48,461 nt of DNA, taken from the NCBI GenBank assembly GCA_938091805.1, contig CALKGV010000081.1:1-48461 (forward strand), in the 5' to 3' direction. Positions 1 through 48,461 of the stretch are shown in pieces (the first letter of the stretch is position 1; each line of letters starts with the position of its first letter). A model generated the notes under the pieces. The model did not search any database and was not told the DNA's origin. It saw only the letters and a list, made by a program, of their open reading frames with translations. The DNA is from an uncultured archaeon. Lineage in GTDB: Archaea > Thermoproteota > Bathyarchaeia > Bathyarchaeales > DTEX01. The position numbers and the translations under genes are program-made.

Positions 1-21
1 TAAAAGAGGGAAAATGGGGAC

Positions 22-162
22 TCACTTCAAAGATTGCCTAACATGCTCTAGCCTTTCATCCACATCATCTAACCCTAGACGCCTAAGCTCCTCCGAAGTC
101 GGGATGCCATTTTCATCCCAACCCGCAGCCCTATAATACTCTTTCCTTGAAACGTAATATTT
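22..162 (-). pseudogene. C-terminal remnant of aldehyde:ferredoxin oxidoreductase-like protein
   Basis: Manual reverse-strand translation gives KYYVSRKEYYRAAGWDENGIPTSEELRRLGLDDVDERLEHVRQSLK*. This resembles the AOR C-terminus (EYY..RGWDENGIPT.EKL.ELGL). An in-frame TAG lies immediately upstream (163-165), so the rest of the gene is absent. Confidence 0.6.
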
Positions 163-192
163 CTAAATGATTAATTTAAGGATTAGGTTAAA

Positions 193-1674
193 CTATTTGT
201 ATGCGTAGCTCCGTTTTCGCCTTCTAATATATGCATATGCCACCCAGGCAGCTATCACGCTAACCGCAACTGCCGCTCCTATTGCGATAATATTGGTGAG
301 GGGGAAAGCCTCCGTTAAAGGAGTTAAGGATATTTGGCGGGTAATATGCACCGTTTCTATGCATGGGACAACGGTTCCAGGGTGCTCAAGCCCTTGGTTT
401 TCCGGGATCTTAGGCCAATGAACTGCTTGAATAATGATGTTGCCATCGCTCTTTATCACGTGCATCCCCGGCTGAGTTATTAAGATAGGCTTATCAGCAT
501 CCGCAATCATAACTGTTCCGTCAACTTCAATCCGAGCGCTTCCACCGGCAAATATGTAGGCTTCGCAAGTGGAGTTTATTGGCAGATATATTGGCATATA
601 CTCGTTCGGCTTAACACCTATGAAGATAACACCGGCTCCATAACCCCAATTTCCGAAGTCTGGCCACTGAGAAGATCGGAAAAAGTATCCGTCATGGATG
701 AACGAAAGCGAGATTGGCGCGCTGCTTTCAACCTTTATTGCATCAGCTTTAACTTTGAACCTAACACTATCTTCAGCCTCAACTTTGGCCTCAAATAGTA
801 TCTGCCTAGTCGTTAAATCGTACACCTTGAAATCCGCCGTCTTAATGGCAGAGACGCGGAAGCCATAATCCTCCACCTCATTTATTGTCGTAGCTGCAGC
901 CGTGTAAAAGTCTGTTCCAACAAACCCGCCCTGAACAGATGGTACAGCAAAGCTATAGTGGTAGCTTCCTCGCCCCCCGGGATCCCCAGACTGTACCATT
1001 ACATGTCCTGTTGATTCAATCTTATATACGTGCCATGGATGCAGCAGTATCCTTTCAAATGAGTTTGGCTCAAGCGATGGAGATTTAATGATTGTCCCCC
1101 TCTCATCCATTATCTTTATGTCAGATTTCTCTAGGGCAAATATCATGAACCTCCTTTGCAGATCCGATGAAGCTAAAAGGACAAACTCTTTCCCAACGTA
1201 CGATCCATCCGTTGCTGGATAAAAGGTATTTGGGGTGGGAACGGAAGTCTCATTACCTAAGGGTACGCTCTGATAATTTAGAAGTAAAACGCATATCGGG
1301 TTGTTGGACTCGACCTTAAACATCGTTCCATTTCTCAAGAGGACATAATGCTTCTCCATATCGTTTAAGATTGCATGAGATATCATCTCGCCAGCTGTAA
1401 GATTATAAACTTTTACATCTGTCTGATCATTCCATGAGGCTATTGCAAGCAACCATAAAGTGTTCGGTTCGTAGGCTAATTCCAACCCGGAATTAATATC
1501 GAATTGATCGATAAGTTCATAACGCCACAATCTCGAGGGAACAACACCATAATATGTAAATTTCTCTGAAAAACTCGCTTCCAGAGGCATGATCATAAGC
1601 CCTATGGGTAAAATGAGGTTCAAGGATAGAAGAGTTAAGGATAAAATAGAAAGGGTCTTCGCTAAATTATCCAA
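193..1674 (-). CDS. Secreted/cell-surface beta-rich protein with N-terminal signal and C-terminal TM anchor (RRRKR tail)
   Basis: 493-aa ORF. Hydrophobic N-terminus (LSILSLTLLSLNLILPIGLMI), C-terminal TM (IIAIGAAVAVSVIAAWVAYAY) followed by RRRKR. TATA-like tttttatat upstream on the minus strand. Confidence 0.75.
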   Translation of the reverse strand: MDNLAKTLSILSLTLLSLNLILPIGLMIMPLEASFSEKFTYYGVVPSRLWRYELIDQFDINSGLELAYEPNTLWLLAIASWNDQTDVKVYNLTAGEMISHAILNDMEKHYVLLRNGTMFKVESNNPICVLLLNYQSVPLGNETSVPTPNTFYPATDGSYVGKEFVLLASSDLQRRFMIFALEKSDIKIMDERGTIIKSPSLEPNSFERILLHPWHVYKIESTGHVMVQSGDPGGRGSYHYSFAVPSVQGGFVGTDFYTAAATTINEVEDYGFRVSAIKTADFKVYDLTTRQILFEAKVEAEDSVRFKVKADAIKVESSAPISLSFIHDGYFFRSSQWPDFGNWGYGAGVIFIGVKPNEYMPIYLPINSTCEAYIFAGGSARIEVDGTVMIADADKPILITQPGMHVIKSDGNIIIQAVHWPKIPENQGLEHPGTVVPCIETVHITRQISLTPLTEAFPLTNIIAIGAAVAVSVIAAWVAYAYIRRRKRSYAYK

Positions 1675-1959
1675 ATAATCCCTTCCCTAAAATGTATCTA
1701 TCGAAATTAAGATATAAAAATCTGATGCTCTTTTAACGAGAATGCTGCGGCGTTTACCACCCCTGCAGGGCGGCTCCGATAAGGGTGGAAAACTAACAGC
1801 CGCTAACCCTCACCTATGCAATAGTAAAAATGTTAGGAGTAATCTATGTAAACCCATATATTAGCAATTACAAAAATCTTATTAAAGAGCAGGAGAGAAA
1901 AATTCCCATTAAAGTTTTTATTTATCTAAAAGTTTGATTAAATGTGTAGACACCAATCT

Positions 1960-2037
1960 GGGGCTGTGGGCTAGCTTGGTCTAGGCTACGAGCTTCGGGC
2001 GCTCGTGACGGGAGTTCAAATCTCTCCAGCCCCACCA
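1960..2037 (+). tRNA. tRNA-Pro(CGG), CCA encoded
   Basis: Acceptor GGGGCTG/CAGCCCC, anticodon arm CGAGC-TTCGGGC-GCTCG (anticodon CGG), T arm around GTTCAAAT, discriminator A, then CCA. Confidence 0.93.
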
Positions 2038-2473
2038 TACTAAGGCTTCATTTAGCCATCTTCTTGAGTTTAGTTTGGGAGAAGAGGGTAAACCCGTTTA
2101 GATTTCCATCTGCTTTCATGATGGGCTTCTTATCAAGAATCCTAAACCTACCCATCCCCCTATTTTCCGCATGTGAAGCCCAGAACTTTAAGAGGGCATA
2201 TTTAATCACGCTCCTTCTTGTGCAGGGTTTATAGCATCCTCATGTAGGAGCCGCTAAGCCGTCCTAAAACTACTCTCTTCCCTGATTTGAAATTACTACA
2301 GTTGTTATCCCTGAGAGAAAATTACCACTATAGTAATTTTATTGGCGTGTGCATTACGCATGCTGCTTTTGCTCAGCCACCTTAAACCCGCCGTCTAAGC
2401 TCAACAAACAAGTCGTGAGTTCTCCATAACGGCCTTATAAAAAGGACTCCATAAAACAGTTGTATAGGCTTAT

Positions 2474-2848
2474 TTAATCTTTTCGTTGAATTGGATATGC
2501 CCCATATTCCTGGAACGCTTCATACATTGCCAAGATATTCTTTATCGGAATTCTGGGCTGGACATTATGTACGGTGTTGAAGACGAAGCCTCCGCCCGGA
2601 GCGAATATTTGAATGCGTTCACGAACTTCTTTTTTTAACCTGGTCGAGGGTACCAAACGGTAAGGTTCGCTGAGTATCCACGTCGCCCAAAAAGTGATCT
2701 TTTCCCCGTATTTCGATTTGAATCTCTGCGGATCCATGTTTGCAGCTGAGGTTTGAACTGGATTTGGAATGTCGAAGCCAGCTTCGATGAAGCCTTTGAT
2801 TAACCGCTCTATTCTATTTTGTCTCCGGGGAGAACGGGTTGAATCCAC
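2474..2848 (-). pseudogene. Truncated and frameshifted uroporphyrinogen-decarboxylase-fold (URO-D/methyltransferase) C-terminal fragment
   Basis: FIEAGFDIPNPVQTSAANMDPQRFKSKYGEKITFW ... KKEVRERIQIFAPGGGFVFNTVHNVQPRIPIKNILAMYEAFQEYG is typical of the URO-D C-terminus. The intervening segment matches the family only in another frame (GDVDTQRTLPFGTLDQVKK). The N-terminal part is missing. Confidence 0.75.
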
Positions 2849-3993
2849 TTATACGTCGGTATCTCATTTGCAATTTTAATCTTTAATGGAATCTTCCAAA
2901 TATATCTTCCCATACCATTAAGGCGGGTTTTTCCAGGTCTACGCGCATGGAATATCAGAAAATATTGATCATCCAACTTAACTATGTTCCCTATGCCAGG
3001 GCCATTCATGTATTCCCCGACATAGTTAGGCCAGTTTTTCTTCTCAGTTTGGAGAAGGTAAAGTATCTCCCCGCTTTTATTCACATTGCCCCATACATTT
3101 TCAGGGTCAGGTACAATTATCTTTTTGTATGTTTCACCTGGAGGCGGGATTAAAGAGTCGGAGAACGCCGCTCCAATCTTATAGTTATAATCATCAAAGT
3201 CTCCGACGCTGTATAGAAGCACATATTTACCCCGGATCTTCTGAATGATGACGCTTTCAACAATCTGGATATAACCGGGATTACGATCTTCAGAACGGTA
3301 TCCTTCCGGACTTAGAATGGGGCGTGGGGAGAAGTCTGGATCAAGCGTTGCAGGATCAAGCATCCTCCAGGCTTTGATGTGAATATCTACACCTAAGGTT
3401 TCATCTGGATATCCAGCGTTATATATTAGATATAGGTCCCCGTTTTCATCGCGTAAGACATTACAGTCATAAGCAAACCAGCCTCTGTCAACGTTCCCAA
3501 TCAAAATTTTATCGAGACGCCATTTTGTAATAGGGTTCTCTTCCGTCCACATCTGTCCTGGTTGAGGCGCAAAATGGGCTATTACGGTCTTAAAATCGCC
3601 GAAATGTAAAGTAGCGTAGCCATGGTAGGTTCCATCCACATGCCTGTAGACGATGAACCTCCAAAATTCTTTAACTCGACCGCTCTCTTCGGCGAAATCG
3701 AGATCTAAAGAGAACGCCTTAAGATCGCCCTTTGAGAATGTTCGGGTGCGGAAAAACAGGGTGGATGTTCCAAAAATATAATAGTACTGACCATCCTTAA
3801 ACACGAAGGGATCAGGTAATCCATGACTCCCAGTGAGACTTTCATCAATAAACGGCTCGATTATGGTTTTCCTTAAACCTTCATGTAGATGCCACGTAAA
3901 CATTACACACGCACCTACAATAATCATTGATATTACTGCAACAAAGAGATTACATTTCTTGTTATACCGTAATAATGAGCGGGCGCTTCTCAT
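2809..3993 (-). CDS. GH43-like five-bladed beta-propeller glycosidase, membrane-anchored
   Basis: TM segment followed by GLPDPFVFKDGQYYYIFGTS, similar to the GH43/GH-F DP.v.kdg.YYl motif, with repeated blades. Start taken at the Met of MRSARSLLRYNKKCNLFVAVISMIIVG rather than the ORF-track start at 4134. Confidence 0.6.
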   Translation of the reverse strand: MRSARSLLRYNKKCNLFVAVISMIIVGACVMFTWHLHEGLRKTIIEPFIDESLTGSHGLPDPFVFKDGQYYYIFGTSTLFFRTRTFSKGDLKAFSLDLDFAEESGRVKEFWRFIVYRHVDGTYHGYATLHFGDFKTVIAHFAPQPGQMWTEENPITKWRLDKILIGNVDRGWFAYDCNVLRDENGDLYLIYNAGYPDETLGVDIHIKAWRMLDPATLDPDFSPRPILSPEGYRSEDRNPGYIQIVESVIIQKIRGKYVLLYSVGDFDDYNYKIGAAFSDSLIPPPGETYKKIIVPDPENVWGNVNKSGEILYLLQTEKKNWPNYVGEYMNGPGIGNIVKLDDQYFLIFHARRPGKTRLNGMGRYIWKIPLKIKIANEIPTYKWIQPVLPGDKIE

Positions 3994-5005
3994 AAACAAA
4001 AATTGAAATGAATCTCCAAGTCTCGCAATCTTTAAAGTGCACATCATCAGGCAATCTTGAACGACAGCGCTTAAACACGGCGTAGTTATGTTCGCCTCCA
4101 AGGGCACGCCTTGTCTTGCGAGTGATAAAGCCATCTTTTGTTCACCGTTAAATCGACTTAAACACCGCAGTCACATTAATTCCTTTCCAAACGCATCATT
4201 ATTTATTGAGATGATAAAAATTAAACGACTTAAAAACCTATTTTAGGCGTCGCATCTATCCCCTCTCTTGAAAGCGCTTCTTTCAGCCGTGTCAAGTTGC
4301 AGATTTTTCTTAATTCCAAGACTGGAGGATGTTTTCTGACAGAGTTTTTCTAAAATTCGTTTACTACTATTTTAGCGATTTTTATCCAGTGCTTTGTGGC
4401 TTAATTTCTATTATTGATTGTTTTTGGTCTCTTTTTCATTTTCGGATTATTTTCTGTCGAATTTTTTGGCGGCTGAATTATCCCTCAAACAGCGATGGCC
4501 GTAAGATTTCACTTGAAATCCAACATTTAAATGAAAATTGAGCCCAATATTACGGGAAATATACCGAAAATGGAGCGGAAGGGAAAAAGAAGTATTTCGT
4601 ATCTCATAATCCTACTTATCCTCCATCGCCCGGCGTTTTAATCAGCCTAATCGCCCTACGCCTTTCTGGAGGTCCCCTATCAGCCCTAGCGTTACGCCTA
4701 GGCTTAATGATGGAGGCTTACACTCACCCTCTTAAGCAGCTTATAGGCTTTAGCGGAATCTTAAGCTCTAACCCTAATCAGTAATGCCTCTAAGCGTAGG
4801 AGGATAGTATCCATTCGTAGACTATTCATGGCGTATGGATGGAATAAGGCATATTAAATAAATAGCGCACAAAGCCAGAAACAAAACAGCCCTCAGAAGA
4901 TCAAGGCTTAGAATGAGTTCACCACGCCTGATTAAGCGCTCGTCGATAATCCTTCCAATTCATAAAACAGAAAACAGACAAATAGAAAATCACTCGCATT
5001 TAACC

Positions 5006-5863
5006 TCAACAACAATAAAGTTTTATTTTTGTTGCGGTAACTCTTACTATCTCCGCCCCGAGTTCCCTGACATAGCCCTCCGCAGCTTTCAAGGCAATAT
5101 TAATCGCCTCATCCTTCGAAACTCTAACCTCAGAGCTACCGATTTTCCAAAGGTTCCATCCATCGTAGAAATGAAGAAGCAGATTATCTACAGTGCTGAT
5201 GCTGAAGCCAAAGATGGGTGGGCTTCTTAAACCATTGACCACATGCCTCCAACTAAAATCAACATAGTTATCTTTAATATCAACGTAAACCCCAAAAACT
5301 AAGCTATTCTTCTCCACAGTTGAGTTCTCTAGCACATTAATTTCCTCTAAGAATGGCAATATTTTGTTACAATATGGGGCATTAAAGAAGTTTTTATATC
5401 TTTCTAGAAAGGTTCTTGCTTCATTAATTAGATCCAAGGAATGTTGGAACTTCATCTTAGGCTTACCTTGACAGTTTAGCACCCGGTACCATTCTAGCAT
5501 GCCATCCATAAACTCCACCGAAATCTCTATAATGTCATTTTCCTCTTTAAGGAGAAGAAGAATAGTATCCGTCGCATGCTTAGAAAAAACCTTAAACTCC
5601 GGTCTTGCATTCCTATCGGTTATAAATTTATATGACACGTCGCAGGCTTCCATATCAATGCCAATCACATCCCTTAAGAAAGTAAAGGCAGAATTTCTTT
5701 CAACCGCTTCAATCTCCTCAATGGACTGAGCCCGGCTCTGTGGACAAACTAGGGCAAAAAGCAAAGCCAAAACCATCATAAACATAAGATGCCCTTTTTT
5801 CATAAGCATAATTCCCTCACCCTTTTTATGAAGCTGGATCATAGTTCGGTATAAAAAATGCAT
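5006..5863 (-). CDS. Secreted hypothetical protein with signal peptide (possibly C-terminally truncated)
   Basis: KKGHLMFMMVLALLFALVCPQSRAQS signal-like N-terminus. C-terminal VSKDEAINIALKAAEGYVRELGAEIVRVTATKIKLYCC ends abruptly after a PepSY-like helix. Confidence 0.55.
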   Translation of the reverse strand: MHFLYRTMIQLHKKGEGIMLMKKGHLMFMMVLALLFALVCPQSRAQSIEEIEAVERNSAFTFLRDVIGIDMEACDVSYKFITDRNARPEFKVFSKHATDTILLLLKEENDIIEISVEFMDGMLEWYRVLNCQGKPKMKFQHSLDLINEARTFLERYKNFFNAPYCNKILPFLEEINVLENSTVEKNSLVFGVYVDIKDNYVDFSWRHVVNGLRSPPIFGFSISTVDNLLLHFYDGWNLWKIGSSEVRVSKDEAINIALKAAEGYVRELGAEIVRVTATKIKLYCC

Positions 5864-6401
5864 CTCTCAAATTGATTTGTGTTATTATTAATGTTGAACG
5901 TTATTTTAGCGGCATAATCAAGAGCCTGTTTTACATTATTACCAAGTTTAAAGATGGCGTAATAGAAGTTTTTACGAATTTTCTGCCAGCCTCTTGCGCT
6001 CCACCAAGATTTTTTCCAAGGAATGGTGCTTCATTATAAAAACCGATGAACACATATCCATTGTTGTCCGGGTTCTTGTAGCCATATCTATATATATCGC
6101 TTTCGGGGAAAAAGCCGCATATAAACCGACAAAACTGTCACCAAAATGCAAGTAGATGCTCATCACCTTGAGATTATGAAATGAGAAATGGATCCATATT
6201 TCGATGAATAATGAAGGATTCATACCATTATTCGTTTAAATCCGACTTGGGTGTCAAATCCAAAATTATCGGTTGCTGACACAATTCCCTTGCCCTCGTT
6301 TAAGATTTCATACCCCCTATTGCAGGTTTCCACTAGAAGGCAAAAATCTTTATTAGGCTACAAGATTGCAAATAAACTCAAAGAATGGAGGCTGATTTAT
6401 T

Positions 6402-8768
6402 ATGGAGAAACATAATTTGGACAGGCAGTGGCTTTTCAGTTTCGGCGCGCCTAGCCCTTTTGTAAAGAAGGCTGAAGGCATCGTTGTGGATTTACCTCAC
6501 GATTTCAGCATCATTCAAAAACGTGATCCCAATGCGCCCTCAGGCCCTAGCAACGGCTATTTCCCCGGTGGGATGGCAACATATGAAAAAACAATCTTCA
6601 TCCCTGTCGATTGGAGTGGGAAGAAGGTTATCCTTGAGTTCGAGGGCGTTTATATGAATGCCGTTGTGCATTTCAACAATAACATTGTGGCTAAACACCC
6701 ATACGGTTACACCAGCTTTCACTGCGACCTAACCCCATATCTGCGTTATGGTCAGGAAAATAAGATCCGCGTCTTCGTGAACAACAGCGCTCAGCCGAAC
6801 ACCCGCTGGTACAGCGGCTCAGGCATATACCGCCACGTATGGCTGCTGGTCGGCGAGAGCATCCATATACCTCCCTGGGGCGTCTATGTTACAACTCCAA
6901 AAGTCTCCCCCGAAGCCTCTACGGTTTCTGTCAGAACCACCGTTGAAAATTCCGGCCAGGCAGCGGCTAAAGTTACGGTCCGCACAACGCTGCTGACAGC
7001 CTCAGGCTCAGAGGCCGCTAGGGGAGAAGTCGAATTGGATGTTCCCGCCGGAGGCTCAGTTGAGGCTGATCAAGAGCTCGAGGTATTCTCTCCCAATCTT
7101 TGGTCTGTTGAGAACCCGTACCTTTACACTTTGAGAAGTGAGATCATATATGACGGCAGAGTTATTGATAAAACTGATACTAAAATAGGAATACGCTCAA
7201 TATCTTTCGATCCGCATAACGGCTTCAGGTTGAACGGCGTCCCTGTTAAGCTCAGGGGTGGCTGTGTACATCATGACTGCGGGCTGCTTGGAGCCGCGGC
7301 GTATGATCGGGCTGAGGAACGCAAGGTTGAGCTTCTTAAAGCCAACGGATTCAACGCGGTGCGCTGCGCCCACAACCCGCCTTCGCCGGCCTTTCTGGAT
7401 GCTTGCGATAGGCTGGGCATGCTAGTTATAGATGAGATCTTCGATTGCTGGCGAGAGGCGAAAAATCCTAATGATTATAGCCTTTATTTCGAGGAGTGGT
7501 GGCAGAGAGACCTGGCTTCCATGATACTTCGCGACCGCAACCATCCATGCATCATCATGTGGTCAATCGGCAATGAAATCCCGGAGCTAACGGGTTTTTC
7601 AGAGGGCTACTCGTACGCACGCAAATTAGCGGACTTCATCCGCAGCCTAGATAATACAAGGGCAATTACAAGCGCTCTGACCGAATATTTCCTTTATCCC
7701 TTAATCGCCGCCGATTTAAACCTCGAAAGGAAAATCCCTGATGAGCTCTGGATAGAGCATTCTTCCAAGTTCGCAGAGCCCCTGGATGTTGTGGGCTACA
7801 ACTATATGATACATCGCTACGATGGCGATGGAAAAAACTTCCCCGATCGCATAATATGCGGCACAGAGAGCTTCCCCTCGATGGCCTTCGACTACTGGGA
7901 AGCCGTTGAGAGGTTGCCCTACGTCATCGGCGACTTCGTCTGGACAGCCATCGACTACCTCGGCGAGGCGGGTATTGGACGGGTCAAATATGAGGGTGAG
8001 GATTTTTCGTTCCTCAGTCCCTATCCTTGGCATCAAGCATTCTGCGGCGACATCGACATATGCGGCTTCAAGAGACCCCAGTCTTACTACCGTGACTGCG
8101 TTTGGGGTATATCAAAAGCTCCCTATATCGCAGTCCATAAACCAGAGACTTATGGCAAAAAACCTCGTGCTTTGTTTTGGAGCTGGCCTGAGGTTGTCTC
8201 CTCCTGGACTTGGCCGGGTTGCGAAGGAAAGCCGATGGTGGTAGACGTATACAGCACCAGCAGCGAAATTGAACTCTTCCTTAATGGCAGATCCCTAGGT
8301 CGCAAGCCAGCCGGAAAGGTCAACAGATACATTGCCTCGTTCGAGGTCATCTATGAACCTGGCGAACTGGTGGCGGTCGGATATGAAAACGGCGTTGAAA
8401 CCTCACGTAGCGTGTTGAGGACTGCGGGAAAACCTGCAAACATCCGTCTGAAACCTGACAGAAGCGTGTTAAAGGCGGAATTCGGCGACCTTTCCTATGT
8501 GACTGTAGAGATAGTGGATGCTGAAGGCAACATTTGCCACAACGCCACCAACAACATTTATTTTATCGCCTACGGCGTTGGCTCCATCGTGGCTGTAGGC
8601 AACGGAAACCCGGTGTCTGAGGAAATGTACGTTGGGAATCAACGTAAGGTTTATGAAGGACGCGCAATGGTGGTTGTTCGCTCAAATGGTGAACCCGGCG
8701 AGATTGTTCTGACCGCTACAGCCGACGGAATCCCAACGGCAAGTGTAACTATTCGAGTAATGAAATAA
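6402..8768 (+). CDS. Glycoside hydrolase family 2 (beta-galactosidase-like)
   Basis: 788 aa. Sugar-binding domain (DLPHDFSI..., WYSGSGIYRHVWL), acid/base region CIIMWSIGNEIPE, nucleophile region ICGTESFPS, and C-terminal GH2-associated Ig-like domain. GGAGG RBS ~10 nt upstream. Confidence 0.92.
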   Translation: MEKHNLDRQWLFSFGAPSPFVKKAEGIVVDLPHDFSIIQKRDPNAPSGPSNGYFPGGMATYEKTIFIPVDWSGKKVILEFEGVYMNAVVHFNNNIVAKHPYGYTSFHCDLTPYLRYGQENKIRVFVNNSAQPNTRWYSGSGIYRHVWLLVGESIHIPPWGVYVTTPKVSPEASTVSVRTTVENSGQAAAKVTVRTTLLTASGSEAARGEVELDVPAGGSVEADQELEVFSPNLWSVENPYLYTLRSEIIYDGRVIDKTDTKIGIRSISFDPHNGFRLNGVPVKLRGGCVHHDCGLLGAAAYDRAEERKVELLKANGFNAVRCAHNPPSPAFLDACDRLGMLVIDEIFDCWREAKNPNDYSLYFEEWWQRDLASMILRDRNHPCIIMWSIGNEIPELTGFSEGYSYARKLADFIRSLDNTRAITSALTEYFLYPLIAADLNLERKIPDELWIEHSSKFAEPLDVVGYNYMIHRYDGDGKNFPDRIICGTESFPSMAFDYWEAVERLPYVIGDFVWTAIDYLGEAGIGRVKYEGEDFSFLSPYPWHQAFCGDIDICGFKRPQSYYRDCVWGISKAPYIAVHKPETYGKKPRALFWSWPEVVSSWTWPGCEGKPMVVDVYSTSSEIELFLNGRSLGRKPAGKVNRYIASFEVIYEPGELVAVGYENGVETSRSVLRTAGKPANIRLKPDRSVLKAEFGDLSYVTVEIVDAEGNICHNATNNIYFIAYGVGSIVAVGNGNPVSEEMYVGNQRKVYEGRAMVVVRSNGEPGEIVLTATADGIPTASVTIRVMK

Positions 8769-9010
8769 AGACGGCGATGAAAACTAAGGCACATACACAT
8801 TGCAAGAAAAACTATGGAGATTCACAGAAGATCCAGGGTCTCTGAGCCGCGAAGCATTATCAGAAGCGAGAATCCCCCGACTTCAGCCATGGAGAATGTC
8901 AACTACGAATACATCATCCAAATGCTTGGAAAAGTCCTAAATAAACAGTTTATGCGTGCCATGAAACTTCCTGACTTTTCTTTCCTTTTGAAGAAAAGCG
9001 GATCCATCAT

Positions 9011-9240
9011 TCATGCTGTTTTATAGTTTCTGGGTTGAGCCGTGATTTTTAGGTCGTGGCTTTTCAGCCTTTTGAAGTGTTCATCCCTTTTTAAGCGTCA
9101 TATTTTTTGAGATGGTTGTTGCAGCTATCAGCGGATCCTCGTCAGATAATTGAACGTATTAAACGCCTTCCTTTCGCTTTGAATTCTTACCTCAACAGAA
9201 ACCGAAAGAGTTGCGTATTTCACCAAATTTGCCACCACTA
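9011..9240 (-). pseudogene. Degenerate VapC-type PIN-domain toxin
   Basis: Reverse strand encodes VQLSDEDPLIAATTISKNMTLKK plus, in a shifted frame, KRDEHFKRLKSHDLKITAQPRNYKTA*. This matches the VapC C-terminal pattern (DaliAAtai..n.tLvTrD.HFkri..L). Frameshift near the T-run at ~9088-9092. Confidence 0.55.
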
Positions 9241-9348
9241 ATCTTAACCATCTTGTTAAAAGCCCGCTTTAAACCTTTTAAGAAAGTAATCCCGTAATGA
9301 TGATGGAGAAGCCGCCGGAAAATATTTGGCTTAGAATCATTTTTATAT

Positions 9349-10134
9349 ATGAGCACACATCAAGTGGCTGATGGAGTGGCTGATCGCTTGGTATGCGAGG
9401 TAAAAATTTATGAGAAGCCTCAATTGGGCAACCCAGTTCTGGTGGAGGGGCTTCCAGGCATAGGGTTGGTCGCGAACATAGCTGTTGCATACTTGATAAG
9501 AAAGCTGGACGCTAAACTCTTCGGTGAGATCAAATCCTCATATTTCCACGATGTCGCAGTTACCAATAAAAATGGTTTACTCACCTACCCAACCAATCAG
9601 CTTTACTATTATAAGGGTGAAAAAAGCAGACGCGATCTAATATTGCTTTATGGAAATACGCAAGCCCTTACCGCACGTGGACAATATGAGCTCTGCGGAT
9701 GCATACTTAAAACGGCTGAGAGCCTAGGATGCAGGCTCATCATAACCCTCGGCGGCTACAGACCTGGGAGGGGCGCTGTTAAACCACGCCTCTACTTCGC
9801 CGCCTCAGACCGCGATATGGCGAGAGAAGCCAAAGATCTAGGCGCTGAGCCTCTGAGAATTCAAATTTTCGGTTTAGCCGGACTGCTAATCGGCATGTGT
9901 AGACTACGCAGCCTTAAGGGCCTCTGTCTGCTCTCTGAAACGCCGGGAACCTATCCGGATAAGGAAGCAGCGCATGAGCTACTAAAAGCCCTATCAAGAA
10001 TCCTTGAAATAAAGGTTGATATAAGCGATCTAGGCGACCCTACGGATCTAATAAATGTTCTGCCGCCCTTCGATTTCGGAGCAGCAACTGAAAAAAGAAG
10101 TGTAAAACAGCCCATGCCAGAGTGGCTGATCTAA
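9349..10134 (+). CDS. PAC2 family (proteasome-assembly-chaperone-like) protein
   Basis: VLVEGLPGIGLVANIAVAYLIRKLDAKLFGEIKSSYFHDVAV is the typical archaeal PAC2 N-terminal motif. True start is probably downstream of 9349. Confidence 0.85.
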   Translation: MSTHQVADGVADRLVCEVKIYEKPQLGNPVLVEGLPGIGLVANIAVAYLIRKLDAKLFGEIKSSYFHDVAVTNKNGLLTYPTNQLYYYKGEKSRRDLILLYGNTQALTARGQYELCGCILKTAESLGCRLIITLGGYRPGRGAVKPRLYFAASDRDMAREAKDLGAEPLRIQIFGLAGLLIGMCRLRSLKGLCLLSETPGTYPDKEAAHELLKALSRILEIKVDISDLGDPTDLINVLPPFDFGAATEKRSVKQPMPEWLI

Positions 10135-10197
10135 AATAAATCTTAAGCCCTTACGCTAGCATAATCTTCATAATACGTTTCAGATTTCCGAGAGTTG

Positions 10198-10623
10198 CTA
10201 CTCACCCCTAGTTTCCTGCATGAACTGTTGATAAACCCTTTGCACCCTTTCAGCAGCCGGCCCTGTCCCTTCAACCACTCCCTCACGAGTCACTTTGACC
10301 CTGTCCATAACCCATATAAAACCCTCTTTTTCATAGAGCTTAACCATTCTTGGGAAAACCCTCTCTAGCCTCTCAGCAAGACCCTTAAGATCAAAGGGTT
10401 TTTCAATAGACAATATTTCGGCAACCCTGCTTCCGCTCAGTAAAATCTTAGGAATAAACCGCCCATTAGGATCCGTCGCATCGACCAAACATAGGCTTAA
10501 GCTCCCAGGGTCTATACCGACAAGTGTTCCAGTATATGTTTTCCCATCAATTGTTACAACATTAACTGTTTTATCAACAAATGAGGAAACCTCAACGACA
10601 AATCTTCTCTCAGCCGTGGACAT
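10198..10623 (-). CDS. Sm-like archaeal protein (SmAP3/Lsm with C-terminal extension)
   Basis: Sm1-like FVDKTVNVVTIDGKTYTGTLVGIDPGSLSLCLVDATD and Sm2-like PKILLSGSRVAEILSIE, followed by an alpha/beta extension. Confidence 0.75.
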   Translation of the reverse strand: MSTAERRFVVEVSSFVDKTVNVVTIDGKTYTGTLVGIDPGSLSLCLVDATDPNGRFIPKILLSGSRVAEILSIEKPFDLKGLAERLERVFPRMVKLYEKEGFIWVMDRVKVTREGVVEGTGPAAERVQRVYQQFMQETRGE

Positions 10624-10681
10624 GATTTTTACTTCCCCACATGCGAATCTTACTATCTAATGCTCAATCATCTTTATTACT

Positions 10682-11968
10682 TTATTGTATGGATGGAAAA
10701 TTTCTGCGTTTGATTTGCTGCTCCAGAATAAGTATAGTGTTCGGTGGGACATCCCAATAGACGACTATGTTCGGACCAATCCAACTATTATTACCGATCG
10801 TTACCCCAGGCATGAAAAGCGTCCCAACGCCGGTCATAACATTATCCCCCATGATCACACCGATTTTTTCCCTCCCAGTATCCACAGGCTCGCCTTTAAT
10901 CCGCATTCTAATGGTTTTTTTATCAAAACGTAGATTTGCCGATATAGATCCAGCCCCTATATTGCATCCTTCGCCAATAATGCTGTCGCCAATGTATGAG
11001 AGATGCCCAATATGCACGTGATCCATTATTATGCTATTCTTAATTTCACAAGCGTTTCCAATTCTAACTTTTCTACCAATGCTGGTATATGGGCGTAAGT
11101 AGCAGTTCGGACCGATATCACTTCCATCACCTATGTAAACCGGGCCCTCAATGTAGGAGCCGGAGCGAAGTAGGGCGCCATAACCCACATAAACCTGACC
11201 CTTAATATGCGCCCCCTCCTCAACAACCCCCAGTATGCTCCGCTTAACCATCTTAAGAACACGAATATTAGCATCTAGGAGATCCCAAGGCCTTCCAATA
11301 TCAAGCCAGTCGCCTCCAGATATCTTCGCAACAGCTACGCTTTCACCATCCCTGAGGGCCAGACGGATCGACTCAGTTATTTCCAGCTCTCCTCTCTCAG
11401 AGGGGCTTGTGCGCCTTATTAAGTTAAAAATCTCAGGGGAGAACACGTATATGCCAGCATTAATCCAGTTGCCTAATGCAGCCTCAGGGGGCGGTTTCTC
11501 CAAGATATCCATGAGCCGCCCGCAATCCATTCTTAGGACACCATACTGCTCCGGGTTCTCAACCTGAACGGCGGCTAAAGTTGCTGTAGGCTTAGCCTTC
11601 TCATGAACTTCAAGAACGGGTTTTATGGCGTTAACTGACAGGAGGAGGTCGCCGTTGACGGCTAAAAAGTCTTCGCCGTCGACATGATTCTCCGAAGCAG
11701 CTATAGCGTCAGCTGTCCCTAAAACTTTTTCTTGCAGAACATAATTAATCTTAACATTGAACCGTTCCCCACTTCCAAAATGCTCCCTAATCACTTCATT
11801 CTTATAGTTGACAACGATCAGAATCTCCTCTATTCCCACCTCTTTAAGCGTACCTACGAGATGCTCCAGAACCGGTTTCCCGCCTAGGGGTATCATGTGC
11901 TTCGGGCGGGTAAAGGTTAATGGTCTAAGTCTTTGCCCCTCACCAGCAGCTAACACTACGGCTTTCAT
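10682..11968 (-). CDS. Bifunctional sugar-1-phosphate nucleotidyltransferase/acetyltransferase (GlmU-like; left-handed beta-helix C-terminus)
   Basis: MKAVVLAAGEGQRLRPLTFTRPKHMIPLGGKPVLEHLV nucleotidyltransferase signature, with hexapeptide repeats in the C-terminal half. Confidence 0.88.
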   Translation of the reverse strand: MKAVVLAAGEGQRLRPLTFTRPKHMIPLGGKPVLEHLVGTLKEVGIEEILIVVNYKNEVIREHFGSGERFNVKINYVLQEKVLGTADAIAASENHVDGEDFLAVNGDLLLSVNAIKPVLEVHEKAKPTATLAAVQVENPEQYGVLRMDCGRLMDILEKPPPEAALGNWINAGIYVFSPEIFNLIRRTSPSERGELEITESIRLALRDGESVAVAKISGGDWLDIGRPWDLLDANIRVLKMVKRSILGVVEEGAHIKGQVYVGYGALLRSGSYIEGPVYIGDGSDIGPNCYLRPYTSIGRKVRIGNACEIKNSIIMDHVHIGHLSYIGDSIIGEGCNIGAGSISANLRFDKKTIRMRIKGEPVDTGREKIGVIMGDNVMTGVGTLFMPGVTIGNNSWIGPNIVVYWDVPPNTILILEQQIKRRNFPSIQ

Positions 11969-12043
11969 TGAGATTACCGTTATCAAAATAAAGATGGCAT
12001 GGAAATTGAATAAAAGATTTATGAATGCAATGCATAGAATATT

Positions 12044-12532
12044 TCATTTGTTTCCGGAAATCTTAGAAGTTAGATTTGCAATTGTGAATCCAAACTCTCT
12101 ACATAGCTCTTTGTCTTCCTCGCTTTCTGGAGCCCCAACTATCGCTAAGCCATAATGCTTATCCTCAGGATTACCCTTAACTATTATGCCATGAATAAGC
12201 AGCGCCTGCAATATCGACAATAGGGTTGTCTCGGCTCCGGTTGCTGTTCCACCGGAGGTTGTGAATGCGGCGCCAACCTTCCCCTCAAGTTTACCATGTA
12301 TTTTAACGCTTTCATCTATCAGAGCCTTTATTTTTGCACTCATGCCGCCGTAATATGTTGGTGAACCAACAATTATGCCATCAGCCCTTAAGAGATCATC
12401 CAGAGCAACATCATCAACCTTTTTAACTGCGCAGTCCACGCCTTTAACCCTTCTGATGCCCTCGGCAACCAGCAGAGCTGCTTTTTCAGTGTTTCCAGTT
12501 TTTGAATCATAAACTACAAGCACCATCACCAT
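12044..12532 (-). CDS. Flavodoxin-fold NAD(P)H:quinone oxidoreductase (WrbA-like)
   Basis: VMVLVVYDSKTGNTEKAALLVAEGIRR, GSPTYYGGMSAKIKALIDES, and FTTSGGTATGAETTLLSILQALLIHG. Confidence 0.85.
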   Translation of the reverse strand: MVMVLVVYDSKTGNTEKAALLVAEGIRRVKGVDCAVKKVDDVALDDLLRADGIIVGSPTYYGGMSAKIKALIDESVKIHGKLEGKVGAAFTTSGGTATGAETTLLSILQALLIHGIIVKGNPEDKHYGLAIVGAPESEEDKELCREFGFTIANLTSKISGNK

Positions 12533-12694
12533 AATAACAATCCCTCCATTCAACAACCATCCATCTATAAGTATTGAATATTTATTGTTTTAATATATTG
12601 CACGCGCAAATAAATGCGTTTTCCACATTCACCTTCAACAAGATCCAATTAAATTTAATAATTTCAGAAATAAAAAAATAATCAAAAACAATAT

Positions 12695-13636
12695 GTGGAT
12701 TGGAGGGTGGAAACCTTAAGAAAGATAATTCTTGACACGGATATTGGTACAGACGTGGATGACGCCCTAGCCCTCACCTTAGCCATGAAATCTAGGCAGG
12801 ACGTTGATTTGCAGGCAGTAACGACCGTTCATGGAAATGTCGAATTAAGGTCCAGGATAGCTCTAAAACTTTTGAGGCTTGCAGGTTTAAAGAATATCCC
12901 GGTTGCTAGGGGAATAGAGCGCCCGCTGCTTATGGACAGACCGATCTTGGGATGGGGAGGCCACGAGGGGAGGGGCTTCCTAACATCTAAGGATGAAGCT
13001 TTAAATCCATGTGAGCAACACGCTGTTGACCTAATAATTTCGGAGGTGATGCGCATGAAAGGCGAACTCACATTGGTCTGCGTGGGGCCTTTAACAAATT
13101 TGGCGGCAGCGATCATTAAGGAGCCAAGGATAATAGATAATGTTAAGGGGGTTGTCATCATGGGCGGGGCCATAAGGCTTTTCAACGGCTTAAATCTCCC
13201 ATACAGAGAACACAATATCTTGTGCGATCCAGAGGCGGCAAAAATAGTCTTCAGCTCAGGCATGCCAATAACAATGGTTCCGCTTGATGTTACATTTAAA
13301 GTTTACATTGAGAGAGAAGATCTGGAGAGAATACGCGCAGTCGGAACCCCTCTGACAGATGCTGTAGCATCCATGATTGAAGATTACCTAAAGATCGTTA
13401 AAAGAAACTACACATGGCTTCACGATCCGCTTGCCTTAGCAACTCTGATAGATGAGAGCCTAGTGAAAACAATGAACATGAAGATACTTGTTGAAACTAG
13501 GGGTGAGTACACAACAGGGCTGACTTTGGCGTTGCCTGCTAAGCAGAATGATAAGCAAGGACAAGTGAAAGTTTGCGTTGATGTTGATGCCAATAGTTTC
13601 AGAAAATTATTCATGGAGAGAATATGTGCAAGATAA
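12695..13636 (+). CDS. Nucleoside hydrolase (inosine/uridine-preferring family)
   Basis: KIILDTDIGTDVDDALAL N-terminal Asp cluster, LVCVGPLTNLAAAI, and VVIMGGA. Confidence 0.92.
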   Translation: MDWRVETLRKIILDTDIGTDVDDALALTLAMKSRQDVDLQAVTTVHGNVELRSRIALKLLRLAGLKNIPVARGIERPLLMDRPILGWGGHEGRGFLTSKDEALNPCEQHAVDLIISEVMRMKGELTLVCVGPLTNLAAAIIKEPRIIDNVKGVVIMGGAIRLFNGLNLPYREHNILCDPEAAKIVFSSGMPITMVPLDVTFKVYIEREDLERIRAVGTPLTDAVASMIEDYLKIVKRNYTWLHDPLALATLIDESLVKTMNMKILVETRGEYTTGLTLALPAKQNDKQGQVKVCVDVDANSFRKLFMERICAR

Positions 13637-13675
13637 TGTTGCCGCGTCTCCGCTTCTTCAGCCCTCAGGCACAGA

Positions 13676-14614
13676 TCAAGATTCCCGGCTGTAATACGGC
13701 TTCCTCACGTACTTAAATGCTTCCGTAGCAGCTATTATCGCCTGTCCAACCGCTGTACCAATCTGCTTTATGGGACACGCAGTCACATCGCCTGCGCCGT
13801 AAACGCCCTTAACATTAGTTCTTTGAAGCGCATCAACAATAATATAGCCTCCTTCATCAACCATTATCCCGGCTTTCTTAGCGAATTCGCTGTTTGGAAC
13901 CTCACCGACAGATATAAAGACCCCATCAACGCTCAGCTCCCTTTCATCGCCGGTCTCCCTGTTAAATAGAATGACGCTTCTAACCCTCGAGTCGCCTTCA
14001 ATGCGCCTAACCTCGGTATTCCATAGAATTTCAATCCCCCTCACAGCGAGATCCTTAACATAGATTTCATCAGCTCTCAACCGATCCCTCCGATGCGCTA
14101 GGTAAACCTTCGACGCTAGATTCGCCAGATAAATGGCTGAGATGGCGGCCGTATTTCCGCCGCCGACAACGAGAACCCTTAAGCCCTTAAAGAAGGCCCC
14201 ATCACATAAAGCACAATAGCTTACGCCTATCCCCTCAAACTCCTCTTCCCCTGGAACACCTAGCTTTTTATGCCTGGAGCCTGATGCTATTATAATTGAC
14301 TCAGCCATATAGTTTGCCGAACTAGTTTCAATAATCTTACATTCATTGTCCAATCTCAGCCTCTCAACCCCCTCAAACTCATGCACCTCAGCGCCGAACC
14401 TCCTGCATTGATCCAGCATTCTCCTCGCGAGATCTTCTCCGCTGACGCCCTTAGGGAAGCCCGGATAGTTCTCCACCCAGGGTATAATTACAAGCGTGCC
14501 ACCAGCCTGCTTCTCATCTAAAATGAGGGTTTTAAGCCCGCTTCTAGCGCCATAAATACCCGCTGTTAAGCCAGCTGCGCCCGCCCCAACAATTATTAAA
14601 TCCCATTTCTCCAT
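13676..14614 (-). CDS. trxB: Thioredoxin reductase (FAD/NAD(P)-dependent)
   Basis: IVGAGAAGLTAGIYGARSG FAD motif, YCALCDGAFF redox-active CxxC, VVGGGNTAAISAIYLA, and GVYGAGDVT. Confidence 0.93.
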   Translation of the reverse strand: MEKWDLIIVGAGAAGLTAGIYGARSGLKTLILDEKQAGGTLVIIPWVENYPGFPKGVSGEDLARRMLDQCRRFGAEVHEFEGVERLRLDNECKIIETSSANYMAESIIIASGSRHKKLGVPGEEEFEGIGVSYCALCDGAFFKGLRVLVVGGGNTAAISAIYLANLASKVYLAHRRDRLRADEIYVKDLAVRGIEILWNTEVRRIEGDSRVRSVILFNRETGDERELSVDGVFISVGEVPNSEFAKKAGIMVDEGGYIIVDALQRTNVKGVYGAGDVTACPIKQIGTAVGQAIIAATEAFKYVRKPYYSRES

Positions 14615-14712
14615 AGATCATTCCTCCCCAAATTAATTGAATATACATCCGTAAAACTATTATTGCAAGTTAGAATATGCACTATTGTATAAGCCCTAAA
14701 GGGATCATACCT

Positions 14713-15156
14713 ATGGAAAAAGGTAAGACAGGGTTTGAGTTTCTGGAGCATATGGCGGACGCCTACATAGCTGCTTACGGCAGGGATCTTAATGAAGCAT
14801 TCGAGAACTCCGCCTTAGCAATGTTTGAGACTATGACGAGCACGTCTGATGTGAAGCATGTTATTGAGGAAGAAGTTGAAGTTGAGGGTGAAGATGAAAA
14901 ATCCTTACTCTACAATTGGCTTGAAGAACTCCTAGTAAGGTTTGAGGTTGAAAACATGCTGTACTCAAAATTCAAAATATTGGAGATGGAAAGAAAAAGA
15001 TGCGGCGGATTTAAACTTAAGGCTAAAATCTACGGCGAACCATTCGATCCGGAGAGGCATAAGCAAAAAGTCGGGATAAAAGCAGTAACCTACCATCGCA
15101 TGGAGATTGAGGAAAAGCCTGAGGGGGCTATTGTGAAATTCATACTTGACCTATGA
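14713..15156 (+). CDS. Archease
   Basis: FEFLEHMADAYIAAYGRDLNEAFENSALAMFETMT ... VKAVTYHRMEI-type motif (GIKAVTYHRMEIEE) with C-terminal FILDL. Confidence 0.9.
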   Translation: MEKGKTGFEFLEHMADAYIAAYGRDLNEAFENSALAMFETMTSTSDVKHVIEEEVEVEGEDEKSLLYNWLEELLVRFEVENMLYSKFKILEMERKRCGGFKLKAKIYGEPFDPERHKQKVGIKAVTYHRMEIEEKPEGAIVKFILDL

Positions 15157-15241
15157 AAAAGTTCACACGTTAATATACTTCTACATATTAGCAAACCTTA
15201 AAATACGCTGGAGCAAAAACCCTTTAGCTGTGACGGCTAAC

Positions 15242-15580
15242 ATGAGCCTTGAGGAAGCCAAGGAAATAATTAAAGACATTAGAAGTATCGGCCAAACATA
15301 TAGGGAAGCCTTTAACGCGATAAGTAATGTTTCCAGCGTAATTAAGCCCGTGAAACGCTTATTTAATGATGAAAAGAGCAGCTTGGGATCAAGGCTAATT
15401 ACTGCAGGTGTGGCTCTAATAGTGTTCCCAGAGCCAATCGCATCAGATATTATGGGTACAACATTAATAGCGGCTGGAACATTACTAAAGTGGATTAGAG
15501 AGCCGAATGTGGCGGACATATATAGGGAACTTAGGAAAATAAATAGGAGCTTAGGGAGCTTCAATAGAGAGATTTTCTAA
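15242..15580 (+). CDS. Conserved hypothetical protein with C-terminal hydrophobic segments
   Basis: ORF start revised to MSLEEAKEIIKDIRSIG. Two hydrophobic stretches near the C-terminus. Confidence 0.5.
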   Translation: MSLEEAKEIIKDIRSIGQTYREAFNAISNVSSVIKPVKRLFNDEKSSLGSRLITAGVALIVFPEPIASDIMGTTLIAAGTLLKWIREPNVADIYRELRKINRSLGSFNREIF

Positions 15581-16162
15581 CCCCTCTATGATGAATTGAA
15601 CAGCTATGGCCGCTATTAGGAGCGCCATAACCCTGGCGATCACTATTGAGCCGCTTCTTCCAAGCACCCTATAAATTGGCTCAATAAACCTCAGCGTCAA
15701 CCAGACTATTATAAACACAAGCACCACGGATATTATGGTGGTTAAAATCCCGCATGTTTCAAGGGTAATTATTGTGGTCGTTATAGCTCCTGGACCCGCA
15801 AGCAGCGGAACTGCTATTGGAACAACGCCTATACTTTCCGGCGATCTGGATTTTTCTTCCCATCCACCTATTACTAGAATCCTCACAGCAATTATAAGCA
15901 AGAGAATCCCGCCGGCTATCATAAAACTCTGCAGAGTTATCCCAAAAAAGCTCAGTATCTCTCTTCCAGCAAGAGCAAATGCCAAAAGCAGGATGAACCC
16001 CGTAATAGTAGCTGTGTGAAATATTCTTCTTCTGGAATCGCCGCTGATTCCCTCAGTCAAGCCTATAAATATCGGTATATTGCCAAAGGGATCAACAATT
16101 ATGAATAGAGATATGAAGCTCTTAGTTAAATCAGGAAGCATGCTCAGCAAATTTTCCATCAT
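15551..16162 (-). CDS. MarC family integral membrane protein
   Basis: SFISLFIIVDPFGNIPIFIGLTEG and VPIAVPLLAGPGAITTTIITLET are MarC hallmark motifs. Confidence 0.93.
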   Translation of the reverse strand: MMENLLSMLPDLTKSFISLFIIVDPFGNIPIFIGLTEGISGDSRRRIFHTATITGFILLLAFALAGREILSFFGITLQSFMIAGGILLLIIAVRILVIGGWEEKSRSPESIGVVPIAVPLLAGPGAITTTIITLETCGILTTIISVVLVFIIVWLTLRFIEPIYRVLGRSGSIVIARVMALLIAAIAVQFIIEGLENLSIEAP

Positions 16163-16369
16163 ATGAAAACCTTTAGCATCCTCAATATTTTAGCTTAACT
16201 AGAGCGGACATGAAGATGGGGAGAAAAATATATATTATTGTGAATGAACATTGAATGAAAATATATAAAAGAATGTATGGAGGAATAAGACCTCCGCCTA
16301 AACCTCAAATCCACCATTCAAAGTAGAGATGCTGAAAATAAATTTAAAATAAATTTTGGAGGTGCATAA

Positions 16370-17899
16370 TTGTCCGAGAAAGACGAGGAAATAAGGTCAA
16401 TTGATGAAATCAATGAGAAAATAAAGCGTGGAGATGCCGTTGTACTAACAGCTGAAGAAATGATTAATCTTGTGGAGAGCAGCGGTCTCGAGGTTGCCGC
16501 CAAAGAGGTTGATGTCGTCACGTCCGGAACCTTTGGAGCAATGTGCAGCTCCGGCGTATTCTTGAATTTCGGGCATTCTGATCCGCCGATAAAGATGACG
16601 AGATGCTGGCTAAATGATGTTCCGGTATATAAGGGGCTTGCTGCTGTGGACGGTTATTTGGGAGCAGCCTCAATAAGTGAAACTAAGGGTTTTGAATATG
16701 GCGGCGGACACGTCATAGAGGATCTGGTTTCCGGCAGAGAGATTGATTTAAGGGCTGAATCTTACGGAACCGACTGCTACCCTAGGCGGCATATTGAGAC
16801 AGTAATAACTATTGACGATTTAAACCAGGCCACGCTTGTCAACCCGAGAAACTGCTATCAAAAATATGACGCTGCCGCAAATAGCTCCGATAGGGTTCTG
16901 TACACTTATATGGGCACGCTGCTGCCGAACTATGGGAACATAACCTTTTCAGGCGCTGGGCAACTAAATCCTCTATGTAAAGACCCTAACTATGAAACCA
17001 TTGGTTTCGGAACCAAAATCTTTCTAGGCGGCGGGATAGGCTACATAATCGGTGAAGGAACGCAGCATAATCCCACATCAGGTTTCGGCACCCTCATGGT
17101 TAAGGGAGACCTAAAGCAGATGAACAGTCGGTATCTACGCGGTGCATCCTTCCACAGGTATGGAACAACCCTGTATGTTGGGATAGGCATACCGATACCC
17201 ATCATAAATATGAGGGTTGCCGGGACAGCGGCGCTAAAAGACGATGAAATATATGTCGACATACGGGATTACGGCGCAGCGGTCAGACCCGACCTAAGGC
17301 CTGTGATAAAAAGGGTTTCATATGCTGAGCTCAGATCTGGGAAGGTTACAATTGGCGATAGGGATATCCCATCATCATCACTATCAAGCTATAAGATGGC
17401 AAGAGAAATAGCTGAAACCCTTAAAAAATGGATTCTGGAGGGAACGTTCTTCCTAACAAGGCCCATAGAACCCCTTCCAAAGCATGGGAAACCTAAGCCA
17501 TTAAAGGTAAAGGGCAGGGAACTGCGGGCTGGCGACATAATGAGCAGAAATGTCATAACTGCTAAGCCAAGCGATGACATCAAGGAAGTTGCTTTAAAAC
17601 TTGTCGAAAAGGGCATAGATCACTTGCCGGTCGTCGATGAGGAAGGCAAACTTGCTGGAATAGTTACCTCGTGGGATCTGGCTAGGGCTATAGCCCAGGA
17701 TAAAAGGAGACTGGAGGAAATAATGACTAGGAGGGTTATTGTCGCCTTCGAGAATGAGTCCATAGATGTCGTTGTGCGTAGAATGGCGCAGCATAATATA
17801 TCCGGCGTCCCAGTTGTGGACAGAATGAACAATGTTATCGGCATATTAACGACGGACGACATTTCAAGAAAAATCGTCGGGGGGAGAACCGCTTTATGA
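16370..17899 (+). CDS. DUF39/homocysteine biosynthesis protein (L-aspartate semialdehyde sulfurtransferase-like) with tandem CBS domains
   Basis: SGTFGAMCSSGVFLNFGHSDPPIKM ... NPRNCYQKYDAAANSSDRVLYTYMGTLLPN; C-terminal DIMSRNVITAKPSD and IMTRRVIVAFENESID CBS pair. TTG start with GGAGGTG RBS at 16358-16364. Confidence 0.92.
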   Translation: MSEKDEEIRSIDEINEKIKRGDAVVLTAEEMINLVESSGLEVAAKEVDVVTSGTFGAMCSSGVFLNFGHSDPPIKMTRCWLNDVPVYKGLAAVDGYLGAASISETKGFEYGGGHVIEDLVSGREIDLRAESYGTDCYPRRHIETVITIDDLNQATLVNPRNCYQKYDAAANSSDRVLYTYMGTLLPNYGNITFSGAGQLNPLCKDPNYETIGFGTKIFLGGGIGYIIGEGTQHNPTSGFGTLMVKGDLKQMNSRYLRGASFHRYGTTLYVGIGIPIPIINMRVAGTAALKDDEIYVDIRDYGAAVRPDLRPVIKRVSYAELRSGKVTIGDRDIPSSSLSSYKMAREIAETLKKWILEGTFFLTRPIEPLPKHGKPKPLKVKGRELRAGDIMSRNVITAKPSDDIKEVALKLVEKGIDHLPVVDEEGKLAGIVTSWDLARAIAQDKRRLEEIMTRRVIVAFENESIDVVVRRMAQHNISGVPVVDRMNNVIGILTTDDISRKIVGGRTAL

Positions 17900-18285
17900 G
17901 GGTTAAGCTCATATACTCACATAGCGTTGTCGAGAAGCCCATCCTATCCAGCATCGTTCTCAAAACTGGCATACCGATCAATATTCTTGAGGCTAGAATA
18001 AACGCTCAGAAAGGCGAAATTATAGTTTCAATACCAGCAAGCGGAGAAAAACTTGAAGAAATACTGAACCTCTTTAGAGAGTCAGGAGTACAAGTTCAGG
18101 AATTCATCGAGACCCTAAGAATAGACTGGGAGAAATGCGTGGCATGCGGCGCCTGCATATCGCCCTGTCCAACAAGAGCCCTAAGATTTAGGGAAGATTG
18201 GACGCTTGAGTTCATCGAGGAAAAATGCGTGGCATGCGGAATATGTGTAGCAGCATGCCCGGTTAAAGCGATAAACATGCCGTGA
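17896..18285 (+). CDS. NIL domain + 2x[4Fe-4S] ferredoxin
   Basis: C-terminal CVACGACISPCPTRAL and CVACGICVAACPVKAI. Overlaps the upstream gene by 4 nt (ATGA). Confidence 0.9.
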   Translation: MRVKLIYSHSVVEKPILSSIVLKTGIPINILEARINAQKGEIIVSIPASGEKLEEILNLFRESGVQVQEFIETLRIDWEKCVACGACISPCPTRALRFREDWTLEFIEEKCVACGICVAACPVKAINMP

Positions 18286-19025
18286 AGATGATGATGGCAA
18301 AAAAGAAGATTGGGGATATGGCGATTTACGAGTATGGATTCATCCTTGGAAACTCAAAGGTGCATATAAAATGCGATAAGAAAGACGCCATATTAGCGTC
18401 TGCTGAGGAGATGAAGCGGCACATAAAGGACCTTTCAGACTACATTAAAAAGAACCCGCAAATCCTCTACGCCCTAGAACCCTTAGAGGTCGAGCCGGAG
18501 GCCCCGCAAATCATCAGAAAGATGGCTTACGCCTCAAAGATGGCGAACGTGGGCCCTATGGCCTCTGTTGCAGGTGCCATCGCCGATTTCGGTTTAGAAG
18601 CCCTGCTTAGAATGGGCTCAAACATCGCAATAGTTGAGGATGGAGGTGAAATCTCAGCGTCCACCACGGAAGATATCCCAATATCGATCATAACAAGCGA
18701 GAGAAAACTATCTGGAAAAATCGGCCTTCTAATAACCAATGACGACTCACCTATAGGCATAGCCACAAGTACGGGTAAAACCGATCGGGTCGTAAGTTTC
18801 GGAGAAGCTGATTCAGTAACCGTTGTTGCTGAGAATGCAGCAACGGCGGATGCAGCTGCAACATCAATATGCAATGCAATAGTAGGCTTAAACGCCGCTC
18901 GATCGATCCTTAAAGGGCTGGAGCGGGCAAAAAACATAAGAGGCGTTAGGGGCGCAATAATAATTCGAAACGGGCAGGTTGGCCTAGTAGGCAAATTGCC
19001 GAAAATAATTAGAATAAGAGATTGA
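18282..19025 (+). CDS. UPF0280 family protein (ApbE-like)
   Basis: MANVGPMASVAGAIADFGLEALLRMGSNIAIVEDGGEI is typical of UPF0280/COG2122. 4-nt overlap with the ferredoxin gene. Confidence 0.85.
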   Translation: MKMMMAKKKIGDMAIYEYGFILGNSKVHIKCDKKDAILASAEEMKRHIKDLSDYIKKNPQILYALEPLEVEPEAPQIIRKMAYASKMANVGPMASVAGAIADFGLEALLRMGSNIAIVEDGGEISASTTEDIPISIITSERKLSGKIGLLITNDDSPIGIATSTGKTDRVVSFGEADSVTVVAENAATADAAATSICNAIVGLNAARSILKGLERAKNIRGVRGAIIIRNGQVGLVGKLPKIIRIRD

Positions 19026-19089
19026 AAAGGTGAGAAACCCTCTAATGCTACAAAATCTTTTAGTGCACCAAATAACAAAGTATACTGTT

Positions 19090-19222
19090 GGGCCCGTGGC
19101 CTAGCCAGGACAGGGCGCAGCGGGCATAATATAGCATAATTTCACCGCGTAAGCCTTCGGAACCAAAAAATCAGATTGAAGAAAGCCTGAAGTCGAGGGT
19201 TCAACTCCCTCCGGGCCCGCCA
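19090..19222 (+). tRNA. tRNA-Arg(TCG) with two introns: 19121-19152 (position 29/30, 32 nt) and 19161-19183 (37/38, 23 nt); CCA encoded
   Basis: Acceptor GGGCCCG/CGGGCCC, T arm GAGGG-TTCAACT-CCCTC. After removing both introns the anticodon stem is CAGGC/GCCTG with loop CTTCGGA. BHB central helices: GCGC:GCGT (intron 1) with AGG:CCT outer helix, and CTTC:GAAG (intron 2). Confidence 0.88.
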
Positions 19223-19314
19223 CTTTTGCGTTCGGAATAATCCATTTAGGCCTTTCTATGTTCTCTTTTGGAAGGTTACATCTAGGGCTGTTTATTCTTT
19301 GACATGTAGAGACC

Positions 19315-20079
19315 TCAACATATAGTGTAGCCGCCATCCACCACTAAGTCATGTCCAGTTATATAATTCGCGGCGTCAGAGGCCAGAAATATTACGGCTC
19401 CAACAATGTCTACGGGTTCAGCGAACCTTCCTAAAGGTATTAGCGCCTTCCAATAGTTTGCGTATTCAGGCCGTGAATTTAGCAGTTTATTAACTAGCGG
19501 CGTTAACGTATATCCTGGGCTAACACTGTTAACATTTATATTATATTTTGCCCATTCGACAGCAAGGCTTTTAGTTAACATAATTACACCTGCCTTTGAA
19601 GCGTTATAGTGGGCTTGAGGCTGAGGCCTATTCACGGCTCTGCCAGACATCGAAGCTATGTTTATGATTTTACCATATCTCCTCTTCATCATGCACCGTC
19701 CAACAGCTTGGCACATAAGGGCAACACCCTTCAAGTTGACATTTATCATCCTATCCCATTCCCTCTCATCCATCTCTTCAAACGGGACCCACTGCCCAAT
19801 GCCGTGGCAATTCACTAATATATCAACATGGCCGAAGCTTTCAACAGCGATATTAACGGCATCCTCAACCTGCTTGCGGTCGCACACATCCACAGGTATG
19901 GCTAAAACCTTAACTGGAAAACTCTCTTCCAAAGTCTCTTTAAGGTTCTCTATGCCCTTAATATTCAAATCGAATAATGCAACATCAGCGCCGAACTCGG
20001 CGAGGCCGTAGGCTATAGCGCCGCCAATGCCCCCGCCAGCACCCGTAATGATGGCCTTCTTCCCATTCAGCATAAACAT
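19315..20079 (-). CDS. Short-chain dehydrogenase/reductase (3-oxoacyl-ACP reductase/glucose dehydrogenase-like)
   Basis: GKKAIITGAGGGIGGAIA cofactor motif, NCHGIG, YNASKAG catalytic YxxxK, and C-terminal YITGHDLVVDGGYT. Confidence 0.93.
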   Translation of the reverse strand: MFMLNGKKAIITGAGGGIGGAIAYGLAEFGADVALFDLNIKGIENLKETLEESFPVKVLAIPVDVCDRKQVEDAVNIAVESFGHVDILVNCHGIGQWVPFEEMDEREWDRMINVNLKGVALMCQAVGRCMMKRRYGKIINIASMSGRAVNRPQPQAHYNASKAGVIMLTKSLAVEWAKYNINVNSVSPGYTLTPLVNKLLNSRPEYANYWKALIPLGRFAEPVDIVGAVIFLASDAANYITGHDLVVDGGYTIC

Positions 20080-20328
20080 CTCTTTTACAAACCTAAAGCC
20101 GCCAAAACCCAACATTATCACCAAAAATTTAAGAAAGCATCTTTAAAAATAAGATTTGCGAAGAATGAGAAACTGAAACCTTCAAAACCAATAAATTTTT
20201 TAAGCGGATCCTTAAATAGTGTTTCAGCACCCAATGCTTCCTCCAGATTTCTCTTGTAAAATTTAAATAGTCTGAAAAGCCTCATGAAGAGGCATACCCC
20301 AAACATTTATAGGGTTTAGTTTCAAATA

Positions 20329-21219
20329 TTGAAACGATTAATATTGAAGCCCAGCGATTACACAACATCCGACATAATTAAACTCGCCGAGAACGCCCTT
20401 AGAATAGGCAATTATGAGGATGCATCGCGCTTCTTACGATACCTTATGATGCATTTCGGGGCAATTAACGATGAGTCTAACAAGAGGGTTTTCGCCATAA
20501 AAACTGGAGAATGCTGCATGCTGGCAGCCGAGAAGGCTAGAGGCTCCCCAAGGGCAATCATATTATCCGTCAGGGCTGCGGAGGCTTTTCAAGAAGGCGG
20601 AGACATGGAGATGGCAAGTTTAAGCAGATCAAGGATATGGGAACATTACGCAGCAATCAATGAGGGAGAGCCTAGAAGAGACAGCGAACTCATTCACGCA
20701 CTTAAAGTCTTCGGCGACTATCTTGTGAGCAGCGGCGACTTGGAGAAGGCCGCGATCATATATTCGCATGCAGCCAAAAATGCTTCAGAAAGCGGTAGAA
20801 CTCTTCTTGCAGGGGGGCTCTGCAGAGATGCGGGAGATTGCTACCGAAAAATAGGCAACCTAGAATATGCCGTAGATTACTATACTAAGGCCGCAGATGC
20901 GTATCTGCGTTGCCGAGAATACTTTGAAGCCGCGTGGAGCTACTGCAAAGTCAGCCTCACATTTATATGCCTAGGAAAGATGAGGGATGCTTTACAAGCT
21001 GCTGAAAAAGCTGAGTCAGCATGCTACTGGGGCGAGATAGGGATTTTTCTGAAGGATCTGAGCCGCATCTGCAAGTTGCTCAGTCAAGGCTCCCTAGGCG
21101 AAGCCGAGGAAAGCTGGAATAAAATAAAGGCAAAGTTTAGTGGTGAATACGCTCGATTAGTCGAGTTCTCTTTTCAAGCTGCAAGAAAAAATCAATTAGG
21201 TGAAAACGATTTGCGCTAA
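20329..21219 (+). CDS. TPR/alpha-SNAP-like helical repeat protein
   Basis: Successive A/Y/G-rich helical pairs: GDLEKAAIIYSHAAKNASESG, CRDAGDCYRKIGNLEYAVDYYTKAADAYLRCREYFEAAWSYCKVS. Confidence 0.65.
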   Translation: MKRLILKPSDYTTSDIIKLAENALRIGNYEDASRFLRYLMMHFGAINDESNKRVFAIKTGECCMLAAEKARGSPRAIILSVRAAEAFQEGGDMEMASLSRSRIWEHYAAINEGEPRRDSELIHALKVFGDYLVSSGDLEKAAIIYSHAAKNASESGRTLLAGGLCRDAGDCYRKIGNLEYAVDYYTKAADAYLRCREYFEAAWSYCKVSLTFICLGKMRDALQAAEKAESACYWGEIGIFLKDLSRICKLLSQGSLGEAEESWNKIKAKFSGEYARLVEFSFQAARKNQLGENDLR

Positions 21220-21301
21220 ATATTCTCTACTCCATAATTTTCCATCAGCATTAGAAAAAGTCAAATATTAGATGCCGTTCATCCATTATGGTGCGGCCAT
21301 T

Positions 21302-22417
21302 ATGTGGAAGAAAAGCATCTGGGTGTTCATAGTCCTTGCTTTAGTTTTAGGGATTTGGTATTACCTATTCGGGGGCGAAACGATTCTCGAGGAGCTAACG
21401 CATGGCCGCGCTGCAAGGTTCATTTACGCCGTTCTCGTATCAGCCGGCCTTACGATCATCTACATTCTGACATCGCTGATAATCCGATCAGCCATGTTAA
21501 AGGCTGGAGCAAAAGAGGGCGAAGTAACCATGATCATTGGGGTTGTAAAGGCGGCACTTATTTTAATCGGCATAATCGCCATCCTAAGCGATTGGTTTTC
21601 GCTTGGAGCGCTTGGAACACTCTTTGCAGCTTTCGGAGGAATGTTCCTAGGATGGTCGCTGCAGGGACCTGTGAGCGGATTAGCTGGGTGGCTTCTCATA
21701 TCGATCATCCGCCCGTTCAGCGTCGGCGATAGAGTTCAGCTACCCTCATACGGCTTAGTCGGCGATGTAATAGCTGTTTCGCCTCTTTACACCGTGCTTA
21801 ATCAGGTAGGCGGAAGCGTTGGAAGCGAAGAGCCGGCGAACAGAACCATATTGATACCTAACGCCCTGCTATTCAGCACGCTGATCATAAATTACACGCC
21901 AAAAGAGCAGGAGAGACTAATTGAGCTCTTCCGGAAGAGATTTGAGAAGGGCGAGGGAACATCTGGACCAGCATACATACTTGACGAGTTCGTTCTGAGG
22001 ATAACTTTTGATTCAGACTGGGACGAGGCTGAAAGAATACTTCTTAACGCGGCTAGGGAAGTTACCGCTGACATTATCAAAGCAACTGGGCAGGAACCCT
22101 ACATTCGCGCGGATGTATCAGACTGGTATGGGGTTTTCATGAGGTTAAGATTCATGACCTTGGCTACTGAGAGGCCGAGAATAATGTATGAGCTCACGAA
22201 GAGAATAATTAAGGCTGTAAAGGCAAGCGATAAGGTTGACATAGCCATACCATACGTTTACTCGCTTAAGAGGCCATTTCCAGTTGGGGGCAAACTTGAG
22301 GAGCCGGACATAAAAATCTTTGATAACGAATCGGATGTAGGCAAAACTTCCAGTGCGCCCTCATCCGATTCTACGCCTAGTAAGGAAAATAAAGGCCGCC
22401 AAGCATATGATAGTTAA
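21302..22417 (+). CDS. MscS-family mechanosensitive ion channel
   Basis: LGALGTLFAAFGGMFLGWSLQGPVSGLAGWLLISIIRPFSVGDRVQLPSYGLVGDVIAVSPLYTVL matches MscS TM3 and beta domain. Confidence 0.9.
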   Translation: MWKKSIWVFIVLALVLGIWYYLFGGETILEELTHGRAARFIYAVLVSAGLTIIYILTSLIIRSAMLKAGAKEGEVTMIIGVVKAALILIGIIAILSDWFSLGALGTLFAAFGGMFLGWSLQGPVSGLAGWLLISIIRPFSVGDRVQLPSYGLVGDVIAVSPLYTVLNQVGGSVGSEEPANRTILIPNALLFSTLIINYTPKEQERLIELFRKRFEKGEGTSGPAYILDEFVLRITFDSDWDEAERILLNAAREVTADIIKATGQEPYIRADVSDWYGVFMRLRFMTLATERPRIMYELTKRIIKAVKASDKVDIAIPYVYSLKRPFPVGGKLEEPDIKIFDNESDVGKTSSAPSSDSTPSKENKGRQAYDS

Positions 22418-22786
22418 GACCGTAGCGAGTATAATTAGCAGAAGCGAATACTGGCCGGAACCAAGAATTATTGGAATAGGACCAATTAGAAAGATAAAGC
22501 TGAGAGAATCCTTTAGCCCCGTAAGTAGGGCGGCTAAAAATAAAATTATCATCCCGATGAACATTAGCATGAAGCCTATAATGAACAATTTTATGAATGA
22601 AGATTGAAGAACCCCCCTCCTCTCAGTCTCCGCACCTAATCTGGCAGATACCTCGGTTTTTCCGTAGCATTCAAGACATAGCCATGTATATGGTTCTATA
22701 CAACGCTCACATACGGCTTTGCCGCATTCCTGACAGATATATCTTGCATTTCTCTTACCGCATAGTTCACACATCTTAACGCTCAA
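22361..22786 (-). CDS. B-box-type zinc-binding + DUF131/TIGR00304-like membrane protein
   Basis: CELCGKRNARYICQECGKAVCERC...WLCLEC zinc ligands, then two TM segments around LIGPIPIILGSG. Confidence 0.7.
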   Translation of the reverse strand: MSVKMCELCGKRNARYICQECGKAVCERCIEPYTWLCLECYGKTEVSARLGAETERRGVLQSSFIKLFIIGFMLMFIGMIILFLAALLTGLKDSLSFIFLIGPIPIILGSGQYSLLLIILATVLTIICLAAFIFLTRRRIG

Positions 22787-22806
22787 TTTTCCATCCCCTT
22801 AAATCT

Positions 22807-23079
22807 TTAGCGGGGCAATAATGCTTGACTTAAAATAAGCATGAACACAAGCGCCACCAAAATCAATATGATTGAAAGAACCAGCAGAATCTTCACTGAC
22901 TCTCTATCAGTCCCAAAAATTATCGGAATCGGACCAATCATAATCAATCCGCCTCCACCAACTTTTCCGTGAGCCCGCACGCCTGACAAAAGCATCATCA
23001 TAGCTGCGATAAATGTTAATATAAAACCTAAAATAATCAATATTAAGCCTAACAGCGCGAGAGATGGAAACCCGGCCAT
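22807..23079 (-). CDS. DUF131/TIGR00304-like small membrane protein
   Basis: Two TM segments around IMIGPIPIIFGTDRESVKILL; paralogous core to the adjacent ORF. Confidence 0.75.
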   Translation of the reverse strand: MAGFPSLALLGLILIILGFILTFIAAMMMLLSGVRAHGKVGGGGLIMIGPIPIIFGTDRESVKILLVLSIILILVALVFMLILSQALLPR

Positions 23080-23172
23080 ATCATTCCCACCAACAACTAA
23101 CTAATATAAACTTACTCAAATAATTTTTCCACGAAATCGCTTAGCCTCAACCATTCTAAAGGCACCAACTCG

Positions 23173-23697
23173 CTATTTAAGATTAAGGCGGACAAGGGGG
23201 AAATCATCTTTCCCACTTACTATTTTGAAGTTATTTTTTAAATAGAAGTTTAATGGTCCGGAGGGATTGTTTTCAGAGCTAATTCTCGCAAAGGTTTCAA
23301 TGGCCATAAATCCCTTTTCTTTTAATTCCTCTATCAAGTTTTTAAGCATAAGGGTTCCAAAGCCCTTTCTCCTCTGATTTCCATCCAGGATGTAAAGACA
23401 CGCTATGAACGCAGCGTCCTCATTCGGCGGACCCGAAGCATATTCTCTTACGCGTGGAAAATATACTGCCGGAGCATACTGCATAAATCCTATCGCAGCA
23501 TCATCGAGGCAGGCTACTTTAACGCAGCTTCCAAACTCTCTCAGCACCCTCTTAAGCCAGCGCATCTTTTCCTCCTCTCCGCTCTCCATAAGCAAGGAGG
23601 AATCGGATTCTCCCAACGTTTGCCAATAAAGGCAGCGTCTGCACGGGTTTGGAACACTTAAAAAGGTGCCCTCATCAATTTTCACGATCCTAAACAA
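23173..23697 (-). CDS. GNAT family N-acetyltransferase
   Basis: FIACLYILDGNQRRKGFGTLMLKNLIEELKEKGF acetyl-CoA motif. Start revised to TTG (MFRIVKIDEGTF) with GAGGGTGA RBS. The ORF-track N-terminus is antisense to the RPA gene. Confidence 0.75.
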   Translation of the reverse strand: MFRIVKIDEGTFLSVPNPCRRCLYWQTLGESDSSLLMESGEEEKMRWLKRVLREFGSCVKVACLDDAAIGFMQYAPAVYFPRVREYASGPPNEDAAFIACLYILDGNQRRKGFGTLMLKNLIEELKEKGFMAIETFARISSENNPSGPLNFYLKNNFKIVSGKDDFPLVRLNLK

Positions 23698-23788
23698 TGC
23701 TTCACCCTCTTGCCGCAATATCCTTTTTGCATGCACAGGAAGAAGATAGGTAAGCTTTAATATTATTGTTTGCTTTTGTAATTCGTTA

Positions 23789-24664
23789 GTGCCTGAAATG
23801 ATGCTTGAAGAAATCATCCGGAAGATTCTTTCAGCTAAACCTGAATTGACATATGAAGAAGTTTTAAAGATGATTGAGTTAAAAGAGAAGAAAGCCAGAG
23901 GCTTCTTAACCCGCGAGAGCGCTGCTTTATCCTTAGCTGTTGAACTTGGGGTTGCCGCGGGAGAAACCTCCTTTAGGCGTGAGATGCAGATTAAAGACCT
24001 AGTTTCCGGCTTAAATGATGTGACCATTACAGGTCGTGTGATAAATGTCTCTCAAATTAAAAAGTTCATACGTCAAAATGGGGGCGAGGGTGCCAAAAGA
24101 AGCATTCATATAGCCGACAGAACAGGGATTGCTAAGGTAATCCTATGGGATGAAAAGGCCCTAGTCTCGGAGCCAGGGCGCATATTGGACAGACTGGTTA
24201 GACTGCGTCACGCTTCAGTGAAACGTAGAGCCGGTGGAAAATTAGAGTTAAATGTCGGATCTAAAGGTGAAATGGAAATAGATCCGGAAGACTTGAGAGA
24301 GGAGGACTATCCGCCTCTAATATCCTTCACGGAGAAAGCAGGTAAAATCGCTGGCAACGAGAGAAATGTCAGCATCATCGGAATCGTGAAACAAGCCTAT
24401 CCGATAATTACATTTAGAAGGGAGGATGGTTGCGAAGGGAAGGTTAGACGTGTGAAAATTAAAAATCACACAGGCGAAGTCACCCTGGTACTCTGGGATG
24501 AGAACGCCGACGCCATTTCAGAAGATCAAATTGGGAGACATGTGGCGGTTTTAGCGGTGGACGCTAGAAAGCGATTTGATGAACGGGTGGAACTTCACAC
24601 AAAAAATAAGACAGTAATAGTCCTCTTAACAAAGAGGCCTTCAGGCTTCGAAATGGAAGAATAA
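23789..24664 (+). CDS. RPA-like ssDNA-binding protein with two OB folds
   Basis: VTITGRVINVSQIKKFIRQNGGEGAKRSIHIADRTGIAKVILWDEKA and VKIKNHTGEVTLVLWDENAD OB-fold repeats. GTG start. Confidence 0.88.
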   Translation: MPEMMLEEIIRKILSAKPELTYEEVLKMIELKEKKARGFLTRESAALSLAVELGVAAGETSFRREMQIKDLVSGLNDVTITGRVINVSQIKKFIRQNGGEGAKRSIHIADRTGIAKVILWDEKALVSEPGRILDRLVRLRHASVKRRAGGKLELNVGSKGEMEIDPEDLREEDYPPLISFTEKAGKIAGNERNVSIIGIVKQAYPIITFRREDGCEGKVRRVKIKNHTGEVTLVLWDENADAISEDQIGRHVAVLAVDARKRFDERVELHTKNKTVIVLLTKRPSGFEMEE

Positions 24665-24736
24665 TAAAAAATCTCTAGTCTCAATTGGTAAAAATATTTT
24701 CAAAAAAATAAAAAATAAAAATGGATTCTTCGCCGT

Positions 24737-25015
24737 CTACTCTTTCTTCGCCAGCGAGATTTCTATCGTTGAAACATTAGTTTTCGGCCGGTCTGGACTC
24801 GACATCTCCTGGGTGCCTATCTCAATTTTCTCTATGTTAAGGTCCTTGAGAAAGGCGCGGCGTAGGAGCTCAACAACATCCACGGCTCTGCTTATGGATC
24901 TACCTCTAGCCTTGACTACAACTCTCTTAGCGCCAGAGTTAAATGCTGTTAGACAAGCAACCACATAGTTCATAACGGGCTTTTTTCCGACCATCACCTG
25001 ACTTTCTTCAGCCAT
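24737..25015 (-). CDS. albA: DNA/RNA-binding protein Alba
   Basis: VMVGKKPVMNYVVACLTAFNSGAKRVVVKARGRSISRAVDVVELLRRAF. Confidence 0.95.
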   Translation of the reverse strand: MAEESQVMVGKKPVMNYVVACLTAFNSGAKRVVVKARGRSISRAVDVVELLRRAFLKDLNIEKIEIGTQEMSSPDRPKTNVSTIEISLAKKE

Positions 25016-25182
25016 AGAGGATTTCTACTCCTTTACTGTTTATTCTTTCATGTTCTTATTTTAAGAACTTTGATATAATACTTTCCCTTTTTGCTGTTTC
25101 ACTGCATTAGCAAACAGATTACGATCAGAAATAACCTGAAATGCAAAGAGAAAACAGCATACGCAATTACGTAATATACCCT

Positions 25183-27009
25183 TTATAACAGCATAGATAG
25201 AACTATAAACGCGAAACCTAGAAAAACGAAGATTGATGAACTTAACCTAGCTTTCTTCGCGACTCTATCGGTTAATAAACTAAGCTCGCTGATCTGCTTT
25301 TCCCCCACAACTTTTACCTTCGGAATAAGCACCTTGCGCCATACCACTATAACCTCATCCATGCTCCTCATAGCCTCCAAGGCAGCCCGTCTCGTATACT
25401 CGATTATCTTATCATGATCTACAACCTCGCCTACTGGATGGTAACCCCTATCTGCTAACACAATAGCGTTAACTATATGCGTGTCGGTTGTGAAAACCTC
25501 GCCGCAATCTATGCCTACTCCCCTTAAATCTGAAAGTATCTTACCGCGGAGATTGGAAACCATATTATTACCATCTATGGTTACATATGCGGTTATTTCC
25601 CCGCCAACCTCAACCAAAATTACGGTTATACCTCCAGGGCCCATCCCATCCTTAAGACCCAGATCTTCAGGAACAAATTTTCCAGCGCCAACCCTCACAG
25701 CACCCATTTTACTCCTTAGGCGCGCAGCTTCTTTTAGCGCAGATACAGCTGCCTCCCCAATCAACAGCGTAGCCTTCTCCAAATCGAAGGGGCCATTAAT
25801 GCTGTTATGGGCATCAACAACGATTGCCCATGGAAAACCCATTTTCTCCGCCTCCCGCATTATGATGTCATTTAGTTCCAAGGGCAGATCCTCCATTGTT
25901 TCAGGGGCCAAGGTTAAAGTTAAAAGCACGCATCCCCCGAAAACCTGACAGCCAACCTTCGCCCCATTTCTTTCAATCATAAGAAAAGAGGATGCATTAT
26001 CGGAGAAGCCGCTGGCTTCCTCCATTAATGCTTTGCTTAAACTCTCCAGCACTTTTCTATTTTGCTCTTGCGAAGCTAGATCGAGCTCATGACCTGAAAT
26101 CCCATGCGGAACAGAAACTACACATTCCGCTTCTTTCTCCAACAGTTTCTGTATTAATTCTGGAAGCGGACTGCTGCCTATGTTTTTAAAGGGGCCTGGA
26201 TGTAGATTTGGAACCACAAGGATGGCCTTTAACTTATTGTCATGTTTGCCCCTGAACATTAGTAATGAAATATTTATATCGCGTTCTTCACCGATCTGCT
26301 CCAATATCTCTTCAAAAGGTTGCCCGAAGCTTTCAGCCCAATCAGCAAGGAAGGCCCTAAAAAGCTTAAGTGAAGGAATACCAAAGGTTTTCATTCCAAT
26401 ACTATCTAAGCTCTTTCTGAAGAGCCAGACGCCTAGCATGGAAAAAGCCAAGGCTAAAAGAGGGTAAAACGCGTAATGCACACGGAGATTTCCCATTTGA
26501 ACAAGAGCTACTAGGGTGAATAATGCTGAAGGCTGAAGAAAACCTGAGAGGAATTTTTTCAAAGGATCGGAGAATGATATTGTGAATATGACTAGAAACC
26601 GTAATATTAGATCTGCGAAGAAACCTAAAGAAGCAGCTTTGATAAATAGGTCTACGCTGGAAAAGTAGAGTAGGAGCGCATGAGCTATTAGAATAAAGAT
26701 AAAGAAAAACATGTTAGATAAGAAGGATAGAAACAGGCATCTTCTAAGATTTAAAATTACATCTTTCCTTAGCAGCAATCCAGTTGAGAGGTATTCCATG
26801 AGTAGACTTACCGCGAAATAAAATAATCCAAGGGAGAAGCTGCCGATGAACCATGGTGCGGAAGGGTTCAGCGGGGCATTACCAGCGAAGCCTAAAAGTA
26901 GGGCTCCGGCAAACAGACAAATAATTGTCCCCCTATAGGAGGGAAGCTTGAATAGGGAAGAGTAATGTTTAACCGCTAAATCAATGTTGCTCCTGAAGGA
27001 ACTTCTCAT
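25183..27009 (-). CDS. DUF2070 family archaeal membrane protein
   Basis: N-terminal multi-TM region plus a soluble domain with LVVPNLHPGPFKNIGSSPLPELIQ and VVDAHNSINGPFDLEKA, typical of the COG3356/DUF2070 family. Confidence 0.85.
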   Translation of the reverse strand: MRSSFRSNIDLAVKHYSSLFKLPSYRGTIICLFAGALLLGFAGNAPLNPSAPWFIGSFSLGLFYFAVSLLMEYLSTGLLLRKDVILNLRRCLFLSFLSNMFFFIFILIAHALLLYFSSVDLFIKAASLGFFADLILRFLVIFTISFSDPLKKFLSGFLQPSALFTLVALVQMGNLRVHYAFYPLLALAFSMLGVWLFRKSLDSIGMKTFGIPSLKLFRAFLADWAESFGQPFEEILEQIGEERDINISLLMFRGKHDNKLKAILVVPNLHPGPFKNIGSSPLPELIQKLLEKEAECVVSVPHGISGHELDLASQEQNRKVLESLSKALMEEASGFSDNASSFLMIERNGAKVGCQVFGGCVLLTLTLAPETMEDLPLELNDIIMREAEKMGFPWAIVVDAHNSINGPFDLEKATLLIGEAAVSALKEAARLRSKMGAVRVGAGKFVPEDLGLKDGMGPGGITVILVEVGGEITAYVTIDGNNMVSNLRGKILSDLRGVGIDCGEVFTTDTHIVNAIVLADRGYHPVGEVVDHDKIIEYTRRAALEAMRSMDEVIVVWRKVLIPKVKVVGEKQISELSLLTDRVAKKARLSSSIFVFLGFAFIVLSMLL

Positions 27010-27059
27010 GAAACAAATTGTTAAGCCCATTGAACGTTAATTTTTTGTTACTGGAATAT

Positions 27060-27255
27060 TTAAAGCTGATACCCTTACCTGTGAACTACCATCCTACCTT
27101 GTAGGATTGTTTCTCCGCTTTAGCAGAGTTAAGGGCTGGTTCACATGCAGCCCGTCTAAGGCATGTAGCCCAAAGACCTCTCAAACTTTTTAGCTATGTT
27201 TATGGCTCCGTTTAGGTCAGCGTTGTATTCTCCGCAGCGTTTTGCCTTTACCATT
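27060..27255 (-). pseudogene. TnpB (IS200/IS605) C-terminal remnant with adjacent end hairpin
   Basis: Reverse strand ends ...CGEYNADLNGAINIAKKFERSLGYMP* (stop 27156-27158), the TnpB C-terminus. Beyond it is hairpin ATCCTAC-CTT-GTAGGAT (27091-27107). Confidence 0.75.
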
Positions 27256-27284
27256 AACTCTTCGCCTATTCAAAAAGTTTCCAG

Positions 27285-27450
27285 AACTAAGAAAAGAAAC
27301 TGTAAAGGCAAACTTTGGAGCACAAGCTACTACGCGGGCACAGCAGGACACGTCTCAGCGGAAACCATAGCAAATACATTGGAGAACATAAAATGCAATT
27401 CATCCACCCTTCAAAGAAAGGTGGTCTTCTTGCTGAGTCTTTATAAAGGA
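27285..27450 (+). pseudogene. TnpA (IS200/IS605 Y1 transposase) C-terminal remnant
   Basis: KGKLWSTSYYAGTAGHVSAETIANTLENIK resembles the TnpA C-terminal LWSxSYYVGTAGHVSAETIxxYIE. Confidence 0.75.
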
Positions 27451-27648
27451 TGACCGATATGCTAGCACTATTAAAAAAATTTGACACCTTTATGTTTTTT
27501 CCATGAAGGCTTTCCGGGGAATTTCAAAAGGGGTAAGAGAAAGTATAGCCAAAGGAAAACAATACAAGCTTTATTTTAGAGGCAAAAAACGCCTTTGGAG
27601 CTGCGAAAGGCTCTTATTCTTAAACGCTTAAATTCTATTCGAAAAGAC

Positions 27649-27948
27649 ATGTCAGAGAAATCTCCGCCCATAACGATATTTCACATGCTTGAAAGGCATG
27701 TGGGAAAAAGAATACATGTTGTGATGGACGTTTCCTACGGATTTGAGGGAACACTGACTGCTGTTACGATCGAACCTCCAGGTATATGGCTCTCCGAAGC
27801 TGTGGCAACGGTTCTCAGATCAACGATAGCTCAGCCTATACCGCAAGTGGTAAGTAGAGAAGAACGAAGTGAAATATTCATAAACCTTAATCACGTTCAG
27901 AGAATAGAGATTTTACATGAAGAGACTCGCAGAATGCGCCAGCCATAG
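27649..27948 (+). CDS. Putative Sm/Lsm-fold protein with long Sm1-Sm2 insertion
   Basis: HVGKRIHVVMDVSYGFEGTLTAVTIEPPGIWLSEA ... EIFINLNHVQRIEIL. Start revised to ATG at 27649. Confidence 0.5.
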   Translation: MSEKSPPITIFHMLERHVGKRIHVVMDVSYGFEGTLTAVTIEPPGIWLSEAVATVLRSTIAQPIPQVVSREERSEIFINLNHVQRIEILHEETRRMRQP

Positions 27949-28181
27949 CTTATATTGATGCAAACTGGATTATTATACAGATTGTAAGAAAAGCTAAGGT
28001 TAATATTATCAGCGTTCTAGGCTTAATCTTTACTCCTAAACTTTCCTCTTCAAAAAATCTTAGTAGTCCAGCGCTAGTAGCCGGCGCCGGCGCAGCTCTT
28101 TGCCTACGCCTTTCTCTTCGACTGCTCAAGATTAATGCACCAAATTGTAGAAAATGTTTTCTAACTAATTAACTTTTGCTC

Positions 28182-29816
28182 TCAGAATTCCGGTTTCTCC
28201 TTACCCTGCTTTCTGTCAAGGCATGATTTGATGAAACCGTAATACTCCGGATCAGGCCTTCCAGGTCTGCTCTTGAACTCACCATGGAACTGCGACGCGA
28301 AGAAGAAGAACTTGTCAGGTAACTCTAGGATTTCCATACGCCTACCATCAGGGCTTTTTCCCGAGAAAACTAGCCCATGCTTCTGAAAGGTATCTATGTA
28401 TTCAGGATTAACTTCGTATCTATGCCTATGCCTCTCGTAAATCTCCGCTGCGCCATAAAGTTTATGGGCTAATGTGCCTTCCTTCACGACTATTTTATGA
28501 GCGCCTAGACGCATCGTGGCACCTTTATATGTCATCCAATGCTGCTCAGGCATTAAATCAATCACCGGATGCTGCGTGTTTTCATCTATCTCCGTGCTGT
28601 TTGCGCCATCCAATCCACAGATGTTTCTTGCAAACTCAACAACTGCCAACTGAAAACCGTAACATATCCCTAGAAATGGAATATTATGCTCCCTTGCAAA
28701 CTGAATTGCCATAATCTTTCCCAAACTGCCCCGTGGCCCAAAGCCGTAGGGAATAAATATGCCATCGTAATTTTTCAGATCACCAATTTTTTTCGGATTC
28801 TCCTCAAACGTTTCAGCCTCAATATAATCTATCAAAACCTGAGCGCCACATGCCGCGCCAGCATGCCTTAACGCCTCATTCATGCTGACGTAGCTATCTG
28901 CTAAGCCTGCGTATTTTCCAACGAGCGCTATCCTCACGGTGTGTTTGCAATTTTCAATAGATTCAATGAATTTTTTCCACCTTTCCATCTCATCAACGTT
29001 AAGGTAATTGAATGTTAAACCTAAACGTCTGCATATGTAGTCGCCCATCCCCTGCTCTTCCAGAATTAATGGCACTTTATATATAGTTGACACGTTGTAG
29101 GAGCAGAAGACAGCATCTTTATGTATGGTTCCGAAAAGCGATATTTTATCAAGAACATCTCTACTTATCATCTTTGCACACCTAGCAACTATTATGTCTG
29201 GCTGGATACCTATTCGGCGCAGCTCATTCACGCTATGCTGCAGAGGCTTTGTTTTCATCTCCGATGTTACATCAAGTATAGGCACTAAGGCCACATGTAT
29301 ATAGAGCGTGTTTTCGTAGCCCTCTTCAAGACGCATTTGCCGAATTGCTTCCAGAAAAGGCAAACCCTCTATGTCGCCTACTGTTCCTCCGCATTCTGTT
29401 AGAACAATATCAGCTCCAGATTTTTCAGCAACTGAGCGTATTCTAAATTTGATTTCATCAGTTACATGCGGAATTATTTGCACGCATTTTCCAAGAAAAT
29501 CTCCTCTCCTCTCCTTTTCAATAACAGCCTGATACACCTGCCCCGTTGTAATATTGTTCTCCTTAGATAGGTTAATGTCGAGAAATCTTTCGTACCAGCC
29601 TAGATCTAAATCTGTTTCGCCACCATCATTGGTGACAAATACTTCACCATGAACATATGGATTCATTGTTCCAGCATCAACGTTTACATAGGGATCCATC
29701 TTAATCGCCGTAACCGAGAAGCCCCTAAACTGGAGCATTTTACCCACAGAAGACGTAACGATACCTTTACCAACGGAGCTTAATACTCCACCTGTGACAA
29801 ATATGTATTTGACCAT
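28182..29816 (-). CDS. pyrG: CTP synthase
   Basis: [32 protein letters not shown] and GATase [19 protein letters not shown]. Confidence 0.97.
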
Positions 29817-29970
29817 GCCGCTTCTCATCTCACAAACAAAACAATAATTAAAAATTAACCTATTTAAAACTATTAATAATGCTGAAATTAAATGGAAATA
29901 GTAGCGAAAAGTTTTTCTTTAAAGATATCGTTTACCCTATAGATTAATGTTAAAAAGGAGAGTTTAAACC

Positions 29971-30999
29971 ATGAGAGTTGGTGTTCTAACAGGTGGTGGA
30001 GACGCCCCTGGACTAAACGCTGCAATAAGGGCTATAGTGAAAAAATGTGAGAAATATGGCTTCGAGGTTCTAGGCGTTAGGCGGGGCTGGGCCGGCATGT
30101 TGGAAGGTGATGCCGTACCATTAAATTACGAGAATATTAAGGATATAATTTCTAAGGGTGGAACAATAATTAAGACTTCTAGGACCAATCCGCTGAAGCA
30201 ACCGGATGGAATAGCCAAGATATCTGAAAACTTTAAGAATCTAGGACTCGACGCTTTAATAGCGATTGGTGGGGATGACACATTAAGCGTTGCCAAAGCT
30301 CTCAGCGACGCAGGATTAAAAGTTATTGGAATTCCGAAAACAATAGATTATGATGTACCAGGAACAGAGTTCACAATAGGCTTCGATACGGCAATAAATG
30401 AAGCCATGCATCAAATAGAGAACATTAAGGCCACGGCGGACGCTCATGAAAGAGTGTTCGTAGTTGAGATTATGGGCAGACATGCCGGATGGATAGCCTT
30501 ATACTCCGGGCTTGCTGCTGGAGCGGATCTGATTTTAATTCCTGAAGAGCCATTCAGCATAGAAGATGTGGCAAACTTTGTGAGTAGAAAAATTGAAAGC
30601 GGACAGAAAGCCATAGTTATCGTTATAGCAGAGGGCGCACTAATTAAAGGCTATAAGGGACCGGTAACAAAAGACATGAAGGTTGACCAATTTGGCCACG
30701 TATACCTAGGCGGCATAGGCGATTTCTTAGCTAAGGAGATTGAGAAGGCGATAGGGGTTGAAACAAGATCCGTTACACCGGCTCATACAATAAGGGGCGG
30801 ATCACCGACAGCTTTAGATAGATTGATATCCACAAGATATGGACTAGCGGCAGTTGATCTGGTCAAGGAAGGAAAATTCGGCATGATGGTTGCCTTAAAG
30901 GCTGGCAATATCGTTGCTGTTCCGCTATCCGAGGCTACTGGCAAAACTAAGCAGGTTGATTCACAATTATATGAGGAAGCTAAAATATTCTTCGAGTGA
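29971..30999 (+). CDS. 6-phosphofructokinase (PfkA family, PPi-type active-site residues)
   Basis: VGVLTGGGDAPGLNAAIRAIV, AIGGDDTLSVA, GIPKTIDYDVPGTEFTIGFDTA, and VEIMGRHAGWIAL. Confidence 0.94.
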   Translation: MRVGVLTGGGDAPGLNAAIRAIVKKCEKYGFEVLGVRRGWAGMLEGDAVPLNYENIKDIISKGGTIIKTSRTNPLKQPDGIAKISENFKNLGLDALIAIGGDDTLSVAKALSDAGLKVIGIPKTIDYDVPGTEFTIGFDTAINEAMHQIENIKATADAHERVFVVEIMGRHAGWIALYSGLAAGADLILIPEEPFSIEDVANFVSRKIESGQKAIVIVIAEGALIKGYKGPVTKDMKVDQFGHVYLGGIGDFLAKEIEKAIGVETRSVTPAHTIRGGSPTALDRLISTRYGLAAVDLVKEGKFGMMVALKAGNIVAVPLSEATGKTKQVDSQLYEEAKIFFE

Positions 31000-31041
31000 T
31001 TCTTAGATCTCCAGGATTTTTCATCTCGTGATTATTTTATT

Positions 31042-32022
31042 TTAGATCCTGATGCTTAAGCCCTGATCCTCAAGGAAATTATTCAGCTCGTCCCTGTATG
31101 GCAGAGCTGTGATTGCACCATGCTTCGTAACTACTAAAGCTCCAACAGCATTAGCCACCGTGACGCATTTTTCTAAATCCCAACCTTTCAGCAACCCAAC
31201 CAGTAAACCAGCGTTCCATCCATCCCCAGCCCCAGTTGTATCTACAGCCTTAACCTTAAAGGCGGGTATGTAAATACGTTTTCCATCCTTAGTTTTCACA
31301 AGAGAACCTTTTTCACCCATCTTCATCCCAACAACTTCAACCCCATGTTTCAGGGCCTTATCAGCAGCCTCATCTGGATTCCGGGTACCAAACATGAACT
31401 CCGATTCTTCGCGTGAAAATGTTGCTATATCTGATAACCTAAGAACTTTTCTATATATCCTTCTTATTGCATTCTCAGATCTCCAAACATCAAGCCTCAA
31501 AGTTGGGTCAAATGATACTTTAACTCCTTCCCTCCTAGCATGGATTATAGCTGAGAATATAGCCCTCCTAGATGGATTTCCAGAAAGGGCGAAGCCTGAA
31601 ACATGAAGGATCCTTGAGGAAGAAATATATCCGTAATCGATATCTTCCGAAGATAAGGTGTCAACCGAAGTTCCCCTAACCCAGGGTGATCTATAAAATA
31701 TGAATGTGCGTTCTCCGGTTTCAGGCTCGTTGGCCACAAAAGCCAAGGTTGTTCTCACATTCTTTTTAATCTTCACTCTCGAAACATCAACGCCATTATT
31801 TTTCAGCTCACTCAATAAAAACTGACCGAAGGGATCATCACCAACAACAGTTATGGCCCCAGCGGCGGATCCTAGTCTAGCAACTCCAACAAGAGTGTTC
31901 ATCGGCGCGCCGCCAAAGCATTTTTTAAAAGTTAAAGCTTCAATGTAGGAGACGGGTTCCGTGGAGACAAAGTCTACCAGAACTTCTCCTATACCTACAA
32001 TTTCAGGATTCATTCCAATCAC
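31042..32022 (-). CDS. PfkB family carbohydrate kinase
   Basis: FGGAPMNTLVGVARLGSAAGAITVVGDDPFGQFL and VDTTGAGDGWNAGLL. Confidence 0.93.
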   Translation of the reverse strand: MIGMNPEIVGIGEVLVDFVSTEPVSYIEALTFKKCFGGAPMNTLVGVARLGSAAGAITVVGDDPFGQFLLSELKNNGVDVSRVKIKKNVRTTLAFVANEPETGERTFIFYRSPWVRGTSVDTLSSEDIDYGYISSSRILHVSGFALSGNPSRRAIFSAIIHARREGVKVSFDPTLRLDVWRSENAIRRIYRKVLRLSDIATFSREESEFMFGTRNPDEAADKALKHGVEVVGMKMGEKGSLVKTKDGKRIYIPAFKVKAVDTTGAGDGWNAGLLVGLLKGWDLEKCVTVANAVGALVVTKHGAITALPYRDELNNFLEDQGLSIRI

Positions 32023-32027
32023 GCCAA

Positions 32028-33314
32028 CTATTTCTTCCTCCCTAACCTTTCAATGCCATTCATGTATGGTCTTAAAACTTCCGGTATTATGACTGATCCA
32101 TCCTTCTGCTGGTAATGCTCCAAAATAGCTATCATCGTTCGACTGGTCGCTAAAGCCGTGCTGTTCAATGTATGCACAAAACCTTTAGGCGGCTTCCCAG
32201 TTCCCTCTCGATATTTTATGTTCAATCTTCTCGCTTGATAATCTGTACAGTTTGAGTTTGAACCTATCTCCCTAAATTTCCCATCCACCATCCAAACTTC
32301 CGTATCGTATTTTTTGGCTGCGATAGAGCCTATATCACCAGTGCAGACATTAACCACCCGATAGTGTAATCCAAGCATTTGGTACATTTGCTCGCAATTC
32401 CATTGGAGCTCCTCATGAATCTCCCAGGATTGATTCGGCAAGCAGAAAACAAATTGCTCAACCTTGTTAAATTGATGCATTCTGAAGAAGCCCTTAGTAT
32501 ATTTGCCATGAGTTCCAACTTCCCGCCTAAAGTTGGTGCTTATCCCAACAAACTTCAGCGGCAGATCTTTCTTGTCGAGAACCTCATTCATATACATTGC
32601 TGCTATAGGATGCTCGCTTGTGGCAATGAGATATATATCCTCATTCTCAATCTTATACATGACGGACTCGAAATCTGCGATGTCAACGCAGCCCTCATAA
32701 GGCTTTCTGCGAAGCATGAAAGGAGGCTCAATCAATATATACCCACGTTTTCTAAGAAAGTCTATGGCAAACCTCTCTATCGCAAGATCTAATAGGACAA
32801 GCTCCTCCTTCAAATAATAGAAGCCTGACCCTGCAACCTTATTCGCTCTCTCCTCATCAACAAGCCCCAAATCAAGAGCTATCTCTAAATGCCCCTTGGG
32901 TTTAAAATCAAACTTTGGCGGTGAACCCCATCGCCTTATTTCAACATTATCGTTCTCATCGCGACCATAAGGAACCGATTCGTGCAACAGGTTTGGTATA
33001 CGCATGAGAATGCCTATAGATTTTCGCCTATACTCTTCTGTAATATCCTCCATCTCTCTTATTTTATTCTGCAACCTTTCAGCTTCCACTAACATCTGAA
33101 CCACATCTTCCTCCGTCTTCTTTCTTTGAGCAATTTCAAGGCTTAGTTGATTTCGTTTCTTCCTTAGATTATTTAATTCTGTTTGCATTAACCGCCACTG
33201 CCTATCAACCTCTATAAACTCCTCTAGGATTCTAAGTTTTTCCGGATCATTCCTTCTACTGATATTTTCCCTAACAAGATTCGGATTCTCCCTTATCAGC
33301 TTAACATCGATCAT
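32028..33314 (-). CDS. serS: Seryl-tRNA synthetase
   Basis: MIDVKLIRENPNLVRENISRR N-terminal coiled coil, FRREVGTHGKYTKGFFRMHQFNKVEQFVF motif 2, and NSTALATSRTMIAILEHYQ motif 3. Confidence 0.97.
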   Translation of the reverse strand: MIDVKLIRENPNLVRENISRRNDPEKLRILEEFIEVDRQWRLMQTELNNLRKKRNQLSLEIAQRKKTEEDVVQMLVEAERLQNKIREMEDITEEYRRKSIGILMRIPNLLHESVPYGRDENDNVEIRRWGSPPKFDFKPKGHLEIALDLGLVDEERANKVAGSGFYYLKEELVLLDLAIERFAIDFLRKRGYILIEPPFMLRRKPYEGCVDIADFESVMYKIENEDIYLIATSEHPIAAMYMNEVLDKKDLPLKFVGISTNFRREVGTHGKYTKGFFRMHQFNKVEQFVFCLPNQSWEIHEELQWNCEQMYQMLGLHYRVVNVCTGDIGSIAAKKYDTEVWMVDGKFREIGSNSNCTDYQARRLNIKYREGTGKPPKGFVHTLNSTALATSRTMIAILEHYQQKDGSVIIPEVLRPYMNGIERLGRKK

Positions 33315-33392
33315 TCATAGCACCAGCGCCTTTTAAAAACCATGAATTTATTCAAATAGGGATTAATATAAAGATGTAGGTCTCTGCGATGT

Positions 33393-33452
33393 TGTCAAGT
33401 TAAGCCCATTTATTTAAATACTCCTTTATAAATACAGTATCTTAACTTGACA
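33393..33452. repeat. 60-bp hairpin-forming inverted repeat (12-bp arms)
   Basis: TGTCAAGTTAAG (33393-33404) and CTTAACTTGACA (33441-33452) are perfect reverse complements around an AT-rich centre. Confidence 0.8.
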
Positions 33453-33470
33453 GTATCGTCTCTGCCTCAG

Positions 33471-33633
33471 GGGCGTGTCCAATAATTACTTAAATTTTGA
33501 TGTTTCTGAACTGTTTTTCCGGATTAAGCTATCCTTCGCCACCATTTACGATCGGCTGAAGAGGCGGAAATACTCTCCCCTTCACTGTTCCAGCATGGAA
33601 AACAATTCTCCACAATAATTATTGGACACGCCC
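33471..33633. mobile_element. MITE-like non-autonomous element, 163 bp, with 18-bp TIRs and 10-bp direct repeat
   Basis: Left TIR GGGCGTGTCCAATAATTA (33471-33488); right TAATTATTGGACACGCCC (33616-33633), an exact reverse complement. Flanked by TCTGCCTCAG at 33461-33470 and 33634-33643. Confidence 0.85.
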
Positions 33634-33695
33634 TCTGCCTCAGCAAACCTTTAATATTACTCCACAATTAATTTGGGTTGCAGTGGTGTTGAGAA

Positions 33696-34388
33696 ATGTC
33701 GAAAAGCACTAGAGTTAGGGATAAGTGGCGTAGCAAAAAATGGTTCACCGTAGTGACACCGCCATACTTTGGAAGCGTTGAAATAGGAGCTGTACCAGCT
33801 GATGACCCGCAGAAGATTATAGGCAGGGTTATTGAGTCAACGCTTTACGATATAACGGAGGACTTCGCCCATCAATACTTGAAGACTTACTTCCAAGTTG
33901 TTGGGGTAGATGGCAAAAAGGCTTTAACAATCTTTAAGGGGCATGAATATTCCCGTGATTACCTTAGGAGCCTAGTTAGGAGGAGGACAACACGTGTGGA
34001 CGGAATATTCGACGTGGTCACGAAAGATAATTACAAGTTAAGAGTTGCCGCATGCGCCTTCACGAATACGAGGATAAAGACATCCCAGGAGACGGAAATA
34101 CGGGCGATAATGAAGAGAATTATTGAGGAAAAAGCTCAATCACTCAGCTTTGACCAGTTTGTACAAGAAGCCGTATTAGGTAAAATAGCCTCAGACATCT
34201 ATAATGAAACTAAAAAAATAGCGCCCCTACGTCATGTGGGCATAAGGAAGTCTAAAGTGCTTTCAAAGCCGCAAGTTCAGATCGGAACTGAGAAGACAGA
34301 AGGCACCTCCGCCATAATTAATGAGGACGCTGAAGCCTCCTCATCTGAGGAATCGAATGAGGATTTGGAAGACAGCAAGAGCAAGTAA
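33696..34388 (+). CDS. rps3ae: 30S ribosomal protein S3Ae (eS1)
   Basis: VRDKWRSKKWFTVVTPPYFGSVEIGAVPADDPQKIIGRVIESTLYDITEDFAHQYLK. Confidence 0.96.
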   Translation: MSKSTRVRDKWRSKKWFTVVTPPYFGSVEIGAVPADDPQKIIGRVIESTLYDITEDFAHQYLKTYFQVVGVDGKKALTIFKGHEYSRDYLRSLVRRRTTRVDGIFDVVTKDNYKLRVAACAFTNTRIKTSQETEIRAIMKRIIEEKAQSLSFDQFVQEAVLGKIASDIYNETKKIAPLRHVGIRKSKVLSKPQVQIGTEKTEGTSAIINEDAEASSSEESNEDLEDSKSK

Positions 34389-34456
34389 TAAACACAAGCG
34401 TATAATTCTGTTCTAGGTCGATTTTAAGAATTTTAAGAGAGTCGCGTAAGCCGAAT

Positions 34457-35089
34457 ATGAACGCAGAATTCTCCGCATCTTCTTTGAGAAGAAGAGTTGC
34501 TAGAGAAGCGGCGCTCCTATTGTATACAATGCAGGAGAAAGAGTTTAAGCAGGCTAAGGAAAGAGCCGCTAAAATTTTAGGCTTAAGAATAATGCCGACT
34601 AATCTTGAAGTTGCTGAAGAACTCGACTCAATCGCAGATGAATATGAGGGATTTGAAAGGAAGAAGAGGTTAATTTATATGCGCAGAGAAGCCTTAAAAA
34701 TAATGAAATCCCTTAGAGAGTTTAATCCGAGACTTATAGGAAGCGTTTGGAGGGGGACCGCGAATAAAAATAGCGACATAGACATAGTTGTTTTCTCCCA
34801 AAACAAGGATTCAGTAATGGATTTTCTTCGTAGAAAAGGCTTTAAAATAGCAAGAACAGAGTATACCCCTGCAACAAAAGAGGGTAGTAATGAAGTTTTA
34901 CATATATTTATAAGCCTTCCATCCGGCGATGAAGCGGAGGTAGTTGTTAAAGACTTAGATGATATACATAGAGAAGAGCGCTGCGAAATTTATGGTGATC
35001 AAAAAAGGGGTTTAAGTATAAACCAGTTAAGTAAGGTTCTTAAAAACAACCCATTACAAAGGTTCCTTCCCGAAAAGAGACGAATTTAA
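34457..35089 (+). CDS. Pol-beta-like nucleotidyltransferase domain protein
   Basis: IGSVWRGTANKNSDIDIVVFSQNKDSVMDFLRRKGF has the GS..RG...SDIDI signature. Confidence 0.75.
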   Translation: MNAEFSASSLRRRVAREAALLLYTMQEKEFKQAKERAAKILGLRIMPTNLEVAEELDSIADEYEGFERKKRLIYMRREALKIMKSLREFNPRLIGSVWRGTANKNSDIDIVVFSQNKDSVMDFLRRKGFKIARTEYTPATKEGSNEVLHIFISLPSGDEAEVVVKDLDDIHREERCEIYGDQKRGLSINQLSKVLKNNPLQRFLPEKRRI

Positions 35090-35170
35090 GAGAGCGATGC
35101 GTCTCCAGCGAAGCAACTGTGAAAATATTCAAAACATTTTAATATATTCTCCAACAGAATATTACTTAAT

Positions 35171-35533
35171 GTGGAGCAGAGAAGAATGGAAATAGGCCGA
35201 GATCGGTTTAGGAAGATGTTCCCCAACTTGGCAAAGGAAATTGAGGGAGAGAAAAATAAGGTAACAATATCTTCAGTGAGGCTGGATTCTGAAGAAGGTG
35301 AAAGAGCTGCATCTAAAAGATTTGATGGATACAATCCAGACGTAGTTGACTTCCTAAGAAGATGCGATACTGAACAGCAGGCTGAAGAAATAATAGCCTA
35401 CTTAGAAAGAAGGGGGGAGATAAGCCAACAATATGCCATAGACCTAAGAAAACAGCTAAAAAACAAGGGCGTCAGAAGCTTCGGTCCAAAGAAGGAGGAC
35501 GCATACTACCTTAGGCAAGCCGGCTTCAAATGA
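35171..35533 (+). CDS. DUF2095-like archaeal protein
   Basis: RFRKMFPNLAKEIE ... GYNPDVVDFLRRCDTEQQAEEIIAYLERRGEISQQYAIDLRKQL; GTG start. Confidence 0.65.
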   Translation: MEQRRMEIGRDRFRKMFPNLAKEIEGEKNKVTISSVRLDSEEGERAASKRFDGYNPDVVDFLRRCDTEQQAEEIIAYLERRGEISQQYAIDLRKQLKNKGVRSFGPKKEDAYYLRQAGFK

Positions 35534-35599
35534 GCTTTTATTAAAGTTATATAGTTCTTATTTATATTCAATAGCCTAGAAGTAGGAGCTGCATCATTA

Positions 35600-37327
35600 A
35601 TGCAAAAGTCAAAAATGCTAGCAACATGCTTGCTTGTCGCACTCCAAACTTTAGCCATAATGTTCTCATCTCCAGTTTTTGTAGATGCGGAGAACGGTTT
35701 CACTCAGTGTTTACCCGTAACTTTTCCGAAAATACACGTAGAGAGGAAGATAAATCTTATTAGCGGCGGATACTTGATGATTAACGATACATTTCTTTTA
35801 ACTCCACACAATTTCAGCGACTCAGCAGCTTCCATAACCAGCTACCTCGTGGGGTTACCTAAAAATTACAGTAGTAACCTAATATATTACTCGGCTAAGA
35901 GCGATGGGGAAAAATTAGCAGTAATGCCCGTAGAGAAAGCTGATGACTTCTTATGGTTAAATATTTCCTTTCCGAAACCGATCGAATTGGTAGATAATGC
36001 AACATACAATTTTACAATCTCATACATGTTTTCCGGCTTGATTACAAGAAAGTCTAACAATCTTTTTCACGTTAATTTCCCATTATATCCGTCTTTAATG
36101 AGCAGCGCTGACCACTGCAACGTAACAGTGATGCTTCCTGTCGCAGCCTCCTCATACCCAAGAGATATTTTATCAAATAAAACTGAGACCCCTACGGTGC
36201 TCTATAATTTCACGAGCCCGCTAGCATCTCACGCGAATATTTCCTCATGGGTTGAGTTTTCAACCTCTACCTTTGAATTGTTTGAACTTAAGGAAATTAG
36301 GAGAGAGATAATGATTGATCAATGGGGCAAAATTACTGTAATAGACTTCTATCAGCTAACAAGCATGGTGAATGTTTATAGAATCACATTTATTTTGCCT
36401 AAAGGTGCAAGCGACATTTCCATCTACGATGCTTATGGCAAGTATGAGCAAAGCCAAATATTTGTAAATAGGGGAAACTATACGGAGGTGGATCTAACTA
36501 CCAGAGATCTTCTAAGAGAAAGTGGCAATGTGAAGTTAGCGATATCATACACATTGCCACTTTGGGAGTACATTACTAAGAGAAGCTGGCAAGATTACAC
36601 TTTAAATATGAACATAACGAAGCCGAATGTGGGAATCATAAGCAAACCAAAAACATGGATTATTAAAAAGATTAAAGTTTCAGTATCACTACCTGAAGGA
36701 GCGACCCCTCAAGGGGAAATTGAAAAGGAATGGTTAAACGTAACAAATCTTCAAAATCTAGATTTCAGCCTAAAATACCAGTATAATGTTCTTTGGGCAG
36801 CCTTCAAACCAACTTTATGGGCTGGATTAGCTATGGGTTTGGCCACTTTAATCTTTTCACTCATTAAATTAATGGGAAAAACTGAGGCGCATGCTGTAAC
36901 CGCTGTTTCTTCAGAAACCATAAGGAAGTTTATTGAATTGCTTGAAGAGAGAAATCGCATAATGTCTGAAATAGAAAACCTAGATCAACAATCCAGAAGA
37001 AGGAAAATATCTAGACGCCACTATAGGCTGCAAAGGAGAACCCTTGAGGAACGCCTATCCATTATTCAAAGGGATTTCTCCAACATAAAAAGAGAGATGG
37101 AATCCTTCGGGGCCAGATATGCCGACATGATGAGACGGTTTGAAACCGCCAGCTTTGACATTGAAACTATGAATAGAAACACAGCCGATGTTGAATCCAA
37201 ATATCAACGTGGCGAAATATCTGCTGAAGCCCGCAAAAAACTGCTCAATGAATACGGGCGGAAGAAGGAAAATGCGGAAAGCATAATCGATGAAATCCTC
37301 TTAAGACTTAAGGAAGAGCTTAGGTGA
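35600..37327 (+). CDS. Single-pass membrane protein: signal peptide, large extracellular domain, TM, cytoplasmic coiled coil
   Basis: LATCLLVALQTLAIMFSSPVFVDA signal, many N-x-S/T sequons, TM LWAGLAMGLATLIFSLIKLM, then ~165 charged coiled-coil residues. Confidence 0.75.
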   Translation: MQKSKMLATCLLVALQTLAIMFSSPVFVDAENGFTQCLPVTFPKIHVERKINLISGGYLMINDTFLLTPHNFSDSAASITSYLVGLPKNYSSNLIYYSAKSDGEKLAVMPVEKADDFLWLNISFPKPIELVDNATYNFTISYMFSGLITRKSNNLFHVNFPLYPSLMSSADHCNVTVMLPVAASSYPRDILSNKTETPTVLYNFTSPLASHANISSWVEFSTSTFELFELKEIRREIMIDQWGKITVIDFYQLTSMVNVYRITFILPKGASDISIYDAYGKYEQSQIFVNRGNYTEVDLTTRDLLRESGNVKLAISYTLPLWEYITKRSWQDYTLNMNITKPNVGIISKPKTWIIKKIKVSVSLPEGATPQGEIEKEWLNVTNLQNLDFSLKYQYNVLWAAFKPTLWAGLAMGLATLIFSLIKLMGKTEAHAVTAVSSETIRKFIELLEERNRIMSEIENLDQQSRRRKISRRHYRLQRRTLEERLSIIQRDFSNIKREMESFGARYADMMRRFETASFDIETMNRNTADVESKYQRGEISAEARKKLLNEYGRKKENAESIIDEILLRLKEELR

Positions 37328-37329
37328 GC

Positions 37330-37725
37330 CTCTCCACGGCTGAAGCCGGAAGCTTCCAGCGTTCAGCAGCGGCTTTACGCCTTCACCTTCAGCCTCATCT
37401 GCTCCAAGATTATTCAGAAGTTTTCTCGTTTAGCCTTTTCAACAATGTCTTTGCCGACCCTATGCATTAGCTGCTCCGTTCGGCTCTCTCCCTTTCGCGG
37501 TATTTAGCTTGAAGCATCTGAGACTTTCTACGGTCGCCCCAGAACTCCCTCTGAATCTTCCTAAGCTTCTCAAAATATGCATGGTGTATTCTCGGCAGGT
37601 TGCTTAAATCGTATTTGAACAATTCTCCTTTGCTGGTTGCGCGCGAGACTTCTCTCGTTTGCGTCTATCCCCATGTACCTCCTAGGCTCGATCACCTCGG
37701 CGGTCTTTGAGAAGGCGCATCAGGA
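37330..37725 (-). pseudogene. TnpB (IS200/IS605) internal remnant plus right-end-like hairpin
   Basis: Reverse strand: AEVIEPRRYMGIDANER / FKYDLSNLPRIHHAYFEKLRKIQREFWGDRRKSQMLQAKYRERE / RTEQLMHRVGKDIVEKAKREN across shifted frames, matching the TnpB RuvC-I region. Downstream CTTCCGGCTTCAGCCGTGGAGAGG hairpin. Confidence 0.75.
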
Positions 37726-37791
37726 ACCAAAATCCAAAAAGATTTTATATTAAATAATATTAACTTTTAGAAATTAAGAGGCGACTTAGAT

Positions 37792-37974
37792 ATGGTGAAA
37801 ATAGAGATTGATCTTGAGAAATGCACAGGATGTGGAACATGCGTTGATGTCTGTCCTTCAGGAGTATACGAACTTAGAGATGGAAAATCCGTTGCTGTTA
37901 ATGTTGATGCTTGTCTTCTCTGCAGGGCATGTGAAATGCAGTGTCCAAATAGCGCAATAAAAGTTATCGAGTAA
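37792..37974 (+). CDS. 2[4Fe-4S] ferredoxin
   Basis: CTGCGTCVDVCPSGVYEL and CLLCRACEMQCPNSAIKV. Confidence 0.93.
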   Translation: MVKIEIDLEKCTGCGTCVDVCPSGVYELRDGKSVAVNVDACLLCRACEMQCPNSAIKVIE

Positions 37975-37982
37975 TTAATGCA

Positions 37983-39038
37983 TCATAGCGACCAATAGCG
38001 CGATTGAATCCTCTTAACAATTTCAACCACTTTTTCCGCTTCTTTTTGAGATTTTAGGTTTATAGGTGGACGTCGATCCTTCACCTTAAAATATGCACCG
38101 GCCATTTTAGCTATGCATGCCGGAACAATTTTTTTAAGGAAACCAAGATTATATCCACCCTCAAGAATCGCAGCTAATCTGCCATCGCATATTTTGTGAG
38201 CTAAATCTAACAAGATATGAAATATTTTCGGATATAAGTATGCAGATAACGAAAGATATGCAACAGGGTCCCTGTAGTAGCCGTCGAAGCCGGCTGAAAT
38301 CAGCATAAATTGCGGTTTATACTGGCTAATTACGGGCAGAACAATAGTTTTTAGAGCCATTAAATATGCTGCGTCTCCGGTCCTGTATGGAAGGGGAATG
38401 TTAACTGTGTACCCTAGCCCTTCATCAACGCCCACTTCACCTATAAATCCTGTTCTCGGAAATTCGGTCGGATCCTCATGAATACTTATAAATAGCACAT
38501 TATTTGTGTCGTAGAAGATCTCCTGAGTTCCATTTCCATGATGGGCATCAATATCAAAGATTAAAACTCTCTTTAAACCCATCTTCTCGTTAAGGTATTT
38601 GGCAGCCAGGGCAACGTTATTGAATATGCAGAATCCAAGCGAAAAGTTTGGTCCAGCATGATGCCCCGGAGGCCTAACAATGGCGAAGGCATTGTCAAAT
38701 TTTTTGTCCATGACTTTCTGAACTGCCCTTATCGCTCCGCCAGCTGCTAACATTGCAACATTAAAGCTTTCTTTGGAAACGGGAGTTTCATCGTCAATTA
38801 GGCCCCCTCCAGAATCGCAGATGAATCTTATTTTCCCTACATATTCTGGAATGTGGATTAACAGCAGGTCCTCTAGGCTTATAGATCTCGGTTCAATAAG
38901 CATGCATTCTTTATCCCTGAGCAATCCGCTTCTCTCAATTCCCATAATTATTGCAGTTAGGCGCTGAGGGTTCTCCGGATGCCCCTTTCCAGTTTTATGC
39001 TCAAGATATTTATGTGAGTATATTACCGCCGTCCTCAT
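37983..39038 (-). CDS. Histone deacetylase/AcuC-AphA superfamily protein
   Basis: AIVRPPGHHAGPNFSLGFCIFNNVALAA, VLIFDIDAHHGNGTQEIFYD, and ISAGFDGYYRDP. Confidence 0.94.
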   Translation of the reverse strand: MRTAVIYSHKYLEHKTGKGHPENPQRLTAIIMGIERSGLLRDKECMLIEPRSISLEDLLLIHIPEYVGKIRFICDSGGGLIDDETPVSKESFNVAMLAAGGAIRAVQKVMDKKFDNAFAIVRPPGHHAGPNFSLGFCIFNNVALAAKYLNEKMGLKRVLIFDIDAHHGNGTQEIFYDTNNVLFISIHEDPTEFPRTGFIGEVGVDEGLGYTVNIPLPYRTGDAAYLMALKTIVLPVISQYKPQFMLISAGFDGYYRDPVAYLSLSAYLYPKIFHILLDLAHKICDGRLAAILEGGYNLGFLKKIVPACIAKMAGAYFKVKDRRPPINLKSQKEAEKVVEIVKRIQSRYWSL

Positions 39039-40498
39039 CTGATCTGCTTCACCCCCTCAAACAATTGGTTAATAAGTCCCCGCGTGTCCAACCCCATTCT
39101 TTTACCCAATTTTCTAAGCGCTTTACTGACGCCGGTCCCATACTGGATGGCCTTCTTAGGTCTGAGGCATGCTTCAGGCGGCAGACCAATATTCTCAGCA
39201 AGCTTCCTAAGTATCCTCTTTCTTAAAGTATCGTTTTCCGATTCAATTTTTAATGTGGCAGGCAGGCTTAATACAAAAGACATAAGATCATAGTCTGCAT
39301 AGGGAAATCTTACTTCAACATTATGGAAGGAGCATAATTTCTCATCTTGCTCCAAACTGGTTTCACATAGGCTAAGCGCATCACGATGAAGGAGACCCTC
39401 AATTTTTCCTTCAAGTTTTCCGTAATCCCTAAGATATTTATGGTAACCGGCGAATATTTCGTCGCTCCCCTGACCGGACAGCAGGATTCTGTAACCCATT
39501 TTTGAGGATACTTCAGCAGTCCAGAATATTGGTATGCCTATAGAAGCCCTCAGCGCATCGGCGCTTTCAATTAACCATAAGACCTTGCGTAAATCTCTTT
39601 CAACGCGATCTAGAGAATACGCTTCAGCCCTGAAGGGCAAACCGATACTTTCAGCCATCTTTTCAGCATATTCTAGTTCCTTCGAGCCCTCTAACCCCAC
39701 GCATATTAAAAGCGCTTCTACCTTGATCTTCTTCGCCAAAGCGGCGATTATGCTGCTGTCCAGCCCGCCTGAAAACGCTATGGAAACCTCTTTCACGTCA
39801 GCGGTTCTCATCCTTACTGAGTTCAAAAGTAAATCATGCAGCCTTTTGATAACATCCTTCTCTTCCAAGGACCCTGCTATTCTTCTTTCTATGGTTTTAA
39901 CTGGAACTAACCTCACATCTCCGCCGCAAATCTTGGCTAAATTGCCTGGTGGAAAAGATTTTATGCAGTCCTCTTCAATTCCGATTGACCATAATGCCTT
40001 CCGTTCTGAAGCTAACGCATAAACATGTTCGTCCTCGCCGAAGTATAACGGGACGGGGCCAACCGGATCCCGTCCAACGATTAATTTTCCGCCTTTCTTA
40101 AGGATAATAAAGATGAAAGAGCCGTTCAGCATATTGATTAAATTTCTGGCTGCTTTCCAAGAATCGCCTCCAGATTTCTCTATTAAATCCGACACTTTAC
40201 TTTTCTCACTAGGAGTGAAAGTTCTTCCCTCAAAGAGGACCTTAAGGTCGCTAATTTCCATAAGTTGAGGGGCATCACCTGGAAGTATCTGCTTAAAATT
40301 GCAGCCCAGAACCACATTTGATTTCATGCCTGCAGAGTTTATCTCCATCTCTTCAAGAGATTTCGTAATAATAATTTTTTCACCATCAGATAACCCATAA
40401 GCCTCCGCGCCCCTATGCCTAAGGACGTTGAGCATTTTAACGGCTTTCGAAACAACATTTTCGTCTCGCTTAGATAATATGGCAATTGCAGCGCCCAT
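39035..40498 (-). CDS. Asparagine synthetase-like protein with Cys-less GATase II domain
   Basis: PP-loop VSIAFSGGLDSSIIAALAKK and LSGQGSDEIFAGYHKYL. The N-terminus reads MGAAIAILSK instead of MCGI. Confidence 0.85.
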   Translation of the reverse strand: MGAAIAILSKRDENVVSKAVKMLNVLRHRGAEAYGLSDGEKIIITKSLEEMEINSAGMKSNVVLGCNFKQILPGDAPQLMEISDLKVLFEGRTFTPSEKSKVSDLIEKSGGDSWKAARNLINMLNGSFIFIILKKGGKLIVGRDPVGPVPLYFGEDEHVYALASERKALWSIGIEEDCIKSFPPGNLAKICGGDVRLVPVKTIERRIAGSLEEKDVIKRLHDLLLNSVRMRTADVKEVSIAFSGGLDSSIIAALAKKIKVEALLICVGLEGSKELEYAEKMAESIGLPFRAEAYSLDRVERDLRKVLWLIESADALRASIGIPIFWTAEVSSKMGYRILLSGQGSDEIFAGYHKYLRDYGKLEGKIEGLLHRDALSLCETSLEQDEKLCSFHNVEVRFPYADYDLMSFVLSLPATLKIESENDTLRKRILRKLAENIGLPPEACLRPKKAIQYGTGVSKALRKLGKRMGLDTRGLINQLFEGVKQIR

Positions 40499-40612
40499 GA
40501 TTTGACCATGCCCCACATCATAAATTACCCATCCATCAGATTAATATTCTTGAACCTAAATTCTATGATTAGGTGCAATCCGCCCGGGACATGGTTTGCT
40601 GGAGGTGAACCC

Positions 40613-41983
40613 TTGCCAATTCTACCCATAGACACAGGGCGTTATGGAACCCCCGAAATGCTGGCGATCTTTGAGGAGGAGAATTACGTTCAGAAGATGC
40701 TTGATGTGGAGGCAGCTCTCGCTTGGGCCCAAAGCGAGGTTGGCGAAATACCGAGGGAGGACGCTGAAAGAATAATGCAAATGGCCACAATTAAACATGT
40801 CAAAATCAGCCGCGTGAAGGAGATTGAAAGGAAGATAAAGCATGATGTTATGGCGCTTGTCAAGGCGCTTGCTGAAGTTTGCGGATTAAGCGGCGCATAT
40901 GTGCATTTAGGCGCAACAAGCTACGATATTGTAGACACCGCTAAGGCTCTGCAGATTAAAGATGCTTTAGATATAATCGCCCGCCGACTGGATGATCTGG
41001 AACTTATACTGCTCAAGTTGGCTGACCGCTACAAAAATACAATAATGATGGGGAGAACCCACGGTCAGCACGCTCTGCCCATAACTTTTGGATTGAAGAT
41101 GGCGGTTTGGATGCGGGAAGTCTCAAGGCATATCCAAAGACTTAGAGAATGTAGAAAACGCATTTTGGTGGGCAAAATGAGCGGAGCGGTTGGTACACAA
41201 GCCGGTTTAGGACCAAACGCCATAAAGATTCAAAATCTCGTAATGGAAAGGCTAGGGTTACAAGCGCCCGAAGTTTCAACCCAGATAGTTCAACGGGACA
41301 GGCATGCGGAGCTCATATGCTTGTTGGCCATTATAGCGTCTTCACTTGATAAATTTGCAACCGAGATAAGGGAGCTGCAAAGGACTGAGATAGCTGAGGT
41401 TTTCGAACCGTTTGAAAAGCAGATGCAGGTTGGAAGCTCAACAATGCCTCACAAGCGTAACCCGGAAATATGCGAGAGAGTATGCGGATTAGCTAAGGTC
41501 TTGAGGGGACTCGTTGTATCAGCATTGGAGAATGTACCTACGTGGCATGAGAGAGACTTAACTCAATCATCCTCAGAAAGGTTCATTATACCGGAAGCTT
41601 GCATCCTAGTCGACTATATGTTAAGTTTAATGATTCACGTTCTCTCAAACCTGGAAGTCGACGAGGAAAGAATGAGAAAGAACATTGATATAACCGCTGG
41701 TAGAGCCATGTCTGAGGCTGTTATGCTAGCCCTAGTGAGAAAGGGTATAAGTAGGCAGGATGCTCATGAAATTCTACGTCGGCTAACAATAAAAAGCATT
41801 TCTGAAAATAAACCCTTCAGAGATATTCTGCTAGAGGATGAAGCCATCAAGAAAATTCTAGCTGAAAATGAGATTGATGAGGCTTTGAAACCAGAAAATT
41901 ATTTAGGTACAGCAGTTAAGCAGGTTGAGATGGCAATAGATGAGACTATTAAGGAGAGGCTTCAAAGAGGCTTGCAAAATTGA
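40613..41983 (+). CDS. purB: Adenylosuccinate lyase
   Basis: GRTHGQHALPITFGLKMAVW and signature VGSSTMPHKRNPEICE. TTG start at 40613 with GGAGGTG at 40601-40607. Confidence 0.95.
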   Translation: MPILPIDTGRYGTPEMLAIFEEENYVQKMLDVEAALAWAQSEVGEIPREDAERIMQMATIKHVKISRVKEIERKIKHDVMALVKALAEVCGLSGAYVHLGATSYDIVDTAKALQIKDALDIIARRLDDLELILLKLADRYKNTIMMGRTHGQHALPITFGLKMAVWMREVSRHIQRLRECRKRILVGKMSGAVGTQAGLGPNAIKIQNLVMERLGLQAPEVSTQIVQRDRHAELICLLAIIASSLDKFATEIRELQRTEIAEVFEPFEKQMQVGSSTMPHKRNPEICERVCGLAKVLRGLVVSALENVPTWHERDLTQSSSERFIIPEACILVDYMLSLMIHVLSNLEVDEERMRKNIDITAGRAMSEAVMLALVRKGISRQDAHEILRRLTIKSISENKPFRDILLEDEAIKKILAENEIDEALKPENYLGTAVKQVEMAIDETIKERLQRGLQN

Positions 41984-42687
41984 TTGAAACATATGTTGGC
42001 ACATCTGGCTGGATGTACAGCTGGAATAAGGGCGGAAGCCTAGATTGGTACATTAATTATTCCGGTCTAAATGCTGTGGAGTTAAATGCAAGCTTTTATA
42101 GGTTTCCTTTTCAAAACGCTATCAAATCATGGAAAACTAAAGGTGGCGGACTCAGATGGTCTATTAAAGTTAACCGGCTGATAACTCACACCTTCAAGTT
42201 TAATGAAAGGGCGTTTAGAGCATGGATGAGGTTTAAGGAATTGTTTGAACCTATGGATCATTTAATTGACTTCTACCTATTTCAGCTCCCGCCATCAATA
42301 AGCATATCCAGCCAGCCTAAAATAGAGGCCTTTGTGGAGAAAACAGGTTTAAGAGAAAGATTTGCCCTTGAACCGAGAAACATGACCTGGTTTAATGATG
42401 GTATCGTTAAATGGGCTTCCAACCTCGGCATAACCATAGTAAGTGTTGACTGCCCGGATTTGCCGCAAACCATCTTCAACTTAAACGGCATAATTTATGA
42501 ACGCATGCATGGCAGAACAATGTGGTATGGACATTACTACTCAACTGATGAGCTAAAGGACGTTGCTGAGAGAATTGTTAAGATGGAAGCGCATAAAGTC
42601 TATGTTTTCTTTAATAATAATCATGCGATGCTTGAAAATTCCAGAGAAATGCTGGACATATTAAGGCGCCTAAGTAAGGGCCCTTAG
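41980..42687 (+). CDS. DUF72 domain protein
   Basis: VGTSGWMYSWNKGGSLDWYINYSGLNAVELNASFYRFP and C-terminal KVYVFFNNNHAMLENS. Overlaps the purB stop. Confidence 0.88.
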   Translation: MIETYVGTSGWMYSWNKGGSLDWYINYSGLNAVELNASFYRFPFQNAIKSWKTKGGGLRWSIKVNRLITHTFKFNERAFRAWMRFKELFEPMDHLIDFYLFQLPPSISISSQPKIEAFVEKTGLRERFALEPRNMTWFNDGIVKWASNLGITIVSVDCPDLPQTIFNLNGIIYERMHGRTMWYGHYYSTDELKDVAERIVKMEAHKVYVFFNNNHAMLENSREMLDILRRLSKGP

Positions 42688-42689
42688 AA

Positions 42690-43976
42690 TTAGAGAATTC
42701 TTGCCTCTAAGTAGTTTTTTCGGGTTTCAACGATTTTAACCTTAATGATCCTTCCTAAGAGGTTATTTTCGCTTTTCACAACAATAGGCTTATAAGCGAA
42801 GTTTCTTCCAATCCATGAGTTGCCGCGGCCCTTCTCGTCTATTAGGATTTCTCCCTCCCAACCTAACCATCTAGCGTTTCTTTCAAATAAGATTTTGTTG
42901 GTAATCTCAGTTAACATTCGGCTTCTAAACACTATTTTTTTAGCGTCTACTTGCTTCATGCGTTCAGCCGGCGTGTTTGGCCTTGGGAAGAATTTAGATA
43001 TATTAACTATGTCCGGTTTAATCTCCTCAATAAGTCTCAGCGTTCTTTCAAATGCTTCCTTGCCCTCACTTGGGAAGCCGCAGATAACATCTGTGGCAAT
43101 AGTTACGTCCGGTATTTCTCTCCTGAAGGAATAGACAATGCTTTTAAACTCCTCAACAGTATACCTCCGATTCATCATTTTTAAAACATCGTTGTCCCCG
43201 CTTTGAACTGGTAAATGCAGAAACTTGAAAATCCGCCTATCTTTATAGGCGGATATCAGATCCGGAAGAATTTTTAATGTGTGATCTGGGTTCATCATAC
43301 CAACCCTTATAAAAAAGTTTCCCTCAATACTACAGCACTCTTTAAGCAAGGCTGCCAAGTTAGTTCCTATATCAAAACCATAGGCTCCATTATCCTGCGA
43401 TGTTAACCAAATCTCCTTAATGCCCTCTGAAATCGCCCTCTGCAATCTATCAACTATTGAATTGACCGGATATGAAAACAGTGAACCTCTAGCGAACCTA
43501 ACGCAGCAGAATGCACACGCACCGAGACAGCCTTCTGAGATGGGTATTATCTCAATAACTGGGCTAAGCCTGATGTGGGGTTCCTCAACCTTAACGGGTG
43601 GTTTCTCAGAGAAAAAGATTTTATTTCTCTCGCCTCTTTCAGCAGATCTTAATGCCAAAACAATCTTATTAATACTATGCGGGTCTAAAACGGCGGAGAA
43701 ATTTGGGGCAACTTTAATTATTAATTTAAGGTTTATTTTCGGAAGACAGCCGGTGATAATAAGCGGCTTGTTTAAAGCGCTTAATAGACGTAATCTCTCT
43801 AGCATGCGATCTTCAGTTGGCTTCTTGACCCCACATGTATTCACTAAAATAAAGTCGGCATCTTCAGGATTACTGGATATTTTATAACTAGAATTGCTTA
43901 TGTATGCAAGCATTATTTCGAGATCCGCCTTATTTGCCGCACAACCATAACTCTCCAAATAAACGCTTTTTTCCAT
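42690..43976 (-). CDS. tRNA t6A37 methylthiotransferase, archaeal e-CDKAL type (MiaB/MtaB radical SAM)
   Basis: VYLESYGCAANKADLEIML, SEGCLGACAFCCVRFARG radical SAM cysteines, DVICGFPSEGKEAFERTL, and C-terminal TRAM-like region. Confidence 0.93.
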   Translation of the reverse strand: MEKSVYLESYGCAANKADLEIMLAYISNSSYKISSNPEDADFILVNTCGVKKPTEDRMLERLRLLSALNKPLIITGCLPKINLKLIIKVAPNFSAVLDPHSINKIVLALRSAERGERNKIFFSEKPPVKVEEPHIRLSPVIEIIPISEGCLGACAFCCVRFARGSLFSYPVNSIVDRLQRAISEGIKEIWLTSQDNGAYGFDIGTNLAALLKECCSIEGNFFIRVGMMNPDHTLKILPDLISAYKDRRIFKFLHLPVQSGDNDVLKMMNRRYTVEEFKSIVYSFRREIPDVTIATDVICGFPSEGKEAFERTLRLIEEIKPDIVNISKFFPRPNTPAERMKQVDAKKIVFRSRMLTEITNKILFERNARWLGWEGEILIDEKGRGNSWIGRNFAYKPIVVKSENNLLGRIIKVKIVETRKNYLEARIL

Positions 43977-44284
43977 GTTACCGCCCATGGAGGCTACAGA
44001 TTCAACGCCTAAGTTCTCCATAATCTTTAACATCCCTTTGTAACTCAACAAAAACATCGAAATCACTTATATAAGCTTAAACTCGACCATGTAATCCTTA
44101 AACTAAAATTTCAAATACTATGATAAGATATTTGAGGAAAATACTCATAACCTTTAGTAAGCGATCAACAACCCTATCCGATAGACTTATAAGTAAATGG
44201 CATAAACATGTTTAAATCATATTTTTATATTAATATGCAGCAATTTATTGAATTTACTCACTCATTTTCTTCAAGGTGATCGGA

Positions 44285-44452
44285 TTGAAGCTCATTACAA
44301 TATATCTTCCAGAACCGTATCTAGAAGCTTTAGATGAGTTGGTGAATAAGCGATATTATCCTCACAGAGCTGAGGCTATAAGGGCGGCAATTCGAGATCT
44401 AATTGAAATTGAATTATGGGGACGGAAGCAACATGGCAAAGCTAGCAGATAA
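44285..44452 (+). CDS. Small ribbon-helix-helix DNA-binding protein (CdrS-like), not in ORF track
   Basis: Manual translation from [61 protein letters not shown] pattern; AGGTGAT RBS upstream and TATA-like TTTTTATATTA at ~44221. Overlaps the ftsZ start. Confidence 0.85.
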
Positions 44453-45548
44453 AGCATTACAGTATATGTGGAATGAGAACTTGCAGGGCGGTCTGCGGGA
44501 GCCAGGGTACTGTCGCATAACCGTTGTTGGTGTTGGCGGTGCAGGAAATAACACTGTAAATAGATTGATGGAGTCAGGCATAATTGGCGCGGAATGCATT
44601 GCAATTAATACAGACCTACAGCATTTAAATGCTACGCATGCTCATCAAAAAATCCTGATAGGTGAGAAGCTTACACGGGGACTTGGCTCAGGCGGGGATC
44701 CAAATATCGGCAGGGCTGCAATTGAAGAGTCAATAGAAAATGTGGAAAAAGTTCTAACTGATGTTGATGTAGTATTTGTGACAGCTGGAATGGGTGGTGG
44801 AACAGGGACAGGTGCGGCGCCAGTTGTGGCTAGACTTGCCCGCGAGAAGGGAGCAATAGTTGTAGGTGTAGTTACGATGCCTTTCAAGATAGAGAGGGGA
44901 AGAATAACTTACGCCCTCAAAGGATTAACTGAGATGCGAAGAGAATGTGACACCGTCATAGTAATAGATAACAATAAGTTAATGTGGCTTGTACCACACC
45001 TCCCAATAAATGAAGCGTTCAAAGTTGGGGATCAAGTTTTAGCTAATATGATAAAGGGGATCACTGAAGTCATATCTATGCCAAGCCTAATAAACCTAGA
45101 CTTCGCTGATTTCAGGACAATAATGAGGCGAGGCGGCGTCGCTATAGCAGGAGTGGGCGAGTCAAACGCACCCAATAGAGCTGAAGACGCTGTTCAGAAA
45201 GCCTTAAGGATGCCCCTGCTAGACATCGACTATAGCGGCGCAAATGGAGCCTTAATTCATGTTTCAAGCGATGAAAGCCTAACTATTGAGGAGGCAAATA
45301 GGGTTGGTGAGATCATAACTCAAATGATGAGCGAAGATGCCCTCGTCATCTGGGGTGCAAGGGTTGACCCAAGTCTGGCCGGGACCCTTAAGGTTACACT
45401 GGTTATGACCGGCGTTAAGTCGCCATATTTGCTGAGCGGCTTCGGGTCAAAGGCTGTTGAAGTATATGATTTAGATCCGGAAAAAACCTCGGAGAAACAG
45501 TTAAAATCTGATCTTAGCTTGCAGAAAATACCTATTTTGAGCGATTGA
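44433..45548 (+). CDS. ftsZ: Cell division protein FtsZ
   Basis: [17 protein letters not shown], tubulin signature [18 protein letters not shown], and NNKLMWL. Start revised to [10 protein letters not shown]. Confidence 0.97.
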
Positions 45549-45551
45549 TCT

Positions 45552-46217
45552 CTAGCATATGCTAGATTTAGCAGATAAACTCCAAATCTTTTTTATTCTT
45601 AATATCAATGGGATTCCTTTACCAAAAGGCACGGTCAACCCCTTTCTTATCGCTTCAATAATATCATCAACGCTCGCTTCATCGTTTTCTATAATCGTAT
45701 AGGCTGAACCTAAAGTTTCAGGAATATGGGAGTCACTTCCAGCGGTCTGGGGTATGCGGTAGCGGACAGCAAATTTCTTGGACAAATATGTTAATGGAAG
45801 AAAAGGGAAAAGGGATGAGTTCACAACTTCTATTGCATCTAGACCCGAATCAATTATTTTTGGATTAAGCTTTACACCATCTTTAAAAAGTGCATAGGGA
45901 TGGGCAGCTATAGCTATCCCGCCAGCATCATGAATCCTTTCTATCGCTTCCTTAATGCTTAATCCCTTCGGTATGGGCGTTGTAATGTTTACGCCAAGTA
46001 AATGCCCGTGCTTCGTAGATGTTTCTATTCCAGGTATTATCAGAAGATCATTATCGCAGCTCTTAAGAATCTTTTCAGCTCCTTCAATGGTGTCATGATC
46101 GGTTATAGCCGCTCCATTCAGACCCCTCTTCCTCAGTTGATTAATTAGATCCGTTAGCGTTGTTAAGCCATCTTTAGAGTAGCAGGTATGAACATGCATG
46201 TCAATTTTTAATGGCAA
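45552..46217 (-). CDS. PHP domain metal-dependent phosphoesterase
   Basis: KIDMHVHTCYSKDGLTTL, ITDHDTIEGAEK, and GIAIAAHPY. Confidence 0.92.
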   Translation of the reverse strand: MPLKIDMHVHTCYSKDGLTTLTDLINQLRKRGLNGAAITDHDTIEGAEKILKSCDNDLLIIPGIETSTKHGHLLGVNITTPIPKGLSIKEAIERIHDAGGIAIAAHPYALFKDGVKLNPKIIDSGLDAIEVVNSSLFPFLPLTYLSKKFAVRYRIPQTAGSDSHIPETLGSAYTIIENDEASVDDIIEAIRKGLTVPFGKGIPLILRIKKIWSLSAKSSIC

Positions 46218-46237
46218 CTTAATCCTTACCTTTTCAT

Positions 46238-48286
46238 CTAGCTTACTTTGCTTCCAGGGCTTATGGGTTTCTCTGGCTGTATAAAGACGACTTTTTCTCC
46301 ATCTTGCGCCGCCAGGATCATAACCTCAGATTCTATACCGAATATTCTTCTAGGTTTAAGGTTGGTCACAACCACGATATACCGTCCTTCAAGATCCTCA
46401 GTCCTATAGTATTTAGCTATTCCAGCCACAGCGGTCTTTAAATTGCCCCCGCCGACATCAATAGTTAATTTTAGAAGATTTTGCGACTTAGGCACGCTTT
46501 CAACCTTGACTATTTTACCTACACGCAAATCTAGCCTAGAGAAATCTTCCATCGATATCTTTTCCGAGCTGGACCTAACCTTTTCAAGATGCTCCTGCAG
46601 CTCATCCTCTGAAGCCTCGATTTTGCTGAATAGGGGCTCAGCATTCTTAATCTTATGGCCGGCTTGCAGCGACTTAACAGCATCGTCCCATGAGATTTTT
46701 TCAGGCAAATTCAGCAAATCACGGATCTTATTCGCAGTAAACGGAATGAAGGGCTCCAGCAAAATTGAGAGAGCCTTAACTATCTGGGCTGAAACATACA
46801 GCGTGTTTGCTGTTACCCTTAAATCTGCTTTAATTGTTTCCCAAGGCTTTTTCTCATTGAAATACCTGTTTCCAATGCGGCTTAATTCAATGGATTCGCG
46901 GAGCGCGAGCTGGAGCTGGAAATTACTTAGCGCATCGTTAACGGATTTAACCTTCTCCACAATTGCGTTTAGGACGCTTTTATCCAGATCATCTAGGTCC
47001 GTAGGCTTTGGAACTTCGCTATAGAAATAAGTGTTTATGAATTTTAATGTTCTATGGATAAAGTTCCCAAGCGTATCATTCAGGTCTGAATTTACCTTAT
47101 CAATAAAGATTTTCCATGTGAAGTCCGAATCCTTGGTTTCCGGGCGAATTGAGATTAATGTGTATCTCCAATAGTCAACCGGAAACATTTCAAGGGCTTC
47201 ATCTATCCACACGCCTATTCTGCGGCTTTTAGAAGACTTCTGCCCAGCGAATATTAGCCACTCGTTTGTGCAAACGTTCCATGGAAGATTATAATCCTCA
47301 TGAGTTGCCATTAGAAGCGCTGGGAATATTAAAGTGTGAAACGGTATATTGTCTTTACCAATGAAATATAGTGTCTTGGCATCTTTATTAAACCAATAAT
47401 CTTTCCATTTTTCACTATGGCCGTGCATTTTAAAGTATTCAATAGTTGCCGAAACATAACCTAAAACAGCATCGAACCAGACATAAATGGTTTTGTCCCC
47501 AGCATCCTTAAAGGGCGCCGGTATGCCCCACTTATTGTCCCTAGTTATAGGCCTAGGTTTCAAGCCCTCCTTCAGGAGGTTCAAGCTAAAGTTCCGCGCA
47601 TTGTCTGAAAGCTGCCTATTACCTTCTATATAAGCCAAGAGCTTACCCTCAAACTTAGGCATATCGAAATACCAATGCTTAACCGTTCTCATCGCTGGAG
47701 ATGCCCCGCAAATCGCACATTTAGGCTCCCCTAGCTTAGCGGGTTCCAAAAGGCGCCCACATTGCTCGCACTGATCGCCGCGAGCGCGCTCATATCCGCA
47801 GTAGGGGCATTTTCCCTCAACAAATCTATCAGGTAGAAAGCGCTGACATTTTGGGCAGAATGGCAGTTCATCTTCTCTCGTGAAAATATAGCCGTTCCGT
47901 TCTATTTTCAGCATCAAATTCCTTACGAATTCTTTATGAACTGGGCTTTCAGTCCTAGTATAATTATCGAATGATATGCCCCATTTCCTAAATAGCGTGG
48001 AAACAATTTCGTGATTTCTATCCGTGAGCTCTTTAGGCGATATATTCTGCCTTATTGCCTCGATTTCTATGGGTGTACCGTGCTCATCTGAGCCGCTTAC
48101 AAATATGACTTCGTTGCCTTTAAGCCTATAATAGCGGGCGATAACGTCCGCTGATAAAATTGGCAGCAAATTACCTAGATGAGGCACATGATTAATGTAT
48201 GGCCAAGCGGCCGTAACTAGGACTTTCCTGAGTTTAACGCACCTCCACAGCCAAAAAATAATCGTGAATCTCATACTTAAATACAA
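46238..48286 (-). CDS. metG: Methionyl-tRNA synthetase with C-terminal tRNA-binding (OB) domain
   Basis: VTAAWPYINHVPHLGNLLPILSADVIARYYR, four CxxC zinc-knuckle pairs, FAGQKSSKSR (KMSKS-like), and C-terminal FSRLDLRVGKIVKVESVPKSQNLLKLTIDVGGG. Confidence 0.96.
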   Translation of the reverse strand: MYLSMRFTIIFWLWRCVKLRKVLVTAAWPYINHVPHLGNLLPILSADVIARYYRLKGNEVIFVSGSDEHGTPIEIEAIRQNISPKELTDRNHEIVSTLFRKWGISFDNYTRTESPVHKEFVRNLMLKIERNGYIFTREDELPFCPKCQRFLPDRFVEGKCPYCGYERARGDQCEQCGRLLEPAKLGEPKCAICGASPAMRTVKHWYFDMPKFEGKLLAYIEGNRQLSDNARNFSLNLLKEGLKPRPITRDNKWGIPAPFKDAGDKTIYVWFDAVLGYVSATIEYFKMHGHSEKWKDYWFNKDAKTLYFIGKDNIPFHTLIFPALLMATHEDYNLPWNVCTNEWLIFAGQKSSKSRRIGVWIDEALEMFPVDYWRYTLISIRPETKDSDFTWKIFIDKVNSDLNDTLGNFIHRTLKFINTYFYSEVPKPTDLDDLDKSVLNAIVEKVKSVNDALSNFQLQLALRESIELSRIGNRYFNEKKPWETIKADLRVTANTLYVSAQIVKALSILLEPFIPFTANKIRDLLNLPEKISWDDAVKSLQAGHKIKNAEPLFSKIEASEDELQEHLEKVRSSSEKISMEDFSRLDLRVGKIVKVESVPKSQNLLKLTIDVGGGNLKTAVAGIAKYYRTEDLEGRYIVVVTNLKPRRIFGIESEVMILAAQDGEKVVFIQPEKPISPGSKVS

Positions 48287-48369
48287 CGGAAAATTCTGGG
48301 AAGGTTAGCCTTTAATTTTCCGGGCTTGTAGAAAAACTTTTGGGTGTGTTTTGGTCTCTTTCATTTGCC

Positions 48370-48461
48370 ATGGTTAAGTATAGCTTTAATGCTGGGTGGC
48401 GTGGGAGGGATGCTGCCTACAACAACGCGCTGAGGGCTCTTCTAGGAGTCTTATTCCCCTT
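48370..48461 (+). CDS. Partial ORF running off the window edge
   Basis: MVKYSFNAGWRGRDAAYNNALRALLGVLFP..., open to the end; no family recognised. Confidence 0.25.
   Translation, partial: MVKYSFNAGWRGRDAAYNNALRALLGVLFP

Follow-up and report, generated by a model that had tools for sequence, protein, structure and literature searches.

The window (the whole 48,461-nucleotide stretch of DNA that was analysed) carries two divergent neighbours, serS (32028..33314, minus strand), encoding seryl-tRNA synthetase, and rps3ae (33696..34388, plus strand), encoding ribosomal protein S3Ae; Pfam confirms both genes (PF02403 and PF00587 for the former; PF01015, E = 6.4e-76, for the latter). Between them, in what a preliminary description had called the divergent promoter region of the pair, lies a 163-bp unit (33471..33633, plus strand) that contains no long ORF. 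It begins with an 18-bp TIR, GGGCGTGTCCAATAATTA (33471..33488, plus strand), the exact reverse complement of which forms its other end (33616..33633, minus strand), and it is flanked on both sides by the 10-bp repeat TCTGCCTCAG (33461..33470 and 33634..33643). The location, the perfect TIRs, the flanking repeats and the lack of a long ORF had all been described before, and each is correct to the base. The right-hand repeat abuts the predicted BRE/TATA core promoter of rps3ae, AGCAAACCTTTAATA (33642..33656, plus strand), which starts at base 9 outside the unit and was found with a matrix learnt without rps3ae.

Two features go beyond the preliminary description, namely a fixed spacing between such insertions and promoters (see below) and a second, unrelated MITE of 70 bp in the same spacer (33388..33457; TIR GATACTGTCAAGTTAAG, left TIR here GATGTTGTCAAGTTAAG). 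The latter is flanked by the 8-bp repeat GTCTCTGC (33380-33387 and 33458-33465), so that its target-site duplication (TSD) overlaps that of the 163-bp element. Its family has 8-9-bp TSDs and near-identical copies in the same-genus genome G001.

The preliminary description proposed that the 163-bp unit is a MITE, and suggested looking for further copies. A sequence search of the source genome (1.71 Mb in 112 contigs; its relatives place it in the class Bathyarchaeia; this and the other genomes compared are draft assemblies) listed, besides the window copy, 16 matches that are 78-170 bp long and 84-97% identical, for a total of about 17 copies. The first 17 bp of the TIR, with at most two mismatches, occur 35 times in this genome compared with 0 times for the reversed control sequence, a repetition far beyond chance, and the outcome that would have left the unit a singleton did not occur. 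Additional copies are present in G001, in G003 and in two uncultured-archaeon bins (MAXBIN_124 and MAXBIN_053). Further Bathyarchaeota bins and a Thermoplasmata bin hold related elements that have the TIR variant GGGCGTGTCCAAGAATT and different interiors. This last bin, B31_G17, contains 222-bp MITEs with the same TIR core (L109:1548-1769 and L126:2197-2418), and the second of these has a strong promoter match at offset 8; provided that B31_G17 was binned correctly, more than one phylum may carry the family.

Given its place in the common upstream region of two housekeeping genes, the unit might instead have been a conserved regulatory RNA or UTR of rps3ae and serS. We regard this as extremely improbable: copies of the unit stand at unrelated genes in both orientations, the rps3ae site is empty in relatives, Rfam gave nothing above threshold for the 163 bp, and two overlapping sub-stretches of it, folded as RNA, do no better than shuffled sequences. 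Together these results refute the idea.

Long TSDs are a second hallmark of the family. Perfect 10-bp duplications flank three copies (10/10 in L001, L013 and L015) and perfect 9-bp duplications two others (9/9 in L005 and L012), while the imperfect 10-bp duplications range over 7-9/10 (9/10 in L002 and L006, 8/10 in L011 and L014), and several truncated, displaced or differently placed copies have none. Empty sites were sought with one joined-flank query against ten genomes of the same genus. At the rps3ae site, G001 (L214) reads ...AAGATGTAGGTCTCTGCCTCAGCAAACCTTTAATATTA..., with one TCTGCCTCAG and no MITE, just as had been predicted for a 10-bp TSD; the empty sites in G001 and G003 also lack the 70-bp MITE. 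In all, five loci have empty sites with one target copy: L001, L002 and L012 in G001, and L005 and L013 in both G001 and G003. On the strength of the multi-copy family, its TSDs and the G001 empty site, we identify the 163-bp unit as a real MITE, a non-autonomous transposon. The single target copy in G001 is most simply explained by an insertion younger than the split from that genome.

Most copies of the family are intergenic, and both orientations relative to the promoter occur. At one promoter, G001 has an old, degenerate MITE (contig C100, L105), and G000 has, in addition to a similar old copy, a deleted IS and, beside the promoter, a younger MITE (C108:17541-18250, L057), apparently through repeated insertion at one spot. 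At another MITE (L129:5681-5845), both flanks, read outward, begin TCACAAAGCAAAAAT, and each has a promoter match; this copy has no direct TSD at its flanks, and an inversion between copies is a possible explanation.

The flanks of the insertions, read outward, share a recurrent pattern of about 10 variable bases, corresponding to the TSD, followed by AAA-NN-TTWWA. To place this pattern relative to promoters, we used a 15-position matrix trained by expectation-maximisation on 29 regions upstream of other window genes, with rps3ae excluded; it converged on NRWWAAWCTTWAATA, the archaeal BRE/TATA sequence, and was scored blindly over 45 offsets at 41 insertions. In 23 of the 41 the best predicted promoter match is at offset 8 or 9, and in 27 it is at offsets 7-10. 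With a score of at least 3 bits, a match at offset 8-9 is found for 26 of the 41, whereas sliding the insertion point along its own neighbourhood leads one to expect 1.58 (p = 5e-31). One promoter shared by G000 and G001 enters the 41 twice, as L004 and as L105, which leaves the conclusion unchanged. Among elements fetched later, after the hypothesis had been formed, five of eight lie at offset 8-9 (0.20 expected). When all 64 ends are pooled, with no choice of side, the motif is again visible (position 12 is A in 73% and position 17 is T in 62%). The TSD sequence itself has little preference. At about 15 of the 41 insertions the modal spacing yields no clear predicted promoter; among them are insertions with only one readable end and insertions that adjoin another IS. 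From these sequences, the family tends to land directly upstream of a predicted core promoter, with the TSD abutting the BRE.

Could such a distribution arise from random insertion, with selection keeping the harmless intergenic copies upstream of promoters? Selection would also yield mostly intergenic copies. Yet avoidance of genes cannot yield a spacing constant to 1-2 bp, as seen at offsets 8-9 in 26 of 41 insertions (p ~5e-31), and an 815-bp IS of the PF01609 type survives in the same genome at many positions without it. Used as a negative control, this IS has one of 23 ends at the spacing (none at 5 bits) compared with 27 of 64 ends of the MITE family (Fisher p = 6e-4). Selection can account for the intergenic place but not for the spacing, and site choice at integration is the best account of the latter; random insertion followed by selection appears very unlikely.

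Features downstream suggest that the flanking BRE/TATA promoters, although predicted from a matrix, are genuine. Besides rps3ae in the window, there are many ORFs on the downstream side that begin 55-73 nt from the element. On contig C80 the downstream gene encodes 5S rRNA, the 5' end of which lies 49 nt from the TIR. Counted from that end, the TATA box spans roughly -33 to -26 and the TSD roughly -48 to -39. Given the position of TFB on the BRE in the general picture of the archaeal initiation complex, the cut at C80 would fall at the upstream edge of the expected TFB-BRE contact.

What enzyme might move these elements? Full-length IS elements with related TIRs, which the preliminary description had suggested seeking, do exist. 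A phylum-wide search found an intact IS of 842 bp in G375 (L167), with ends GGGCGTGTCCAACT, a 268-aa reading frame and promoter matches at offset 9 on both sides. Its protein has the DDE triad (D in VVDST, D in LGDGAFDAK and E in YRGVGEGIF) and the C-terminal Y-x2-R-x3-E block. The best family match is NF033579 (IS5 family; E = 8e-8, C-terminal part), at 32.1 bits against a curated cut-off of 140, and PF01609 also stays below its cut-off (E = 7e-4; 19.9 against 23); with both scores short of these thresholds, we label the predicted transposase IS5-like rather than a member of IS5. The earlier lead, offered tentatively, was to IS4-like transposases, and the IS5-like DDE transposase fits better. 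The Pfam scan of two intact transposases found no Mutator model.

The 842-bp IS, with its GGGCGTGTCCAA ends, is the probable autonomous relative of the MITE. The link consists of shared TIRs only, 12 bp in the case of L167 rather than 17, the interior of the MITE is unlike the IS ends, and the flanks of L167 show no TSD; TSDs of the IS5 family are usually shorter than 10 bp. Closer in its ends is a degenerate IS (L112; left end GGGCGTGTCCAATAATTGACTT...), whose left 17-bp TIR is identical to that of the MITE. It also carries a transposase C-terminus that is matched by a reading frame in the source genome, where contigs C80 and C14 stop inside a TIR-bearing element. Since L112 has both this left end and this C-terminus, the C80/C14 element appears to have arisen by internal deletion. 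The source genome, a draft of 112 contigs, yielded no complete autonomous copy. A more distant group has GAGCGTGTC ends (L169, L172).

Several other candidates were rejected. The 815-bp PF01609 IS is abundant, but its ends, TGAACTCATCTC, are unlike those of the MITE. Paired TIRs 958 bp apart in Zhongshania (L107) are a chance pair, and the ORF they enclose reads in translation as accA. Apparent transposase relatives on viral contigs (L163-165) reduce to one short chance peptide in another protein, and the element at the ends of C63 and C49 (TTTGGCAAATTTAACG...) is a distinct multi-copy element that was either joined to MITE ends or inserted in them.

The MITE family, its TSDs, its empty sites and its fixed promoter spacing can be read from the genomes themselves; from these and the shared ends we infer that an IS5-like transposase is the mobilising enzyme and that integration, not selection, fixes the spacing. 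In the model that we favour, with a probability of roughly 0.85, an IS5-like DDE transposase recognises the GGGCGTGTCCAA ends and moves the MITE in trans, making a staggered cut of about 10 bp at a target set by its position relative to the core promoter. The duplicated 10 bp would end up directly upstream of the BRE and the TATA box would start about 16 bp from the MITE, so that the insertion goes between genes and the core promoter stays intact. The preferred landing spot suggests that the transposase finds genes through their promoters.

How the promoter would be read is more finely balanced. The informative bases are one-sided and lie outside the TSD, which makes recognition of a TBP/TFB-DNA complex attractive: the transposase might contact TFB or TBP on the BRE/TATA and cut the 10 bp just past the TFB footprint, a putative counterpart, among archaeal DNA transposons, of the way in which TFIIIB directs Ty3 that we consider plausible but tentative. 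Alternatively, the transposase may itself read an ordinary one-sided DNA motif (approximately RNAAANNTTWWA) that merely coincides with the core promoter, with no transcription factor involved. The signal is, after all, a DNA motif, and at L087 a weak version of it, ACGAAAACCTATTA, occurs where no ORF of at least 50 aa starts within 160 bp. Transposition targets that are recognised directly, however, are usually symmetric and centred on the TSD, whereas this motif is one-sided and outside a TSD that has itself little sequence preference. We divide our expectation about evenly between reading of the TBP/TFB complex and the transposase's own reading of DNA.

At the rps3ae locus, the insertion left the predicted core promoter (33642-33656) intact and replaced the DNA formerly upstream of it, a loss that came after the divergence from the closest relative compared. 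The two MITEs together moved two divergent promoters that had been close about 250 bp farther apart, and the 163-bp element would have pushed the predicted serS promoter away. An effect on the expression of rps3ae and serS, as was proposed earlier, is possible. Promoter-like sites inside the MITE score only moderately: the best, near 33506 on the minus strand, reaches 6.5, and the rps3ae promoter itself 6.1. The matrix would allow a weak promoter within the element.

Other mobile elements of these genomes may favour similar positions. Three other copies of the 70-bp family (L231, L232 and L002), a small sample, have a BRE/TATA match some 12-13 bp beyond their ends, and this family may use the same landing zone as the 163-bp family. 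Another element, which ends GGACGTGGCAACTTAAGG and retains parts of a DDE-like transposase, is repeatedly found near ends of the MITE family (L004, L015, L016, L017 and L024, on C108, C80, C91, C1 and C41, respectively). At two other ends of this element (L016, L086) the offset to a BRE/TATA match is 12-13, and a further IS of these genomes may perhaps share the landing zone. The 815-bp PF01609 IS abuts truncated MITE halves at the start of C63 and the end of C1 (L007, L017), as if it had inserted into MITEs and, in nesting there, also broken the assembly.

The spacing suggests a way for short mobile elements to persist in the compact genomes of archaea, and the ends of such MITEs could serve as markers of core promoters in uncultured archaea. 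Promoter-guided integration is already known from some bacterial elements and from yeast retrotransposons; for an archaeal element tied to BRE/TATA, we found no published equivalent in the open literature searched. The yeast retrotransposons Ty3 and Ty1 insert at a constant position upstream of where transcription starts; for Ty3 the guide is TFIIIB, which contains TBP and Brf1, the homologues of archaeal TBP and TFB. Unlike the MITE family, these are retroelements with an integrase, and the parallel would be mechanistic only. If the proposed recognition is true, a DNA transposon keyed to BRE/TATA would offer a simple test system for a transposase reading a transcription complex, with archaeal homologues of the eukaryotic factors that guide Ty3.

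With the IS5 family (NF033579) the L167 protein shares the DDE triad and the C-terminal Y-x2-R-x3-E block; it differs in its score (32 against a cut-off of 140), the 9-10-bp TSD and the promoter-linked target. Among archaeal MITEs, SM1-SM4 of Sulfolobus solfataricus are, like the element in the window, short, multi-copy, non-autonomous, TIR-ended and moved in trans, and the portions consulted of a review that covers them make no mention of a fixed promoter spacing (PMC10969869). ISH6 (p-MULT 2), a mostly archaeal group, has been suggested to favour AT-rich, perhaps promoter, DNA; unlike in the MITE family, the preference lies in the duplicated motif AANATNTT itself, and no fixed BRE/TATA spacing is reported in the sections consulted (PMC3942029). 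A further likeness, a functional one only, is to the TnGBS, ISLre2 and ISKra4-group elements (p-MULT 3 and 4), which carry Mutator-like DDE transposases, insert 15-17 bp upstream of the sigma-A -35 box and, where their ends are near-symmetric, do so in both orientations (PMC3942029). The MITE family likewise lies at a fixed distance upstream of predicted promoters (offset 8-9) and in both orientations, but here the promoters are archaeal BRE/TATA rather than sigma-A, the 9-10-bp TSD abuts the BRE, and the candidate transposase is IS5-like, with no Mutator match in Pfam.
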